Below are positions 1 to 42,722 of a DNA stretch of 42,722 nt, in pieces (positions within the stretch are counted from its first letter, which is position 1; the number at the start of each line of letters is the position of its first letter). A program made the translations under genes and the position numbers. The DNA is from Butyrivibrio sp. (lineage in GTDB: Bacteria; Bacillota; Clostridia; Lachnospirales; Lachnospiraceae): positions 1 to 42,722 of the forward strand of contig JAFSQI010000050.1 in NCBI GenBank assembly GCA_017446685.1, read 5' to 3'. Under the pieces are notes generated by a model, which saw only the letters and a program-made list of their open reading frames with translations, searched no databases and was not told where the DNA came from.

Positions 1-18
1 TATTTTCGTCTGCGTCGT

Positions 19-107
19 AATTCATATAGATTCAAATACAAGAACAAGCTTCATTTCAACGTTGTTCAAAGCATTCAGCTTGTTCTTGTATTTTCATCCT
101 ATGAATT
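19..107. repeat. Long imperfect intergenic hairpin
   Basis: A perfect 17-bp inverted repeat (34-50 against 77-93) encloses a 26-nt loop. It is extended outward, after a short internal mismatch, by a second perfect 8-bp pair (AATTCATA at 19-26, TATGAATT at 100-107). There is no T-run after the stem, so it does not look like a classical intrinsic terminator in the plus direction. It could be the end of an upstream transcript or half of a mobile hairpin element. What lies left of position 1 is not visible. Confidence 0.6.
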
Positions 108-118
108 ATCTCCTCGTC

Positions 119-174
119 CGAGAATTGCACATTTATGTCCATTCATATAATCAGGCTGACGACTGAATTGTAAC
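119..174 (+). repeat. Intergenic repeat, copy A
   Basis: This 56-bp stretch aligns with 26288-26344 at roughly 80% identity with a single one-base gap (alignment by eye). Shared blocks are CGAGAA, GCACATTTATGT, TCATATAAT, GGCTGA and a terminal GTAAC. Neither copy codes for protein. Copy A lies upstream of a metal-responsive regulator gene and the other copy lies between csoR and copA. The terminal motif ACTGAATTGTAAC (162-174) resembles the ends of the structured element at 8860-9046. Confidence 0.65.
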
Positions 175-213
175 TTTTTATATCTTTATAATTCTACAAA
201 TAAGAATAAGGTC

Positions 214-242
214 TTGCAAATTTTGGTTGTGTGCAATACAAT
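214..242 (+). promoter_or_regulatory. Sigma-A-type promoter for the DtxR-like gene
   Basis: TTGCAA (214-219) and TACAAT (237-242) are separated by exactly 17 bp. This predicts transcription from about 249 and a leader of about 120 nt before the regulator gene. No other gene lies between. Confidence 0.55.
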
Positions 243-372
243 TATTATAGTGTGTGAGTGCAGTTTAGTATATGCGCACAGAGTTGCGCGAAATATCTTT
301 AAGATGGTATTTGTTTTTTATGTAAATTGGGTGGTTTGTAGATAAAATAATATTGATGAAGGGAGTATGGCA

Positions 373-747
373 ATGCACGAATCCGGTGAAGATTATATAG
401 AGACAATATATTTGTTGAAAAAAAAGAAAGGCTCTGTGCGTTCTATAGACGTGGCAACAGAGTTGAATTTTTCCAGACCAAGTGTTTCAAGAGCTGTCGG
501 CATTCTAAAGGATCAGGGACTCTTAACAGTAGAGGATGACGGAGAACTTGTACTTACTGAAGCCGGACTTAAGACGGCTAAAAGTGTATATGAAAAGCAT
601 ACAAATCTCACAAGATTTTTGATGATGACTGCAGGAGTTGATGAAAAAATAGCTGAGACGGATGCTTGTAGGATAGAGCACATCATTAGTCCTGAGACTT
701 TTAAAGGAATAAAAAAGTATATTAAAGAGCACAAAGAAACAAAATAA
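373..747 (+). CDS. DtxR/MntR-family metal-dependent transcriptional regulator
   Basis: A 124-aa protein with an N-terminal winged helix-turn-helix (about residues 5-62) and a helical metal-binding/dimerisation region. The family represses metal-uptake or other genes when Fe2+ or Mn2+ is bound. Candidate ligands are Asp7 and Glu10 in the DYIE motif, His76, and Cys99, Glu102 and His103 in DACRIEH. Asp7 is MntR-like whereas Cys99 is DtxR-like, so metal preference cannot be read from the motif. The SH3-like third domain of long DtxR proteins is absent, as in MntR. ATG 373 is chosen over ATG 367 because the GGAG at 362-365 is 7 nt from 373 but only 1 nt from 367, and family members commonly begin near this point. 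It is monocistronic, closed by the terminator at 803-826. Confidence 0.88.
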   Translation: MHESGEDYIETIYLLKKKKGSVRSIDVATELNFSRPSVSRAVGILKDQGLLTVEDDGELVLTEAGLKTAKSVYEKHTNLTRFLMMTAGVDEKIAETDACRIEHIISPETFKGIKKYIKEHKETK

Positions 748-802
748 TTTTGTTGCATATTGGACTTCGCATTAATGCAAACATAATAACGTTTAATCAC
801 AG

Positions 803-826
803 AAAGACCACAAAAGTGGTCTTTTT
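803..826 (+). terminator. Intrinsic terminator after the DtxR-like gene
   Basis: A perfect 9-bp stem, AAAGACCAC (803-811) with GTGGTCTTT (816-824), has an AAAA loop and runs into further T residues. Confidence 0.85.
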
Positions 827-921
827 CTATTGGGGATAATATGTTATCATTCTTTCAGCGTTTTTTGAGTAAAGTTATATTCTTAGAGAGAAATATTTAT
901 TATTTTTATTGAGGAAATTAT

Positions 922-2397
922 ATGTTACCGGTTGAATTTTGTGAACGAATGAAGAACTATCTTGGCGAAGAAGAGTTTGATAGCTTCATAAATAGTTTTG
1001 GAGATAACAGCGGGAGATTTCATGCTCTTAGATTTAATCGTCTTAAGGTTACAAGCGGCATAGATGAAAAAATTATTGCCCAATTTGGTTTAAAGGAAAA
1101 AGTTTCATGGGAGAACACGGGTTTTTATTATGACAGTGATATGGCACCTGGAAAAAGTCCATATCACGATGCCGGAGTTTATTATATCCAGGAACCTAGT
1201 GCTATGGCTCCGGTTCATTATCTTGAACCTAAACCTGGTGAAAAGATACTTGATCTTTGTGCAGCACCCGGCGGAAAATCAACTCAGATTGCGACGTCGA
1301 TGAATGGAGAGGGGCTACTTGTTTCAAACGAAATAAACCGCGATAGAGCAAAGATACTTTCTTTGAATGTTGAACGTCTTGGAGTAAAGAACTGTATGGT
1401 TTTAAATGAAACACCTGAGCATCTTTCAGAAGTTTTTGAAGGTTTTTTTGACAAGATACTGGTTGATGCACCTTGCTCAGGTGAAGGAATGTTCAGGAAA
1501 AATGAGATTGCGACATCAGAGTGGAGTCCGGAAAACGTTATAGCATGCGCAAACAGACAGGAAAATATTTTAGATTTTGCTTCAAAGATGCTCTTACCGG
1601 GAGGTACTCTTGTTTATTCGACCTGTACCTTTGCTGCTGATGAAAATGAAGAGAGCATTTTTAAATTTCTTTTAACACATCGTGATTTTCATGTTGAAAA
1701 GGTTCCATTATTTGAAGGAATGGCAAATGCGATGCCTGAACTTATAAGAACCGGTGAAATTCTTAAAGCATATTCGGAAAGCCTGTCAGATGCGGAATTA
1801 ACAGAAGATTTCATGGAGGTCACAAAGAAAGAGGTTTCCAAGGCGATTAGACTTTGGCCTCACAGAATAAAAGGTGAGGGTCACTTTTTATGTGTAATTA
1901 AAAGGGATGGAGAACTGATATCTAATGAAAAAAACGGCTATATTCCCGGTGGAAAAAACACTCCTGCCAAAAAGGAACAAATAAAGATATTTGAAGAGTT
2001 TGCAAAAGAAACTCTTTTAACAGATGGTTTTGATGTGAGTAATATTTTTATGTTTGGAGATCAGATGTATCTTGCTCCTACGCGTATGCCTTCGATAAAG
2101 GGGCTTAAGGTTATGCGTCCGGGGCTTCACCTTGGAACGATAAAAAAAGATAGATTTGAGCCTTCACATGCTCTGGCGCTTGCTTTAAATAAAGAAGAAG
2201 TAAAAGAAAGTTATGATTTTTCAGAAAACTCTGATGAAATAAGGCAGTATCTCAATGGACAGACAATCAGAATCGGTGACAAAAACAAAAGAGGCTGGGG
2301 AATTGTGACCGTTGACGGCTATAGTCTTGGGTGGGTCAAGGCAGCCGCAGGAATGCTGAAAAATCATTATCCCAAGGGACTTAGAATAAATTACTAA
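922..2397 (+). CDS. rsmF: RsmF/NOP2-family rRNA (cytosine-C5) methyltransferase
   Basis: A 491-aa class I SAM-dependent RNA m5C methyltransferase, predicted to act on 16S rRNA in the cytoplasm. The SAM-binding motif LDLCAAPGGKST lies near residue 112. The motif IV cysteine is in VDAPCSGEGMFRKNE and the catalytic motif VI cysteine is in VYSTCTF. The C-terminal third, ending around GWGIVTVDG and LGWVK, matches the PUA-like tail of the RsmF/YebU group rather than the shorter RsmB proteins. A GAGG at 911-914 precedes the ATG. The ABC exporter gene starts 11 bp after the stop codon, so the two are probably co-transcribed. The family call is firm; the exact target cytosine is not shown by the sequence. 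Confidence 0.88.
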   Translation: MLPVEFCERMKNYLGEEEFDSFINSFGDNSGRFHALRFNRLKVTSGIDEKIIAQFGLKEKVSWENTGFYYDSDMAPGKSPYHDAGVYYIQEPSAMAPVHYLEPKPGEKILDLCAAPGGKSTQIATSMNGEGLLVSNEINRDRAKILSLNVERLGVKNCMVLNETPEHLSEVFEGFFDKILVDAPCSGEGMFRKNEIATSEWSPENVIACANRQENILDFASKMLLPGGTLVYSTCTFAADENEESIFKFLLTHRDFHVEKVPLFEGMANAMPELIRTGEILKAYSESLSDAELTEDFMEVTKKEVSKAIRLWPHRIKGEGHFLCVIKRDGELISNEKNGYIPGGKNTPAKKEQIKIFEEFAKETLLTDGFDVSNIFMFGDQMYLAPTRMPSIKGLKVMRPGLHLGTIKKDRFEPSHALALALNKEEVKESYDFSENSDEIRQYLNGQTIRIGDKNKRGWGIVTVDGYSLGWVKAAAGMLKNHYPKGLRINY

Positions 2398-2408
2398 GAG
2401 GTTATATT

Positions 2409-4142
2409 GTGAGAAAATTATTGATATTTTTGAAAGAATATAAAAAAGAGACATTTTTAGGACCGCTTTTTAAACTATTGGAAGCATCATTTGAACTTAT
2501 GGTTCCACTTGTAATTGCTTCAATGATTGACAAAGGAATTGCATTTGGAGACAAAAGCTATGTAATAAAGATGTGCCTTATATTATTGCTTTTATGTGTT
2601 GTAGGCTTTTTTAGCGCCATAACTGCACAATACTTTGCGGCTAAGGCAGCTGCAGGTTTTGCTGCAAAAGTTAAAAGAGCTCTTTTTGACAATATTCAGA
2701 AGCTTTCATTTTCAGATATGGATAGTGTCGGCACATCTACGATGATAACCCGAATGACCAGTGACATAAATCAGGTTCAGCAGGGCGTTAACATGACAAT
2801 AAGACTTCTTTTAAGGTCGCCTTTTGTTGTGTTTGGTGCAATGGTAATGGCTTTTACGATTAATGTCAGACAGGCTCTGATTTTCCTTGTTACAATCATT
2901 GTTCTTTTCGTGGTTGTTGGTGTGATAATGGGATGGAGCATTCCGCAGTACGGAAAGATTCAGGGAGGTCTTGACGTTCTTTTAAGGCTCACAAGAGAAA
3001 ATCATTCCGGAGTTCGTGTAATAAGGGCTTTCGGACTTGAAGAGCAGGAAAAGAGAAATTTTAATGAGTCAAATGATAAACTTATGTCTTTTCAGAAGTT
3101 TGTCGGAAATGTCACAGCCCTCATGAATCCTGTAACATATGCAATTCTTAATCTTGCAGTTGCTTATCTTATTTACAGAGGAGCTTTTTATGTCAATTCA
3201 GGTGAGCTCACTCAGGGACAGATGGTTGCTCTTTATAATTACATGTCACAGATTCTTATTGAGCTGATTAAATTTGCCAACCTAATTCTCACTATTACCA
3301 AGGCTATTGCATCCGGAAATCGTGTTCAGGAGCTTTTGGAATTAAAATCCTCAATGGTAGATGGCAATAAAGCTTATCATCAGGGTAAAGATGAAGATTT
3401 TATCGTGTTTGATAATGTTTCAATGAGATATCAGGGAGACAATGAGGATAGTTTAAAAGATATAAGTTTTACAGCCAAAAAAGGTGAAAAGATTGGAATT
3501 ATAGGAGGAACAGGTAGTGGAAAGAGTACTCTTGTAAATCTAATTCCCAGATTTTATGATGTTACACAGGGAAAAGTTCTAATTGGCGGAGAAGATGTAA
3601 GAGAGTATAAGCTGGATACATTCAGGGAAAAAATAGGAGTAGTTCCGCAGAAAGCTGTTCTTTTTCACGGATCTATAAGAGATAATATGAAGTGGGGCAA
3701 GGCGGATGCTTCTGATGAAGAGATAAATAAGGCGCTGGAGATAGCTCAGGCAAAAGAAGTGGTTGACAGTAAAGAAAACGGTCTTGACTATGAGGTCTCT
3801 CAGGGCGGAAAGAATTTTTCAGGTGGACAAAAGCAGAGGCTTACAATCGCCAGAGCACTTGTTAGAAAACCAGATATTCTGATACTTGATGACAGCGCAT
3901 CTGCATTAGACTATCTTACTGATAAAAATCTTAGAAAAGCTATTGCAGGTATGGATAATCCACCGACTACATTTATTGTGTCACAAAGAACATCGGCTGT
4001 TCTTGACTGCGATAAGATTATTGTTCTTGATAATGGTCAGGTTGCCGGAATTGGTACACATGACAAACTCCTTTCCGAGTGCGAACTGTACAAGGAAATC
4101 TATGATTCACAGTTTAAAAAAGAGGGAGGAGATGCAGTATGA
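2409..4142 (+). CDS. ABC exporter half-transporter, degenerate NBD subunit
   Basis: A 577-aa protein with six predicted membrane helices (about residues 15-310) followed by one nucleotide-binding domain. Walker A is GGTGSGKST and the signature is FSGGQ. Walker B reads LILDD, with Asp in place of the catalytic Glu, and the H-loop His is replaced by Gln in FIVSQRTS. These changes mark the degenerate-site partner of TM287/288- or BmrCD-type heterodimeric exporters. The start is GTG, with AGAGG a few bases upstream. The stop codon overlaps the next start in ATGA, implying translational coupling to the catalytic partner. The substrate is unknown; drug, peptide or lipid export are all possible. Confidence 0.92.
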   Translation: MRKLLIFLKEYKKETFLGPLFKLLEASFELMVPLVIASMIDKGIAFGDKSYVIKMCLILLLLCVVGFFSAITAQYFAAKAAAGFAAKVKRALFDNIQKLSFSDMDSVGTSTMITRMTSDINQVQQGVNMTIRLLLRSPFVVFGAMVMAFTINVRQALIFLVTIIVLFVVVGVIMGWSIPQYGKIQGGLDVLLRLTRENHSGVRVIRAFGLEEQEKRNFNESNDKLMSFQKFVGNVTALMNPVTYAILNLAVAYLIYRGAFYVNSGELTQGQMVALYNYMSQILIELIKFANLILTITKAIASGNRVQELLELKSSMVDGNKAYHQGKDEDFIVFDNVSMRYQGDNEDSLKDISFTAKKGEKIGIIGGTGSGKSTLVNLIPRFYDVTQGKVLIGGEDVREYKLDTFREKIGVVPQKAVLFHGSIRDNMKWGKADASDEEINKALEIAQAKEVVDSKENGLDYEVSQGGKNFSGGQKQRLTIARALVRKPDILILDDSASALDYLTDKNLRKAIAGMDNPPTTFIVSQRTSAVLDCDKIIVLDNGQVAGIGTHDKLLSECELYKEIYDSQFKKEGGDAV

Positions 4143-5869
4143 AAAAAGGAACTTTAAAAAAGGTATTGAAATATACCGGAAGATATAAGATACTTATTTT
4201 CTTGTCTTTGGTTTTGGCAGTTATAACAGCTCTTTTGTCATTGTATGTACCAATACTTGCAGGTGGGGCAGTTGACTGCCTTATAGGGACAAATGAAGTT
4301 GATTTTGTGAAGGTTTTCGGTCTCCTTGGTCAAATGGCTGTGATTGTCATTGCTATTTCTGTAATGCAGTGGCTTATGAACAAGGCTAATAACATGATAA
4401 CCTTTCAGGTAGTTCGAGATGTTAGAAAAGAAGCTTTTGAAAAGCTGCAGAAGCTTCCATTTGAATATCTTGATTCAAAGCAGACAGGAGATATTGTAAA
4501 TAGAATCATCTCAGACGTGGATTTGTTCTCAGACGGTCTTTTAATGGGATTTACACAGCTATTTACAGGAATAGTTACAATAGTCGGAACACTGCTTTTT
4601 ATGTTTTACCTTGATTTCAAGATTGCACTTGTAGTTGTTGTTCTTACACCTATTTCGCTGTTTGTTGCTAAGTTTATCGCATCTAAGAGCTTTGTACTCT
4701 TTAAGAAGCAGAGTGAGGCTAGATCTGACCAGACTGCATTTGTGGATGAGATGATTGGAAATTTATCGGTTGTCAAAGCCTTCGCACATGAAGATGAGAA
4801 CATGGAGTATTTTGAGAAGATAAATGACAGACTTGAGAAGACGAGTGTAAAGGCTACATTTTTCTCATCTCTTACCAATCCAAGCACCAGATTTGTCAAT
4901 AATTTTGTTTATGCAGCAGTAGCTCTTTTTGGTGCATTTGCCTGCATAGCTGGAGGAATGAGTGTTGGAGAACTTACTATTTTCCTAAGTTATGCCAATC
5001 AGTATACCAAGCCTTTCAATGAGATTTCCGGTGTAGTAACCGAGCTTCAAAATGCACTTGCCTGCGCTGAAAGGGTATTCAGTCTCATAGAGGAGATACC
5101 GGAGGCTTCTGACAATGTGAAAGCACCGGTTGATTTTAGAGCCGAGGGCAAAGTAACATTAAATGATGTTTCATTTTCCTATGATAAGAGCAAAAAACTC
5201 ATTGAAAATCTTAATCTTGATATAAAGAGCGGTCAGAGAATTGCTATAGTCGGACCTACAGGAAGCGGAAAGACAACACTTATAAATCTGCTTATGCGCT
5301 TTTATGATGTTGATAGCGGAAGTATCAGCATTGATGGAATAGATATTAGAGATCTTAAAAGAGCTGATCTTAGAAACAACTATGGAATGGTACTCCAGGA
5401 AACCTGGCTTAGATATGGAACTGTAAGAGATAATATTACTCTGGGAAGAAAAGATTTCACGGATGAAGAGATAATTGAGGCTGCGAAGGCTGCCCATGCG
5501 CATAGCTTTATAAAGAGACTTCCTAAGGGGTATGACACAGTAATTTCTGAAAACGGTGGAAATCTTTCGCAGGGGCAGAAACAGCTTCTTTGTATTACAA
5601 GAGTCATGCTTCACATACCGCCTATGCTGATACTTGATGAAGCTACATCTTCAATTGATACCAGCACTGAGATCAGGATACAAAAGGCATTTAACCGTAT
5701 GATGAAGGGAAGGACAAGTTTCATCGTTGCCCACAGGCTTTCAACAATAAGAGAAGCAGATGTTATCCTTGTTATGAAGGATGGTCATATTATTGAGCAG
5801 GGCAATCACGAGCAGCTTCTGGCAAAGGGCGGATTTTATAATAAACTTTACAATTCGCAATTTGCGTAA
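4139..5869 (+). CDS. ABC exporter half-transporter, catalytic NBD subunit
   Basis: A 576-aa partner of the preceding gene with the same membrane-domain plus NBD layout. Walker A is GPTGSGKTT, Walker B is LILDEATSS with the catalytic Glu present, and the H-loop is VAHRLSTI. Its signature is LSQGQ instead of LSGGQ. In a heterodimer this pairs the poor signature with the partner's defective Walker B and H-loop (degenerate site). This protein's intact Walker motifs pair with the partner's FSGGQ (consensus site). The two deviations are therefore complementary, as expected for asymmetric exporters. No terminator is obvious in the 86 bp that follow. Confidence 0.92.
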   Translation: MKKGTLKKVLKYTGRYKILIFLSLVLAVITALLSLYVPILAGGAVDCLIGTNEVDFVKVFGLLGQMAVIVIAISVMQWLMNKANNMITFQVVRDVRKEAFEKLQKLPFEYLDSKQTGDIVNRIISDVDLFSDGLLMGFTQLFTGIVTIVGTLLFMFYLDFKIALVVVVLTPISLFVAKFIASKSFVLFKKQSEARSDQTAFVDEMIGNLSVVKAFAHEDENMEYFEKINDRLEKTSVKATFFSSLTNPSTRFVNNFVYAAVALFGAFACIAGGMSVGELTIFLSYANQYTKPFNEISGVVTELQNALACAERVFSLIEEIPEASDNVKAPVDFRAEGKVTLNDVSFSYDKSKKLIENLNLDIKSGQRIAIVGPTGSGKTTLINLLMRFYDVDSGSISIDGIDIRDLKRADLRNNYGMVLQETWLRYGTVRDNITLGRKDFTDEEIIEAAKAAHAHSFIKRLPKGYDTVISENGGNLSQGQKQLLCITRVMLHIPPMLILDEATSSIDTSTEIRIQKAFNRMMKGRTSFIVAHRLSTIREADVILVMKDGHIIEQGNHEQLLAKGGFYNKLYNSQFA

Positions 5870-5955
5870 AAAAGTAACTATATTTATGATGTATTATAAT
5901 TACTGTTCAAACATAAAATGTTTCAGTAGTGTAGTTTGGAGTAGATTTACAAAAA

Positions 5956-7095
5956 ATGTATTCAGTAGAAATAGAAAAAATGATGTCTGATGACAGAGAC
6001 AAGCTTGTCATCGATATTAGAGAAGAAAAAGATTTTGTTAAAAATTCATATCCGGGAGCAGTCAATATTTTTTGGCAGGAATTTGATGCGCATAAAGATG
6101 AGCTTCCTAAGGATAAGCCGATTTATCTTATTTGCTATACGGGTAAGCATTCTATAGATATTTGCGAGGAATATGCGCCGCAGGGCTATGAAATATATAG
6201 TATTGAGGGCGGAATTTACAGCTATATCCGCGTTCAGATGGAAAATGTTGATAATGAGGCTGCAAATGAGCGTGCTAAAGAGATTGAACATAGCATAATC
6301 AAGAAGTTCAGAAAAGAGACCTGGTGCAAATTTACTAAAGCCATCAATACATATGAGATGATAAAAGATGGCGACAAAATAGCAGTATGTATTTCCGGAG
6401 GAAAAGATTCCATGCTGATGGCTAAGCTTTTCCAGGAGCTATCAAGACATGGACATAAGAATTTTGAAGTGGTTTATCTTGTGATGAATCCGGGATACAA
6501 TGACCTGAATTATACTACAATTCTTAACAATGCCAGGATTATGGATATTCCTATTACCGTATTTGAGTCGGATATCTTTGATATTGTTGACAGAGAAGAG
6601 GATGGCTCACCGTGTTATCTTTGTGCCAGAATGAGAAGAGGAGCTCTTTACAGTAAAGCAAAAGAGCTTGGTTGCAACAAGATAGCACTTGGTCATCACT
6701 ATGATGATGTTATTGAGACGGTTATGATGGGAATGCTGTACGGCGGTCAGATACAGACTATGATGCCTAAGCTTCACAGCACCAATTTTGAGGAAATGGA
6801 ACTTATCAGACCTCTTTATCTTATAAGAGAAGAAGATATAAAGAAGTGGATGAATTATAACAATCTTACCTTTATTCAGTGTGCCTGCAGACTTACTGAG
6901 AGCTGTGCAAGCTGCGGAGGCACTGAGAAGGGAAGTAAAAGGGCAGAGATCAAGCAGCTTATTTCCGAGCTTCGCCAGAGAAGTCCGTTTATTGAAGCAA
7001 ATATTTTTAAAAGTGTGGAAAACGTGCATCTTAATGCAATAATATGTTATAAAGATAAAGATGGAAAAAGACATCATTTCTTGGATGAATATTGA
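5956..7095 (+). CDS. Rhodanese-TtcA-like fusion, putative tRNA thiolation enzyme
   Basis: A 379-aa two-domain protein. Residues 1 to about 95 form a rhodanese domain with the active-site loop CYTGKHS (Cys60), able in this family to carry a persulfide. Residues from about 130 form an N-type ATP pyrophosphatase domain with the PP-loop SGGKDS at 147-152. TtcA-like CxxC motifs follow (CYLCARMRRG, then CASCGGTEKGSKR). TtcA makes 2-thiocytidine at position 32 of tRNA using ATP and an Fe-S cluster. Fusing a sulfur carrier to the thiolase would supply sulfur in cis. ATG 5956 is kept because the rhodanese domain begins immediately (YSVEIEKM), although the GGAG upstream is about 14 nt away. Target tRNA and base are inferred from the family only. 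Confidence 0.85.
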   Translation: MYSVEIEKMMSDDRDKLVIDIREEKDFVKNSYPGAVNIFWQEFDAHKDELPKDKPIYLICYTGKHSIDICEEYAPQGYEIYSIEGGIYSYIRVQMENVDNEAANERAKEIEHSIIKKFRKETWCKFTKAINTYEMIKDGDKIAVCISGGKDSMLMAKLFQELSRHGHKNFEVVYLVMNPGYNDLNYTTILNNARIMDIPITVFESDIFDIVDREEDGSPCYLCARMRRGALYSKAKELGCNKIALGHHYDDVIETVMMGMLYGGQIQTMMPKLHSTNFEEMELIRPLYLIREEDIKKWMNYNNLTFIQCACRLTESCASCGGTEKGSKRAEIKQLISELRQRSPFIEANIFKSVENVHLNAIICYKDKDGKRHHFLDEY

Positions 7096-7120
7096 TATAG
7101 TGGTAAAAAAGACACATAAT

Positions 7121-7146
7121 AATAGATATTATAGGGAGTATCTATT
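7121..7146. other. Inverted repeat before the pyrophosphatase gene
   Basis: AATAGATA (7121-7128) and TATCTATT (7139-7146) form a perfect 8-bp inverted repeat with a 10-nt centre, 22 bp before the next start codon. No T-run follows. An operator or mRNA hairpin is possible; nothing identifies its partner. Confidence 0.35.
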
Positions 7147-7167
7147 GGTTTTATAAGGGAGAATAAA

Positions 7168-8814
7168 ATGGCAGAACAGAAAAGACCGGTGATCGTAATT
7201 GGTCATAAAAATCCGGATACTGATTCGATTTGCGCGGCGATTACTTATGCAAATCTGAAAAACAAAATTACAGGGGATGATTATATTGCCTGCAGAGCAG
7301 GTCACCTTAACGAGGAGACGCAGTTTGTATTATCACATTTTGATGTGGCGGTTCCTTCATACATTAAGGATGTCAGGACTCAGGTAAGAGATATGGAAAT
7401 CAGGATGCTTGATGGAACTTCAAGCAAGCTTTCATTAAAAAATGCCTGGTCAAAGATGCGAGATGCCGGAGTTGTAACCTTGTGCGTTACAGAAAATGAC
7501 GAACTTACAGGTATTGTGACAACTAATGATATTGTTGAGACTTATATGGATGTTATTGACCCGGGAATTCTTTCACAGGCACATACAAGTTACAGCAATA
7601 TTGTTGAAACCTTGGACGGCAAACTTATCGTCGGAGAGATAGAAGATGTTCTTGAAAAGGGGAAGGTTGTCATTGCAGCAGCAAGTCCGGATATGATGGA
7701 AAACCTCATAGAAGAGGGCGATGTTGTAATCCTTGGAAATCGTTATGAAACTCAGCTTTGTGCAATCGAGATGAACGCCGGATGTATAATAGTATGTGAA
7801 GGCGCTGAAGTGGCAAAGACCATTCAGGCTCAGGCAAGAGAACATGGAACCAAGATAATTACTACACCACATGATACTTTTGTAGTTGCAAGACTTATAA
7901 ACCAGAGTATGCCGATAGAGCATGTCATGAAAAAAGACGGTCTTGTATGTTTCCATATGGATGATTATATTGAGGACATTCAGGATGTTATGGCTCAGAT
8001 GAGACACAGATATTTCCCTGTGCTTGATAAAAATGAGCATTACATCGGTATGATCAGCCGAAGAAACTTCCTTGGTGCCAAGAAAAAGCAGCTCATTCTC
8101 GTTGACCACAATGAAAAAAATCAGGCTGTAAACGGAGCAGATGCTGCAGATATACTTGAAATTATTGACCATCACAGGCTCGGCACTATTGAGACAGCAG
8201 GCCCTGTATTTTTCAGAAATCAGCCCCTTGGCTCAACCTGTACAATTATTTATCTTATGTACAAGGAATATGGAGTAGAAATCGACAAGACTATTGCAGG
8301 TCTTTTACTGGCAGCAATATTGTCTGATACTCTTATGTTCCGATCACCTACCTGCACGAATGTGGATAGAAAGGCAGGAGAGGAGCTTGCCGGAATTGCC
8401 GGTGTGGACTATGAAGAGTTTGCAAAAGAGATGTTCCATGCAGGATCAAATCTTAGTGGAAAGACAGCAAAAGAAATATTGCATCAGGATTTCAAGAAAT
8501 TTACTGTAGATGATCTTACTATAGGAATAGGTCAGATCAATTCCATGAGTGCTGAGGAACTTGCAGAGATCAAATCAAAGATCATGCCGCAGCTTGAAGA
8601 AGTTTCCGGTGAAGATGGACTTGATATGCTGTTCTTCATGCTCACTGATATTATTGATGAATCATCAGAGGTTGTATTTGCAGGCGCTAAAGCACAGCAT
8701 ACGCTGGGAAGTGCCTTTGGAATAACAGTAGAGGGCGACAGTGCTTTACTTCCTGGAGTTGTATCCAGAAAGAAGCAGCTTCTTCCTTCTATAGTCGAAA
8801 CAATTCAGCAATAA
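7168..8814 (+). CDS. Family II manganese-dependent inorganic pyrophosphatase with CBS-DRTGG insert
   Basis: A 548-aa DHH-superfamily phosphatase that hydrolyses pyrophosphate to phosphate in the cytoplasm. The N-terminal motif GHKNPDTDSICAAI and the split motifs LVDHN and IDHHRLG give the metal ligands. The C-terminal DHHA2 part contains SRKKQ, the substrate-binding signature. Between about residues 70 and 300 lie two CBS segments flanking a DRTGG-like region. In clostridial CBS-PPases this insert senses adenine nucleotides (AMP/ADP inhibit) and diadenosine polyphosphates. The length matches the CBS-DRTGG subclass; simple family II enzymes have about 310 residues. The ATG is preceded by AAGGGAG. 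It appears to be transcribed alone. Confidence 0.92.
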   Translation: MAEQKRPVIVIGHKNPDTDSICAAITYANLKNKITGDDYIACRAGHLNEETQFVLSHFDVAVPSYIKDVRTQVRDMEIRMLDGTSSKLSLKNAWSKMRDAGVVTLCVTENDELTGIVTTNDIVETYMDVIDPGILSQAHTSYSNIVETLDGKLIVGEIEDVLEKGKVVIAAASPDMMENLIEEGDVVILGNRYETQLCAIEMNAGCIIVCEGAEVAKTIQAQAREHGTKIITTPHDTFVVARLINQSMPIEHVMKKDGLVCFHMDDYIEDIQDVMAQMRHRYFPVLDKNEHYIGMISRRNFLGAKKKQLILVDHNEKNQAVNGADAADILEIIDHHRLGTIETAGPVFFRNQPLGSTCTIIYLMYKEYGVEIDKTIAGLLLAAILSDTLMFRSPTCTNVDRKAGEELAGIAGVDYEEFAKEMFHAGSNLSGKTAKEILHQDFKKFTVDDLTIGIGQINSMSAEELAEIKSKIMPQLEEVSGEDGLDMLFFMLTDIIDESSEVVFAGAKAQHTLGSAFGITVEGDSALLPGVVSRKKQLLPSIVETIQQ

Positions 8815-8859
8815 AAGGTAGTTTACTTGTAACAGAAATGCGCAATAAAGTAAATTATG

Positions 8860-9046
8860 GTTACTATTCAGTCAGCAGCCAGCACTACGCTGCTTGCACT
8901 CTCACTTAATGAGCCTTTGGCGAATTCTAGTGAGAGACATGCGTTAGAAGGCTGCGTAAGAAAGTGATTCAAGTGGCAATTTTGCCCATCGCGAAGCGAT
9001 TTAATTGCAAAATTGCTTAGTTACTGGTCAGGAACTGAACAGTAAC
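8860..9046. repeat. Structured 187-bp intergenic element with inverted ends
   Basis: The ends are inverted copies of one motif: GTTACTATTCAGT at 8860-8872 and ACTGAACAGTAAC at 9034-9046 (12 of 13 positions complementary). Inside are nested stems: CAGCC (8876-8880) with GGCTG (8950-8954), ACTCTCACT (8898-8906) with AGTGAGAG (8929-8936), GCAATTTTGC (8976-8985) with GCAAAATTGC (9007-9016), and ATCGC (8988-8992) with GCGAT (8996-9000). No plausible ORF is present. It resembles a MITE or folded repeat, or a structured leader of the small gene that follows. End motifs of the same type recur elsewhere in the window. Confidence 0.6.
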
Positions 9047-9082
9047 AAATTATGTAGGACCAATTCCAAGGGGGGAATGTGT

Positions 9083-9364
9083 ATGGATGAACTGAGGGTT
9101 AAATTGTTACATGAGCTGATAGGCATATATGGACTTGGCCATGCCCAGTCTATCGGAGCCGTTATTATTCCGGCATTTATTAACGATTTTAGGGAAACAG
9201 CTCTAAAAAAGGATACCTTTGATGAAATATCTGAGGAATATATGACAGAGGATAAAAAGGTCCATCTTGTCATGTACGGACGAAAAAGGCTTGCCGGTAA
9301 TGGACCTGAGGTACAGTTCACCGCTTTTTCCATCAATGACAGATTTGTAGAATTGCAAAAATAA
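9083..9364 (+). CDS. Small conserved-looking protein of unknown function
   Basis: A 93-aa soluble protein that I do not recognise. It is mixed alpha/beta with no signal peptide, membrane segment or clear catalytic motif; notable stretches are IGIYGLGHAQSIGAVIIPAF and VHLVMYGRKRLAGNGPEV. ATG 9083 is chosen because a strong AAGGGGGG ends 7 nt upstream. The in-frame ATG at 9077 is too close to that site, and the longer TTG-initiated frame from 9005 runs through the structured repeat. It lies between that repeat and tRNA-Leu, with no functional partner nearby. Good ribosome binding site and codon use support it being real. Confidence 0.6.
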   Translation: MDELRVKLLHELIGIYGLGHAQSIGAVIIPAFINDFRETALKKDTFDEISEEYMTEDKKVHLVMYGRKRLAGNGPEVQFTAFSINDRFVELQK

Positions 9365-9366
9365 TA

Positions 9367-9425
9367 TTGAATATTTTTTTTATTTGTGCTAAACTAATCT
9401 AGTTGTATGTTCTAGGACATACAAC
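9367..9425 (+). promoter_or_regulatory. tRNA-Leu promoter followed by a perfect palindrome
   Basis: TTGAAT (9367-9372) and TAAACT (9390-9395) with a 17-bp spacer form a sigma-A-type promoter. Just after the expected start point, GTTGTATGT (9402-9410) and ACATACAAC (9417-9425) make a perfect 9-bp inverted repeat with a 6-nt centre. It ends 6 nt before the mature tRNA. It could be a processing signal in the tRNA leader or a repressor site. Confidence 0.5.
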
Positions 9426-9431
9426 AGATAT

Positions 9432-9514
9432 GCCGGCATGTCGGAATGGCAGACGATGCAGACTCAAAATCTGTTGTGGGCAACCACGTGTGGGTTCAAG
9501 TCCCACTGCCGGCA
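9432..9514 (+). tRNA. tRNA-Leu (anticodon CAA)
   Basis: The acceptor arms GCCGGCA (9432-9438) and TGCCGGC (9507-9513) pair perfectly and the discriminator is A9514. The anticodon stem CAGA/TCTG encloses the loop CTCAAAA, giving anticodon CAA, which reads UUG. The T-arm carries GGTTCAAGTCC. The long variable arm between anticodon and T stems is the class II hallmark of tRNA-Leu. The 3' CCA is not encoded, so it must be added after transcription. Confidence 0.95.
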
Positions 9515-9516
9515 CT

Positions 9517-9559
9517 AAAAAAGTGGCTGATACTTGTTAGGTATCCAGCCACTTTTTTT
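9517..9559 (+). terminator. Terminator of tRNA-Leu, possibly bidirectional
   Basis: A run of A leads into GTGGCTG-ATAC, which pairs (one bulge) with GTAT-CCAGCCAC, followed by seven T residues. Because both sides carry A/T runs it may also terminate the convergent diguanylate cyclase gene. Confidence 0.88.
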
Positions 9560-9585
9560 ATTGAATTAAGAAACGCTTTGATATG

Positions 9586-10998
9586 TTATCTTCTTTTTTC
9601 TGGATGGGATTGATAGAATGCATCTTTATCTTTATACATGCGCTCATCAGCATAACGAAGCGCAAGCCTTAAATTTCCGTCTTTTTCATCGTGGTAATAA
9701 CCAACTGCGAAGTAGAGCCAGTCGGGATCGCAGGCTTCCTGCTTTAGGGTAGCTATCTTTTGCATAAATGTCTGCTCATCATCAAAAGAGATAATGGTAA
9801 ATTCATCGCCGCCTGCTCTGTAAATCTTATCTCCTTCAAAAATATCTTTAAGAACGTTAGCCGCATCTTTTAATAATTGATCTCCGTTGTGGTGTCCCTC
9901 ATTGTCGTTGATTGATTTAAGACCGTTAAGGTCACAGAAGGCAACATTGAAAGGTCTTGGATTTACTTTTAGTTTGGTTGCAAGCTCGTCAACATTTACG
10001 TTCATGCTATTTCGGTTAAATACCCCGGTAAGCATATCGATATTACTCAGATATTCGAGCCTTTCCATAATTAAATGGTTGGCTGCTTCAGAAGAGAGGA
10101 AGAAGGATACAAGTTCCATCGTTTCTTTTAGTCTGGAAATATTATCAACATTGAAGTTTGTTATGTAGAGATAACCGATAATTGTGTTTTGATGCATAAA
10201 TGGAACAAGAATAAGACTGTTAACCTTGTTTTCTTTTAGTGTTTCTACCCATCTTGGAGCTTTTTCTTCGTAGAATTTCATATCAACATCATCTTTTATA
10301 ATGATACAATTGGTTTCGCCCAAAAGATCTTCCCAGGTTTCCACAATTTCATAAGGAATGTTTTCAAATATCTCTTTTATACATATTTCATTATCGCGAA
10401 CACATTCACTTATAACATCAAATTTGTATAAGTCAGGAGTAACTGTCATAATACATGCTGCATAGGAGTTTGTATATTCGCGTATGTCCTGAGTGACCAC
10501 AGCCATATTTGTGAAGAAATCCTCATCATTTCGAAGATTAAGACAGGTCTTTATAACAAAACTGGCTATATCAGGAGGCACAAGCGCATATTTGCCGGTA
10601 TCCATCGATTTATTAAGAGTATACATAAAAAGACAATATCCAACATTTCCTTCCGGCTGTCCAATCGGGTAAAGAATACTTTCAGTCCAGAATCCATACA
10701 TCATAGTAGTATCAATATAGGTATGATTTTTTTCATTCCTGAAGGCGGCTTTATAGCAGACATCCTCAAATTTGGGTTCCTTTTGCATGTTATGATAATA
10801 TGGAACTCCTTCTACCTGCTTTTCTTCTCCTTCTGCCGTAAAGAGTTTCTTATAATTTGCTTCAAGAACATCGTTTATGGCGTACATTATAATATCGCCA
10901 CAACTTCCGTCATCATTTTGATAAACCTTAAGTATTGCCGCAGGAATATTAAACATATTTACCATCAATTTGAAATTTTCATATGTATAATTGGACAT
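9586..10998 (-). CDS. GGDEF-domain diguanylate cyclase with N-terminal sensory region
   Basis: A 470-aa protein whose C-terminal domain (about residues 305-455) starts with LTGVFNRN and contains the intact A-site GGDEF at 396-400 and the metal-binding Asp in FCDLNGLKSIND. It is predicted to make cyclic di-GMP from two GTP. The usual RxxD inhibitory site five residues before GGDEF is absent, so product feedback at that site is not expected. The first 120 or so residues look PAS-like and residues about 150-300 look GAF-like; there is no membrane segment, so it should sense a cytoplasmic signal. The start is preceded by AGGAG. It is convergent with tRNA-Leu and stands alone, so its output pathway is not visible here. 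Confidence 0.88.
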   Translation of the reverse strand: MSNYTYENFKLMVNMFNIPAAILKVYQNDDGSCGDIIMYAINDVLEANYKKLFTAEGEEKQVEGVPYYHNMQKEPKFEDVCYKAAFRNEKNHTYIDTTMMYGFWTESILYPIGQPEGNVGYCLFMYTLNKSMDTGKYALVPPDIASFVIKTCLNLRNDEDFFTNMAVVTQDIREYTNSYAACIMTVTPDLYKFDVISECVRDNEICIKEIFENIPYEIVETWEDLLGETNCIIIKDDVDMKFYEEKAPRWVETLKENKVNSLILVPFMHQNTIIGYLYITNFNVDNISRLKETMELVSFFLSSEAANHLIMERLEYLSNIDMLTGVFNRNSMNVNVDELATKLKVNPRPFNVAFCDLNGLKSINDNEGHHNGDQLLKDAANVLKDIFEGDKIYRAGGDEFTIISFDDEQTFMQKIATLKQEACDPDWLYFAVGYYHDEKDGNLRLALRYADERMYKDKDAFYQSHPEKRR

Positions 10999-11284
10999 TC
11001 GTTTTCTCCTGATACATAGATTGTAGTGGTTCGTTTGCGTACAGTATTTTTCGGTAAGTAATCAGCGATATTCAGTTTCAACTGTAACAAAAAGCCTTAA
11101 TATAATAATAAACTTTAATTAACACATTTACAATCACAATTAAACTCATGACCGTACGTCACGTGGTTTTTTTCATAACCTAAAATAATGAGATTTATTA
11201 ATTTGGAAACTATGATAGAATTAAAATAAAGTTGGCGCAGTTTCGGCTGCATCGGGGTTTTTATAATATAGGGAGGTGGTGTGT

Positions 11285-11725
11285 ATGGTGATGTCGATGA
11301 CAATAATCTGGCTTGTCGTGGCAATAGTACTTGGTGTAGTGGAACTCATGACCTTGGGACTTATTTCTATCTGGTTTGCCATAGGAGCGGTCGCTGCGAT
11401 GCTTTCATCAATTGCGGGAGGAAATATATTGACTCAGCTTATTGTCTTTATTGTAGTTTCCGGTGCCATTCTTTTTTCCGTTCGTCCAATCGCTGCAAAG
11501 TATATAAACAGCAATGTCAAGAAGACCAATATTGATGCTTTGGTGGGAAGAAAGCTTATTGCTAAGACAGACATCGATAATTTAAAAGGCATTGGAAAAG
11601 TGGATATGGATGGTTCTACATGGCTTGCGGCATCTACAGATGATAATGTGACTATTCATGCAGGAGAAGAAGTTGTTATTACAAAGGTTGTCGGAGCAAA
11701 GCTTATAGTTGAGAGAGTAAATTAG
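11285..11725 (+). CDS. NfeD-family membrane protein
   Basis: A 146-aa short NfeD protein (NfeD1b type). Two or three hydrophobic helices occupy about residues 5-75. A soluble C-terminal OB-fold-like domain follows, recognisable from LVGRKLIAKTDI and the IHAGEEVVITKVVGAKLIVE strand pattern. NfeD proteins partner with SPFH proteins encoded next to them, as here, in flotillin/stomatin-like membrane microdomains. ATG 11285 is preferred because GGGAGG ends 8 nt upstream; a GTG at 11276 would overlap that site. First gene of an apparent five-gene operon that ends at the terminator at 17241-17277. The 286 bp upstream hold no gene. Confidence 0.88.
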   Translation: MVMSMTIIWLVVAIVLGVVELMTLGLISIWFAIGAVAAMLSSIAGGNILTQLIVFIVVSGAILFSVRPIAAKYINSNVKKTNIDALVGRKLIAKTDIDNLKGIGKVDMDGSTWLAASTDDNVTIHAGEEVVITKVVGAKLIVERVN

Positions 11726-11773
11726 AAGCTACAGCTCAGAAAAAATTTCAAGTATTGTTGACGGAGGAAAAAT

Positions 11774-12691
11774 ATGAACGCTATCGCTATTATTATTGTA
11801 CTTATTCTTATTTTGGCACTTGTGGCAGCAAATATTAAGATTGTTCCACAGGCACATTCTTATGTAGTTGAGAGACTTGGGGCTTACAAAGAAACCTGGG
11901 ATGTAGGACTTCATATAAAGGTTCCTTTTATAGACAGGGTTGCCAGACAAGTGGATTTAAAGGAACAGTATTGTGACTTTCCACCTCAGCCTGTTATCAC
12001 TCAGGACAATGTAACTATGCAGATCGACTCTATCGTATTCTTTAGAATTTCTGATCCGATGGCATATGCATATGGAGTTAGAAATCCTATCGGTGCTATT
12101 GAGAACCTCACAGCTACAACACTTCGTAACGTAATCGGTTCACTTACTCTTGATGAGACACTTACTTCCCGTGATCAGATCAATGCTCAGATGCAGGACG
12201 CTCTTGACCTTGCCACAGACCCGTGGGGAATCAAGATTACAAGAGTAGAGCTTAAAAACATCAATCCTCCCGAGCAGATTAGAGATGCCATGGAGAAGCA
12301 GATGAAGGCTGAGCGTGAAAAAAGAGAGAAGATTCTTTTTGCAGAAGGTGAGAAGCAGTCAGCCATCACAGTAGCAGAAGGTGAAAAACAAAGTAAGATT
12401 CTTCAGGCAGAAGCTGATAAGCAGGCAACGATTCTTCGCGCAGAGGCTGAGAGGGAGAAAAAGATCCGTGAAGCAGAAGGTCAGGCTGAAGCTATAAAGA
12501 ATATTCAGAAGGCTAATGCAGAAGGTATCAAAATGTTAAAAGAGGCAGGCGCCGATGAATCAGTTCTTACACTTAAGAGCCTTGAAGCGTTTGAGAAGGC
12601 AGCAGACGGTCAGGCAACCAAGATCATCGTTCCTTCAAATATTCAGGGAATCGCAGGCCTTGCCCAGTCACTTAAAGAAATTGTAAAGTAA
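11774..12691 (+). CDS. SPFH-domain (stomatin/prohibitin-like) membrane protein
   Basis: A 305-aa slipin/QmcA-type protein. One N-terminal membrane anchor (residues 3-20) precedes the SPFH domain (about 22-200), which begins with the typical VVERLGAYKETWDVGLH and includes VTMQIDSIVFFRISDP. A charged Ala/Glu-rich coiled coil follows (about 180-250), with repeated AEGEKQ units, then a short C-terminal tail. Such proteins oligomerise into membrane rings that scaffold other membrane proteins or proteases. A GGAGG lies just upstream of the ATG. The NfeD partner gene is 48 bp upstream and the ABC exporter pair starts 20 bp downstream, which hints that the scaffold and exporter are expressed together. 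Confidence 0.93.
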   Translation: MNAIAIIIVLILILALVAANIKIVPQAHSYVVERLGAYKETWDVGLHIKVPFIDRVARQVDLKEQYCDFPPQPVITQDNVTMQIDSIVFFRISDPMAYAYGVRNPIGAIENLTATTLRNVIGSLTLDETLTSRDQINAQMQDALDLATDPWGIKITRVELKNINPPEQIRDAMEKQMKAEREKREKILFAEGEKQSAITVAEGEKQSKILQAEADKQATILRAEAEREKKIREAEGQAEAIKNIQKANAEGIKMLKEAGADESVLTLKSLEAFEKAADGQATKIIVPSNIQGIAGLAQSLKEIVK

Positions 12692-12711
12692 ATTAAAAAC
12701 AGGAAATTGAT

Positions 12712-14529
12712 ATGTCCGCGAATAAACAGACAAAATTTGCAACGAAAACACAGATGGTGCTCTTTTTTCTAAAGGGCACTGTGTTTTTCTTTGCTCTCAG
12801 TATATTATTTTCATTACTTGTTACTTTCTTTGACCTTGTAGGACCCAAGATCATACAGTATACGGTTGATTATTGTATCGCAGATACGAGGTCAACTTCT
12901 GTTCCTTTCTATATCAGAGTTATCATGGACGGTCTTGGTGACAGGGAATATCTTAGAACTCATCTTTATCTGGTGGCACTTGTTGTCGCAGCAATAGCTC
13001 TCTTGGCAGCTATCAGCAGATATCTTTTCAGACTCTTTAATTCCATGGGTGCAGAGAAGCTTATCCAGAGGATGAGAGACACACTTTTTGATCATATTAT
13101 GCACCTTCCATTTACCTGGCATGGTGAAAACCATACCGGCGATATTATCCAGCGCTGTACTTCGGATGTGGATACGGTAAAAAACTTTATATCTGAACAG
13201 ATGTCTTCGCTTATCAGAATAGTGATAAGAATTGTGCTTGCCATATACTTTATGATTGGTATAAACGGAAAACTGACTATAGCGTCTGCTGTTTTTATTC
13301 CAATAATTGTTATTTACTCAATGTTTTTTCATGGAAAAATAAGAAGTGCCTTTGAAAAAGCAGATACGGAAGAGGGAAGACTTTCTGCGACAGCGCAGGA
13401 AAATCTTACCGGAGTAAGAGTTGTAAGAGCCTTTGGGCGAGAGCAGTATGAAAAGGAAAGGTTTGTAAAGCAGAATAAAGAGTACACACAGTTATGGATA
13501 GACCTTATGAGAGTGTTATCTGCTTTCTGGTCCTCCAACGATTTTATTTCGGGACTTCAGGTAATGCTGATAACAGTGCTTGGAGCTGTATTATGTGTGC
13601 ACGGTGAAATCACTGTAGGTGAATATATTGCTTTTGTTTCCTATAATTCTATGCTGGTATGGCCTGTCAGAGCTCTTGGAAGAATCATTTCCGAAATGAG
13701 TAAAGCTGGAGTGTCAATAGACCGTATAAGTTATATCATGAATTCGGAGATTGAAGAGGATAAGCCTGGAGCAAAAGAACCTTCACTAAAAGAAGATATT
13801 ATTTTTGATAATGTATCTTATGCATATGATAATGGCGGTGCTGATGTTTTGAAAAATGTATCTTTTACCATAAAAAAAGGTACAACATTTGGAATACTTG
13901 GAGGGACAGGCTCAGGGAAATCCACACTGATGTATCTGCTGGACAGTCTATACAGTTTGCCTGACGGATGCGGCAGGATAATGATTGGTGATACGGATAT
14001 TTCTGATATTAAGGCAAGTTGGCTTCGCAAGAATATAGGCTTTGTACTTCAGGAACCGTTCCTTTTTTCAAGAACGCTTTCCGAGAACATCGGTATTACC
14101 CAGAAAAAAACAGATATTAAGGCAATCAGAGATGCAGCTAAGATAGCGGCACTTGATGAGACAATTGACAGCTTTGGACAGGGATATGAGACTTATGTAG
14201 GAGAGAGGGGAGTGACACTTTCAGGAGGTCAGAAACAGAGAACTGCCATTGCACAGATGCTTGTCAGTAAGCCGCCGGTCATGGTTTTTGATGACTCTTT
14301 ATCTGCGGTTGACACACAAACTGATGCCAGAATAAGGCATGCCCTTTCAGAGAATGTAGGAGATTCTACCGTTGTGCTGATTTCTCACAGAATTACGACC
14401 CTGATGCACGCTGACAGGATTATAGTCTTAGACCATGGCAAGGTTGCGGAGCAGGGTACTCATGATGAGCTTTTGGCAAAGGGCGGAATTTACAAGAAAA
14501 TTTTTGATATACAGATGCAGGGAACATGA
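12712..14529 (+). CDS. ABC exporter half-transporter, degenerate NBD subunit (second pair)
   Basis: A 605-aa protein with a six-helix membrane domain (about residues 20-330) and a C-terminal nucleotide-binding domain. Walker A is GGTGSGKST and the signature is a canonical LSGGQ. Walker B is MVFDDSLSA, so the catalytic Glu is Asp, while the H-loop His is kept in LISHRIT. It is thus the degenerate-site subunit of a heterodimeric exporter, with a milder set of changes than the gene at 2409. It overlaps the next gene by 4 bp (ATGA) and follows the SPFH gene by 20 bp, indicating one operon. The substrate cannot be inferred. Confidence 0.91.
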   Translation: MSANKQTKFATKTQMVLFFLKGTVFFFALSILFSLLVTFFDLVGPKIIQYTVDYCIADTRSTSVPFYIRVIMDGLGDREYLRTHLYLVALVVAAIALLAAISRYLFRLFNSMGAEKLIQRMRDTLFDHIMHLPFTWHGENHTGDIIQRCTSDVDTVKNFISEQMSSLIRIVIRIVLAIYFMIGINGKLTIASAVFIPIIVIYSMFFHGKIRSAFEKADTEEGRLSATAQENLTGVRVVRAFGREQYEKERFVKQNKEYTQLWIDLMRVLSAFWSSNDFISGLQVMLITVLGAVLCVHGEITVGEYIAFVSYNSMLVWPVRALGRIISEMSKAGVSIDRISYIMNSEIEEDKPGAKEPSLKEDIIFDNVSYAYDNGGADVLKNVSFTIKKGTTFGILGGTGSGKSTLMYLLDSLYSLPDGCGRIMIGDTDISDIKASWLRKNIGFVLQEPFLFSRTLSENIGITQKKTDIKAIRDAAKIAALDETIDSFGQGYETYVGERGVTLSGGQKQRTAIAQMLVSKPPVMVFDDSLSAVDTQTDARIRHALSENVGDSTVVLISHRITTLMHADRIIVLDHGKVAEQGTHDELLAKGGIYKKIFDIQMQGT

Positions 14530-16337
14530 AAGAAAAAAATATTAAACTACCACTATTTGGGATACCTAAGCTGTATCCATACATAAAACCCTACATGGTA
14601 CAGATTATCATAATGATAATACTGGGAATATTAAGCTCTCTGGTTGATTCAATTTATCCAATTTTTAACCAGTATGCACTTGATAATTTCGTAGGAAAAA
14701 AGACGCTTGAAGGGCTGACAGCATTCGTGATTTTATATGTTGTAATCCTTGTCCTTCAGGTTATAGACAATTTTATATCGGTATATATGTGCGGCAAGGT
14801 TGAAATGTCTATGGACAGGGACCTTAGAGATGCGGCGTTCAGCCACCTTCAGACCCTTTCTTTTGCCTATTTTAACCAGAATAATGTCGGGTATATTCAC
14901 GCAAGAGTTATGAGCGATACCGGAAAAATCGGTGTTATGGTTTCCTGGAGAATGATGGATATTATCTGGAACGGCTCATATATAGTCTGTGTGCTTATTA
15001 TGATGCTTGCACTTAATGTAAGATTGGCGCTTTATGTTATAGTTCTGGTGCCGATCGCAGCAGTTCTTGTTATGTATTTCCAGACAAAGCTTGTGGTGCT
15101 TAACAGAAAGATAAGAGAGATAAATTCCACCATAACCGGAAATTTTAATGAGGGAATTACAGGGGCTAAGGCTATTAAGACTCTGGTGGTAGAAGAAAAA
15201 ATCCAGAATGACTTTGAAAAAGATACAGAAAACATGAGAAGGGTTTCTGTACATGCAACTCACTATTCTGCATTTTTTACCTCTGCCATTACTATGATGT
15301 CATCTTTTGCCCTGGCGCTTGTTCTGTGGCATGGCGGAGTGCTAACAATTGACGGAGTGATACAGATTGGTACGCTTTCTGTGTTTTTATCCTATGCTCT
15401 TGGGCTGATGGAGCCTGTTCAGAACGTGATCGTAACACTTTCAGAGCTCATTGCTGTTCAGGTAAATGTCGAGAGACTTACAAGACTTCTTGAGACAGAA
15501 TCTGATGTTGCGGATTCCAAAGAGGTAGTAGAAAAATACGGAGATACCTTTAATCCGAAAAAGGAAAATTGGGAACCTCTTTTTGGAGATGTGGAATTTA
15601 AAGATGTTACCTTTAAATATCCGGATGGAGATGAGTACGTACTTGAGCACTTTGATTTAAAGGTTCCGCAGGGTACAAATGTGGCAATTGTCGGTGAAAC
15701 CGGAGCAGGTAAGTCTACTCTTGTAAATCTTGTCTGCAGATTTTTTAAACCGACTTCAGGACAGATTTTGATAGATGGAAAAGATGCAGCTTTAAGGTCT
15801 CAGCTTTGGCTCCACTCAAATATAGGTTATGTTCTTCAGACTCCACATCTTTTTTCAGGTACGGTAAGAGAAAACCTTAAATACGGTAAGCCGGATGCCA
15901 CTGAAGAAGAAATCTGGAATGCATTAAAACTTGTTTCCGCTGATGGAATAGTAAAAAGAATGGAAAAGGGACTGGACAGCGATGTTGGTGAAGACGGCGA
16001 TATGTTGTCTACCGGTGAGAAGCAGCTGTTGTCTTTTGCCAGAGCTATTTTATCAGATCCGAGGATACTTGTACTGGATGAGGCAACGGCTTCTATTGAT
16101 ACCGTTACCGAAAAAGCAATTCAGGATGCCATTGAGACAGTTACGAAGGGAAGAACATCTTTTGTAATTGCACACAGACTTTCAACAATTGTGGGTGCGG
16201 ATATTATTCTTGTGGTTAAGGATGGTAAAATAATAGAAAGAGGAACGCACACACAGCTTATGGGGAAAAAAGGATATTATTACGAGCTGTTTACAAGGCA
16301 ATTTGATGAGGCAAAGTTTGATGCGGTCTTTAAATAA
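14526..16337 (+). CDS. ABC exporter half-transporter, catalytic NBD subunit (second pair)
   Basis: A 603-aa partner of the preceding gene. Six membrane helices span about residues 20-325. The nucleotide-binding domain has Walker A GETGAGKST, Walker B LVLDEATAS with the catalytic Glu, and H-loop IAHRLSTI. Its signature is LSTGE instead of LSGGQ, so its poor signature faces the partner's Asp-bearing Walker B and forms the degenerate ATP site. A linker of about 25 residues before the domain (around EKYGDTFNPKKENWEP) is longer than in the first exporter pair. The metallophosphoesterase gene follows 40 bp later without an obvious terminator between. Confidence 0.91.
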   Translation: MKEKNIKLPLFGIPKLYPYIKPYMVQIIIMIILGILSSLVDSIYPIFNQYALDNFVGKKTLEGLTAFVILYVVILVLQVIDNFISVYMCGKVEMSMDRDLRDAAFSHLQTLSFAYFNQNNVGYIHARVMSDTGKIGVMVSWRMMDIIWNGSYIVCVLIMMLALNVRLALYVIVLVPIAAVLVMYFQTKLVVLNRKIREINSTITGNFNEGITGAKAIKTLVVEEKIQNDFEKDTENMRRVSVHATHYSAFFTSAITMMSSFALALVLWHGGVLTIDGVIQIGTLSVFLSYALGLMEPVQNVIVTLSELIAVQVNVERLTRLLETESDVADSKEVVEKYGDTFNPKKENWEPLFGDVEFKDVTFKYPDGDEYVLEHFDLKVPQGTNVAIVGETGAGKSTLVNLVCRFFKPTSGQILIDGKDAALRSQLWLHSNIGYVLQTPHLFSGTVRENLKYGKPDATEEEIWNALKLVSADGIVKRMEKGLDSDVGEDGDMLSTGEKQLLSFARAILSDPRILVLDEATASIDTVTEKAIQDAIETVTKGRTSFVIAHRLSTIVGADIILVVKDGKIIERGTHTQLMGKKGYYYELFTRQFDEAKFDAVFK

Positions 16338-16377
16338 GGTGATAAGTCATAATTTTCCAATTGATTAGGAGGGGTAT

Positions 16378-17265
16378 ATGGATATTGCAGTTTTTAGCGA
16401 TGTGCATGGCAATTACAGCGCGTTGCAGGCAAGTATTGATTATGCAGTAGGAAAGGGAATAACCAATTTTCTTCTTCTTGGAGATTATGTCACTGACTGC
16501 CCATATCCCCAGAAGACTATGGAGCTTATCTATGTTCTTCGGAAATATTTTACTACCTATATTATTCGTGGAAACCGCGAAGAATATCTTTTGAATTTCA
16601 GAAAGAACGGAGAGGGAAACTGGAAAAAGGGGTCTGCAAGCGGTTCGCTTCTGTATACCTATGAGAATCTTACGGAAAAAGATTTTGAATTTTTTGAAAA
16701 TCTTCCCACTTTTGGGAGTTTTCAGGAAAAAGGTATTTCCGGCTTTGAATATTGCCATGGCTCGCCGAATAATGTCAGTGAACTTCTCTATAAGGAAAAG
16801 AGAAATACAAAAAAGACTTTATCACATTTAAAATCCGGTATGCTGATACATGGGCATACTCATATTCAGGGTTCATATATTTACCGCGGAAAAAAGGCAG
16901 TTAATCCGGGATCAATCGGAATTCCGTGGTACTACGGCGGAAAGACACAGTTTTGTATTCTTCATGGTACAGGAAAAAACTGGGAGGAAGAATATATCCA
17001 GCTTGAATATGACAGAAAAAAAATACTGCGGGATTTTAAGGAGTCGGGTATTACATCATATGCACCTGCATGGGCTGCAGTTACGATGCATACCATACGA
17101 ACCGGAAAAGATCTGAATCAGACTGTTTTATTAAGGGCAATGCGCCTATGTGAGCAGGAGAGAGGAACTGTCAGATGGCCAAACATTCCTGAGAAATATT
17201 GGGCTATAGCACTCAAAGAAAACTATATTGATTTAAACGGAAAAGAGATTCCTCACTATGAGTGA
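16378..17265 (+). CDS. Calcineurin-like metallophosphoesterase
   Basis: A 295-aa cytoplasmic phosphoesterase. The metal-binding signature is complete: DVHGN near residue 8, LLGDYVTD, RGNREE and HGHTH. The arrangement fits the YfcE/MJ0936-like group, which act on phosphodiesters such as cyclic nucleotides or bis-pNPP in vitro; the physiological substrate is unknown. After the core domain (about 1-200) there is a C-terminal extension of about 90 residues, rich in aromatic and charged residues, that I do not recognise. A strong AGGAGGGG precedes the ATG. It is last in the operon, and its stop codon lies inside the terminator stem. Confidence 0.88.
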   Translation: MDIAVFSDVHGNYSALQASIDYAVGKGITNFLLLGDYVTDCPYPQKTMELIYVLRKYFTTYIIRGNREEYLLNFRKNGEGNWKKGSASGSLLYTYENLTEKDFEFFENLPTFGSFQEKGISGFEYCHGSPNNVSELLYKEKRNTKKTLSHLKSGMLIHGHTHIQGSYIYRGKKAVNPGSIGIPWYYGGKTQFCILHGTGKNWEEEYIQLEYDRKKILRDFKESGITSYAPAWAAVTMHTIRTGKDLNQTVLLRAMRLCEQERGTVRWPNIPEKYWAIALKENYIDLNGKEIPHYE

Positions 17266-17277
17266 GAAATCTCTTTT
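17241..17277. terminator. Terminator overlapping the phosphoesterase stop codon
   Basis: AAAAGAGATT (17241-17250) pairs with AATCTCTTTT (17268-17277). An inner stem of CTCACT (17252-17257) and AGTGAG (17261-17266) closes on an ATG loop. Runs of A and T on both sides make it likely to work in both directions, also ending the minus-strand peptide gene that stops at 17314. Confidence 0.85.
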
Positions 17278-17313
17278 TAACTTCGTACATAATTTGTATT
17301 ACATTGTAAACTG

Positions 17314-17487
17314 CTATTTTTTCTTCAGAGTCGAATTTATAATTGTGACAGTCACTTTTTTGGCGAGGTCTTCGATGATTTTATTTGAACCGCCTGTCAA
17401 AGATTCAAGTGCTTCGTCATTTAATGCTTCTGGTGAAATTAGTAATTCGTCATCATTTTTTGTCTCTTTGCTGAATAGCGTTTTCAT
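17314..17487 (-). CDS. Small peptide precursor with double-glycine leader (bacteriocin/RiPP-like)
   Basis: A 57-aa reading frame on the minus strand. It starts MKTLFSKETKNDDELL, continues SPEALNDEALESLTGG, and ends with a 24-residue tail (SNKIIEDLAKKV then TVTIINSTLKKK). The acidic, helical leader ending in LxSLTGG is the classic double-glycine cleavage pattern, recognised by C39-peptidase ABC transporters, of class II bacteriocins, many lanthipeptides and peptide pheromones. The predicted mature peptide is cationic at its end, lacks cysteine, and has Ser/Thr residues. GAGG lies 8 nt before the ATG. It follows the Ser-rich gene by 40 bp on the same strand and ends near a shared terminator. 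No modification, peptidase or immunity gene adjoins it, so the role (bacteriocin, signal, or other secreted peptide) is open. Confidence 0.65.
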   Translation of the reverse strand: MKTLFSKETKNDDELLISPEALNDEALESLTGGSNKIIEDLAKKVTVTIINSTLKKK

Positions 17488-17527
17488 TGATTTTTCCTCG
17501 TATAACTGTCATTAGATTTTGCTGCCG

Positions 17528-17908
17528 TCAGATTGTGTTGTCATAAGCTATTGATGTATCTGCGGCTGTTGTCTTGGTTGCGTCCTTATTGTACTGATTT
17601 AGCTGATCATCAAGCCATGAGGATTTCAATTTTGAATATTTGTCTGAAGAAACAGTGGAAGAAGCAGAAGTTGATTTTGAGGTGCTGCTTCCGTTTTTTT
17701 CAGTATTTGTGTCTTCATAGGATTTTACTGTTGTACCTGTCTCACGAAATGCATTAAGAGCATTGCTGTTTCCTACTTTATGAACGTAGGATTTCATAAG
17801 TGAGCCGTAAGATCCGTTTTTAATGCTGGAATAATCAGTAAGAAGATTACTCATACTTGAAATATAATCAAAAGATCCTGATAAGCTGCTAAAAAAATTA
17901 GTACTCAC
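17528..17908 (-). CDS. Ser/Thr/Asn-rich small protein of unknown function
   Basis: A 126-aa protein, starting MSTNFFSSLSG. It has a conserved-looking N-terminal half including DYSSIKNGSYGSLMKSY, followed by a low-complexity Ser/Thr/Lys linker (about residues 65-90) and a C-terminal tail. I have an impression of similar short proteins with the YSSIKNGSY motif in Lachnospiraceae but no known function. There is no signal peptide or membrane segment. GTG 17908 is preferred because GGAGG ends 8 nt upstream; the GTG at 17917 overlaps that site. It is the first gene of the small minus-strand operon whose second gene is the double-glycine peptide, with the promoter at 17989-18017. Confidence 0.7.
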   Translation of the reverse strand: MSTNFFSSLSGSFDYISSMSNLLTDYSSIKNGSYGSLMKSYVHKVGNSNALNAFRETGTTVKSYEDTNTEKNGSSTSKSTSASSTVSSDKYSKLKSSWLDDQLNQYNKDATKTTAADTSIAYDNTI

Positions 17909-17988
17909 GTTATTCACCTCCTTGAGAAAATACTGCTATTGGCAGCAGGAGCATCCGTGCTCTGAAAAAAACACATTTTCTTACAATT

Positions 17989-18017
17989 ATTATGATTCTA
18001 TAGGGCTGTTAAAGCAA
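17989..18017 (-). promoter_or_regulatory. Promoter of the minus-strand peptide operon
   Basis: On the minus strand TTGCTT (18017-18012) and CATAAT (17994-17989) are 17 bp apart. The leader of about 70 nt includes short hairpins (GAGC/GCTC, CTGCT/AGCAG). The region 17909-18193 otherwise holds no gene; it is very A/T-rich between 18020 and 18180. Confidence 0.5.
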
Positions 18018-18193
18018 TTTACTGCATATAAAAAAATCTAAAATTTTTCTAAAAAAATGTTTTTGAAAGTTGAGAAAGTCAGATAATAAGGGCATTTGAA
18101 GATAAAACAATATGTTTTTGAAGATAAAAAGAGAAAAAAAGAGTATAAGTGAGAAAAAACCAAATATATTAAAATATAAGTTGCTATTTCCGT

Positions 18194-18222
18194 TTGCACA
18201 TATAGGGGTAAATCACTAATAT
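18194..18222 (+). promoter_or_regulatory. groESL promoter
   Basis: TTGCAC (18194-18199) and TAATAT (18217-18222) are separated by 17 bp, placing the start point just upstream of the CIRCE operator. Confidence 0.65.
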
Positions 18223-18235
18223 AATTAAATAGATG

Positions 18236-18262
18236 TTAGCACTCGACATAAAAGAGTGCTAA
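18236..18262. promoter_or_regulatory. CIRCE operator (HrcA binding site)
   Basis: TTAGCACTC (18236-18244), a 9-bp spacer, and GAGTGCTAA (18254-18262) match the CIRCE consensus perfectly. It lies between the promoter and groES, so HrcA should repress the operon and release it on heat or folding stress. The hrcA gene is not in this window. Confidence 0.97.
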
Positions 18263-18309
18263 CAAGTAAATTGAAAGATTAGAATTTATACATATAAGGA
18301 GGCTTTATT

Positions 18310-18594
18310 ATGAAGTTAGAACCACTTTCAGACAGAGTTGTACTTAAAGCTCTTGAAGCTGAGGAAACTACAAAGTCAGGAATTGTACTTCCTGGAGCAG
18401 AAAAGGAAAAGCCACAGCAGGCAGAAGTTATCGCTGTAGGCCCTGGCGGAATGGTAGATGGAAAAGAAGTTAAGATGCAGGTCAGCGTAGGTGACAATGT
18501 TATCTATTCTAAGTATTCAGGAACAGAAGTTAAGCTTGATGATGTTACATATATCATTGTTAAGCAGAATGATATTCTTGCAATCATCAAATAA
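18310..18594 (+). CDS. groES: Co-chaperonin GroES
   Basis: A 94-aa GroES (Cpn10), the heptameric lid that closes the GroEL chamber. The N-terminal [19 protein letters not shown] and the mobile-loop region around TKSGIVLPG are typical, and the protein ends in NDILAIIK. AAGGAGG precedes the ATG by 6 nt. It is controlled by the CIRCE operator and followed by groEL 65 bp downstream in one transcript. Confidence 0.98.
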   Translation: MKLEPLSDRVVLKALEAEETTKSGIVLPGAEKEKPQQAEVIAVGPGGMVDGKEVKMQVSVGDNVIYSKYSGTEVKLDDVTYIIVKQNDILAIIK

Positions 18595-18620
18595 TTTATC
18601 CGCGTAAATCAGAGCAATGA

Positions 18621-20285
<1,665 letters not shown>

Positions 20286-20327
20286 TAGGCTAAAAAAGCT
20301 TAGATTACATTTCAGAGAATTTAAGTG

Positions 20328-20429
20328 TTCCCGGAATAATTTCCGGGAATACATAAAATAGCTTCATATGGAGCACAAAAAAGACACATGGTATCGAGTG
20401 TGATTACTCAATTGCCATGTGTCTTTTTT
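20328..20429. terminator. groESL hairpin and bidirectional terminator
   Basis: First a perfect 9-bp stem, TTCCCGGAA (20328-20336) with TTCCGGGAA (20341-20349), without a T-run. Then AAAAAAGACACATGG (20377-20391) pairs with CCATGTGTCTTTTTT (20415-20429), with an inner GAGT/ACTC stem. The second has A and T runs on both flanks and should end both groEL and the convergent minus-strand regulator gene. Confidence 0.85.
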
Positions 20430-20440
20430 GTTAGTGACTT

Positions 20441-20785
20441 TTAATTTACAAACCTGTTATATACACGTAGTTCTGAAGCTATCAGGTGCAAGGAATCAAT
20501 CTGTGCCTTATCTAAAAATCTTAACGCCTGTGAAAGTTCTCCAACCTTGGAATTGGTATCCTGATAGCTGAAATTTTCAAAGAATTCGGAAGGACTTATC
20601 TTTAAGTATTCACAAATATGGAAGAACATGCTCATGGATGGCAGGGCTTTTCCGTTCTCGATATTGTTGACATATCCCGGATTTTGACCAAGTGAAAGCG
20701 ACATGTCTCTTGCTGAGACACCTTTATTGTTACGAAGAACAGCAAGTCGTATTCTGAATTCTTTTTCAAAATCGCTCTCGAACAT
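20441..20785 (-). CDS. XRE-family helix-turn-helix regulator
   Basis: A 114-aa DNA-binding protein. The Cro/CI-type helix-turn-helix is at about residues 12-67, including ARDMSLSLGQNPGYVNNIE and PSMSMFFHICEYLKISP. The C-terminal 45 residues are helical and probably dimerise. There is no peptidase or ligand-binding domain. GGAGAT precedes the ATG by 5 nt. A perfect 6-bp inverted repeat lies 19 bp upstream of the start and could be its own operator. Its target genes are not evident; the closest candidate on the other side of the intergenic region is the YunG-like gene at 21013. Confidence 0.85.
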   Translation of the reverse strand: MFESDFEKEFRIRLAVLRNNKGVSARDMSLSLGQNPGYVNNIENGKALPSMSMFFHICEYLKISPSEFFENFSYQDTNSKVGELSQALRFLDKAQIDSLHLIASELRVYNRFVN

Positions 20786-20803
20786 TTAATATCTCCATTC
20801 TAC

Positions 20804-20820
20804 ATAGGAAGAAATCCTAT
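20804..20820. promoter_or_regulatory. Candidate operator upstream of the XRE regulator
   Basis: ATAGGA (20804-20809) and TCCTAT (20815-20820) form an inverted repeat with a 5-bp spacer in the divergent region between the regulator and the gene at 21013. Autoregulation is only inferred. Confidence 0.35.
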
Positions 20821-20948
20821 ATTTTTTGTATATAAATATATTGTAAATGTTGTAGAAAAAGAAATATTGGAATGATTAAACTGTTTGTGAAAATATATTA
20901 GATATAAAATGATAAAAATAACTGAATTACTGAACAGTAACAATCTAT

Positions 20949-20977
20949 TTGTTATCGAAAGAATAAATGAGTATAAT
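20949..20977 (+). promoter_or_regulatory. Promoter of the YunG-like gene
   Basis: TTGTTA (20949-20954) and TATAAT (20972-20977) are 17 bp apart. The sequence just upstream, ACTGAACAGTAAC (20929-20941), is identical to the right end of the repeat element at 8860-9046. Confidence 0.6.
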
Positions 20978-21012
20978 ATATGTGCAAAAAAATGGAATAA
21001 CAGAGGTTGATT

Positions 21013-21633
21013 ATGAGTAAAGAATATAAGTTTTATGGATGGAACAATGCTGATGTGAAGCCTGTAAATGAGGCGTATGAAGTTATAGACAATCCCAGAG
21101 TGCTTTATGATATTCTTTCAGAAGTATGGTGCAGGCAGACTTGTGCTCCCAGAATGAGAGATGACTGGTCAAAAGATAACATGACACTTGGCCAGTGTTC
21201 GATAACTGCATTTCTTGTACAGGATATCTTTGGTGGAAAAGTTTATGGTATTCCAAGAGATGGAGGGAATTTTCATTGCTACAATGTAGTTGACGGGTGC
21301 ACATTTGACCTTACAAGCGAGCAGTTTGGGGATGAAGTCCTGTCATATGAGGACAATCCTGAGCAGTTAAGAGATGATCATTTTTCAAAGCAGGAAAAAT
21401 ATGACAGATATCTATTCCTTAAGGAAGAACTGGACAAAAAAATCAAAAAACTAAAGCTTATGAAGTATGTTGATGCGGCAGCAAAGGGCAGTATTGATGC
21501 AGCTGAGAAGCTTTCTTTAGGCTATTACGATGGAAGCTTTGGTGAGAAGAATCTTTCCAAGGCAAAAAAATGGGCTCTTTATGCGTCAAAACACGGCAGT
21601 AGTGCTGCCAAGGAACTTTTGAAGAAAATTTGA
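21013..21633 (+). CDS. YunG-like protein with Sel1-type C-terminal repeat
   Basis: A 206-aa soluble protein. The N-terminal part (about residues 25-110) resembles the YunG family: WSKDNMTLGQCSITAF carries a conserved-looking Cys, GGNFHCYNV a His, and GCTFDLTSEQF an Asp, an order compatible with a cysteine-protease or transglutaminase-like fold. The function of YunG proteins is not known to me. The C-terminal 55 residues (AAAKGSIDAAEKLSLGYYDG ... LSKAKKWALYASKHGS) resemble one or two Sel1/TPR-like repeats. ATG 21013 is used because AGAGG ends 6 nt upstream; the TTG at 21007 abuts that site. Confidence 0.6.
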   Translation: MSKEYKFYGWNNADVKPVNEAYEVIDNPRVLYDILSEVWCRQTCAPRMRDDWSKDNMTLGQCSITAFLVQDIFGGKVYGIPRDGGNFHCYNVVDGCTFDLTSEQFGDEVLSYEDNPEQLRDDHFSKQEKYDRYLFLKEELDKKIKKLKLMKYVDAAAKGSIDAAEKLSLGYYDGSFGEKNLSKAKKWALYASKHGSSAAKELLKKI

Positions 21634-21726
21634 GTATAGGTTTTTGATTTAATTTATAAGTCACTTTTATCAAATGTGTTCATTAACTCCCTATACCTAT
21701 AGAATCGTAGTTTCATATATGTTATT

Positions 21727-21755
21727 TTGACTAATGTACTACATTCGTTTTATAT
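21727..21755 (+). promoter_or_regulatory. Promoter of the C-ACP-A operon with embedded palindrome
   Basis: TTGACT (21727-21732) and TTATAT (21750-21755) are 17 bp apart. The spacer begins with the perfect palindrome AATGTACTACATT (21733-21745), placed as a repressor would need. The predicted start point falls almost on the ribosome binding site, giving a very short leader. The convergent TetR gene at 25513 is the obvious candidate repressor, but binding is inferred. Confidence 0.55.
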
Positions 21756-21769
21756 GAGGGGGGAGGAAA

Positions 21770-23155
21770 ATGTCTACTAAATATTCTTTAACTGCAGCAC
21801 AAAAACTCCATTACAGGTGGATGCAACAGTACAAAACCCAGCAGGTATCAGGGCTTAGTGCTGTTGCATCACTAAAGACTGATTTGGATATTAGTCTTTT
21901 GAAAAAATGTATTGAAATGGAGCTTGAACGGTATAGGTGTCTGCAGGTTCAATTTACAAAGCCGGATAAAAACGGCGAAATCTATCAATATATCCCGGAA
22001 AAAAGAAATATTCCCATTAGCTTTAAAGATTTATCTGAAATGTCTTTATCAGAAGCTGATGACATAATGCAGAGATGGGCATATCAAACTTTTGATGGCG
22101 ACGATATTCCCATGTGCGAGTTTACTCTGGTCAAATTACCGGATAACTATAACGGTTTTTTTATCCATATTGATCATAGATTGATGGATTCGTGCGCGCT
22201 GGTGATCATGATAAACGATATAATGTCTCTCTATACACATTATCGCTTTGGCAGTGATTTTCCCGGCGCACTTTTCGATTATGAGACGGAGCTTATAAAT
22301 GACATAAAAAAGTCTGCTAATGAGAAAAGGTTTATGAAAGATCAAAAATTCTGGAATGATCTTTTAGACAAATATGGAGAGCCGCTTTATTCGGATATTC
22401 AAGGTGTGAGTGTTCTTGAGGATGCAAGAAAAAAGCATAAGAATAAAAACCTTCGCTGCGCGGATATCGAGAGGGAAAATCTTTTTGTTGCGGTAAAAGA
22501 CTACGCACTTGATAGTGCTTCATCCAAAACGCTTATGGATTTTTGCCTGAATCATCAGCTGTCCATGACTAATCTTTTGTTATTGGGAATCAGGACCTAT
22601 TTATCCAAAGTAAATGACGGTCAGGAAGATATAACGATAGAGAATTTTATTTCCAGGAGATCGACCAAAGATGAATGGACCTCCGGAGGCAGCCGAACCA
22701 TCATGTTTCCGTGCAGGACAGTGATCCATCCGGAAACTGATTTTTTATCAGGGGCATACGAAGTGCAGGCAATGCAGAATCGCATATACATGCATAGCAA
22801 TTATGATCCTGCACTTATTTGGGATGAGATTAAAAAAAGATACGGCACCCCTGAAGATACAACCTACGTGAGCTGTTATCTGACTTACCAGCCGCTTCCG
22901 GTCAAGCCTGAAAATCCATATATAAAAGAAATACCAATGCATACAAAATGGTTCGCCAATGGTGCTGCCACGAAAAAGATGTATCTGACAGTATCGCATA
23001 CCCCGGATGGCGGAATGAATTTTTCTTATCATTATCAGACGGCAGCATTATGCGAAAAAGATATAGAGATTTTTAATTACTATCTTATGCGTATTATTTT
23101 TAGAGGAGTAGAACAACCAAACCTGACAATTGCAGATATTATTGGCATGGTCTAA
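21770..23155 (+). CDS. Stand-alone condensation-domain protein
   Basis: A 461-aa protein of the chloramphenicol-acetyltransferase / NRPS condensation superfamily. The active-site motif HHxxxDG appears as DHRLMDS at residues 135-141: the catalytic second His (136) and the structural Asp (140) are kept, but the first His is Asp and the Gly is Ser. The N-terminal YSLTAAQKLHYRW and the LVKLPDNYNGFFIHIDH stretch fit the C-domain fold over the whole length. In this family the enzyme transfers a carrier-bound acyl or peptidyl group to an amine or hydroxyl. A carrier protein and an AMP-forming ligase follow directly, so it likely joins the acyl group they load to an unknown acceptor. The ribosome binding site is GGGGGGAGG. 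Confidence 0.8.
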   Translation: MSTKYSLTAAQKLHYRWMQQYKTQQVSGLSAVASLKTDLDISLLKKCIEMELERYRCLQVQFTKPDKNGEIYQYIPEKRNIPISFKDLSEMSLSEADDIMQRWAYQTFDGDDIPMCEFTLVKLPDNYNGFFIHIDHRLMDSCALVIMINDIMSLYTHYRFGSDFPGALFDYETELINDIKKSANEKRFMKDQKFWNDLLDKYGEPLYSDIQGVSVLEDARKKHKNKNLRCADIERENLFVAVKDYALDSASSKTLMDFCLNHQLSMTNLLLLGIRTYLSKVNDGQEDITIENFISRRSTKDEWTSGGSRTIMFPCRTVIHPETDFLSGAYEVQAMQNRIYMHSNYDPALIWDEIKKRYGTPEDTTYVSCYLTYQPLPVKPENPYIKEIPMHTKWFANGAATKKMYLTVSHTPDGGMNFSYHYQTAALCEKDIEIFNYYLMRIIFRGVEQPNLTIADIIGMV

Positions 23156-23168
23156 AGGAGGATGCGTT

Positions 23169-23408
23169 ATGAAAAAAGAAATTAAGTTTAAAACTATTGT
23201 TTCACAGTATTGTCAATTACAGCCGGAAGAAATGATGGATGAAATGAGATTTCGTGAAGATCTTGGCTTTAGTTCTCTGGATTTTATGTCTATGCTCGGT
23301 GAGCTTGAAGATGAATTTGATATCGAGCTTGAAGAAGACAAAATCATAAATATACATACCATAAAAGAAGCCATGGATCTTATAAAATCTTTGGAGGTGG
23401 CAGTATGA
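23169..23408 (+). CDS. Acyl/peptidyl carrier protein
   Basis: A 79-aa acidic four-helix carrier protein. The phosphopantetheine attachment site is Ser36 in LGFSSLDFM, in which the usual Asp before Ser is replaced by Ser. The rest (ELEDEFDIELEEDK, then TIKEAMDLI) is standard. ATG 23169 is preferred because AAAGGAGG ends 7 nt upstream, right after the stop of the condensation gene. The stop codon overlaps the ligase start in ATGA. Gene order implies a dedicated carrier for this pathway rather than the housekeeping fatty-acid ACP. No phosphopantetheinyl transferase lies in the window. Confidence 0.9.
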   Translation: MKKEIKFKTIVSQYCQLQPEEMMDEMRFREDLGFSSLDFMSMLGELEDEFDIELEEDKIINIHTIKEAMDLIKSLEVAV

Positions 23409-24985
23409 AACATACTTTGAGAAATCTATGGGAGCAGGCTGCCGCTTCATATTCGGATATGACTGCTGTTAAATGGCTCGAACACAAAGATATCAGTTCA
23501 ATAAGTTATAGGGAGCTTAGTGAAGACATTGATAGAATCGGAAGAGGTCTATCTGCCAGTGGATATGATAATGATCATATAGCAATCATCGGTGAGTCAT
23601 CTATGTTCTGGATTGCTTCATATCTTGGAATTGTTACAGGCAACAATGTGGCTGTTCCGCTTGATGCAGCACTTCCAATAAATGAGCTGACAGAGCTTAT
23701 AAATCGTGCTGATTGCAGGGGACTGTTTTTAAGTCCAAAACTTGCGGATATAGCTAAAGCAGCATTAAAAGAATGCCCAAAGCTTGCGAATATATGGTTT
23801 ATGACACATTATTTGCCAAATGAAAAAAATGAGTCTACATCAAAAGCTTCTGCCAAAATTGATTGTATATACAGTCTTATGTCACAGGGGACACTTATTA
23901 GCAGTTATGAAGGCCCACAGGAAGACCAGGTCTGCACAATAATCTTTACCTCCGGCACAACCGGAAAGAGTAAGGGCGTTATGCTGACTCAAAGAAATCT
24001 TTTTGACAATGTAATGAATGTAGATTACACTGCTGCGCCGGGAGCAACGGTTCTTAGCGTATTACCAATACATCATGCATACTGTCTTGTAATGGACTGG
24101 ATGAAGGGCTTTTCCCTGGGGGCGTGCCTTTGTATCAACGATTCCATGATGCATATGATCAGGAATATGAATATTTTTAATCCGGATGTAATGTTGATGG
24201 TTCCGCTTATGATAGAAACCATCTATAAAAAGATTGCTTCATCAGAATCAGGGGCATCAACAGGCACCTTTGGAGACAGACTAAAAATTATTTTTACAGG
24301 TGGAGCGCACCTTGAGCCTTATTACATTGATGAATTTGAAAAGCTTGGTGTCACAGTTTTAGAGGGCTATGGCATGTCAGAGTGTTCCCCTGTCATCACA
24401 TCGAATACACCTGACAATTTCAAAAAAGGGTCAATTGGAAAACCACTGGATAATGTCGAAATATCTTTTGAAAACGGAGAAATACTGGTAAAGGGAAGTA
24501 GTGTTATGAAGGGCTATTACAAAATGGAAGAAGAGACTGCAAAAGCCCTTAAAGACGGCTGGCTCCATACAGGTGACAAAGGATATCTTGACGAGGATGG
24601 GTATCTTTATATTAATGGGCGAGTCAAAAATCTTATAATAATGTCCAATGGAGAGAATGTTTCTCCGGAAGAGATAGAAAATAAGCTTTCCTTGAATCCA
24701 CTTGTTGCAGAAATAATAGTAAGTGGTGAAAATAATGGCCTTACTGCCTCCATTTATCCTGATATGGAGCTGGTGCAAAAAGATTGTCTGTCAGAAGATG
24801 AAGTCAAAGCATCTTTGCAGACATTGATTGATCATTACAACAGTAATCAACCAACCTACAGGCATATAACTAAGATCATCATAAGAGATGAGCCCTTCAA
24901 AAGAAACACCACAGGTAAAATCAAAAGATTTAGTAACTCAGTCCCACAGGTAGGGCAGGACACCCTTCAAAAAGGCGTTAGCTAA
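23405..24985 (+). CDS. AMP-dependent acyl-CoA synthetase/ligase (acyl-ACP loading)
   Basis: A 526-aa ANL-superfamily enzyme that activates a carboxylate as the acyl-adenylate. The P-loop TSGTTGKSKGVML, the YGMSECSPV motif, the hinge GDKGYLDEDGYLYINGR and the C-terminal catalytic Lys in NTTGKIKR are all intact. Motif wording (YGMSECSP, GSIGKPLDNVEI, GEILVKG) is closer to long-chain fatty acyl ligases than to amino-acid adenylation domains, so a fatty acid is the likelier substrate. It is translationally coupled to the carrier gene (4-bp overlap). The last 48 bp overlap the 3' end of the convergent TetR gene. Confidence 0.88.
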   Translation: MKHTLRNLWEQAAASYSDMTAVKWLEHKDISSISYRELSEDIDRIGRGLSASGYDNDHIAIIGESSMFWIASYLGIVTGNNVAVPLDAALPINELTELINRADCRGLFLSPKLADIAKAALKECPKLANIWFMTHYLPNEKNESTSKASAKIDCIYSLMSQGTLISSYEGPQEDQVCTIIFTSGTTGKSKGVMLTQRNLFDNVMNVDYTAAPGATVLSVLPIHHAYCLVMDWMKGFSLGACLCINDSMMHMIRNMNIFNPDVMLMVPLMIETIYKKIASSESGASTGTFGDRLKIIFTGGAHLEPYYIDEFEKLGVTVLEGYGMSECSPVITSNTPDNFKKGSIGKPLDNVEISFENGEILVKGSSVMKGYYKMEEETAKALKDGWLHTGDKGYLDEDGYLYINGRVKNLIIMSNGENVSPEEIENKLSLNPLVAEIIVSGENNGLTASIYPDMELVQKDCLSEDEVKASLQTLIDHYNSNQPTYRHITKIIIRDEPFKRNTTGKIKRFSNSVPQVGQDTLQKGVS

Positions 24986-25513
24986 TATATCGGCTACATT
25001 TTCAGCGGAGGATTCAAAATTCTCCGCTGTCCATTTATGTAGTACACCTATTGTAAAACCGATAGTTCCGGCAATAAGATAGGTAAAGTGCTCTCTGGAC
25101 TTTGGGATTGCAGTTCCTTCTTTTCCTGTTCCGGCTACATATTTGTGGAACATAGCCATAGCCTTTTCCAAAAAAGAATTGCCTCTCGGGCTCTTGAATA
25201 GTCCTGCAAGAAATGGGTTTTCTTTTGTATAATTGCAGATTGCAAGAAAATATGATTTGCAAAGTTCGTGATCATTTTGCGGATGAAAGGATTCCATGAG
25301 TTTGAATATATCAGCAATTGTCTTATCCTCAACTGCGCTTACAAGTTCTTCTACGTTTTCGTAATGATTGTAAAAAGTGCTTCTTACTATTCCGGATTTT
25401 TTTACCAGATCTGCAACTGTAATTTTGTCGTAATCCTTTTCTCTTATTAAAAGAAAAAACGAATCTATTATTGCTTCCTCAGAAGTGCTGTATCTTTCAT
25501 CTAATTCATTCAT
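24938..25513 (-). CDS. TetR/AcrR-family transcriptional regulator
   Basis: A 191-aa repressor. The N-terminal helix-turn-helix (about residues 10-58) includes KITVADLVKKSGIVRSTFYN followed by HYENVEEL. The C-terminal helical domain resembles the TetR_C_33-like / DhaS-type group with an unknown ligand. AGGGG precedes the ATG by 7 nt. It converges on the C-ACP-A operon with a 48-bp coding overlap, which suggests it regulates that operon. The palindrome ATGTTAACAT (25567-25576) upstream of its own start shares ATGT/ACAT half-sites with the palindrome in the operon's promoter, though the spacing differs by one base. A stem-loop at 25003-25029 inside its 3' coding region may slow transcription from the ligase side. 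Confidence 0.85.
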   Translation of the reverse strand: MNELDERYSTSEEAIIDSFFLLIREKDYDKITVADLVKKSGIVRSTFYNHYENVEELVSAVEDKTIADIFKLMESFHPQNDHELCKSYFLAICNYTKENPFLAGLFKSPRGNSFLEKAMAMFHKYVAGTGKEGTAIPKSREHFTYLIAGTIGFTIGVLHKWTAENFESSAENVADILANAFLKGVLPYLWD

Positions 25514-25642
25514 GCCTTTTCCCCTGTAGTTAATTTGACATCATTTGCACTCTTATTATTGAGCGTATGTTAACATTTTCTTTCTGAAATAGTCAGTGTT
25601 TTATTTCTATTATACTAAGAATCACTATAAAGACTATGAAAA

Positions 25643-25825
25643 AATGAATACAGACTAAAACAGCTACACTGGAATCTCAGAGATGAAGATAGTTGGCTTA
25701 CCGGATTTAGACATGAAACCAGCTATCCATTGTTGTTTAGGGAAAAGTGCCGGGCAAAAGAGGCATACTATGCTGTGCTGGAAGCTGCACTTGATACAGA
25801 AGAGACAGATATTCAGGAAAAATAA
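25643..25825 (+). pseudogene. Remnant of a GH10 endo-xylanase C-terminus
   Basis: An open frame of about 60 codons without a usable start codon encodes WNLRDEDSWLTGFRHETS, then YPLLFREKCRAKEAYYAVLE and a short tail to the TAA at 823-825. From family knowledge, W-x-L-x-D-x-x-SWL followed by YPLLF and the KPAYYAV-like segment is the C-terminal signature of glycoside hydrolase family 10. An in-frame TGA at 25637 and the missing catalytic region show it is a dead fragment. The stretch TAAAACAGCTACACT just before the homologous part matches the terminal repeat of the 166-bp element at 34971-35136, a hint of how the gene was broken. Confidence 0.65.
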
Positions 25826-25864
25826 AAAGGTTGTTTGACGCAGACTTTTAGCGACCATAAATGC

Positions 25865-25893
25865 TTGACAAATACCCCACCTGGGTATATATT
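25865..25893 (+). promoter_or_regulatory. csoR-copA promoter
   Basis: TTGACA (25865-25870) and TATATT (25888-25893) with a 17-bp spacer form a near-consensus sigma-A promoter. The spacer is almost wholly occupied by the first CsoR box. Confidence 0.8.
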
Positions 25894-25923
25894 GATAAAA
25901 ATCAATATACCCAGGCGGGGTAT
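25872..25923. promoter_or_regulatory. Tandem CsoR operator boxes in a long palindrome
   Basis: Two boxes of ATACCC-N5-GGGTAT occur at 25872-25888 and 25907-25923. They are reverse complements of each other apart from the centre and together form an inverted repeat with AT-rich arms. The first box sits between -35 and -10 and the second just downstream of the start point. This matches the known GC-rich CsoR operator type, so apo-CsoR should block the promoter until Cu(I) binds. Confidence 0.88.
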
Positions 25924-25941
25924 TTATGGTGGAGGAAATAT

Positions 25942-26277
25942 ATGTCCGAGAATGAATGCAAAATGGAAGAAATGGAGGGCTGTTGCCCACATTGCTCTGG
26001 AAAACATAAAGACAGAGATGATAAAGAAAAAAGAGATCTGATGAACAGGCTCAAAAGGATAGAGGGTCAGGTTCGAGGTGTTGAAGGTATGCTTGAAAAT
26101 GGTGCATACTGCACTGATATTCTGGTGCAGGTATCTGCTATTACCAGTGCTCTCAACAGCTTTAATAAAGTTCTTTTGGCCAATCATATGAGAACCTGTG
26201 TGGCAGACAATATCCGTGAGGGAAATGATGAGATTATTGATGAGCTTGTGGTTACGCTTCAGAAATTGATGAAGTAA
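25942..26277 (+). CDS. csoR: CsoR-family copper-sensing repressor
   Basis: A 111-aa all-helical DUF156 repressor. The Cu(I) ligand set is complete: Cys57 in AYCTDIL and His82/Cys86 in NHMRTC. The family signature RLKRIEGQVRGVEGML is also present. An N-terminal extension of about 25 residues carries an additional CCPHC cluster (residues 14-18) that could bind metal too. ATG 25942 is used because GGAGG ends 6 nt upstream; the longer frame from 25861 runs through the promoter and operators. It is transcribed with copA and presumably represses both. Confidence 0.92.
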   Translation: MSENECKMEEMEGCCPHCSGKHKDRDDKEKRDLMNRLKRIEGQVRGVEGMLENGAYCTDILVQVSAITSALNSFNKVLLANHMRTCVADNIREGNDEIIDELVVTLQKLMK

Positions 26278-26287
26278 ATCATGACGA

Positions 26288-26344
26288 CGAGAACAGCACA
26301 TTTATGTTCATCTCATATAATTTGGCTGATAACCGGATAGTAAC
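26288..26344 (+). repeat. Intergenic repeat, copy B
   Basis: This 57-bp stretch is about 80% identical to 119-174, with the shared blocks listed there. It lies between csoR and copA, inside what should be the copper operon mRNA, so it could act at the RNA level as well as being a DNA repeat. Confidence 0.65.
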
Positions 26345-26408
26345 CGAGTTTATTGGTTCATAGGCTATGAACCGGCATTTGACTATGTATATTTTGAAAG
26401 GAACAAAA

Positions 26409-28985
26409 ATGGAACAATATAATATAACCGGAATGAGCTGCGCTGCATGCCAGGCCAGAGTTGAGAAGGCAGTAAATGCCATAGATGGCGTTGAAAGCTG
26501 TGCGGTAAGCCTTCTTACTAACTCTATGGGTGTTCAGGGAAGTGCATCTGCGGAAGAAATAATCAAGGCTGTAGAGTCAGCCGGTTATGGCGCCAGCTTG
26601 AAAAAAACAGACGTGTCATGCACCACGTCAAATAAATATGATGATTCACTTAAAGATAGAGAAACGCCGGTACTGAAAAAGCGTCTTATTGCCTCAGTCA
26701 TTCTGTTGATTCCCCTGATGTATGTTTCTATGGGACATATGTTATGGAATTGGCCTCTTCCGTCATTTCTGGATGGCAATCATGTGGCAATGGGATTATA
26801 TCAGCTTCTGATCGCAGGGTTTATTATGGTGATAAATCAGAAGTTTTTTATCAGCGGATTCAAAGGACTTATTCACAGGGCTCCTAACATGGACACACTG
26901 GTAGCACTTGGAGCCACAGCTTCTTATGCATATAGTGTATTTGCCCTTTTTGCCATGTCCGGTGCTGTGCTGGATGGAAACGAAGATCAGGTAATGTATT
27001 ACATGGATCAATTCTATTTCGAGTCTGCGGCAACCATCCTGACTCTTATTACAGTGGGAAAAACCCTTGAGGCAAGGTCAAAAGGTAAAACCACAGATGC
27101 ACTGAAAGCTCTGATGAGGCTTGCTCCTAAAACAGCTGTAATCCTCGAAGGTGATAAAGAGATAACTGTTCAGATAGATGAGGTAAAGGTCGGAGACAGA
27201 TTTGTTGTAAGGCCGGGAGACAGTATACCTGTAGATGGTATCGTAAAAGAGGGCGAGAGCGCTGTTAACGAATCAGCGCTTACAGGAGAAAGTGTTCCTG
27301 TAGAAAAACAGGCAGGAGATAAGGTGTCAGCTGCAACCATCAATACTTCGGGGTATATGGTATGCGAAGCAACAGGGGTTGGTGAAGATACAACTCTTGC
27401 CGGAATCATACGTATGGTCAGCGATGCGGCAGCAACCAAGGCACCGATTGCAAAGATTGCCGACAGGGTATCAGGAGTATTTGTACCGGTGGTTATCGGT
27501 ATTGCGTTTGCAACTTTTATTGTGTGGTTAATGGCAGGCCAAAACTTCGGATATGCCATGGCAAGAGCAGTATCGGTCCTTGTAATAAGTTGCCCCTGTG
27601 CTTTGGGACTTGCAACTCCCGTGGCAATAATGGTTGGAAACGGAGTTGGGGCAAAGAGCGGAATTTTGTTTAAGACTGCAGCAGTGCAGGAGCTTACAGG
27701 AAAAACGCAGATAGTTGCCCTTGATAAGACAGGAACTATAACAACAGGCATTATGCGTGTTACGGATGTTATTCCTGCAGATGATATCAGTGAGAAAGAA
27801 CTCTTGGCAACTGCCTATGCACTGGAATCCAAAAGTGAGCATCCTATTTCAAAAGCAATTATTGATCATGCAAAAGAGCATGAGATAGAGCTTCTTGAGA
27901 CAACGGAGTTTGAAGTATTATCCGGAAACGGGTTAAAAGCAAAGCTTGACGGTGTTTCTGTGGCAGGTGGAAATGCAAGATTTATTACAGGAATTTTGGA
28001 ACATCCTGATGTGCTAAAAAGTGAATCCATGGATAAGCTTGCTTCTCAGGGAAAGACACCGGTTCTTTTTACCAAAGATAATAAGCTGATGGGAATAATA
28101 GCGGTAGCTGACACCATAAAGGAGGATACGCCGCAGGCGATCAGTGAGCTTAAGAAAATGGGTATCCATGTTGTAATGCTGACCGGTGATAATGAAATTA
28201 CAGCAAAAGCTATTGCAGAACAGGCAGGAGTAGATGAAGTAGTTGCCGGAGTACTTCCTGACGGAAAAGAAGCTGTTATCAGAAAACTCATGGAGCATGG
28301 AAAAGTAGCCATGGTTGGAGATGGAATAAATGATGCACCGGCGCTTACACGTGCGGATGTTGGAATTGCCATAGGAGCAGGAACAGACATAGCTATAGAC
28401 GCGGCAGATGTTGTACTCATGAAGAGCAGTATTCGCGATGTGGCAGCAGCTATCAGAATTTCAAGGGCAACATTAAGAAATATCCACGAGAATCTTTTCT
28501 GGGCATTTTTCTATAATATCATAGGTATTCCGCTTGCTGCAGGCTGCTATGTAGCTGCCTTTGGATGGACACTCAATCCTATGTTTGGCGCAGCAGCTAT
28601 GGGACTTTCAAGCTTTTGCGTAGTATCTAATGCGTTAAGACTTAATTGGTTAAAAGTGCATGACGGAAAAAATGACAAGATAATCAAGAACCCGGTTAAT
28701 TATACAATCATGCAATCCTCAGGTACGAAGATTGATAATGATATAAAAGAAAAAAATAATAAGAATAAGGAGAATAACGAAATGAAAATTAAGGTAAACG
28801 GAATGATGTGTGCACACTGTGAGGCTCATGTAAAGGAAGCTCTTGAGGCAATTGACGGAATTGAGTCAGTAGTAGCTTCTCATGAGGATAATCTGGTGAC
28901 TATCAACAATTCTAAGGATGTTGATGAGGCTCTTATCAAGGAAGCTGTCACAAAAGCAGGCTATGAATATGCCGGAATTGCATAA
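26409..28985 (+). CDS. copA: Copper-exporting P1B-type ATPase with N- and C-terminal HMA domains
   Basis: An 858-aa Cu(I)-exporting P-type ATPase. The N-terminal heavy-metal-associated domain has MSCAAC (Cys11, Cys14). The core carries the transmembrane CPC motif ([11 protein letters not shown]), phosphorylation motif DKTGT, SEHP, and GDGINDAPA. Standard CopA ends soon after the last membrane helices. Here a Lys/Asn/Glu-rich linker (about residues 760-791) leads to a second HMA domain (792-858) with MMCAHC, which is the size and sequence type of the chaperone CopZ. ATG 26409 is used because AAAGGA ends 7 nt upstream. It sits downstream of csoR and should be induced by copper. Confidence 0.95.
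28782..28985 (+). other. Possible internal translation start yielding free CopZ
   Basis: Inside copA and in frame, AAGGAG (28767-28772) lies 9 nt before ATG 28782. Starting there gives a 67-aa CopZ-like copper chaperone ([17 protein letters not shown] ...). The linker codons around the site are A-rich and likely unstructured, favouring initiation. Either an ancestral copA and copZ fused while the copZ start survived, or both full-length and short products are made. Only expression data can tell. Confidence 0.45.
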
Positions 28986-29032
28986 GTAGAGCATTAAGAC
29001 TCAAAGATTATTACATTGATATATTTTAAGAT

Positions 29033-29074
29033 GGTGGCGATTAATCTAAAAGATTATTCGTCGCCGTTTTTTTT
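29033..29074 (+). terminator. Terminator of the copper operon
   Basis: GGTGGCGA-TTAATCT pairs, with a small bulge, with AGATTATT-CGTCGCC across an AAA loop. It is followed by G and eight T residues. Confidence 0.85.
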
Positions 29075-29118
29075 GATAATCTTCATCAAATCTTTATTTT
29101 TTCTTTGTAATCTGTTTT

Positions 29119-29136
29119 CAGGTTGAAAAATACCTG
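29119..29136. promoter_or_regulatory. Inverted repeat before the lantibiotic-defence operon
   Basis: CAGGT (29119-29123) and ACCTG (29132-29136) flank an 8-bp A-rich centre, about 50 bp before the ATP-binding subunit gene. A site for the response regulator encoded downstream is conceivable. No convincing -35/-10 pair was found. Confidence 0.3.
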
Positions 29137-29187
29137 CAATAACTAAAACAAAAACAAATTTATATATTGGAAAAGAAGGGAAAAATA

Positions 29188-29898
29188 ATGGAGATGATTC
29201 TTAAAACTAACGAGCTTTGCAAGACATTTAGAGATCAGAAAGCTGTAAATAATGTTTCACTGAATATACCAAAGGGCTGTGTATATGGCCTCCTTGGACC
29301 TAACGGAGCAGGAAAGTCGACAACACTTAAAATGATAACCGGAATCATGAAGCCCACAGACGGCGAGATAATCTACGATGGAAAGCCCTGGAACAGATGC
29401 GTGCTGGAAGAAATCGGAGCACTGATCGAGAATCCTCCAATTTATGAAAACCTGACTGCTAGAGAGAATCTTGAAGTAAGAGCCATTCTTCTTGGAGCGC
29501 CTGGGAGCCGAATCGATGAAGTTTTAAAAAAAGTTTCACTTACAAACACAGGAAAAAAGAAGGCAGGTCAGTTTTCACTTGGAATGAAGCAGAGACTTGG
29601 AATAGCACTTGCGCTTCTTGCAAATCCAAAGCTTCTTATTCTTGATGAGCCCACGAACGGACTTGATCCAATCGGAATTGAAGAACTTAGAGAACTTATA
29701 AAATCCTTCCCGAAGCAGGGAATCACCGTGATTTTGTCAAGTCACATTCTCTCAGAGGTTCAGATGTGCGCTGACTATATTGGAATAATCTCAGACGGAG
29801 TGCTTGGATATGAGGGGGAGCTTTGTCCGGGACAAAATCTTGAAGAGCTTTTTATGGATGTTGTTAAGAAAAACCGTGGGCTCCAAAACATCGCCTAA
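29188..29898 (+). CDS. Lantibiotic-immunity-type ABC transporter ATPase (LanF/CprA-like)
   Basis: A 236-aa cytoplasmic ATPase of the BcrA/NisF group. It has Walker A GPNGAGKST, the variant signature FSLGMKQR, Walker B LLILDEPTNGLDP and H-loop SSHIL. GALIENPPIYENLTARENL is typical of lantibiotic-protection ATPases. With the two permeases that follow it should pump or strip cationic antimicrobial peptides from the membrane. ATG 29188 is used because AAGAAGGG ends 7 nt upstream; the TTG at 29167 has no such site. First gene of five in the order F-E-G-R-K. Confidence 0.9.
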   Translation: MEMILKTNELCKTFRDQKAVNNVSLNIPKGCVYGLLGPNGAGKSTTLKMITGIMKPTDGEIIYDGKPWNRCVLEEIGALIENPPIYENLTARENLEVRAILLGAPGSRIDEVLKKVSLTNTGKKKAGQFSLGMKQRLGIALALLANPKLLILDEPTNGLDPIGIEELRELIKSFPKQGITVILSSHILSEVQMCADYIGIISDGVLGYEGELCPGQNLEELFMDVVKKNRGLQNIA

Positions 29899-29954
29899 AG
29901 AGCGTAAATTACTGTTACAAACTACCTTATAGCTTGGATGAAAGGATTAAAGCA

Positions 29955-30686
29955 ATGACTAAGATAATAAGAGCGGAATTTTTAAAAGCAAAGAGAACAA
30001 TGAGCAGTAAACTTATATTTGCATTCCCGATAATCGCACTTGTGATGGCGTTTGTACTAACAGCAGGAATTACAAATGCCTACGCAGAAAGCGCATGGAA
30101 CTGGTGGTACGTATTTCTTCTTCCGGGAATGATCGCTATCATAAGTTATCTCACTGTAATTAGAGAAAAGAAAAACGGATACTACAACATTAAGACTCTT
30201 CCAATAGAGAAAAGAGATCTGATGCTTGGAAAAATCATTTATTTGGGAATCCTTGTACTTGTATCAAATGCAGTTCTTTTTGCGGGAGCCACTTTGGGAG
30301 GCTTTTTTTTAACAACAAGCGTTCCCTTAGTCGGGGCAGCTATAACGGTTATTGCTCTTACTATCGTACAGCTTTGGCAGATACCGCTTTATTTATTCCT
30401 CAGTGATAAATTCGGAATGGTAGTTGAAATCATAGTCTGCCTGTCCTTAACAGTGCTTGGAGTGAGCGTGGCTCCTTCAGAAAAATGGTTTTTATTGGTA
30501 TCCGCAATATCCACGAGAGTTGTTACACCGCTTCTTCATGTACTTCCAAACGGAATGAGAGCGCAGGCAGGAGATTCGCTTCTTAGCTCTTCTGTAATAT
30601 TTCCCGGAATTATCATCGCACTCGCCCACTTTTTACTTTTAACTTATCTTTATCTTAACTGGTTTGAAAAAAGAGAGGTGAAATAA
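29955..30686 (+). CDS. Lantibiotic-immunity-type ABC permease (LanE/CprB-like)
   Basis: A 243-aa integral membrane protein with six predicted helices. The sequence WNWWY between helices 1 and 2 is characteristic of the EpiE/MutE family of lantibiotic-protection permeases. It starts MTKIIRAEFLKAKRT, a typical short cytoplasmic tail, at ATG 29955, with AAAGGA 8 nt upstream. The next permease gene begins 2 bp after its stop codon. The 56-bp gap before it carries an inverted GTTAC-type motif shared with other intergenic repeats. Confidence 0.88.
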   Translation: MTKIIRAEFLKAKRTMSSKLIFAFPIIALVMAFVLTAGITNAYAESAWNWWYVFLLPGMIAIISYLTVIREKKNGYYNIKTLPIEKRDLMLGKIIYLGILVLVSNAVLFAGATLGGFFLTTSVPLVGAAITVIALTIVQLWQIPLYLFLSDKFGMVVEIIVCLSLTVLGVSVAPSEKWFLLVSAISTRVVTPLLHVLPNGMRAQAGDSLLSSSVIFPGIIIALAHFLLLTYLYLNWFEKREVK

Positions 30687-30688
30687 AA

Positions 30689-31432
30689 ATGTTTATGAGA
30701 TGTCTTCGTGCAGATTTTTATAAGATGAAAAGAAGTTCTATGGCAACTGGTCATATCATTATTCCGATTATGGTAAGTGCAGTGTTTCTTGCTTATTATG
30801 CGGTTTCAGGCTGGAATGAGACCGATAAGATAACAGCTTTTTATGAGACTCTTGGATCTGCATTTCCCGTATTGATTGGAATATTTGTTGCTAGTACAAT
30901 GGAGCAGGAGCAAAATGCGGGAGCGTTCCAAAATCTTCTTACCCTAAGAAGCAAAACCGCAGCGCTCTTTTCCAAGGCAGTGACATTACTTTTACTTAGT
31001 CTCTTTGCCTTGTTATTTACAGCAGTTTTATTCGGGTGTGGCTTTAACATGATTCACGGACAAAGCATTGCTTCAATGGGGGTATTCATCATGGCTGCCC
31101 TTGTGATGTGGCTTTCTTCGATTCCTCTTTATCTGTTGTTTGAGATTTTTGCATTTGCTTTTGGAAAAGCATTTGCGATAGGTGCAGGTTTAATTTCTGG
31201 ACTGATCAGTGCACTTTTCCTTACGGATATTGGAATGTATGTCTGGAAAATCGTGCCATTTTCATGGACAGCCAGAATGACTGAAGAATTCCTTGTATAC
31301 GAGCTTGCAGATGGGGGAGTACTTTCTGAAATCAAGTCACAGGCATTGATTTATCTGGTAGTTGTTTCAGTTTGCTTTGCAGGATATTTTGTTTTCTCTG
31401 CAAACTATGAAGGATGTAAGATATCTGAATAA
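30689..31432 (+). CDS. Lantibiotic-immunity-type ABC permease (LanG/CprC-like)
   Basis: A 247-aa six-helix membrane protein, starting MFMRCLRADFYKMKRSS and containing MEQEQNAGAFQNLL between helices 2 and 3, a feature of MutG/EpiG permeases. It is expected to form the heteromeric membrane channel together with the preceding permease and the ATPase. GAGAGG lies upstream of the ATG within the 3' end of the preceding gene. The response regulator gene follows 37 bp later. Confidence 0.87.
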   Translation: MFMRCLRADFYKMKRSSMATGHIIIPIMVSAVFLAYYAVSGWNETDKITAFYETLGSAFPVLIGIFVASTMEQEQNAGAFQNLLTLRSKTAALFSKAVTLLLLSLFALLFTAVLFGCGFNMIHGQSIASMGVFIMAALVMWLSSIPLYLLFEIFAFAFGKAFAIGAGLISGLISALFLTDIGMYVWKIVPFSWTARMTEEFLVYELADGGVLSEIKSQALIYLVVVSVCFAGYFVFSANYEGCKISE

Positions 31433-31469
31433 CCTGCTCCAAATATATAGAAAAAAAGGATAAAAAGAT

Positions 31470-32132
31470 ATGGCAAACATACTTGCAGTTGACGACGAAA
31501 AAGCCATTCTAAACATGATCGGGAATGTTCTTGTTAAGGACTCTCACACTGTTACAAAAATTGATGATCCCACGAAAATAGAGATGGATAAGCTCTCACA
31601 CTTCGACCTGATATTACTGGACGTGATGATGCCGGGAATTGACGGCTTTGAGCTCTGTTCAAAGATAAGGAATGTGGTTGATTGTCCGATTTTATTTATT
31701 ACCGCCAAAACGGATGAGGGAAGTCTTGTAAACGGACTTGCCCTTGGCGCAGATGATTATATCTGCAAGCCCTTCGGAGTAATGGAGCTTCGTGCGAGGA
31801 TTGGGGCACACCTTCGGAGAGAAAAACGTGAGCATGTGGCAAGACTTGCCCTTGGCAGAATATGCTTTATGCTTGAAGCACGTAAGATGATGATTGATGA
31901 AAAGGAAATAAATCTCACAAAGGCTGAGTATGATATATGCGAATTTTTGGCAAAGAACCGCGGTCAGATTTTTTCAAAGGAACAGATACTAGAAAAAGTG
32001 TTGGGATACGATAGTGAGAGTTGCGACAGCACAATAATCACGCATATCAAAAACATCAGAACAAAGCTCTCACGCTTCGAGTATATGCCAATTAAGACAG
32101 TTTGGGGGATTGGTTATAAATGGGAAGAGTAA
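31470..32132 (+). CDS. OmpR-family response regulator (LanR/CprR-like)
   Basis: A 220-aa two-domain regulator. The receiver domain (1-120) has the acidic pair in VDDEK, phospho-acceptor Asp51 in LLDVMMPG, and Lys in CKPF. The C-terminal winged helix (about 125-218) includes LTKAEYDICEFLAKN and VWGIGYKW. It should control the upstream transporter in response to its kinase. The kinase gene overlaps its last 13 bp. The order transporter-regulator-kinase matches nisin-type and clostridial Cpr systems. Confidence 0.92.
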   Translation: MANILAVDDEKAILNMIGNVLVKDSHTVTKIDDPTKIEMDKLSHFDLILLDVMMPGIDGFELCSKIRNVVDCPILFITAKTDEGSLVNGLALGADDYICKPFGVMELRARIGAHLRREKREHVARLALGRICFMLEARKMMIDEKEINLTKAEYDICEFLAKNRGQIFSKEQILEKVLGYDSESCDSTIITHIKNIRTKLSRFEYMPIKTVWGIGYKWEE

Positions 32133-33529
32133 AGAGTAAAGATAAAAAGAATAAGAGGGGAACGCTAGGTCTTGGAAGTATGTTCGAGGTCTATATTTTT
32201 TTAATGGGATTAGCTCTCCTTATATGGGCAGCTATTTCTCTTTTTGCTTTTAATCTTCTTATAAATGCCGGAGTTATCTACCCGGCTAACTATGCGGAGT
32301 ACAGGATAAGTGAAGTCTCTGATCAGATTAAAACAGCAAACGAAGTGACCTCTGATCTGATTCCCGAGGTATGCCGCTATGTGGTTTTTTCAGATGATGG
32401 AGAAGTCCTCTCAGGCAATCTCGATGAAAAGGATGTAGAAACTGCATGGAAGGTATTATCAAATAAGAATAATAATTATAGTGACGGCTGTTTTTATAGA
32501 ATTATTATTCGTCCGGATGAATATGTTGTTTTGCAGTATAGGCTTAAGCCTCAGTATAAATCCATGTGGATGAATGAGCATCTGCCAAATCCTGAAAATC
32601 TCCTGACCATTTTCATTATTATATGCTGCTTGGGAATCATACGGATTTTTGCTAAAAAATTTGGCTCAGGGATTAGAAAGAAGATGACTCCCATGAGAGA
32701 GGCCTTAGAGCAGATTGGCGACAGGAACTTGGATTTTAAGGTGAATTATTCAGGCGTTAGAGAGATTGATGAATGTCTGGTGGCACTGGATGACATGCGA
32801 TATGCCCTTAAGACTTCACTTCAGAAGCAGTGGGAAACTGAGCAGGAAAAGAATAGGCAGATGTCAGCACTTGCCCACGATATCAAAACTCCGCTTACGG
32901 TAGTTCGCGGCAATTCTGAGCTTTTGCTTGAGACAGAGCTTACGGATGAGCAGAAGTACTATGCTGACTATATTTCAGAAAGTGTACTTCAGATTCAGAA
33001 CTATGTGCAGACTCTCATAGAAGTTACGAAGTCTCAGGAAGGTATCGAACAGACACCTGTTAAGGTAAAAGTTTCTGATGTCCTTACTGATATCAAAAAG
33101 CAGACTCTGGGACTTTCGGAAGTTTATCAGCTCAAGATAGCCTGGAAGGAAGACTGCGAAATTGAAAATAGCGAGTCTGTTATAAGTGTCGTGTATGACC
33201 ACGTTGTTAGAGCTGTCATGAATGTTGTGAGGAATGCTGCTGAGCATACGCCTAAGGGCGGCGTAATAAATATTACTGCTACTTATAGCAGCAAAGAACT
33301 TATTTTTACCGTTGAAGATTCCGGAAGTGGTTTTTCTTCTGAAGCTCTTGCCCATGGCACTGAGCAGTTTTTTATGGATGACTTAAGTAGAACCAGTGGC
33401 TCTCATTATGGTATCGGATTGTTTTTTGCAAAGAAAGTCGCAAAGGAGCACGGCGGAAAGATTGTTCTAGCTAATTCAAAGGAAACCGGTGGTGCCAGGG
33501 TTGAGATAAGTTTTCTTAGCATATCTTAA
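32120..33529 (+). CDS. Sensor histidine kinase (LanK/CprK-like)
   Basis: A 469-aa membrane kinase. Membrane helix 1 (about 25-50) and helix 2 (about 155-175) enclose an extracellular region of about 100 residues. A HAMP-like linker is followed by the phospho-acceptor His253 in ALAHDIKTPLT, the N-box NVVRNAAEHTP, and the ATP-lid motifs DSGSGF and GIGLFFAKK. The large outer domain is as in CprK/NisK-type sensors that detect lantibiotics directly, unlike BceS kinases, which lack such a domain. The 13-bp overlap with the regulator gene indicates coupling. Confidence 0.92.
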   Translation: MGRVKSKDKKNKRGTLGLGSMFEVYIFLMGLALLIWAAISLFAFNLLINAGVIYPANYAEYRISEVSDQIKTANEVTSDLIPEVCRYVVFSDDGEVLSGNLDEKDVETAWKVLSNKNNNYSDGCFYRIIIRPDEYVVLQYRLKPQYKSMWMNEHLPNPENLLTIFIIICCLGIIRIFAKKFGSGIRKKMTPMREALEQIGDRNLDFKVNYSGVREIDECLVALDDMRYALKTSLQKQWETEQEKNRQMSALAHDIKTPLTVVRGNSELLLETELTDEQKYYADYISESVLQIQNYVQTLIEVTKSQEGIEQTPVKVKVSDVLTDIKKQTLGLSEVYQLKIAWKEDCEIENSESVISVVYDHVVRAVMNVVRNAAEHTPKGGVINITATYSSKELIFTVEDSGSGFSSEALAHGTEQFFMDDLSRTSGSHYGIGLFFAKKVAKEHGGKIVLANSKETGGARVEISFLSIS

Positions 33530-33562
33530 TCGCATGTTAAAATGGGGATTTGGATGCGCATC

Positions 33563-33624
33563 GGCGCGAGATGAAAATGATGTTAAAGCATCCGCGCCTC
33601 GCGCGAGTATGTCGCAAGCGACAT
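33563..33624. repeat. GC-rich double hairpin
   Basis: GGCGCG-(A)-GATG (33563-33573) pairs with CATC-CGCGCC (33589-33598), and ATGTCGC (33609-33615) pairs with GCGACAT (33618-33624). The palindrome CTCGCGCGAG lies between them. The segment is strikingly GC-rich for this genome. No T-run follows, so it may be a REP-like element rather than a simple terminator of the two-component operon. Confidence 0.5.
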
Positions 33625-33681
33625 TATTTCTTATATTGCAGAGCCGCTGATATGATTTTTTAAATATTAGGAGGAGAAAGA

Positions 33682-34974
33682 ATGGAACTTATCAGAGTGC
33701 AGGATTCGGACTACAGAAAGACTTACGAGCTTTATATGTCTTTTCCTGAAAATGAAAATGGCTATATGAACAATGTATATGGCTATGATTATGAGCAGTT
33801 TTTGGAATGGATTGAAAAGAAGCGCAACTGGTCCCTGGGAAAAGAGTTGCCGGAGGGGTTTGTACCGGATACAACGTATGTTTTGGTTGATGGAGATGTT
33901 TATGTTGGAGTTTTCAATCTGCGCCATTGTTTGAATGATTTTCTAAGGGAAGGGGCAGGTCACATTGGCTATTGTATATCAAAGAAGTTTAGGGGAAGAG
34001 GATATGCAACAAAAGGGCTTGAGCTGACTTTGGAAAAAGCAAGACAGATGTGTATCCATGAAGTCTATATGTCTGTGAATAAGGATAATCCTGCGAGCCT
34101 GCGAGTTCAAATTAAAAATGGAGCTTATATTCACCATGAAAATGACACAGAGTATTTTACCAGGATAGATCAGATAACAGAGGGTGCTTCAAGAGAAGAA
34201 ATTGTAAGCAAATTCTATTCCCAGTATGAAGAAGACGGGCGCCTTGAAAGGTCGGTCCATGGAAGGCTGGAATATGCAACAACTATGAATTATATCCATA
34301 GATTTGCTGATAGTAATTCTAATGTGCTTGAAATTGGTGCCGGTACCGGAAGATATTCAATAGCTCTTGCTAAAGAGGGAATGGATGTAACAGCAGTTGA
34401 ACTGGTTGAGAAGAATCTTGAGGTGCTAAGAGATCATAGTAAAGAACTTCCTAACCTTCATTCTATCCAGGGAGACGCCACAAATCTTCAATCTTTGGCT
34501 AGTAATACCTTTGATGTCACACTTGTTTTGGGCCCACTATATCATTTGTATGAATCAAATGAAGTGAACAGAGCAATAGATGAGGCCATTAGAGTAACAA
34601 AACCTGGTGGAGTTATTATGTTTGCGTTCATATCAGTTTACGCAATCATGTATTCTAACTACTTCTATGGAAACTGGGCTTTAGGCCAAAAGGAGAATTT
34701 TACAAAAGATTATCGAATCAGGCACTTTAAGGAACAGCTCTTTACTGGTTATGACATTACTGAGTTTGAGCAGCTCTTTAAAGAAAAAGAAGTTTTCTGG
34801 ATAACAACAACGGGTGTAGACGGACTTTTGGAACCAATAGAACAAAGAGTTGATTTTGAAGTTTCTGATGAAGATTTCAACAAGTTATACGAGTGGTACC
34901 TGCAATTCTCTGAAAAGAGGGAACTCTTGGGTAATACAAACCATCTTCTATATATTTGCAGAAAATTGAACTAG
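33682..34974 (+). CDS. GNAT acetyltransferase - SAM methyltransferase fusion
   Basis: A 430-aa bifunctional protein. Residues 1 to about 165 are a GNAT N-acetyltransferase, with the acetyl-CoA loop KKFRGRGYATKGLEL and the SVNKDNPASLRVQIKNGA strand typical of RimJ/RimL-like enzymes. Residues about 175-430 are a class I methyltransferase with motif I VLEIGAGTGRYSIALA, an acidic loop VELVEK, and LVLGPLYHLYES. Substrates are unknown; fusions of this kind suggest two modifications of one small molecule or peptide. AGGAGG precedes the ATG. The stop TAG is the second to fourth base of the repeat element at 34971-35136, so the last codons may have been reset by an insertion. Confidence 0.85.
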   Translation: MELIRVQDSDYRKTYELYMSFPENENGYMNNVYGYDYEQFLEWIEKKRNWSLGKELPEGFVPDTTYVLVDGDVYVGVFNLRHCLNDFLREGAGHIGYCISKKFRGRGYATKGLELTLEKARQMCIHEVYMSVNKDNPASLRVQIKNGAYIHHENDTEYFTRIDQITEGASREEIVSKFYSQYEEDGRLERSVHGRLEYATTMNYIHRFADSNSNVLEIGAGTGRYSIALAKEGMDVTAVELVEKNLEVLRDHSKELPNLHSIQGDATNLQSLASNTFDVTLVLGPLYHLYESNEVNRAIDEAIRVTKPGGVIMFAFISVYAIMYSNYFYGNWALGQKENFTKDYRIRHFKEQLFTGYDITEFEQLFKEKEVFWITTTGVDGLLEPIEQRVDFEVSDEDFNKLYEWYLQFSEKRELLGNTNHLLYICRKLN

Positions 34975-35136
34975 TGTAGCTGTTTTTATATTTCTCGACT
35001 ATATTGCTTAGATATAATTTGCAATCTACAAGGCGGAAGATGGAGTCGATGGGTGTCCATCGACGACTGATGACAACGCAGTAGATTCAAATTATAGCAA
35101 GCATATAGTCGAGTTAATATAAAACAGCTACACTAG
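34971..35136. mobile_element. MITE-like 166-bp inverted-repeat element
   Basis: The ends are inverted repeats of about 50 bp: 34971-35021, beginning CTAGTGTAGCTG, against 35088-35136, ending CAGCTACACTAG, with a few mismatches and gaps. Inside, AATCTAC and GTAGATT continue the stem, and GTCGATGG/CCATCGAC (35045-35064) forms the tip with a GTGT loop. There is no coding capacity for a transposase, so a non-autonomous miniature element is likely. The RNA would fold into one long hairpin that could also end transcription of the upstream gene. A 15-bp match to its end occurs at 25656-25670. Confidence 0.75.
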
Positions 35137-35229
35137 AGTCATAGGACCATTCCAGCAATAATAGAGTAGACCTGCTCTTATCTGAAGATATATGATATAA
35201 GTCACTACCACACACGGAGGGAAAAGAGA

Positions 35230-35976
35230 ATGTATATTGATTGTGACGGTATAAAATTAAATGCCTATCTAGATATGCCAAAGAATAATGCAGAAAAGTG
35301 TCCATTGTGCATCATAATCCATGGTTTTACAGGACATAGTGAAGAAAGACATATTGTTGCGGTTCAGGAAACACTTAATGAAATCGGGGTGGCAACACTT
35401 CGCGCAGACATGTATGGACATGGAAAGAGCAACGGAAAGTTTGAAGATCACACCCTTTTCAAGTGGCTTACCAATATTCTTGCGGTAGTTGATTATGCCA
35501 AGAAGCTTGACTTTGTTACAGATATCTACATGGCAGGCCATTCCCAGGGAGGACTCTCTGTAATGCTTGCAGCAGCTATGGAAAGAGATGTTATCAAGGC
35601 GCTTATTCCGTTATCACCGGCTGCAATGATTCCTGAAATTGCCAGAACAGGAGAACTTCTCGGAATTAAATTTGATCCGGAGAATATTCCTGATGAACTT
35701 GACGCATGGGATGGAAGAAAGCTTAAAGGCAATTATGTCAGAGTTGCCCAGACTATCAGGGTTGAGGACTTTGTGGATAAATATACAAAACCAGTACTTA
35801 TAGTTCACGGAGATCAGGATGAAGCCGTTCCTTATGAAGCTTCCGTGACATTTTCCAAACAGTACAAGAACTGCAAACTGGTAACTATTCCCGGAGATAC
35901 CCACTGCTACGATAACCATCTTGAACTTGTCACCGAAGCGGTAAAAGAATTTATGCTTGAGCAGATGACAAGGTAA
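35230..35976 (+). CDS. est1E: Feruloyl/cinnamoyl esterase, Est1E-like alpha/beta hydrolase
   Basis: A 248-aa alpha/beta hydrolase. The nucleophile is Ser105 in GHSQGG, with Asp197 in GDQDEAVP and His225 in GDTHCY. The oxyanion-hole region is IIHGFTGHSEE. Length, sequence and triad numbering agree, from memory, with Est1E of Butyrivibrio proteoclasticus, whose crystal structure shows a small lid domain over the active site. It releases ferulic and p-coumaric acid from arabinoxylan side chains. No signal peptide is present, so it acts inside the cell on imported oligosaccharides or esters. AGGGAAAAGAG precedes the ATG. It stands just downstream of the MITE-like element. Confidence 0.95.
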   Translation: MYIDCDGIKLNAYLDMPKNNAEKCPLCIIIHGFTGHSEERHIVAVQETLNEIGVATLRADMYGHGKSNGKFEDHTLFKWLTNILAVVDYAKKLDFVTDIYMAGHSQGGLSVMLAAAMERDVIKALIPLSPAAMIPEIARTGELLGIKFDPENIPDELDAWDGRKLKGNYVRVAQTIRVEDFVDKYTKPVLIVHGDQDEAVPYEASVTFSKQYKNCKLVTIPGDTHCYDNHLELVTEAVKEFMLEQMTR

Positions 35977-36038
35977 GAAAATACAAAAGAACATCAGGTA
36001 TGCACAGGAAAAAACATTTGTTGGAGGATACTGGGGAT

Positions 36039-37355
36039 ATGGCATCAAGCATAATACATTTGGCAGTTACAAATGAGCTGACAAAGAAACACAAATTCAA
36101 AGATATAAACAGACTTAAGTTCGGCGCAATCCTCCCTGATGCAGGAGAGGGGAAAAAAGGTCACCTAAACAAGTATATCTGGGGACGAAATAAAAAAGCT
36201 TATGACTTTGAGCTTTTCAGAGGCATGTTCGGTGAACAGCTTAAATCAGATGACCTATATCTGGGTTACTATCTTCATTTGGTTCAGGACATATGCTACA
36301 GACATTTTGTCTATGACAAATATCACTGGAATCCAATGATTCCCGGAAATGTGGAAAAACTTCATAAAGACTACTCTATCATCAATAAATATGTTACAGA
36401 CAGATATCATCTGAAAAATGACCTATACATTCCGGAGGATTTTCAGAAGGAAAAGATAAATGACCTGTGCCATTTTGATGTGACATGGCTTATGGAATCA
36501 ATGGATGAATACTTTAAAGAGGTTCCTGATGAAGACATTTTCTTTTTTACCAGAGAAATGGCTGATGAATTCGTAGCAGAAGCGGTGGAATTATGCCTCA
36601 AAGAGCTTAAGGCCCTTGATGAAGGATCTGGCATGATTGAAAGCTACGATAATGCCTGGAACAACAAAGTGTACTCATTACTTGAAACTACAATCAACAC
36701 CAGAGACCTCGGCGGCTACAGGATTGATGGCACTGATACATATACTCAGTACGGGCGCATTATCAGAAGCGATGTAGTTCTAAAGCCATCTGATAAAGAT
36801 GTGGAGTTTTTGAGAAAGTCAGGAATCACTACCGTCATAGATATGAGAACGGCAAAAGAAAAAGCTAGGAAGCCTCATGGACTGGCTTGTTTGGAGGGCT
36901 TTGACTATCATGATATAGCAATCGAAGAAGGCAGTGAAACTCCGGACAGCTTAGAGGCCATTCCGGAGAGCTACTACAAGATTGCCCATGCGTCCAATAT
37001 AAGCGATGTCTTTAACACTATTGCAAATGCACCGGAAAATGTAATATTCAATTGCTATGCAGGCAAGGACAGATCAGGCGTAATCGCATCACTTCTTCTC
37101 TGGCTTTGCGGCGTACGCAAAAGCGATATTGTTTACGATTACATGAGAACCAAAGAAAACAGCAAAAAGCGCTTTGAGCTGATCCATAAAGAGCGCCCTG
37201 AACTTGATATGAACATAGTTATTCCAAATGAGAACAACCTGGCCAGATTTATGGAGCTTATAGAAGAAAACCACGGAACTGTGCAGGAGTACTTTTCTTC
37301 AGTTGGAATCAGCAGAGATATTCAGGAAATAATAGTTTGTAAAATGATCTCGTAG
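36039..37355 (+). CDS. Zn-dependent phospholipase C-like / tyrosine phosphatase fusion
   Basis: A 438-aa cytoplasmic fusion. Residues 1 to about 190 look like the zinc-dependent phospholipase C / HD-like helical domain: an N-terminal HLAVTNEL, LPDAGEGKKGH, and LGYYLHLVQDICYRHF supply His/Asp metal ligands. From about residue 215 follows a Y_phosphatase3-type protein tyrosine or phosphoinositide phosphatase, with NTRDLGGY at its start and P-loop CYAGKDRSG (Cys339, Arg345). Both parts act on phosphate esters, perhaps of lipid origin. ATG 36039 (MASSIIHL) is favoured because GGAGG (36023-36027) lies upstream, though 11 nt away; ATG 36000 lacks a good site. It lies 62 bp after est1E. Confidence 0.75.
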   Translation: MASSIIHLAVTNELTKKHKFKDINRLKFGAILPDAGEGKKGHLNKYIWGRNKKAYDFELFRGMFGEQLKSDDLYLGYYLHLVQDICYRHFVYDKYHWNPMIPGNVEKLHKDYSIINKYVTDRYHLKNDLYIPEDFQKEKINDLCHFDVTWLMESMDEYFKEVPDEDIFFFTREMADEFVAEAVELCLKELKALDEGSGMIESYDNAWNNKVYSLLETTINTRDLGGYRIDGTDTYTQYGRIIRSDVVLKPSDKDVEFLRKSGITTVIDMRTAKEKARKPHGLACLEGFDYHDIAIEEGSETPDSLEAIPESYYKIAHASNISDVFNTIANAPENVIFNCYAGKDRSGVIASLLLWLCGVRKSDIVYDYMRTKENSKKRFELIHKERPELDMNIVIPNENNLARFMELIEENHGTVQEYFSSVGISRDIQEIIVCKMIS

Positions 37356-37477
37356 AAGCGGTTCTGCCTCAAAATAAGTGAGCAACATGTGAGTAGTGTA
37401 CCATTTTCTATTGAAATACATTAAAAATAGATAAATCTATGTTTTTTAAAGCTCATAGACTAAGAATAGGAGGCATC

Positions 37478-37720
37478 ATGGGGAGCGAATATAAAGATAG
37501 CGAAGTATACAAAGAGTTTCATACTCTTGTTGGCGGAAAGACTGCGGTCTATATTTCTCATAGACTTTCCAGCTGCAAATTCTGCGATAAGATAGCTGTG
37601 TTCTCAGATGGACATATTGCGGAATACGGAACACATGACGAACTTATAAACATTCCTTCGGGAATTTACGCAGAGATGTTTGAGGCACAGGCCAAGTACT
37701 ATCGAGAAGAAAGTGCGTAA
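37478..37720 (+). pseudogene. C-terminal remnant of an ABC transporter NBD
   Basis: An 80-aa frame matching only the end of an ABC ATPase domain: GGKTAVYISHRLSSCKFCDK contains the H-loop His, followed by IAVFSDGHIAEYGTHDELI. Walker A, signature and Walker B are all absent, so it cannot hydrolyse ATP. AGGAGG lies 4 nt before ATG 37478 and could allow translation of the fragment. It is most simply the leftover of a deleted exporter gene; the segment before VYKEFHTL no longer aligns with a Walker B. The wording differs from the two intact exporter pairs here. Confidence 0.75.
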
Positions 37721-37750
37721 AAATCAAGTGAATAAAAGGGGAAAATAGCT

Positions 37751-39808
37751 TTGAAGAATAGAAAGGGTGTTGGGGATTTTTTTATCAGAAAAGTGGCGTT
37801 ATTACTGAGTGCATCAGTACTTGCCATGAGCACAGGATGTGGAGAAGCAGGCACGCCTGAAATAAATTCAGAAGTAAAGGCAGAAACAGATCAGGAAAAT
37901 TCAGAGACAAATTCAGGAAAAAATGATGATAATAAAGATGTTCAAAGCAGTGATGATGAGGCAAAGTCACTTATCACAGCCAAAATAGATGATAATGGTA
38001 CACCAATATCGGACTTTGACGAATTTGTTAATGGTGAATGGAAAGAACAGAAAAGCCAAAATAGCGATGACAGTGGTACTTTTTTGTGGGATGAACAGGA
38101 GAAATTCGATAAGGCAATCCGAGACATTCTTGATAATACTGATTTAAATGAAATTAGTGAAGATAGTGGTCTTTACAAAGCAGTATCTATTTATCGTCAC
38201 ATATTAGACACTCAGGACTACGATCAGAGAATAGATTCAGCCAAAAGACATCTACAGCCAATTGAAAATATTAAAAGCCTCGAAGACATTTACAAGCTCT
38301 ATCAAACAGAAGAGTATATGATGTTTAGCAAAGCTTTCAGATTTACAATTTCTGCAGATTATAACGGTTATCATGCCACATGGTTTGAGCCAGATAGCAT
38401 GATGAGTGATATAGATTTTTACAAGAATCTTTTTTCAGAGGACAATGCAGATGATTCTGTCAAAAAAGAGTTTCTAACATTGATGGATAAACTTGGGTAT
38501 TCAGAAGACAGAACAATTGAAATGTTTGATAATGCCTCTGTTGTAGGAGAGATGATTGATGATTATTGGAAAGAGCAGGTCAATAACATCGTCTATTTTG
38601 ATTCTGCGTCACTTGAAAAAGAAAATGTTTCTGTACCGGTGATAGAAATCCTCGGAAGCTTAGAGGCACTTGGTAAGCATAAGGATTTTGTTGCAAAAGA
38701 AAACTTATCAGTCCTTTTAAACAAAATCTATCAGGAAGAAAATGTAGAAGCCATAAGGGATCATATGCTATTGGGGGCGATCATAAGATTATTTACACTC
38801 TATGGTAAAGATGTGCTAAAAGCCGCATATGGAGTAGATTATAGTGACCAGGCATGCAGGGCTATAAAGGCATATGCATCGGATGTTATAAATGAAGCTT
38901 ACAAGGAGCAATATCTTGGGGACTTCGATGAGCAGCGGGCACTTGAAATTGTGGAGGAAGTCAAGAATAGCTATAGAGATATTATAACTGGTACAGAATG
39001 GCTCAGCACTCATGGAAAAGAGCTGGCTAAACATAAGATTCTTACTATGAGAGTAAGCCTTGGGAAAAACGAAATAGAAAATGACATTTCTGACATAAAT
39101 CTAACCGGTGATCTGGTGGACGATTATATATCGCTTCTTGTCAGCAAGGAACGCTTTGAAAGAGGTCAGATCAAGAAAGAAGACGAGAAAAGACAAATCT
39201 TTAATGCTAATTTGTTTGAGGTAAATGCCTATTTTTTGAATAGGTATAATGCACTTTATGTAAGTAGTGGAATACTCGCTAATCCTTATTGCTCCAAAAC
39301 GGCATCATTCGAGGAAATGCTAGGTTACTATGGTGTATTAATAGCACATGAATATGCTCATTCATATGATCCTTACGGTATTAACTATGATTGGCATGGA
39401 TGGTGGGAGACTTGGATGACAGAGGAAGAGGAATCTGCATATACCGAGAATCAGCAGAAAATCGCAGACTTTTTCGATGGCCTTGAGGTTGAATATGGCC
39501 GCAAGATAGATGGCACTCTTATTAAGAATGAAACCTTTGCTGACCTTATGGCCATGAGGTGCTGCCTTAAAATCCTGGAACAAAAAGAAAATCCTGACTA
39601 CGATTTATTCTTTAGGACTTATGCCAAAATAAATGCTCACTATATTACAGAGCAGGGCATTGATAGCGCCATGTCAGACGGTCATCTTATTGGCAAAGAA
39701 AGAGTGAATCACATCCTTGGGCAATTTGATAAGTTTTATGAAGTATATGATATTGACGAAAACAGTCCCTACTTTGTTCCAGAAGACAAGCGGTTATCGG
39801 TGTTCTGA
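37751..39808 (+). CDS. M13 (neprilysin/PepO-like) zinc metallopeptidase lipoprotein
   Basis: A 685-aa gluzincin. A basic N-terminus and hydrophobic stretch lead to the lipobox STGC near residue 30, so the protein should be anchored to the outer face of the membrane. A Ser/Asp/Asn-rich spacer (about 35-85) precedes the peptidase. The zinc site is HEYAH (His533, Glu534, His537) with the third ligand Glu594 and Asp598 in NETFAD. N-terminal NGEWKEQK and NAYFLNRYNALYVSSGIL also fit M13. Members cleave short oligopeptides. The TTG start, with AAGGGG about 9 nt upstream, is needed to include the signal peptide. It follows the ABC remnant by 30 bp. Confidence 0.88.
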   Translation: MKNRKGVGDFFIRKVALLLSASVLAMSTGCGEAGTPEINSEVKAETDQENSETNSGKNDDNKDVQSSDDEAKSLITAKIDDNGTPISDFDEFVNGEWKEQKSQNSDDSGTFLWDEQEKFDKAIRDILDNTDLNEISEDSGLYKAVSIYRHILDTQDYDQRIDSAKRHLQPIENIKSLEDIYKLYQTEEYMMFSKAFRFTISADYNGYHATWFEPDSMMSDIDFYKNLFSEDNADDSVKKEFLTLMDKLGYSEDRTIEMFDNASVVGEMIDDYWKEQVNNIVYFDSASLEKENVSVPVIEILGSLEALGKHKDFVAKENLSVLLNKIYQEENVEAIRDHMLLGAIIRLFTLYGKDVLKAAYGVDYSDQACRAIKAYASDVINEAYKEQYLGDFDEQRALEIVEEVKNSYRDIITGTEWLSTHGKELAKHKILTMRVSLGKNEIENDISDINLTGDLVDDYISLLVSKERFERGQIKKEDEKRQIFNANLFEVNAYFLNRYNALYVSSGILANPYCSKTASFEEMLGYYGVLIAHEYAHSYDPYGINYDWHGWWETWMTEEEESAYTENQQKIADFFDGLEVEYGRKIDGTLIKNETFADLMAMRCCLKILEQKENPDYDLFFRTYAKINAHYITEQGIDSAMSDGHLIGKERVNHILGQFDKFYEVYDIDENSPYFVPEDKRLSVF

Positions 39809-39957
39809 AATATCAAACAAATGAGAATAATAAGAAAAAAATATCTATTGATTTGCTATAGAATGTGACAAAAGCCTTGTTTTGTGAGCACAGCACTGTT
39901 AAATTTGGAGAAAAGAAACGTTTAAGTATTGTTGATATTCTTGTTTGAGGATGGGTA

Positions 39958-40770
39958 ATGGACAAATCTAAGAAAAGGGCATATGAAATCATAGAAACAT
40001 ATATTGAAAAGGCTAAAGATTTAGAATTCGTTGATTCCATCTATCTTGTAGGTTCTCTTTCGGATGACACATATACTGGGAATCCAGGAAGTGACATTGA
40101 TCTAGTGCATATTGTAAGTGATGATGTGGATTATCAGCGGGAAAAGACTGCAATAGTTCGCATCATAGAAGAAACTGAACAACAAACAGACCATGATATA
40201 GCTATATCCAGAGTAGTATTTCAAAATCAGCATTTGAGGCATCCTTACAAATACGATTTTGAGTTGTTACATGAAAATATGGATCTCGTGAACAGACCGA
40301 TTGAAGTGTTCAGAATATTGGATTCCGGGAAGATTCTTTTGGGGAATGATTCTAAAGAACAGTTGGAACGTCCGACTCGTGAGGATATTGTTGAATCCGA
40401 GCGCATGCAAAAGAGAATCCTCTTTGATTTAGAGAAAAATGATCCTGCATTTTATGAGCAATATGCAGAAATGCATAAACACCCTACGCTTCGTATGTTG
40501 ACGCAAACCGTTTTGACCACGGCAATGTCAGATTACCTATACTATACTGATAAGTCATGCTCCAGTAAGTATTATATCTTAGAACGTATAGAGCAGGATA
40601 TTCCTGATTTTAAATATCTGAATTTACTGAGACTTTGTCACAAGAACAGATTTGATTCAGCGCACTTAACAGAACTGGAAAAACAATGTATGTATGATGA
40701 GTATACGAAGGTTTTTCTGACAAAACCAGATACATGGCTATCTGATAATGAAGATATGAGGAATGAGTAA
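39958..40770 (+). CDS. Nucleotidyltransferase-domain protein
   Basis: A 270-aa soluble protein. The N-terminal Pol-beta-type nucleotidyltransferase fold (about 1-110) has GSLSDDTYTGNPGSDIDLVHI, the GS ... DxD active-site pattern, and the third acidic residue is likely in TDHDIAIS. The helical C-terminal half resembles that of aminoglycoside-adenylyltransferase-like proteins. Substrate unknown: antibiotic modification, or nucleotidylation of a protein (MntA-like) are both possible. No HEPN partner lies next to it. The ribosome binding site is GAGGATGG. Confidence 0.7.
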   Translation: MDKSKKRAYEIIETYIEKAKDLEFVDSIYLVGSLSDDTYTGNPGSDIDLVHIVSDDVDYQREKTAIVRIIEETEQQTDHDIAISRVVFQNQHLRHPYKYDFELLHENMDLVNRPIEVFRILDSGKILLGNDSKEQLERPTREDIVESERMQKRILFDLEKNDPAFYEQYAEMHKHPTLRMLTQTVLTTAMSDYLYYTDKSCSSKYYILERIEQDIPDFKYLNLLRLCHKNRFDSAHLTELEKQCMYDEYTKVFLTKPDTWLSDNEDMRNE

Positions 40771-40854
40771 ATGAACTGGTATCACGCAACACCAATAAAG
40801 AATCTAACCACCTTGGAACCACGCATATCAAATCACGGAGTTCCATTAGTTTAA
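40771..40854 (+). pseudogene. 27-codon fragment of an unknown family
   Basis: An ATG directly after the preceding gene opens a frame of 27 codons (MNWYHATPIKNLTTLEPR, then ISNHGVPLV) ending in TAA. The text reads like the start of a longer conserved protein, with a YHATPIKNL motif and a NHGVPLV motif often followed by further sequence, and it stops abruptly. It is probably a truncated gene; a genuine micro-protein cannot be excluded. It would be translationally coupled to the nucleotidyltransferase (stop and start are adjacent). Confidence 0.45.
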
Positions 40855-40885
40855 ATAATGCAGCAGGTTAGGAGTTATATATTTC

Positions 40886-42082
40886 ATGAAAACTATCATT
40901 TTCACAATGGGAACAAGAGGAGATATCCAACCGTACATATATCTTGCAAGGGCTCTTAAGAAAAACGGACATGATGTTAAACTCGGTTCTCATCCCTGTT
41001 GGAGAAAACTTATTGAAGAATCGGGTATTTCTTTTCTTCCCGTCGGACCTGATATTGATATAGAGATGGAAGCAGCTGTTATCAGAGGTAAAAGTTCAAA
41101 TGCTGCCCTTAGCATGCTTAAGACAATGAATTTCATATTTAAGATCATTCAGAATTCAACGAATGAAATATATGAGGCATGCAAAGGAAATGATCTTATC
41201 ATAGTAAGTCACAGTCAGATGGGAGCAGTAGAAGCAGAGGCCTTGAATATTCCAACAGTAAACGTGACTTTGCAGATTGAAATGATCCCCGAAAAGAAAA
41301 AGCCGCAGACATTTATTAATAAGCTTATCGGGGGCTTGATCGGTAAACAGATAAACAAGCCATATAACAAGATCAGAAAGGTTTATGGTCTTAAAGCGAT
41401 GAGAGTCGGTGATTCCCTGATGTCTCAAAAACTCGACCTGATCCCCATAAGTAAATTTGTTGTGACAAGAAGCCCGTATTGGGAAGACCAGCATATTTTG
41501 ACAGGCTATTGGTTTGAAGAAGAGGAGGTATATTCGCCAAGTGAGGAATTAACAGCCTTTCTTAAAAGTGGTGAAAAGCCTGTTCTGCTCGCACTCGGCG
41601 CAATGTCATTCGAAGATAAAGCAGAAACGGATAAACTGGATATGTTTGTCAAAGCATTTCAAAAGGCGGGATGCAGGGCAATCATACAAGGGTTTCAAAA
41701 ATCACTTGAAGAGTATAAACTTCCGGAAACAATGATGTCTGTTGGGAGTGTTCCTCACAGCTGGCTCTTCAAACAGTGCAGCTTCGTGATTCATCACTGT
41801 GGTTTTGGAACATCTGCTGCAACCATGATCTATGGAATACCGTCTATACCGGTTCCTCATGTGCTGGACCAGATGGGATTTGCAATGCAGCTTAGAAATT
41901 TAAATGTGGCCACGGAACCATTGAAAGCAAAGGAGCTGACTGAAGAAAATATCTATAATTCCATTGTTCAAATGCAAGATACGTATGATGAAAAAAGCAA
42001 AAATGCAATGGAAATATCTGATAAGATCAGGACTGAGGGTGGATTGTCTGAAACAGTACAATTAATTGAAAGTGTTATATGA
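40886..42082 (+). CDS. GT1-family (UGT-like) glycosyltransferase
   Basis: A 398-aa GT-B enzyme. The N-terminal acceptor domain begins TIIFTMGTRGDIQPYIYLA, as in sterol, macrolide and glycopeptide glucosyltransferases. The C-terminal donor domain has HHCGFGTSAATMIYGIPSIP followed by DQ, the UDP- or dTDP-sugar site. It probably transfers a sugar to a lipid, a natural product or an imported antibiotic; macrolide-inactivating enzymes are relatives. No biosynthetic partner is adjacent. AGGAG lies about 12 nt before the ATG. Confidence 0.87.
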   Translation: MKTIIFTMGTRGDIQPYIYLARALKKNGHDVKLGSHPCWRKLIEESGISFLPVGPDIDIEMEAAVIRGKSSNAALSMLKTMNFIFKIIQNSTNEIYEACKGNDLIIVSHSQMGAVEAEALNIPTVNVTLQIEMIPEKKKPQTFINKLIGGLIGKQINKPYNKIRKVYGLKAMRVGDSLMSQKLDLIPISKFVVTRSPYWEDQHILTGYWFEEEEVYSPSEELTAFLKSGEKPVLLALGAMSFEDKAETDKLDMFVKAFQKAGCRAIIQGFQKSLEEYKLPETMMSVGSVPHSWLFKQCSFVIHHCGFGTSAATMIYGIPSIPVPHVLDQMGFAMQLRNLNVATEPLKAKELTEENIYNSIVQMQDTYDEKSKNAMEISDKIRTEGGLSETVQLIESVI

Positions 42083-42118
42083 TTTATCTTTCAGGATAAC
42101 TTACTAACGGAGGAGACC

Positions 42119-42532
42119 ATGGAGTTTCGTATTACTAATGATGGCAATGAGGCGGATATAGCAGAAATCTATAAAATGCTCAAAGGTTACAATCTTAGCA
42201 ATCGAGAGAAGTCAGAGAATGTTCCTTTAGGTATTTTTCTTGAGGATGAAAATGGAAATAAACAAGCCGGACTTACAGCTGATACTTTTGGTAAGTGGCT
42301 TTGTGTCCATTATCTCTTTGTTTCAGAAGAACTTCGAGGACATGGCGTCGGAAAAGAACTCATCGAAGCGGCTGAAAAAGAGGCAATCAAGCGAGGCTGT
42401 AAATATGTCTTTGTTGATACATTTTCTTTCCAAGCACCTGGGTTTTACACAAAGCTGGGCTATAAAGAAGTATTCTCGTTACAAGAATATCCTTACACCG
42501 GAGCCAGATATTACTACACGAAAGAACTATAA
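42119..42532 (+). CDS. GNAT-family N-acetyltransferase
   Basis: A 137-aa single-domain acetyltransferase. The acetyl-CoA loop reads SEELRGHGVGKELIEAAEKE, preceded by the strand WLCVHYLFV and followed by FVDTFSFQAPGFYTKLGYKE, all typical. The substrate is unknown; relatives modify small amines, antibiotics or protein N-termini. GGAGGAG lies 4-5 nt before the ATG. It follows the glycosyltransferase by 36 bp and may share its transcript. Confidence 0.88.
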   Translation: MEFRITNDGNEADIAEIYKMLKGYNLSNREKSENVPLGIFLEDENGNKQAGLTADTFGKWLCVHYLFVSEELRGHGVGKELIEAAEKEAIKRGCKYVFVDTFSFQAPGFYTKLGYKEVFSLQEYPYTGARYYYTKEL

Positions 42533-42590
42533 ATTTCAGGCTTATTGACTAGTCTTTTGAGGGGATTGGCCCGCTGGAATAGGTAGATAT

Positions 42591-42722
42591 ACTGCCATTA
42601 TCTTGGATTTGCCCATAGTGGCAGTGTTGTTTTGGGCCGAGATACTGCCACTATTTGAAAATGATGAATAGTAGCAGTTGATTATTGGTTTGTGAATCTG
42701 CCACTTTCGAGAATATAAGGAA
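42591..42722. repeat. Array of hairpins with an exact 53-bp period (runs off the window)
   Basis: Unit 1: ACTGCCATTAT (42591-42601), 13-nt loop, ATAGTGGCAGT (42615-42625). Unit 2: ACTGCCACTAT (42644-42654), 13-nt loop, ATAGTAGCAGT (42668-42678). Unit 3 begins TCTGCCACTTT at 42697-42707. Starts are 53 bp apart, arms are 11 nt, loops are 13 nt with unrelated sequence, and the gap between hairpins is 18 nt. The array is cut by the window edge. Confidence 0.75.

Follow-up and report, generated by a model that had tools for sequence, protein, structure and literature searches.

A TetR-family gene and a conserved promoter element linked to a probable fatty acid amide operon of Butyrivibrio

Introduction

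What does a free-standing condensation domain make when a carrier protein and an acyl-activating ligase are encoded beside it, and what turns it on? The question is raised by a three-gene operon (C, T and A) and a TetR-family gene in the window, i.e. the whole stretch of 42,722 nucleotides of Butyrivibrio sp. DNA that was analysed here. Related enzymes make fatty acid amides (FAAs), and gut-bacterial FAAs are described in the main texts of PMC13142362 and PMC13060934 as active on host receptors. No report was found of what switches FAA genes on.

Results

A stand-alone condensation domain with its own carrier and ligase

The genes and promoter features of the locus are listed in Table 1; the Pfam matches (Condensation, PP-binding, AMP-binding with AMP-binding_C_3, and TetR_N) all lie above cut-off. 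C, T and A are as tightly packed as the preliminary description had stated, with a gap of 13 bp between C and T and an overlap of 4 bp between T and A, and the TetR gene indeed converges on them with a 48-bp overlap, which it shares with A. A single PF00668 stretch spans residues 2-456 of C, which is fused neither to A nor to a carrier; separate genes for the carrier and the ligase adjoin it. All reading frames of the operon are open, the motifs of A (TSGTTGKSKG, GYGMSE, GWLHTGD and RNTTGKIKR) and Ser36 of T are intact, and the same genome holds a match to the phosphopantetheinyl transferase family.

Table 1. Genes and promoter features of the locus (positions in the window)
Feature	Position	Strand	Details
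Imperfect inverted repeat GTCA-N13-TGTTC, proposed regulator-binding site	21660-21681	+	conserved pattern
Conserved box TGTTCATTAACTC	21677-21689	+	fixed 41 nt from TRTGNTA
Weak -35-like hexamer TAGAAT	21700-21705	+	conserved positions 23-27 of element; putative promoter role
Extended -10 TGTTATTTT	21720-21728	+	conserved TGnTAnnnT; putative promoter role
C, stand-alone condensation domain	21770-23155	+	461 aa; PF00668 E=4.3e-37
T, acyl carrier protein	23169-23408	+	79 aa; PF00550 E=1.2e-10; GFSSLD with Ser36
A, fatty-acyl-type AMP ligase	23405-24985	+	526 aa; PF00501 E=1.1e-62, and PF23562
TetR-family regulator, convergent with A	24938-25513	-	191 aa; PF00440

The enzymes match a known pathway

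Compared with all solved structures, C matched 12KH with E=3.7e-160; the only other chain listed, which is the best match of the canonical type, had E=0.00049. According to the main text of PMC13142362, 12KH is OaaC of the oleoyl-aminovaleric-acid pathway of Coprococcus eutactus, a homodimer opened by the holo-carrier, and FAA formation has been reconstituted in vitro; condensation domains of this FAA ('CTA') type often carry (D/H)HxxxDS in place of HHxxxDG, have a separate partner ligase and carrier, and use free amines as acceptors. Window C and OaaC are 48.8% identical over 455 residues, which is too low to fix the substrates of the window enzyme. The two systems have the same stand-alone C, carrier and ligase (OaaC, OaaACP and OaaA in C. 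eutactus), and the motif DHRLMDS, residues 135-141 of window C, is identical in both C proteins; they differ in host and in the TetR-linked conserved promoter found here, which goes unmentioned in the main text of PMC13142362. The motif had earlier been singled out as altered: it is present, but it is the family signature DHxxxDS rather than an oddity, carried by 110 of the 111 rows of the C alignment (the other has DHRLLDA). Canonical NRPS condensation domains share the PF00668 fold family with window C, whereas the latter is unfused, has no acceptor carrier and shows DHxxxDS instead of HHxxxDG. By description, the same three-gene operon is the CTA operon of Blautia wexlerae and other Lachnospiraceae, for which the main text of PMC13060934 reports acyl-amine synthesis in culture.

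From the OaaC match, the motif and the CTA literature, the operon, that of a rumen-type bacterium, is therefore a member of an already known gut-Clostridia pathway that joins fatty acids to small amines. Its enzymes very probably constitute an FAA (CTA) system, the chemistry of which we infer from characterised relatives. The earlier statement that such an arrangement had no characterised product does not stand: fatty acid amides are the products described for homologues (PMC13142362, PMC13060934), the outcome that the preliminary description had itself named as refuting it. According to the proposed mechanism, A would turn a free fatty acid into acyl-AMP and would then load the acyl group onto the phosphopantetheine arm of T at Ser36. 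C would bind acyl-T and transfer its acyl group to a small amine that diffuses freely, and the N-acyl amide would leave C without a thioesterase. Homology supports the earlier suggestion of the same route, from activation through carrier loading to a free acceptor, independent of a multimodular NRPS or thioesterase.

The acceptor could also be an alcohol, or an amine on a lipid or protein, in which case the product would be another lipid conjugate. No conserved amine-making neighbour was recognised when the 30 largest neighbour clusters, many of which are reading frames opposite known genes, were listed and read by eye, and the conserved amine-acceptor gene that had been looked for beside the operon did not stand out there either, which leaves some room for such a product. 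However, the acceptors of the solved homologue and of the DHxxxDS group are small free amines, and we consider a different acceptor quite improbable.

The TetR gene travels with the operon

Taking E<=1e-20 as the cut-off for presence of C and TetR, C was found in 30 of the 79 genomes of the Butyrivibrio genus and was absent from 49. Among 397 sampled genomes of the family it was found in 55, namely that of the window, 12 near ones at 49-70% identity and 42 far ones at 39% or less. In a search of genome contigs at least 567 of 597 stretches encoded relatives, and of the best 80, which were kept as named loci, 63 showed the gene order that had been sought in other genomes, C-T-A with TetR convergent behind; 11 of the remaining 17 end soon after C, T or A. 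This arrangement is more than chance. A TetR gene was detected in 29/79 genus genomes and all 29 also hold C, which bears out the proposed linkage of regulator and operon; the sole genus genome with C and without TetR (G425) has its contig end within A. Outside the genus, 9 of the 12 near loci have a TetR gene beside the operon (33-67% identity); in L035 and L040 it lies upstream of C, and the remaining seven have it downstream in convergent orientation. In the genus loci L067 and L086 it runs in the same direction as C. Viral contigs that were searched gave no match.

Patchy occurrence, with C in fewer than half of the genus genomes, might be expected of an operon that is decaying or silent. 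We give this very little chance, since the open frames and the retained catalytic motifs speak against it, as does a dN/dS of 0.045 for C against its nearest relative, though at a dS of 1.57.

Of 109 near-group loci, 55 have an alpha/beta hydrolase gene (PF12146, E=7.5e-21) in the neighbourhood of C; 52 of these genes are upstream and point in the same direction as C, and the distance is mostly short but about 4 kb in L127 and L154. In 12 of 17 far-group loci a relative (29-35%) either overlaps C or is separated from it by no more than about 15 bp. The five exceptions are L046-L048, in which T and A likewise gave no match, and L098-L099, whose gene orders differ. No hydrolase was seen beside C in the fetched Butyrivibrio loci, and 70/79 genus genomes hold only relatives of 26-34%. 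As a guess, the hydrolase may either provide fatty acids or degrade the amide.

A conserved element precedes C

Promoters were compared for 110 C genes including that of the window, which remained once 12 identical copies had been removed from a set of 122 (identity of 48% or higher, span of 440 residues or longer); L090 and L091, the two pieces of a C gene split between contigs, were left out, as were the short loci L001-L033 and L054-L060. The upstream block common to the C genes consists of GGtCAaTTT, a short spacer, aAagTGTTcrTTAAgTC, a weak -35 and an extended -10, TGnTAnnnT. An element was scored as a box (8/10) and a -10 (6/7 of TRTGNTA) spaced by exactly 41 nt. This pair was found in 101/110 C promoters; the other spacings from 34 to 49 nt gave 0-8 promoters each, except 35 nt with 17, and the controls gave 2/110 (reverse strand) and 1.35/110 (shuffled sequence). 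The definition was made on L034-L045, L061-L090 and the window, and of the 68 other loci on which it was tested 63 carried the element, including all 7 held-out representatives below 80% identity; because these loci are related to one another, the counts overstate independence. Before A it was found in 0/98, and as a site before TetR (3/95) or the hydrolase (0/55) it was rejected. In 52 of the 101 promoters, the window's not among them, a second copy lies 33 bp upstream. The repeat pattern G[AT]CA-N13-TGT[TC][CT] was present in 86/110 C promoters, compared with 1/95 upstream of TetR, 1/55 of the hydrolase, 0/99 of A and 0/102 of T; it is weak alone, with 4 matches in the whole window on both strands.

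Two other operator candidates were set aside. The perfect palindrome noted earlier in the operon promoter (AATGTACTACATT, 21733-21745, with 6-bp arms and a 1-bp spacer) does exist, but it is not a conserved promoter element and carries no weight, because only 2/110 related promoters hold it, those of the window and its nearest relative; any palindrome of that size occurred in the last 100 bp of 26/110 promoters, against a mean of 20.3 after shuffling. A dyad, AACACTTT-N6-AAAGTGTT, was matched at 12/16 or better by 11/110 C promoters (8 in 330 shuffles) and at 13/16 or better by 3/110 (0 in 330 shuffles), too few for a general site.

We consider it probable, from linkage and position, that TetR binds the conserved element before C. 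The operon would accordingly be inducible, the convergent TetR protein controlling the promoter via 21660-21689. The element could instead serve another regulator, with TetR acting elsewhere. Several mismatches fit that idea: L036, L086, L172, L179 and L190 have a close TetR yet fail the element threshold, L144 fails it though its genome holds TetR, and L043 and L044 pass it with a distant TetR (33-38%). Moreover, linkage and position are what tie TetR to the element, and the 13-bp box occurs in genus genomes without C and TetR. In the opposite direction, G168, G395 and G474 have no TetR at E<=1e-20 and a C promoter without the element, and none of 17 far-group C promoters has the element or a TetR match above 100 bits beside it. 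In G248 the element is present and a TetR fragment lies on another contig. Within its own genome the 13-bp box has one match, at this promoter; some match occurs in 57/79 genus genomes, with no clear excess over a reversed control, as expected of a site with one target, and because of this the box alone is not specific and we read it as such a site. On balance a different regulator is unlikely.

Activator or repressor

The conserved site stops short of the -35 and lies about 60 bp before the predicted start. Activators often bind about 60 bp before the start, and because the site lies upstream of the -35 an activator is suggested. A profile of TetR matched 14 solved sequences, best 3kkc, then 4mk6, with 2iu5 (DhaS) further down; the database names are simply TetR regulator for 3kkc, probable dihydroxyacetone kinase regulator for 4mk6 and DhaS, an activator, for 2iu5. 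The DhaS match covers profile residues 9-67, the DNA-binding region (E=1.6e-6), and its ligand domain is unmatched by the window TetR; PF14278 / TetR_C_8, a domain which we take to be a defining feature of DhaS, scored 23.9 bits at the C-terminus, below the cut-off of 26.1. The element to which the window TetR putatively binds lies upstream of the -35, where the site of a DhaS-type activator would be expected, and the DhaS operator may resemble this element. With the same enzymes, TetR might repress in the classical manner until a fatty acid, acyl-CoA or amine releases it. The majority of characterised TetR proteins are repressors, and the nearest solved chain, 3kkc, is annotated merely as a TetR regulator. 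However, the site does not cover the promoter core, which has a weak -35, and a named activator is among the 14 matches, albeit over its DNA-binding region. Repression thus has a serious though less than even chance; judged from linkage and position, the TetR protein is somewhat likelier to be an activator than a repressor.

Reduced loci keep C and TetR

In 5 of 31 fetched genus loci (L075, L076, L078, L079 and L086) C and TetR are direct neighbours, lacking T and A between them, and L167, from a Clostridia bacterium genome, has the same arrangement. The three operon genes are not inseparable, given that T and A are missing from some close relatives in which C and TetR persist. Four of the reduced loci form one clade (support 0.971) in a tree of near-group C proteins and OaaC, so that, if the genes were really lost, T and A must have disappeared on three or more occasions. 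Each of the six C proteins has retained the motif, as DHRLIDS or DHRLLDS, and L086 alone fails the threshold for the promoter element; two pairs of their C genes gave dN/dS of 0.03 and 0.10, but with dS saturated. A search of the six loci for T or A remnants found nothing beyond one 18-residue A match (E=0.46). Elsewhere in the genomes, a search for A relatives at E<=1e-20 found none in G409 or G430 and one each in G461, G471 and G415 (34-48%), by eye in other contexts, of which those of G415 and G471 look NRPS-like; the carriers matched across these five genomes show 26-41% identity. C of the reduced loci may use the general acyl carrier of the cell's fatty-acid synthesis.

Tentatively, and with more doubt than belief, these strands may be joined by reading the FAA operon of this Lachnospiraceae clade as a switch. 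A DhaS-like TetR activator would bind the element of about 30 bp, of which a second copy often lies 33 bp upstream, and would turn on amide synthesis in response to a signal from a lipid or amine. Carrier and ligase would have been lost in several lineages, with C, TetR and promoter persisting and the reduced C taking acyl groups from the carrier of fatty-acid synthesis.

Discussion

Beyond the anatomy, family, gene linkage and promoter conservation established here, what may be new is that a regulator gene and a conserved promoter travel with an FAA operon. A literature search, not exhaustive and hence leaving priority uncertain, found no TetR gene, promoter or hydrolase reported for FAA operons and did not find Butyrivibrio reported as an FAA producer; the words TetR, promoter and hydrolase are absent from the main texts of PMC13142362 and PMC13060934, and Butyrivibrio is likewise unmentioned in that of PMC13060934. 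A linked regulator with a conserved promoter offers a handle on the inducer.

As to function, the main text of PMC13060934 reports that acyl ethanolamine production is higher in Blautia spp. and a Coprococcus catus isolate that carry the CTA operon than in those lacking it, and that certain amines allow B. wexlerae to grow again in the presence of toxic fatty acids. By analogy with the proposal for Blautia, a possible role of the window operon is the disposal of toxic long-chain fatty acids. Several relatives come, by their record titles, from samples of the rumen or other animal guts, which takes the system beyond the human gut, from which it was described. In the rumen Butyrivibrio encounters much unsaturated fatty acid, which makes a role in detoxification, as suggested for Blautia, testable in this genus as well.

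Gene neighbourhoods of the condensation domain

At L075, L076, L078, L079, L086 and L167 an intact stand-alone condensation-domain gene lies next to a TetR gene, with carrier and ligase absent. The condensation-domain genes of L046, L047 and L048, which belong to the far group (at most 39% identical to that of the window) and to genomes of 5.7-6.9 Mb, encode the motif DHRIMDS, and a search around them for carrier, ligase and hydrolase returned no matches. Upstream of the condensation-domain gene, the TGTYYRTTAA box is present twice in L088 and L089 at a spacing of 33 bp, and a weaker second copy at 33 bp is frequent (52 of the 101 near-group promoters carrying the box and an extended -10).

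Within the window, a CsoR-type repressor gene precedes a metal-transporting P-type ATPase gene, and a ATACCCCACCTGGGTATA-like inverted repeat sits close to the CsoR start.

A candidate fourth gene

Positions of hydrolase and metal-ATPase features
Feature	Location	Family
Alpha/beta hydrolase, near-group example	L035:11258-12250	PF12146
Other hydrolase, in the window	window 35230-35976	PF12146
CsoR-type repressor and P-type ATPase (region)	window 25861-28985	PF02583 (repressor)

A PF12146 alpha/beta hydrolase gene adjoins the operon read as a fatty-acid-amide pathway in far-group loci L049-L053, L092-L097 and L100, overlapping or almost abutting the condensation-domain gene, and such a gene also lies near the operon in 55 near-group loci. 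The window has another such hydrolase gene ~10 kb downstream of its operon; the match to the operon-linked hydrolase in the same genome is a distinct gene on another contig, C98. The operon-linked hydrolase is a candidate fourth gene of the fatty-acid-amide pathway.
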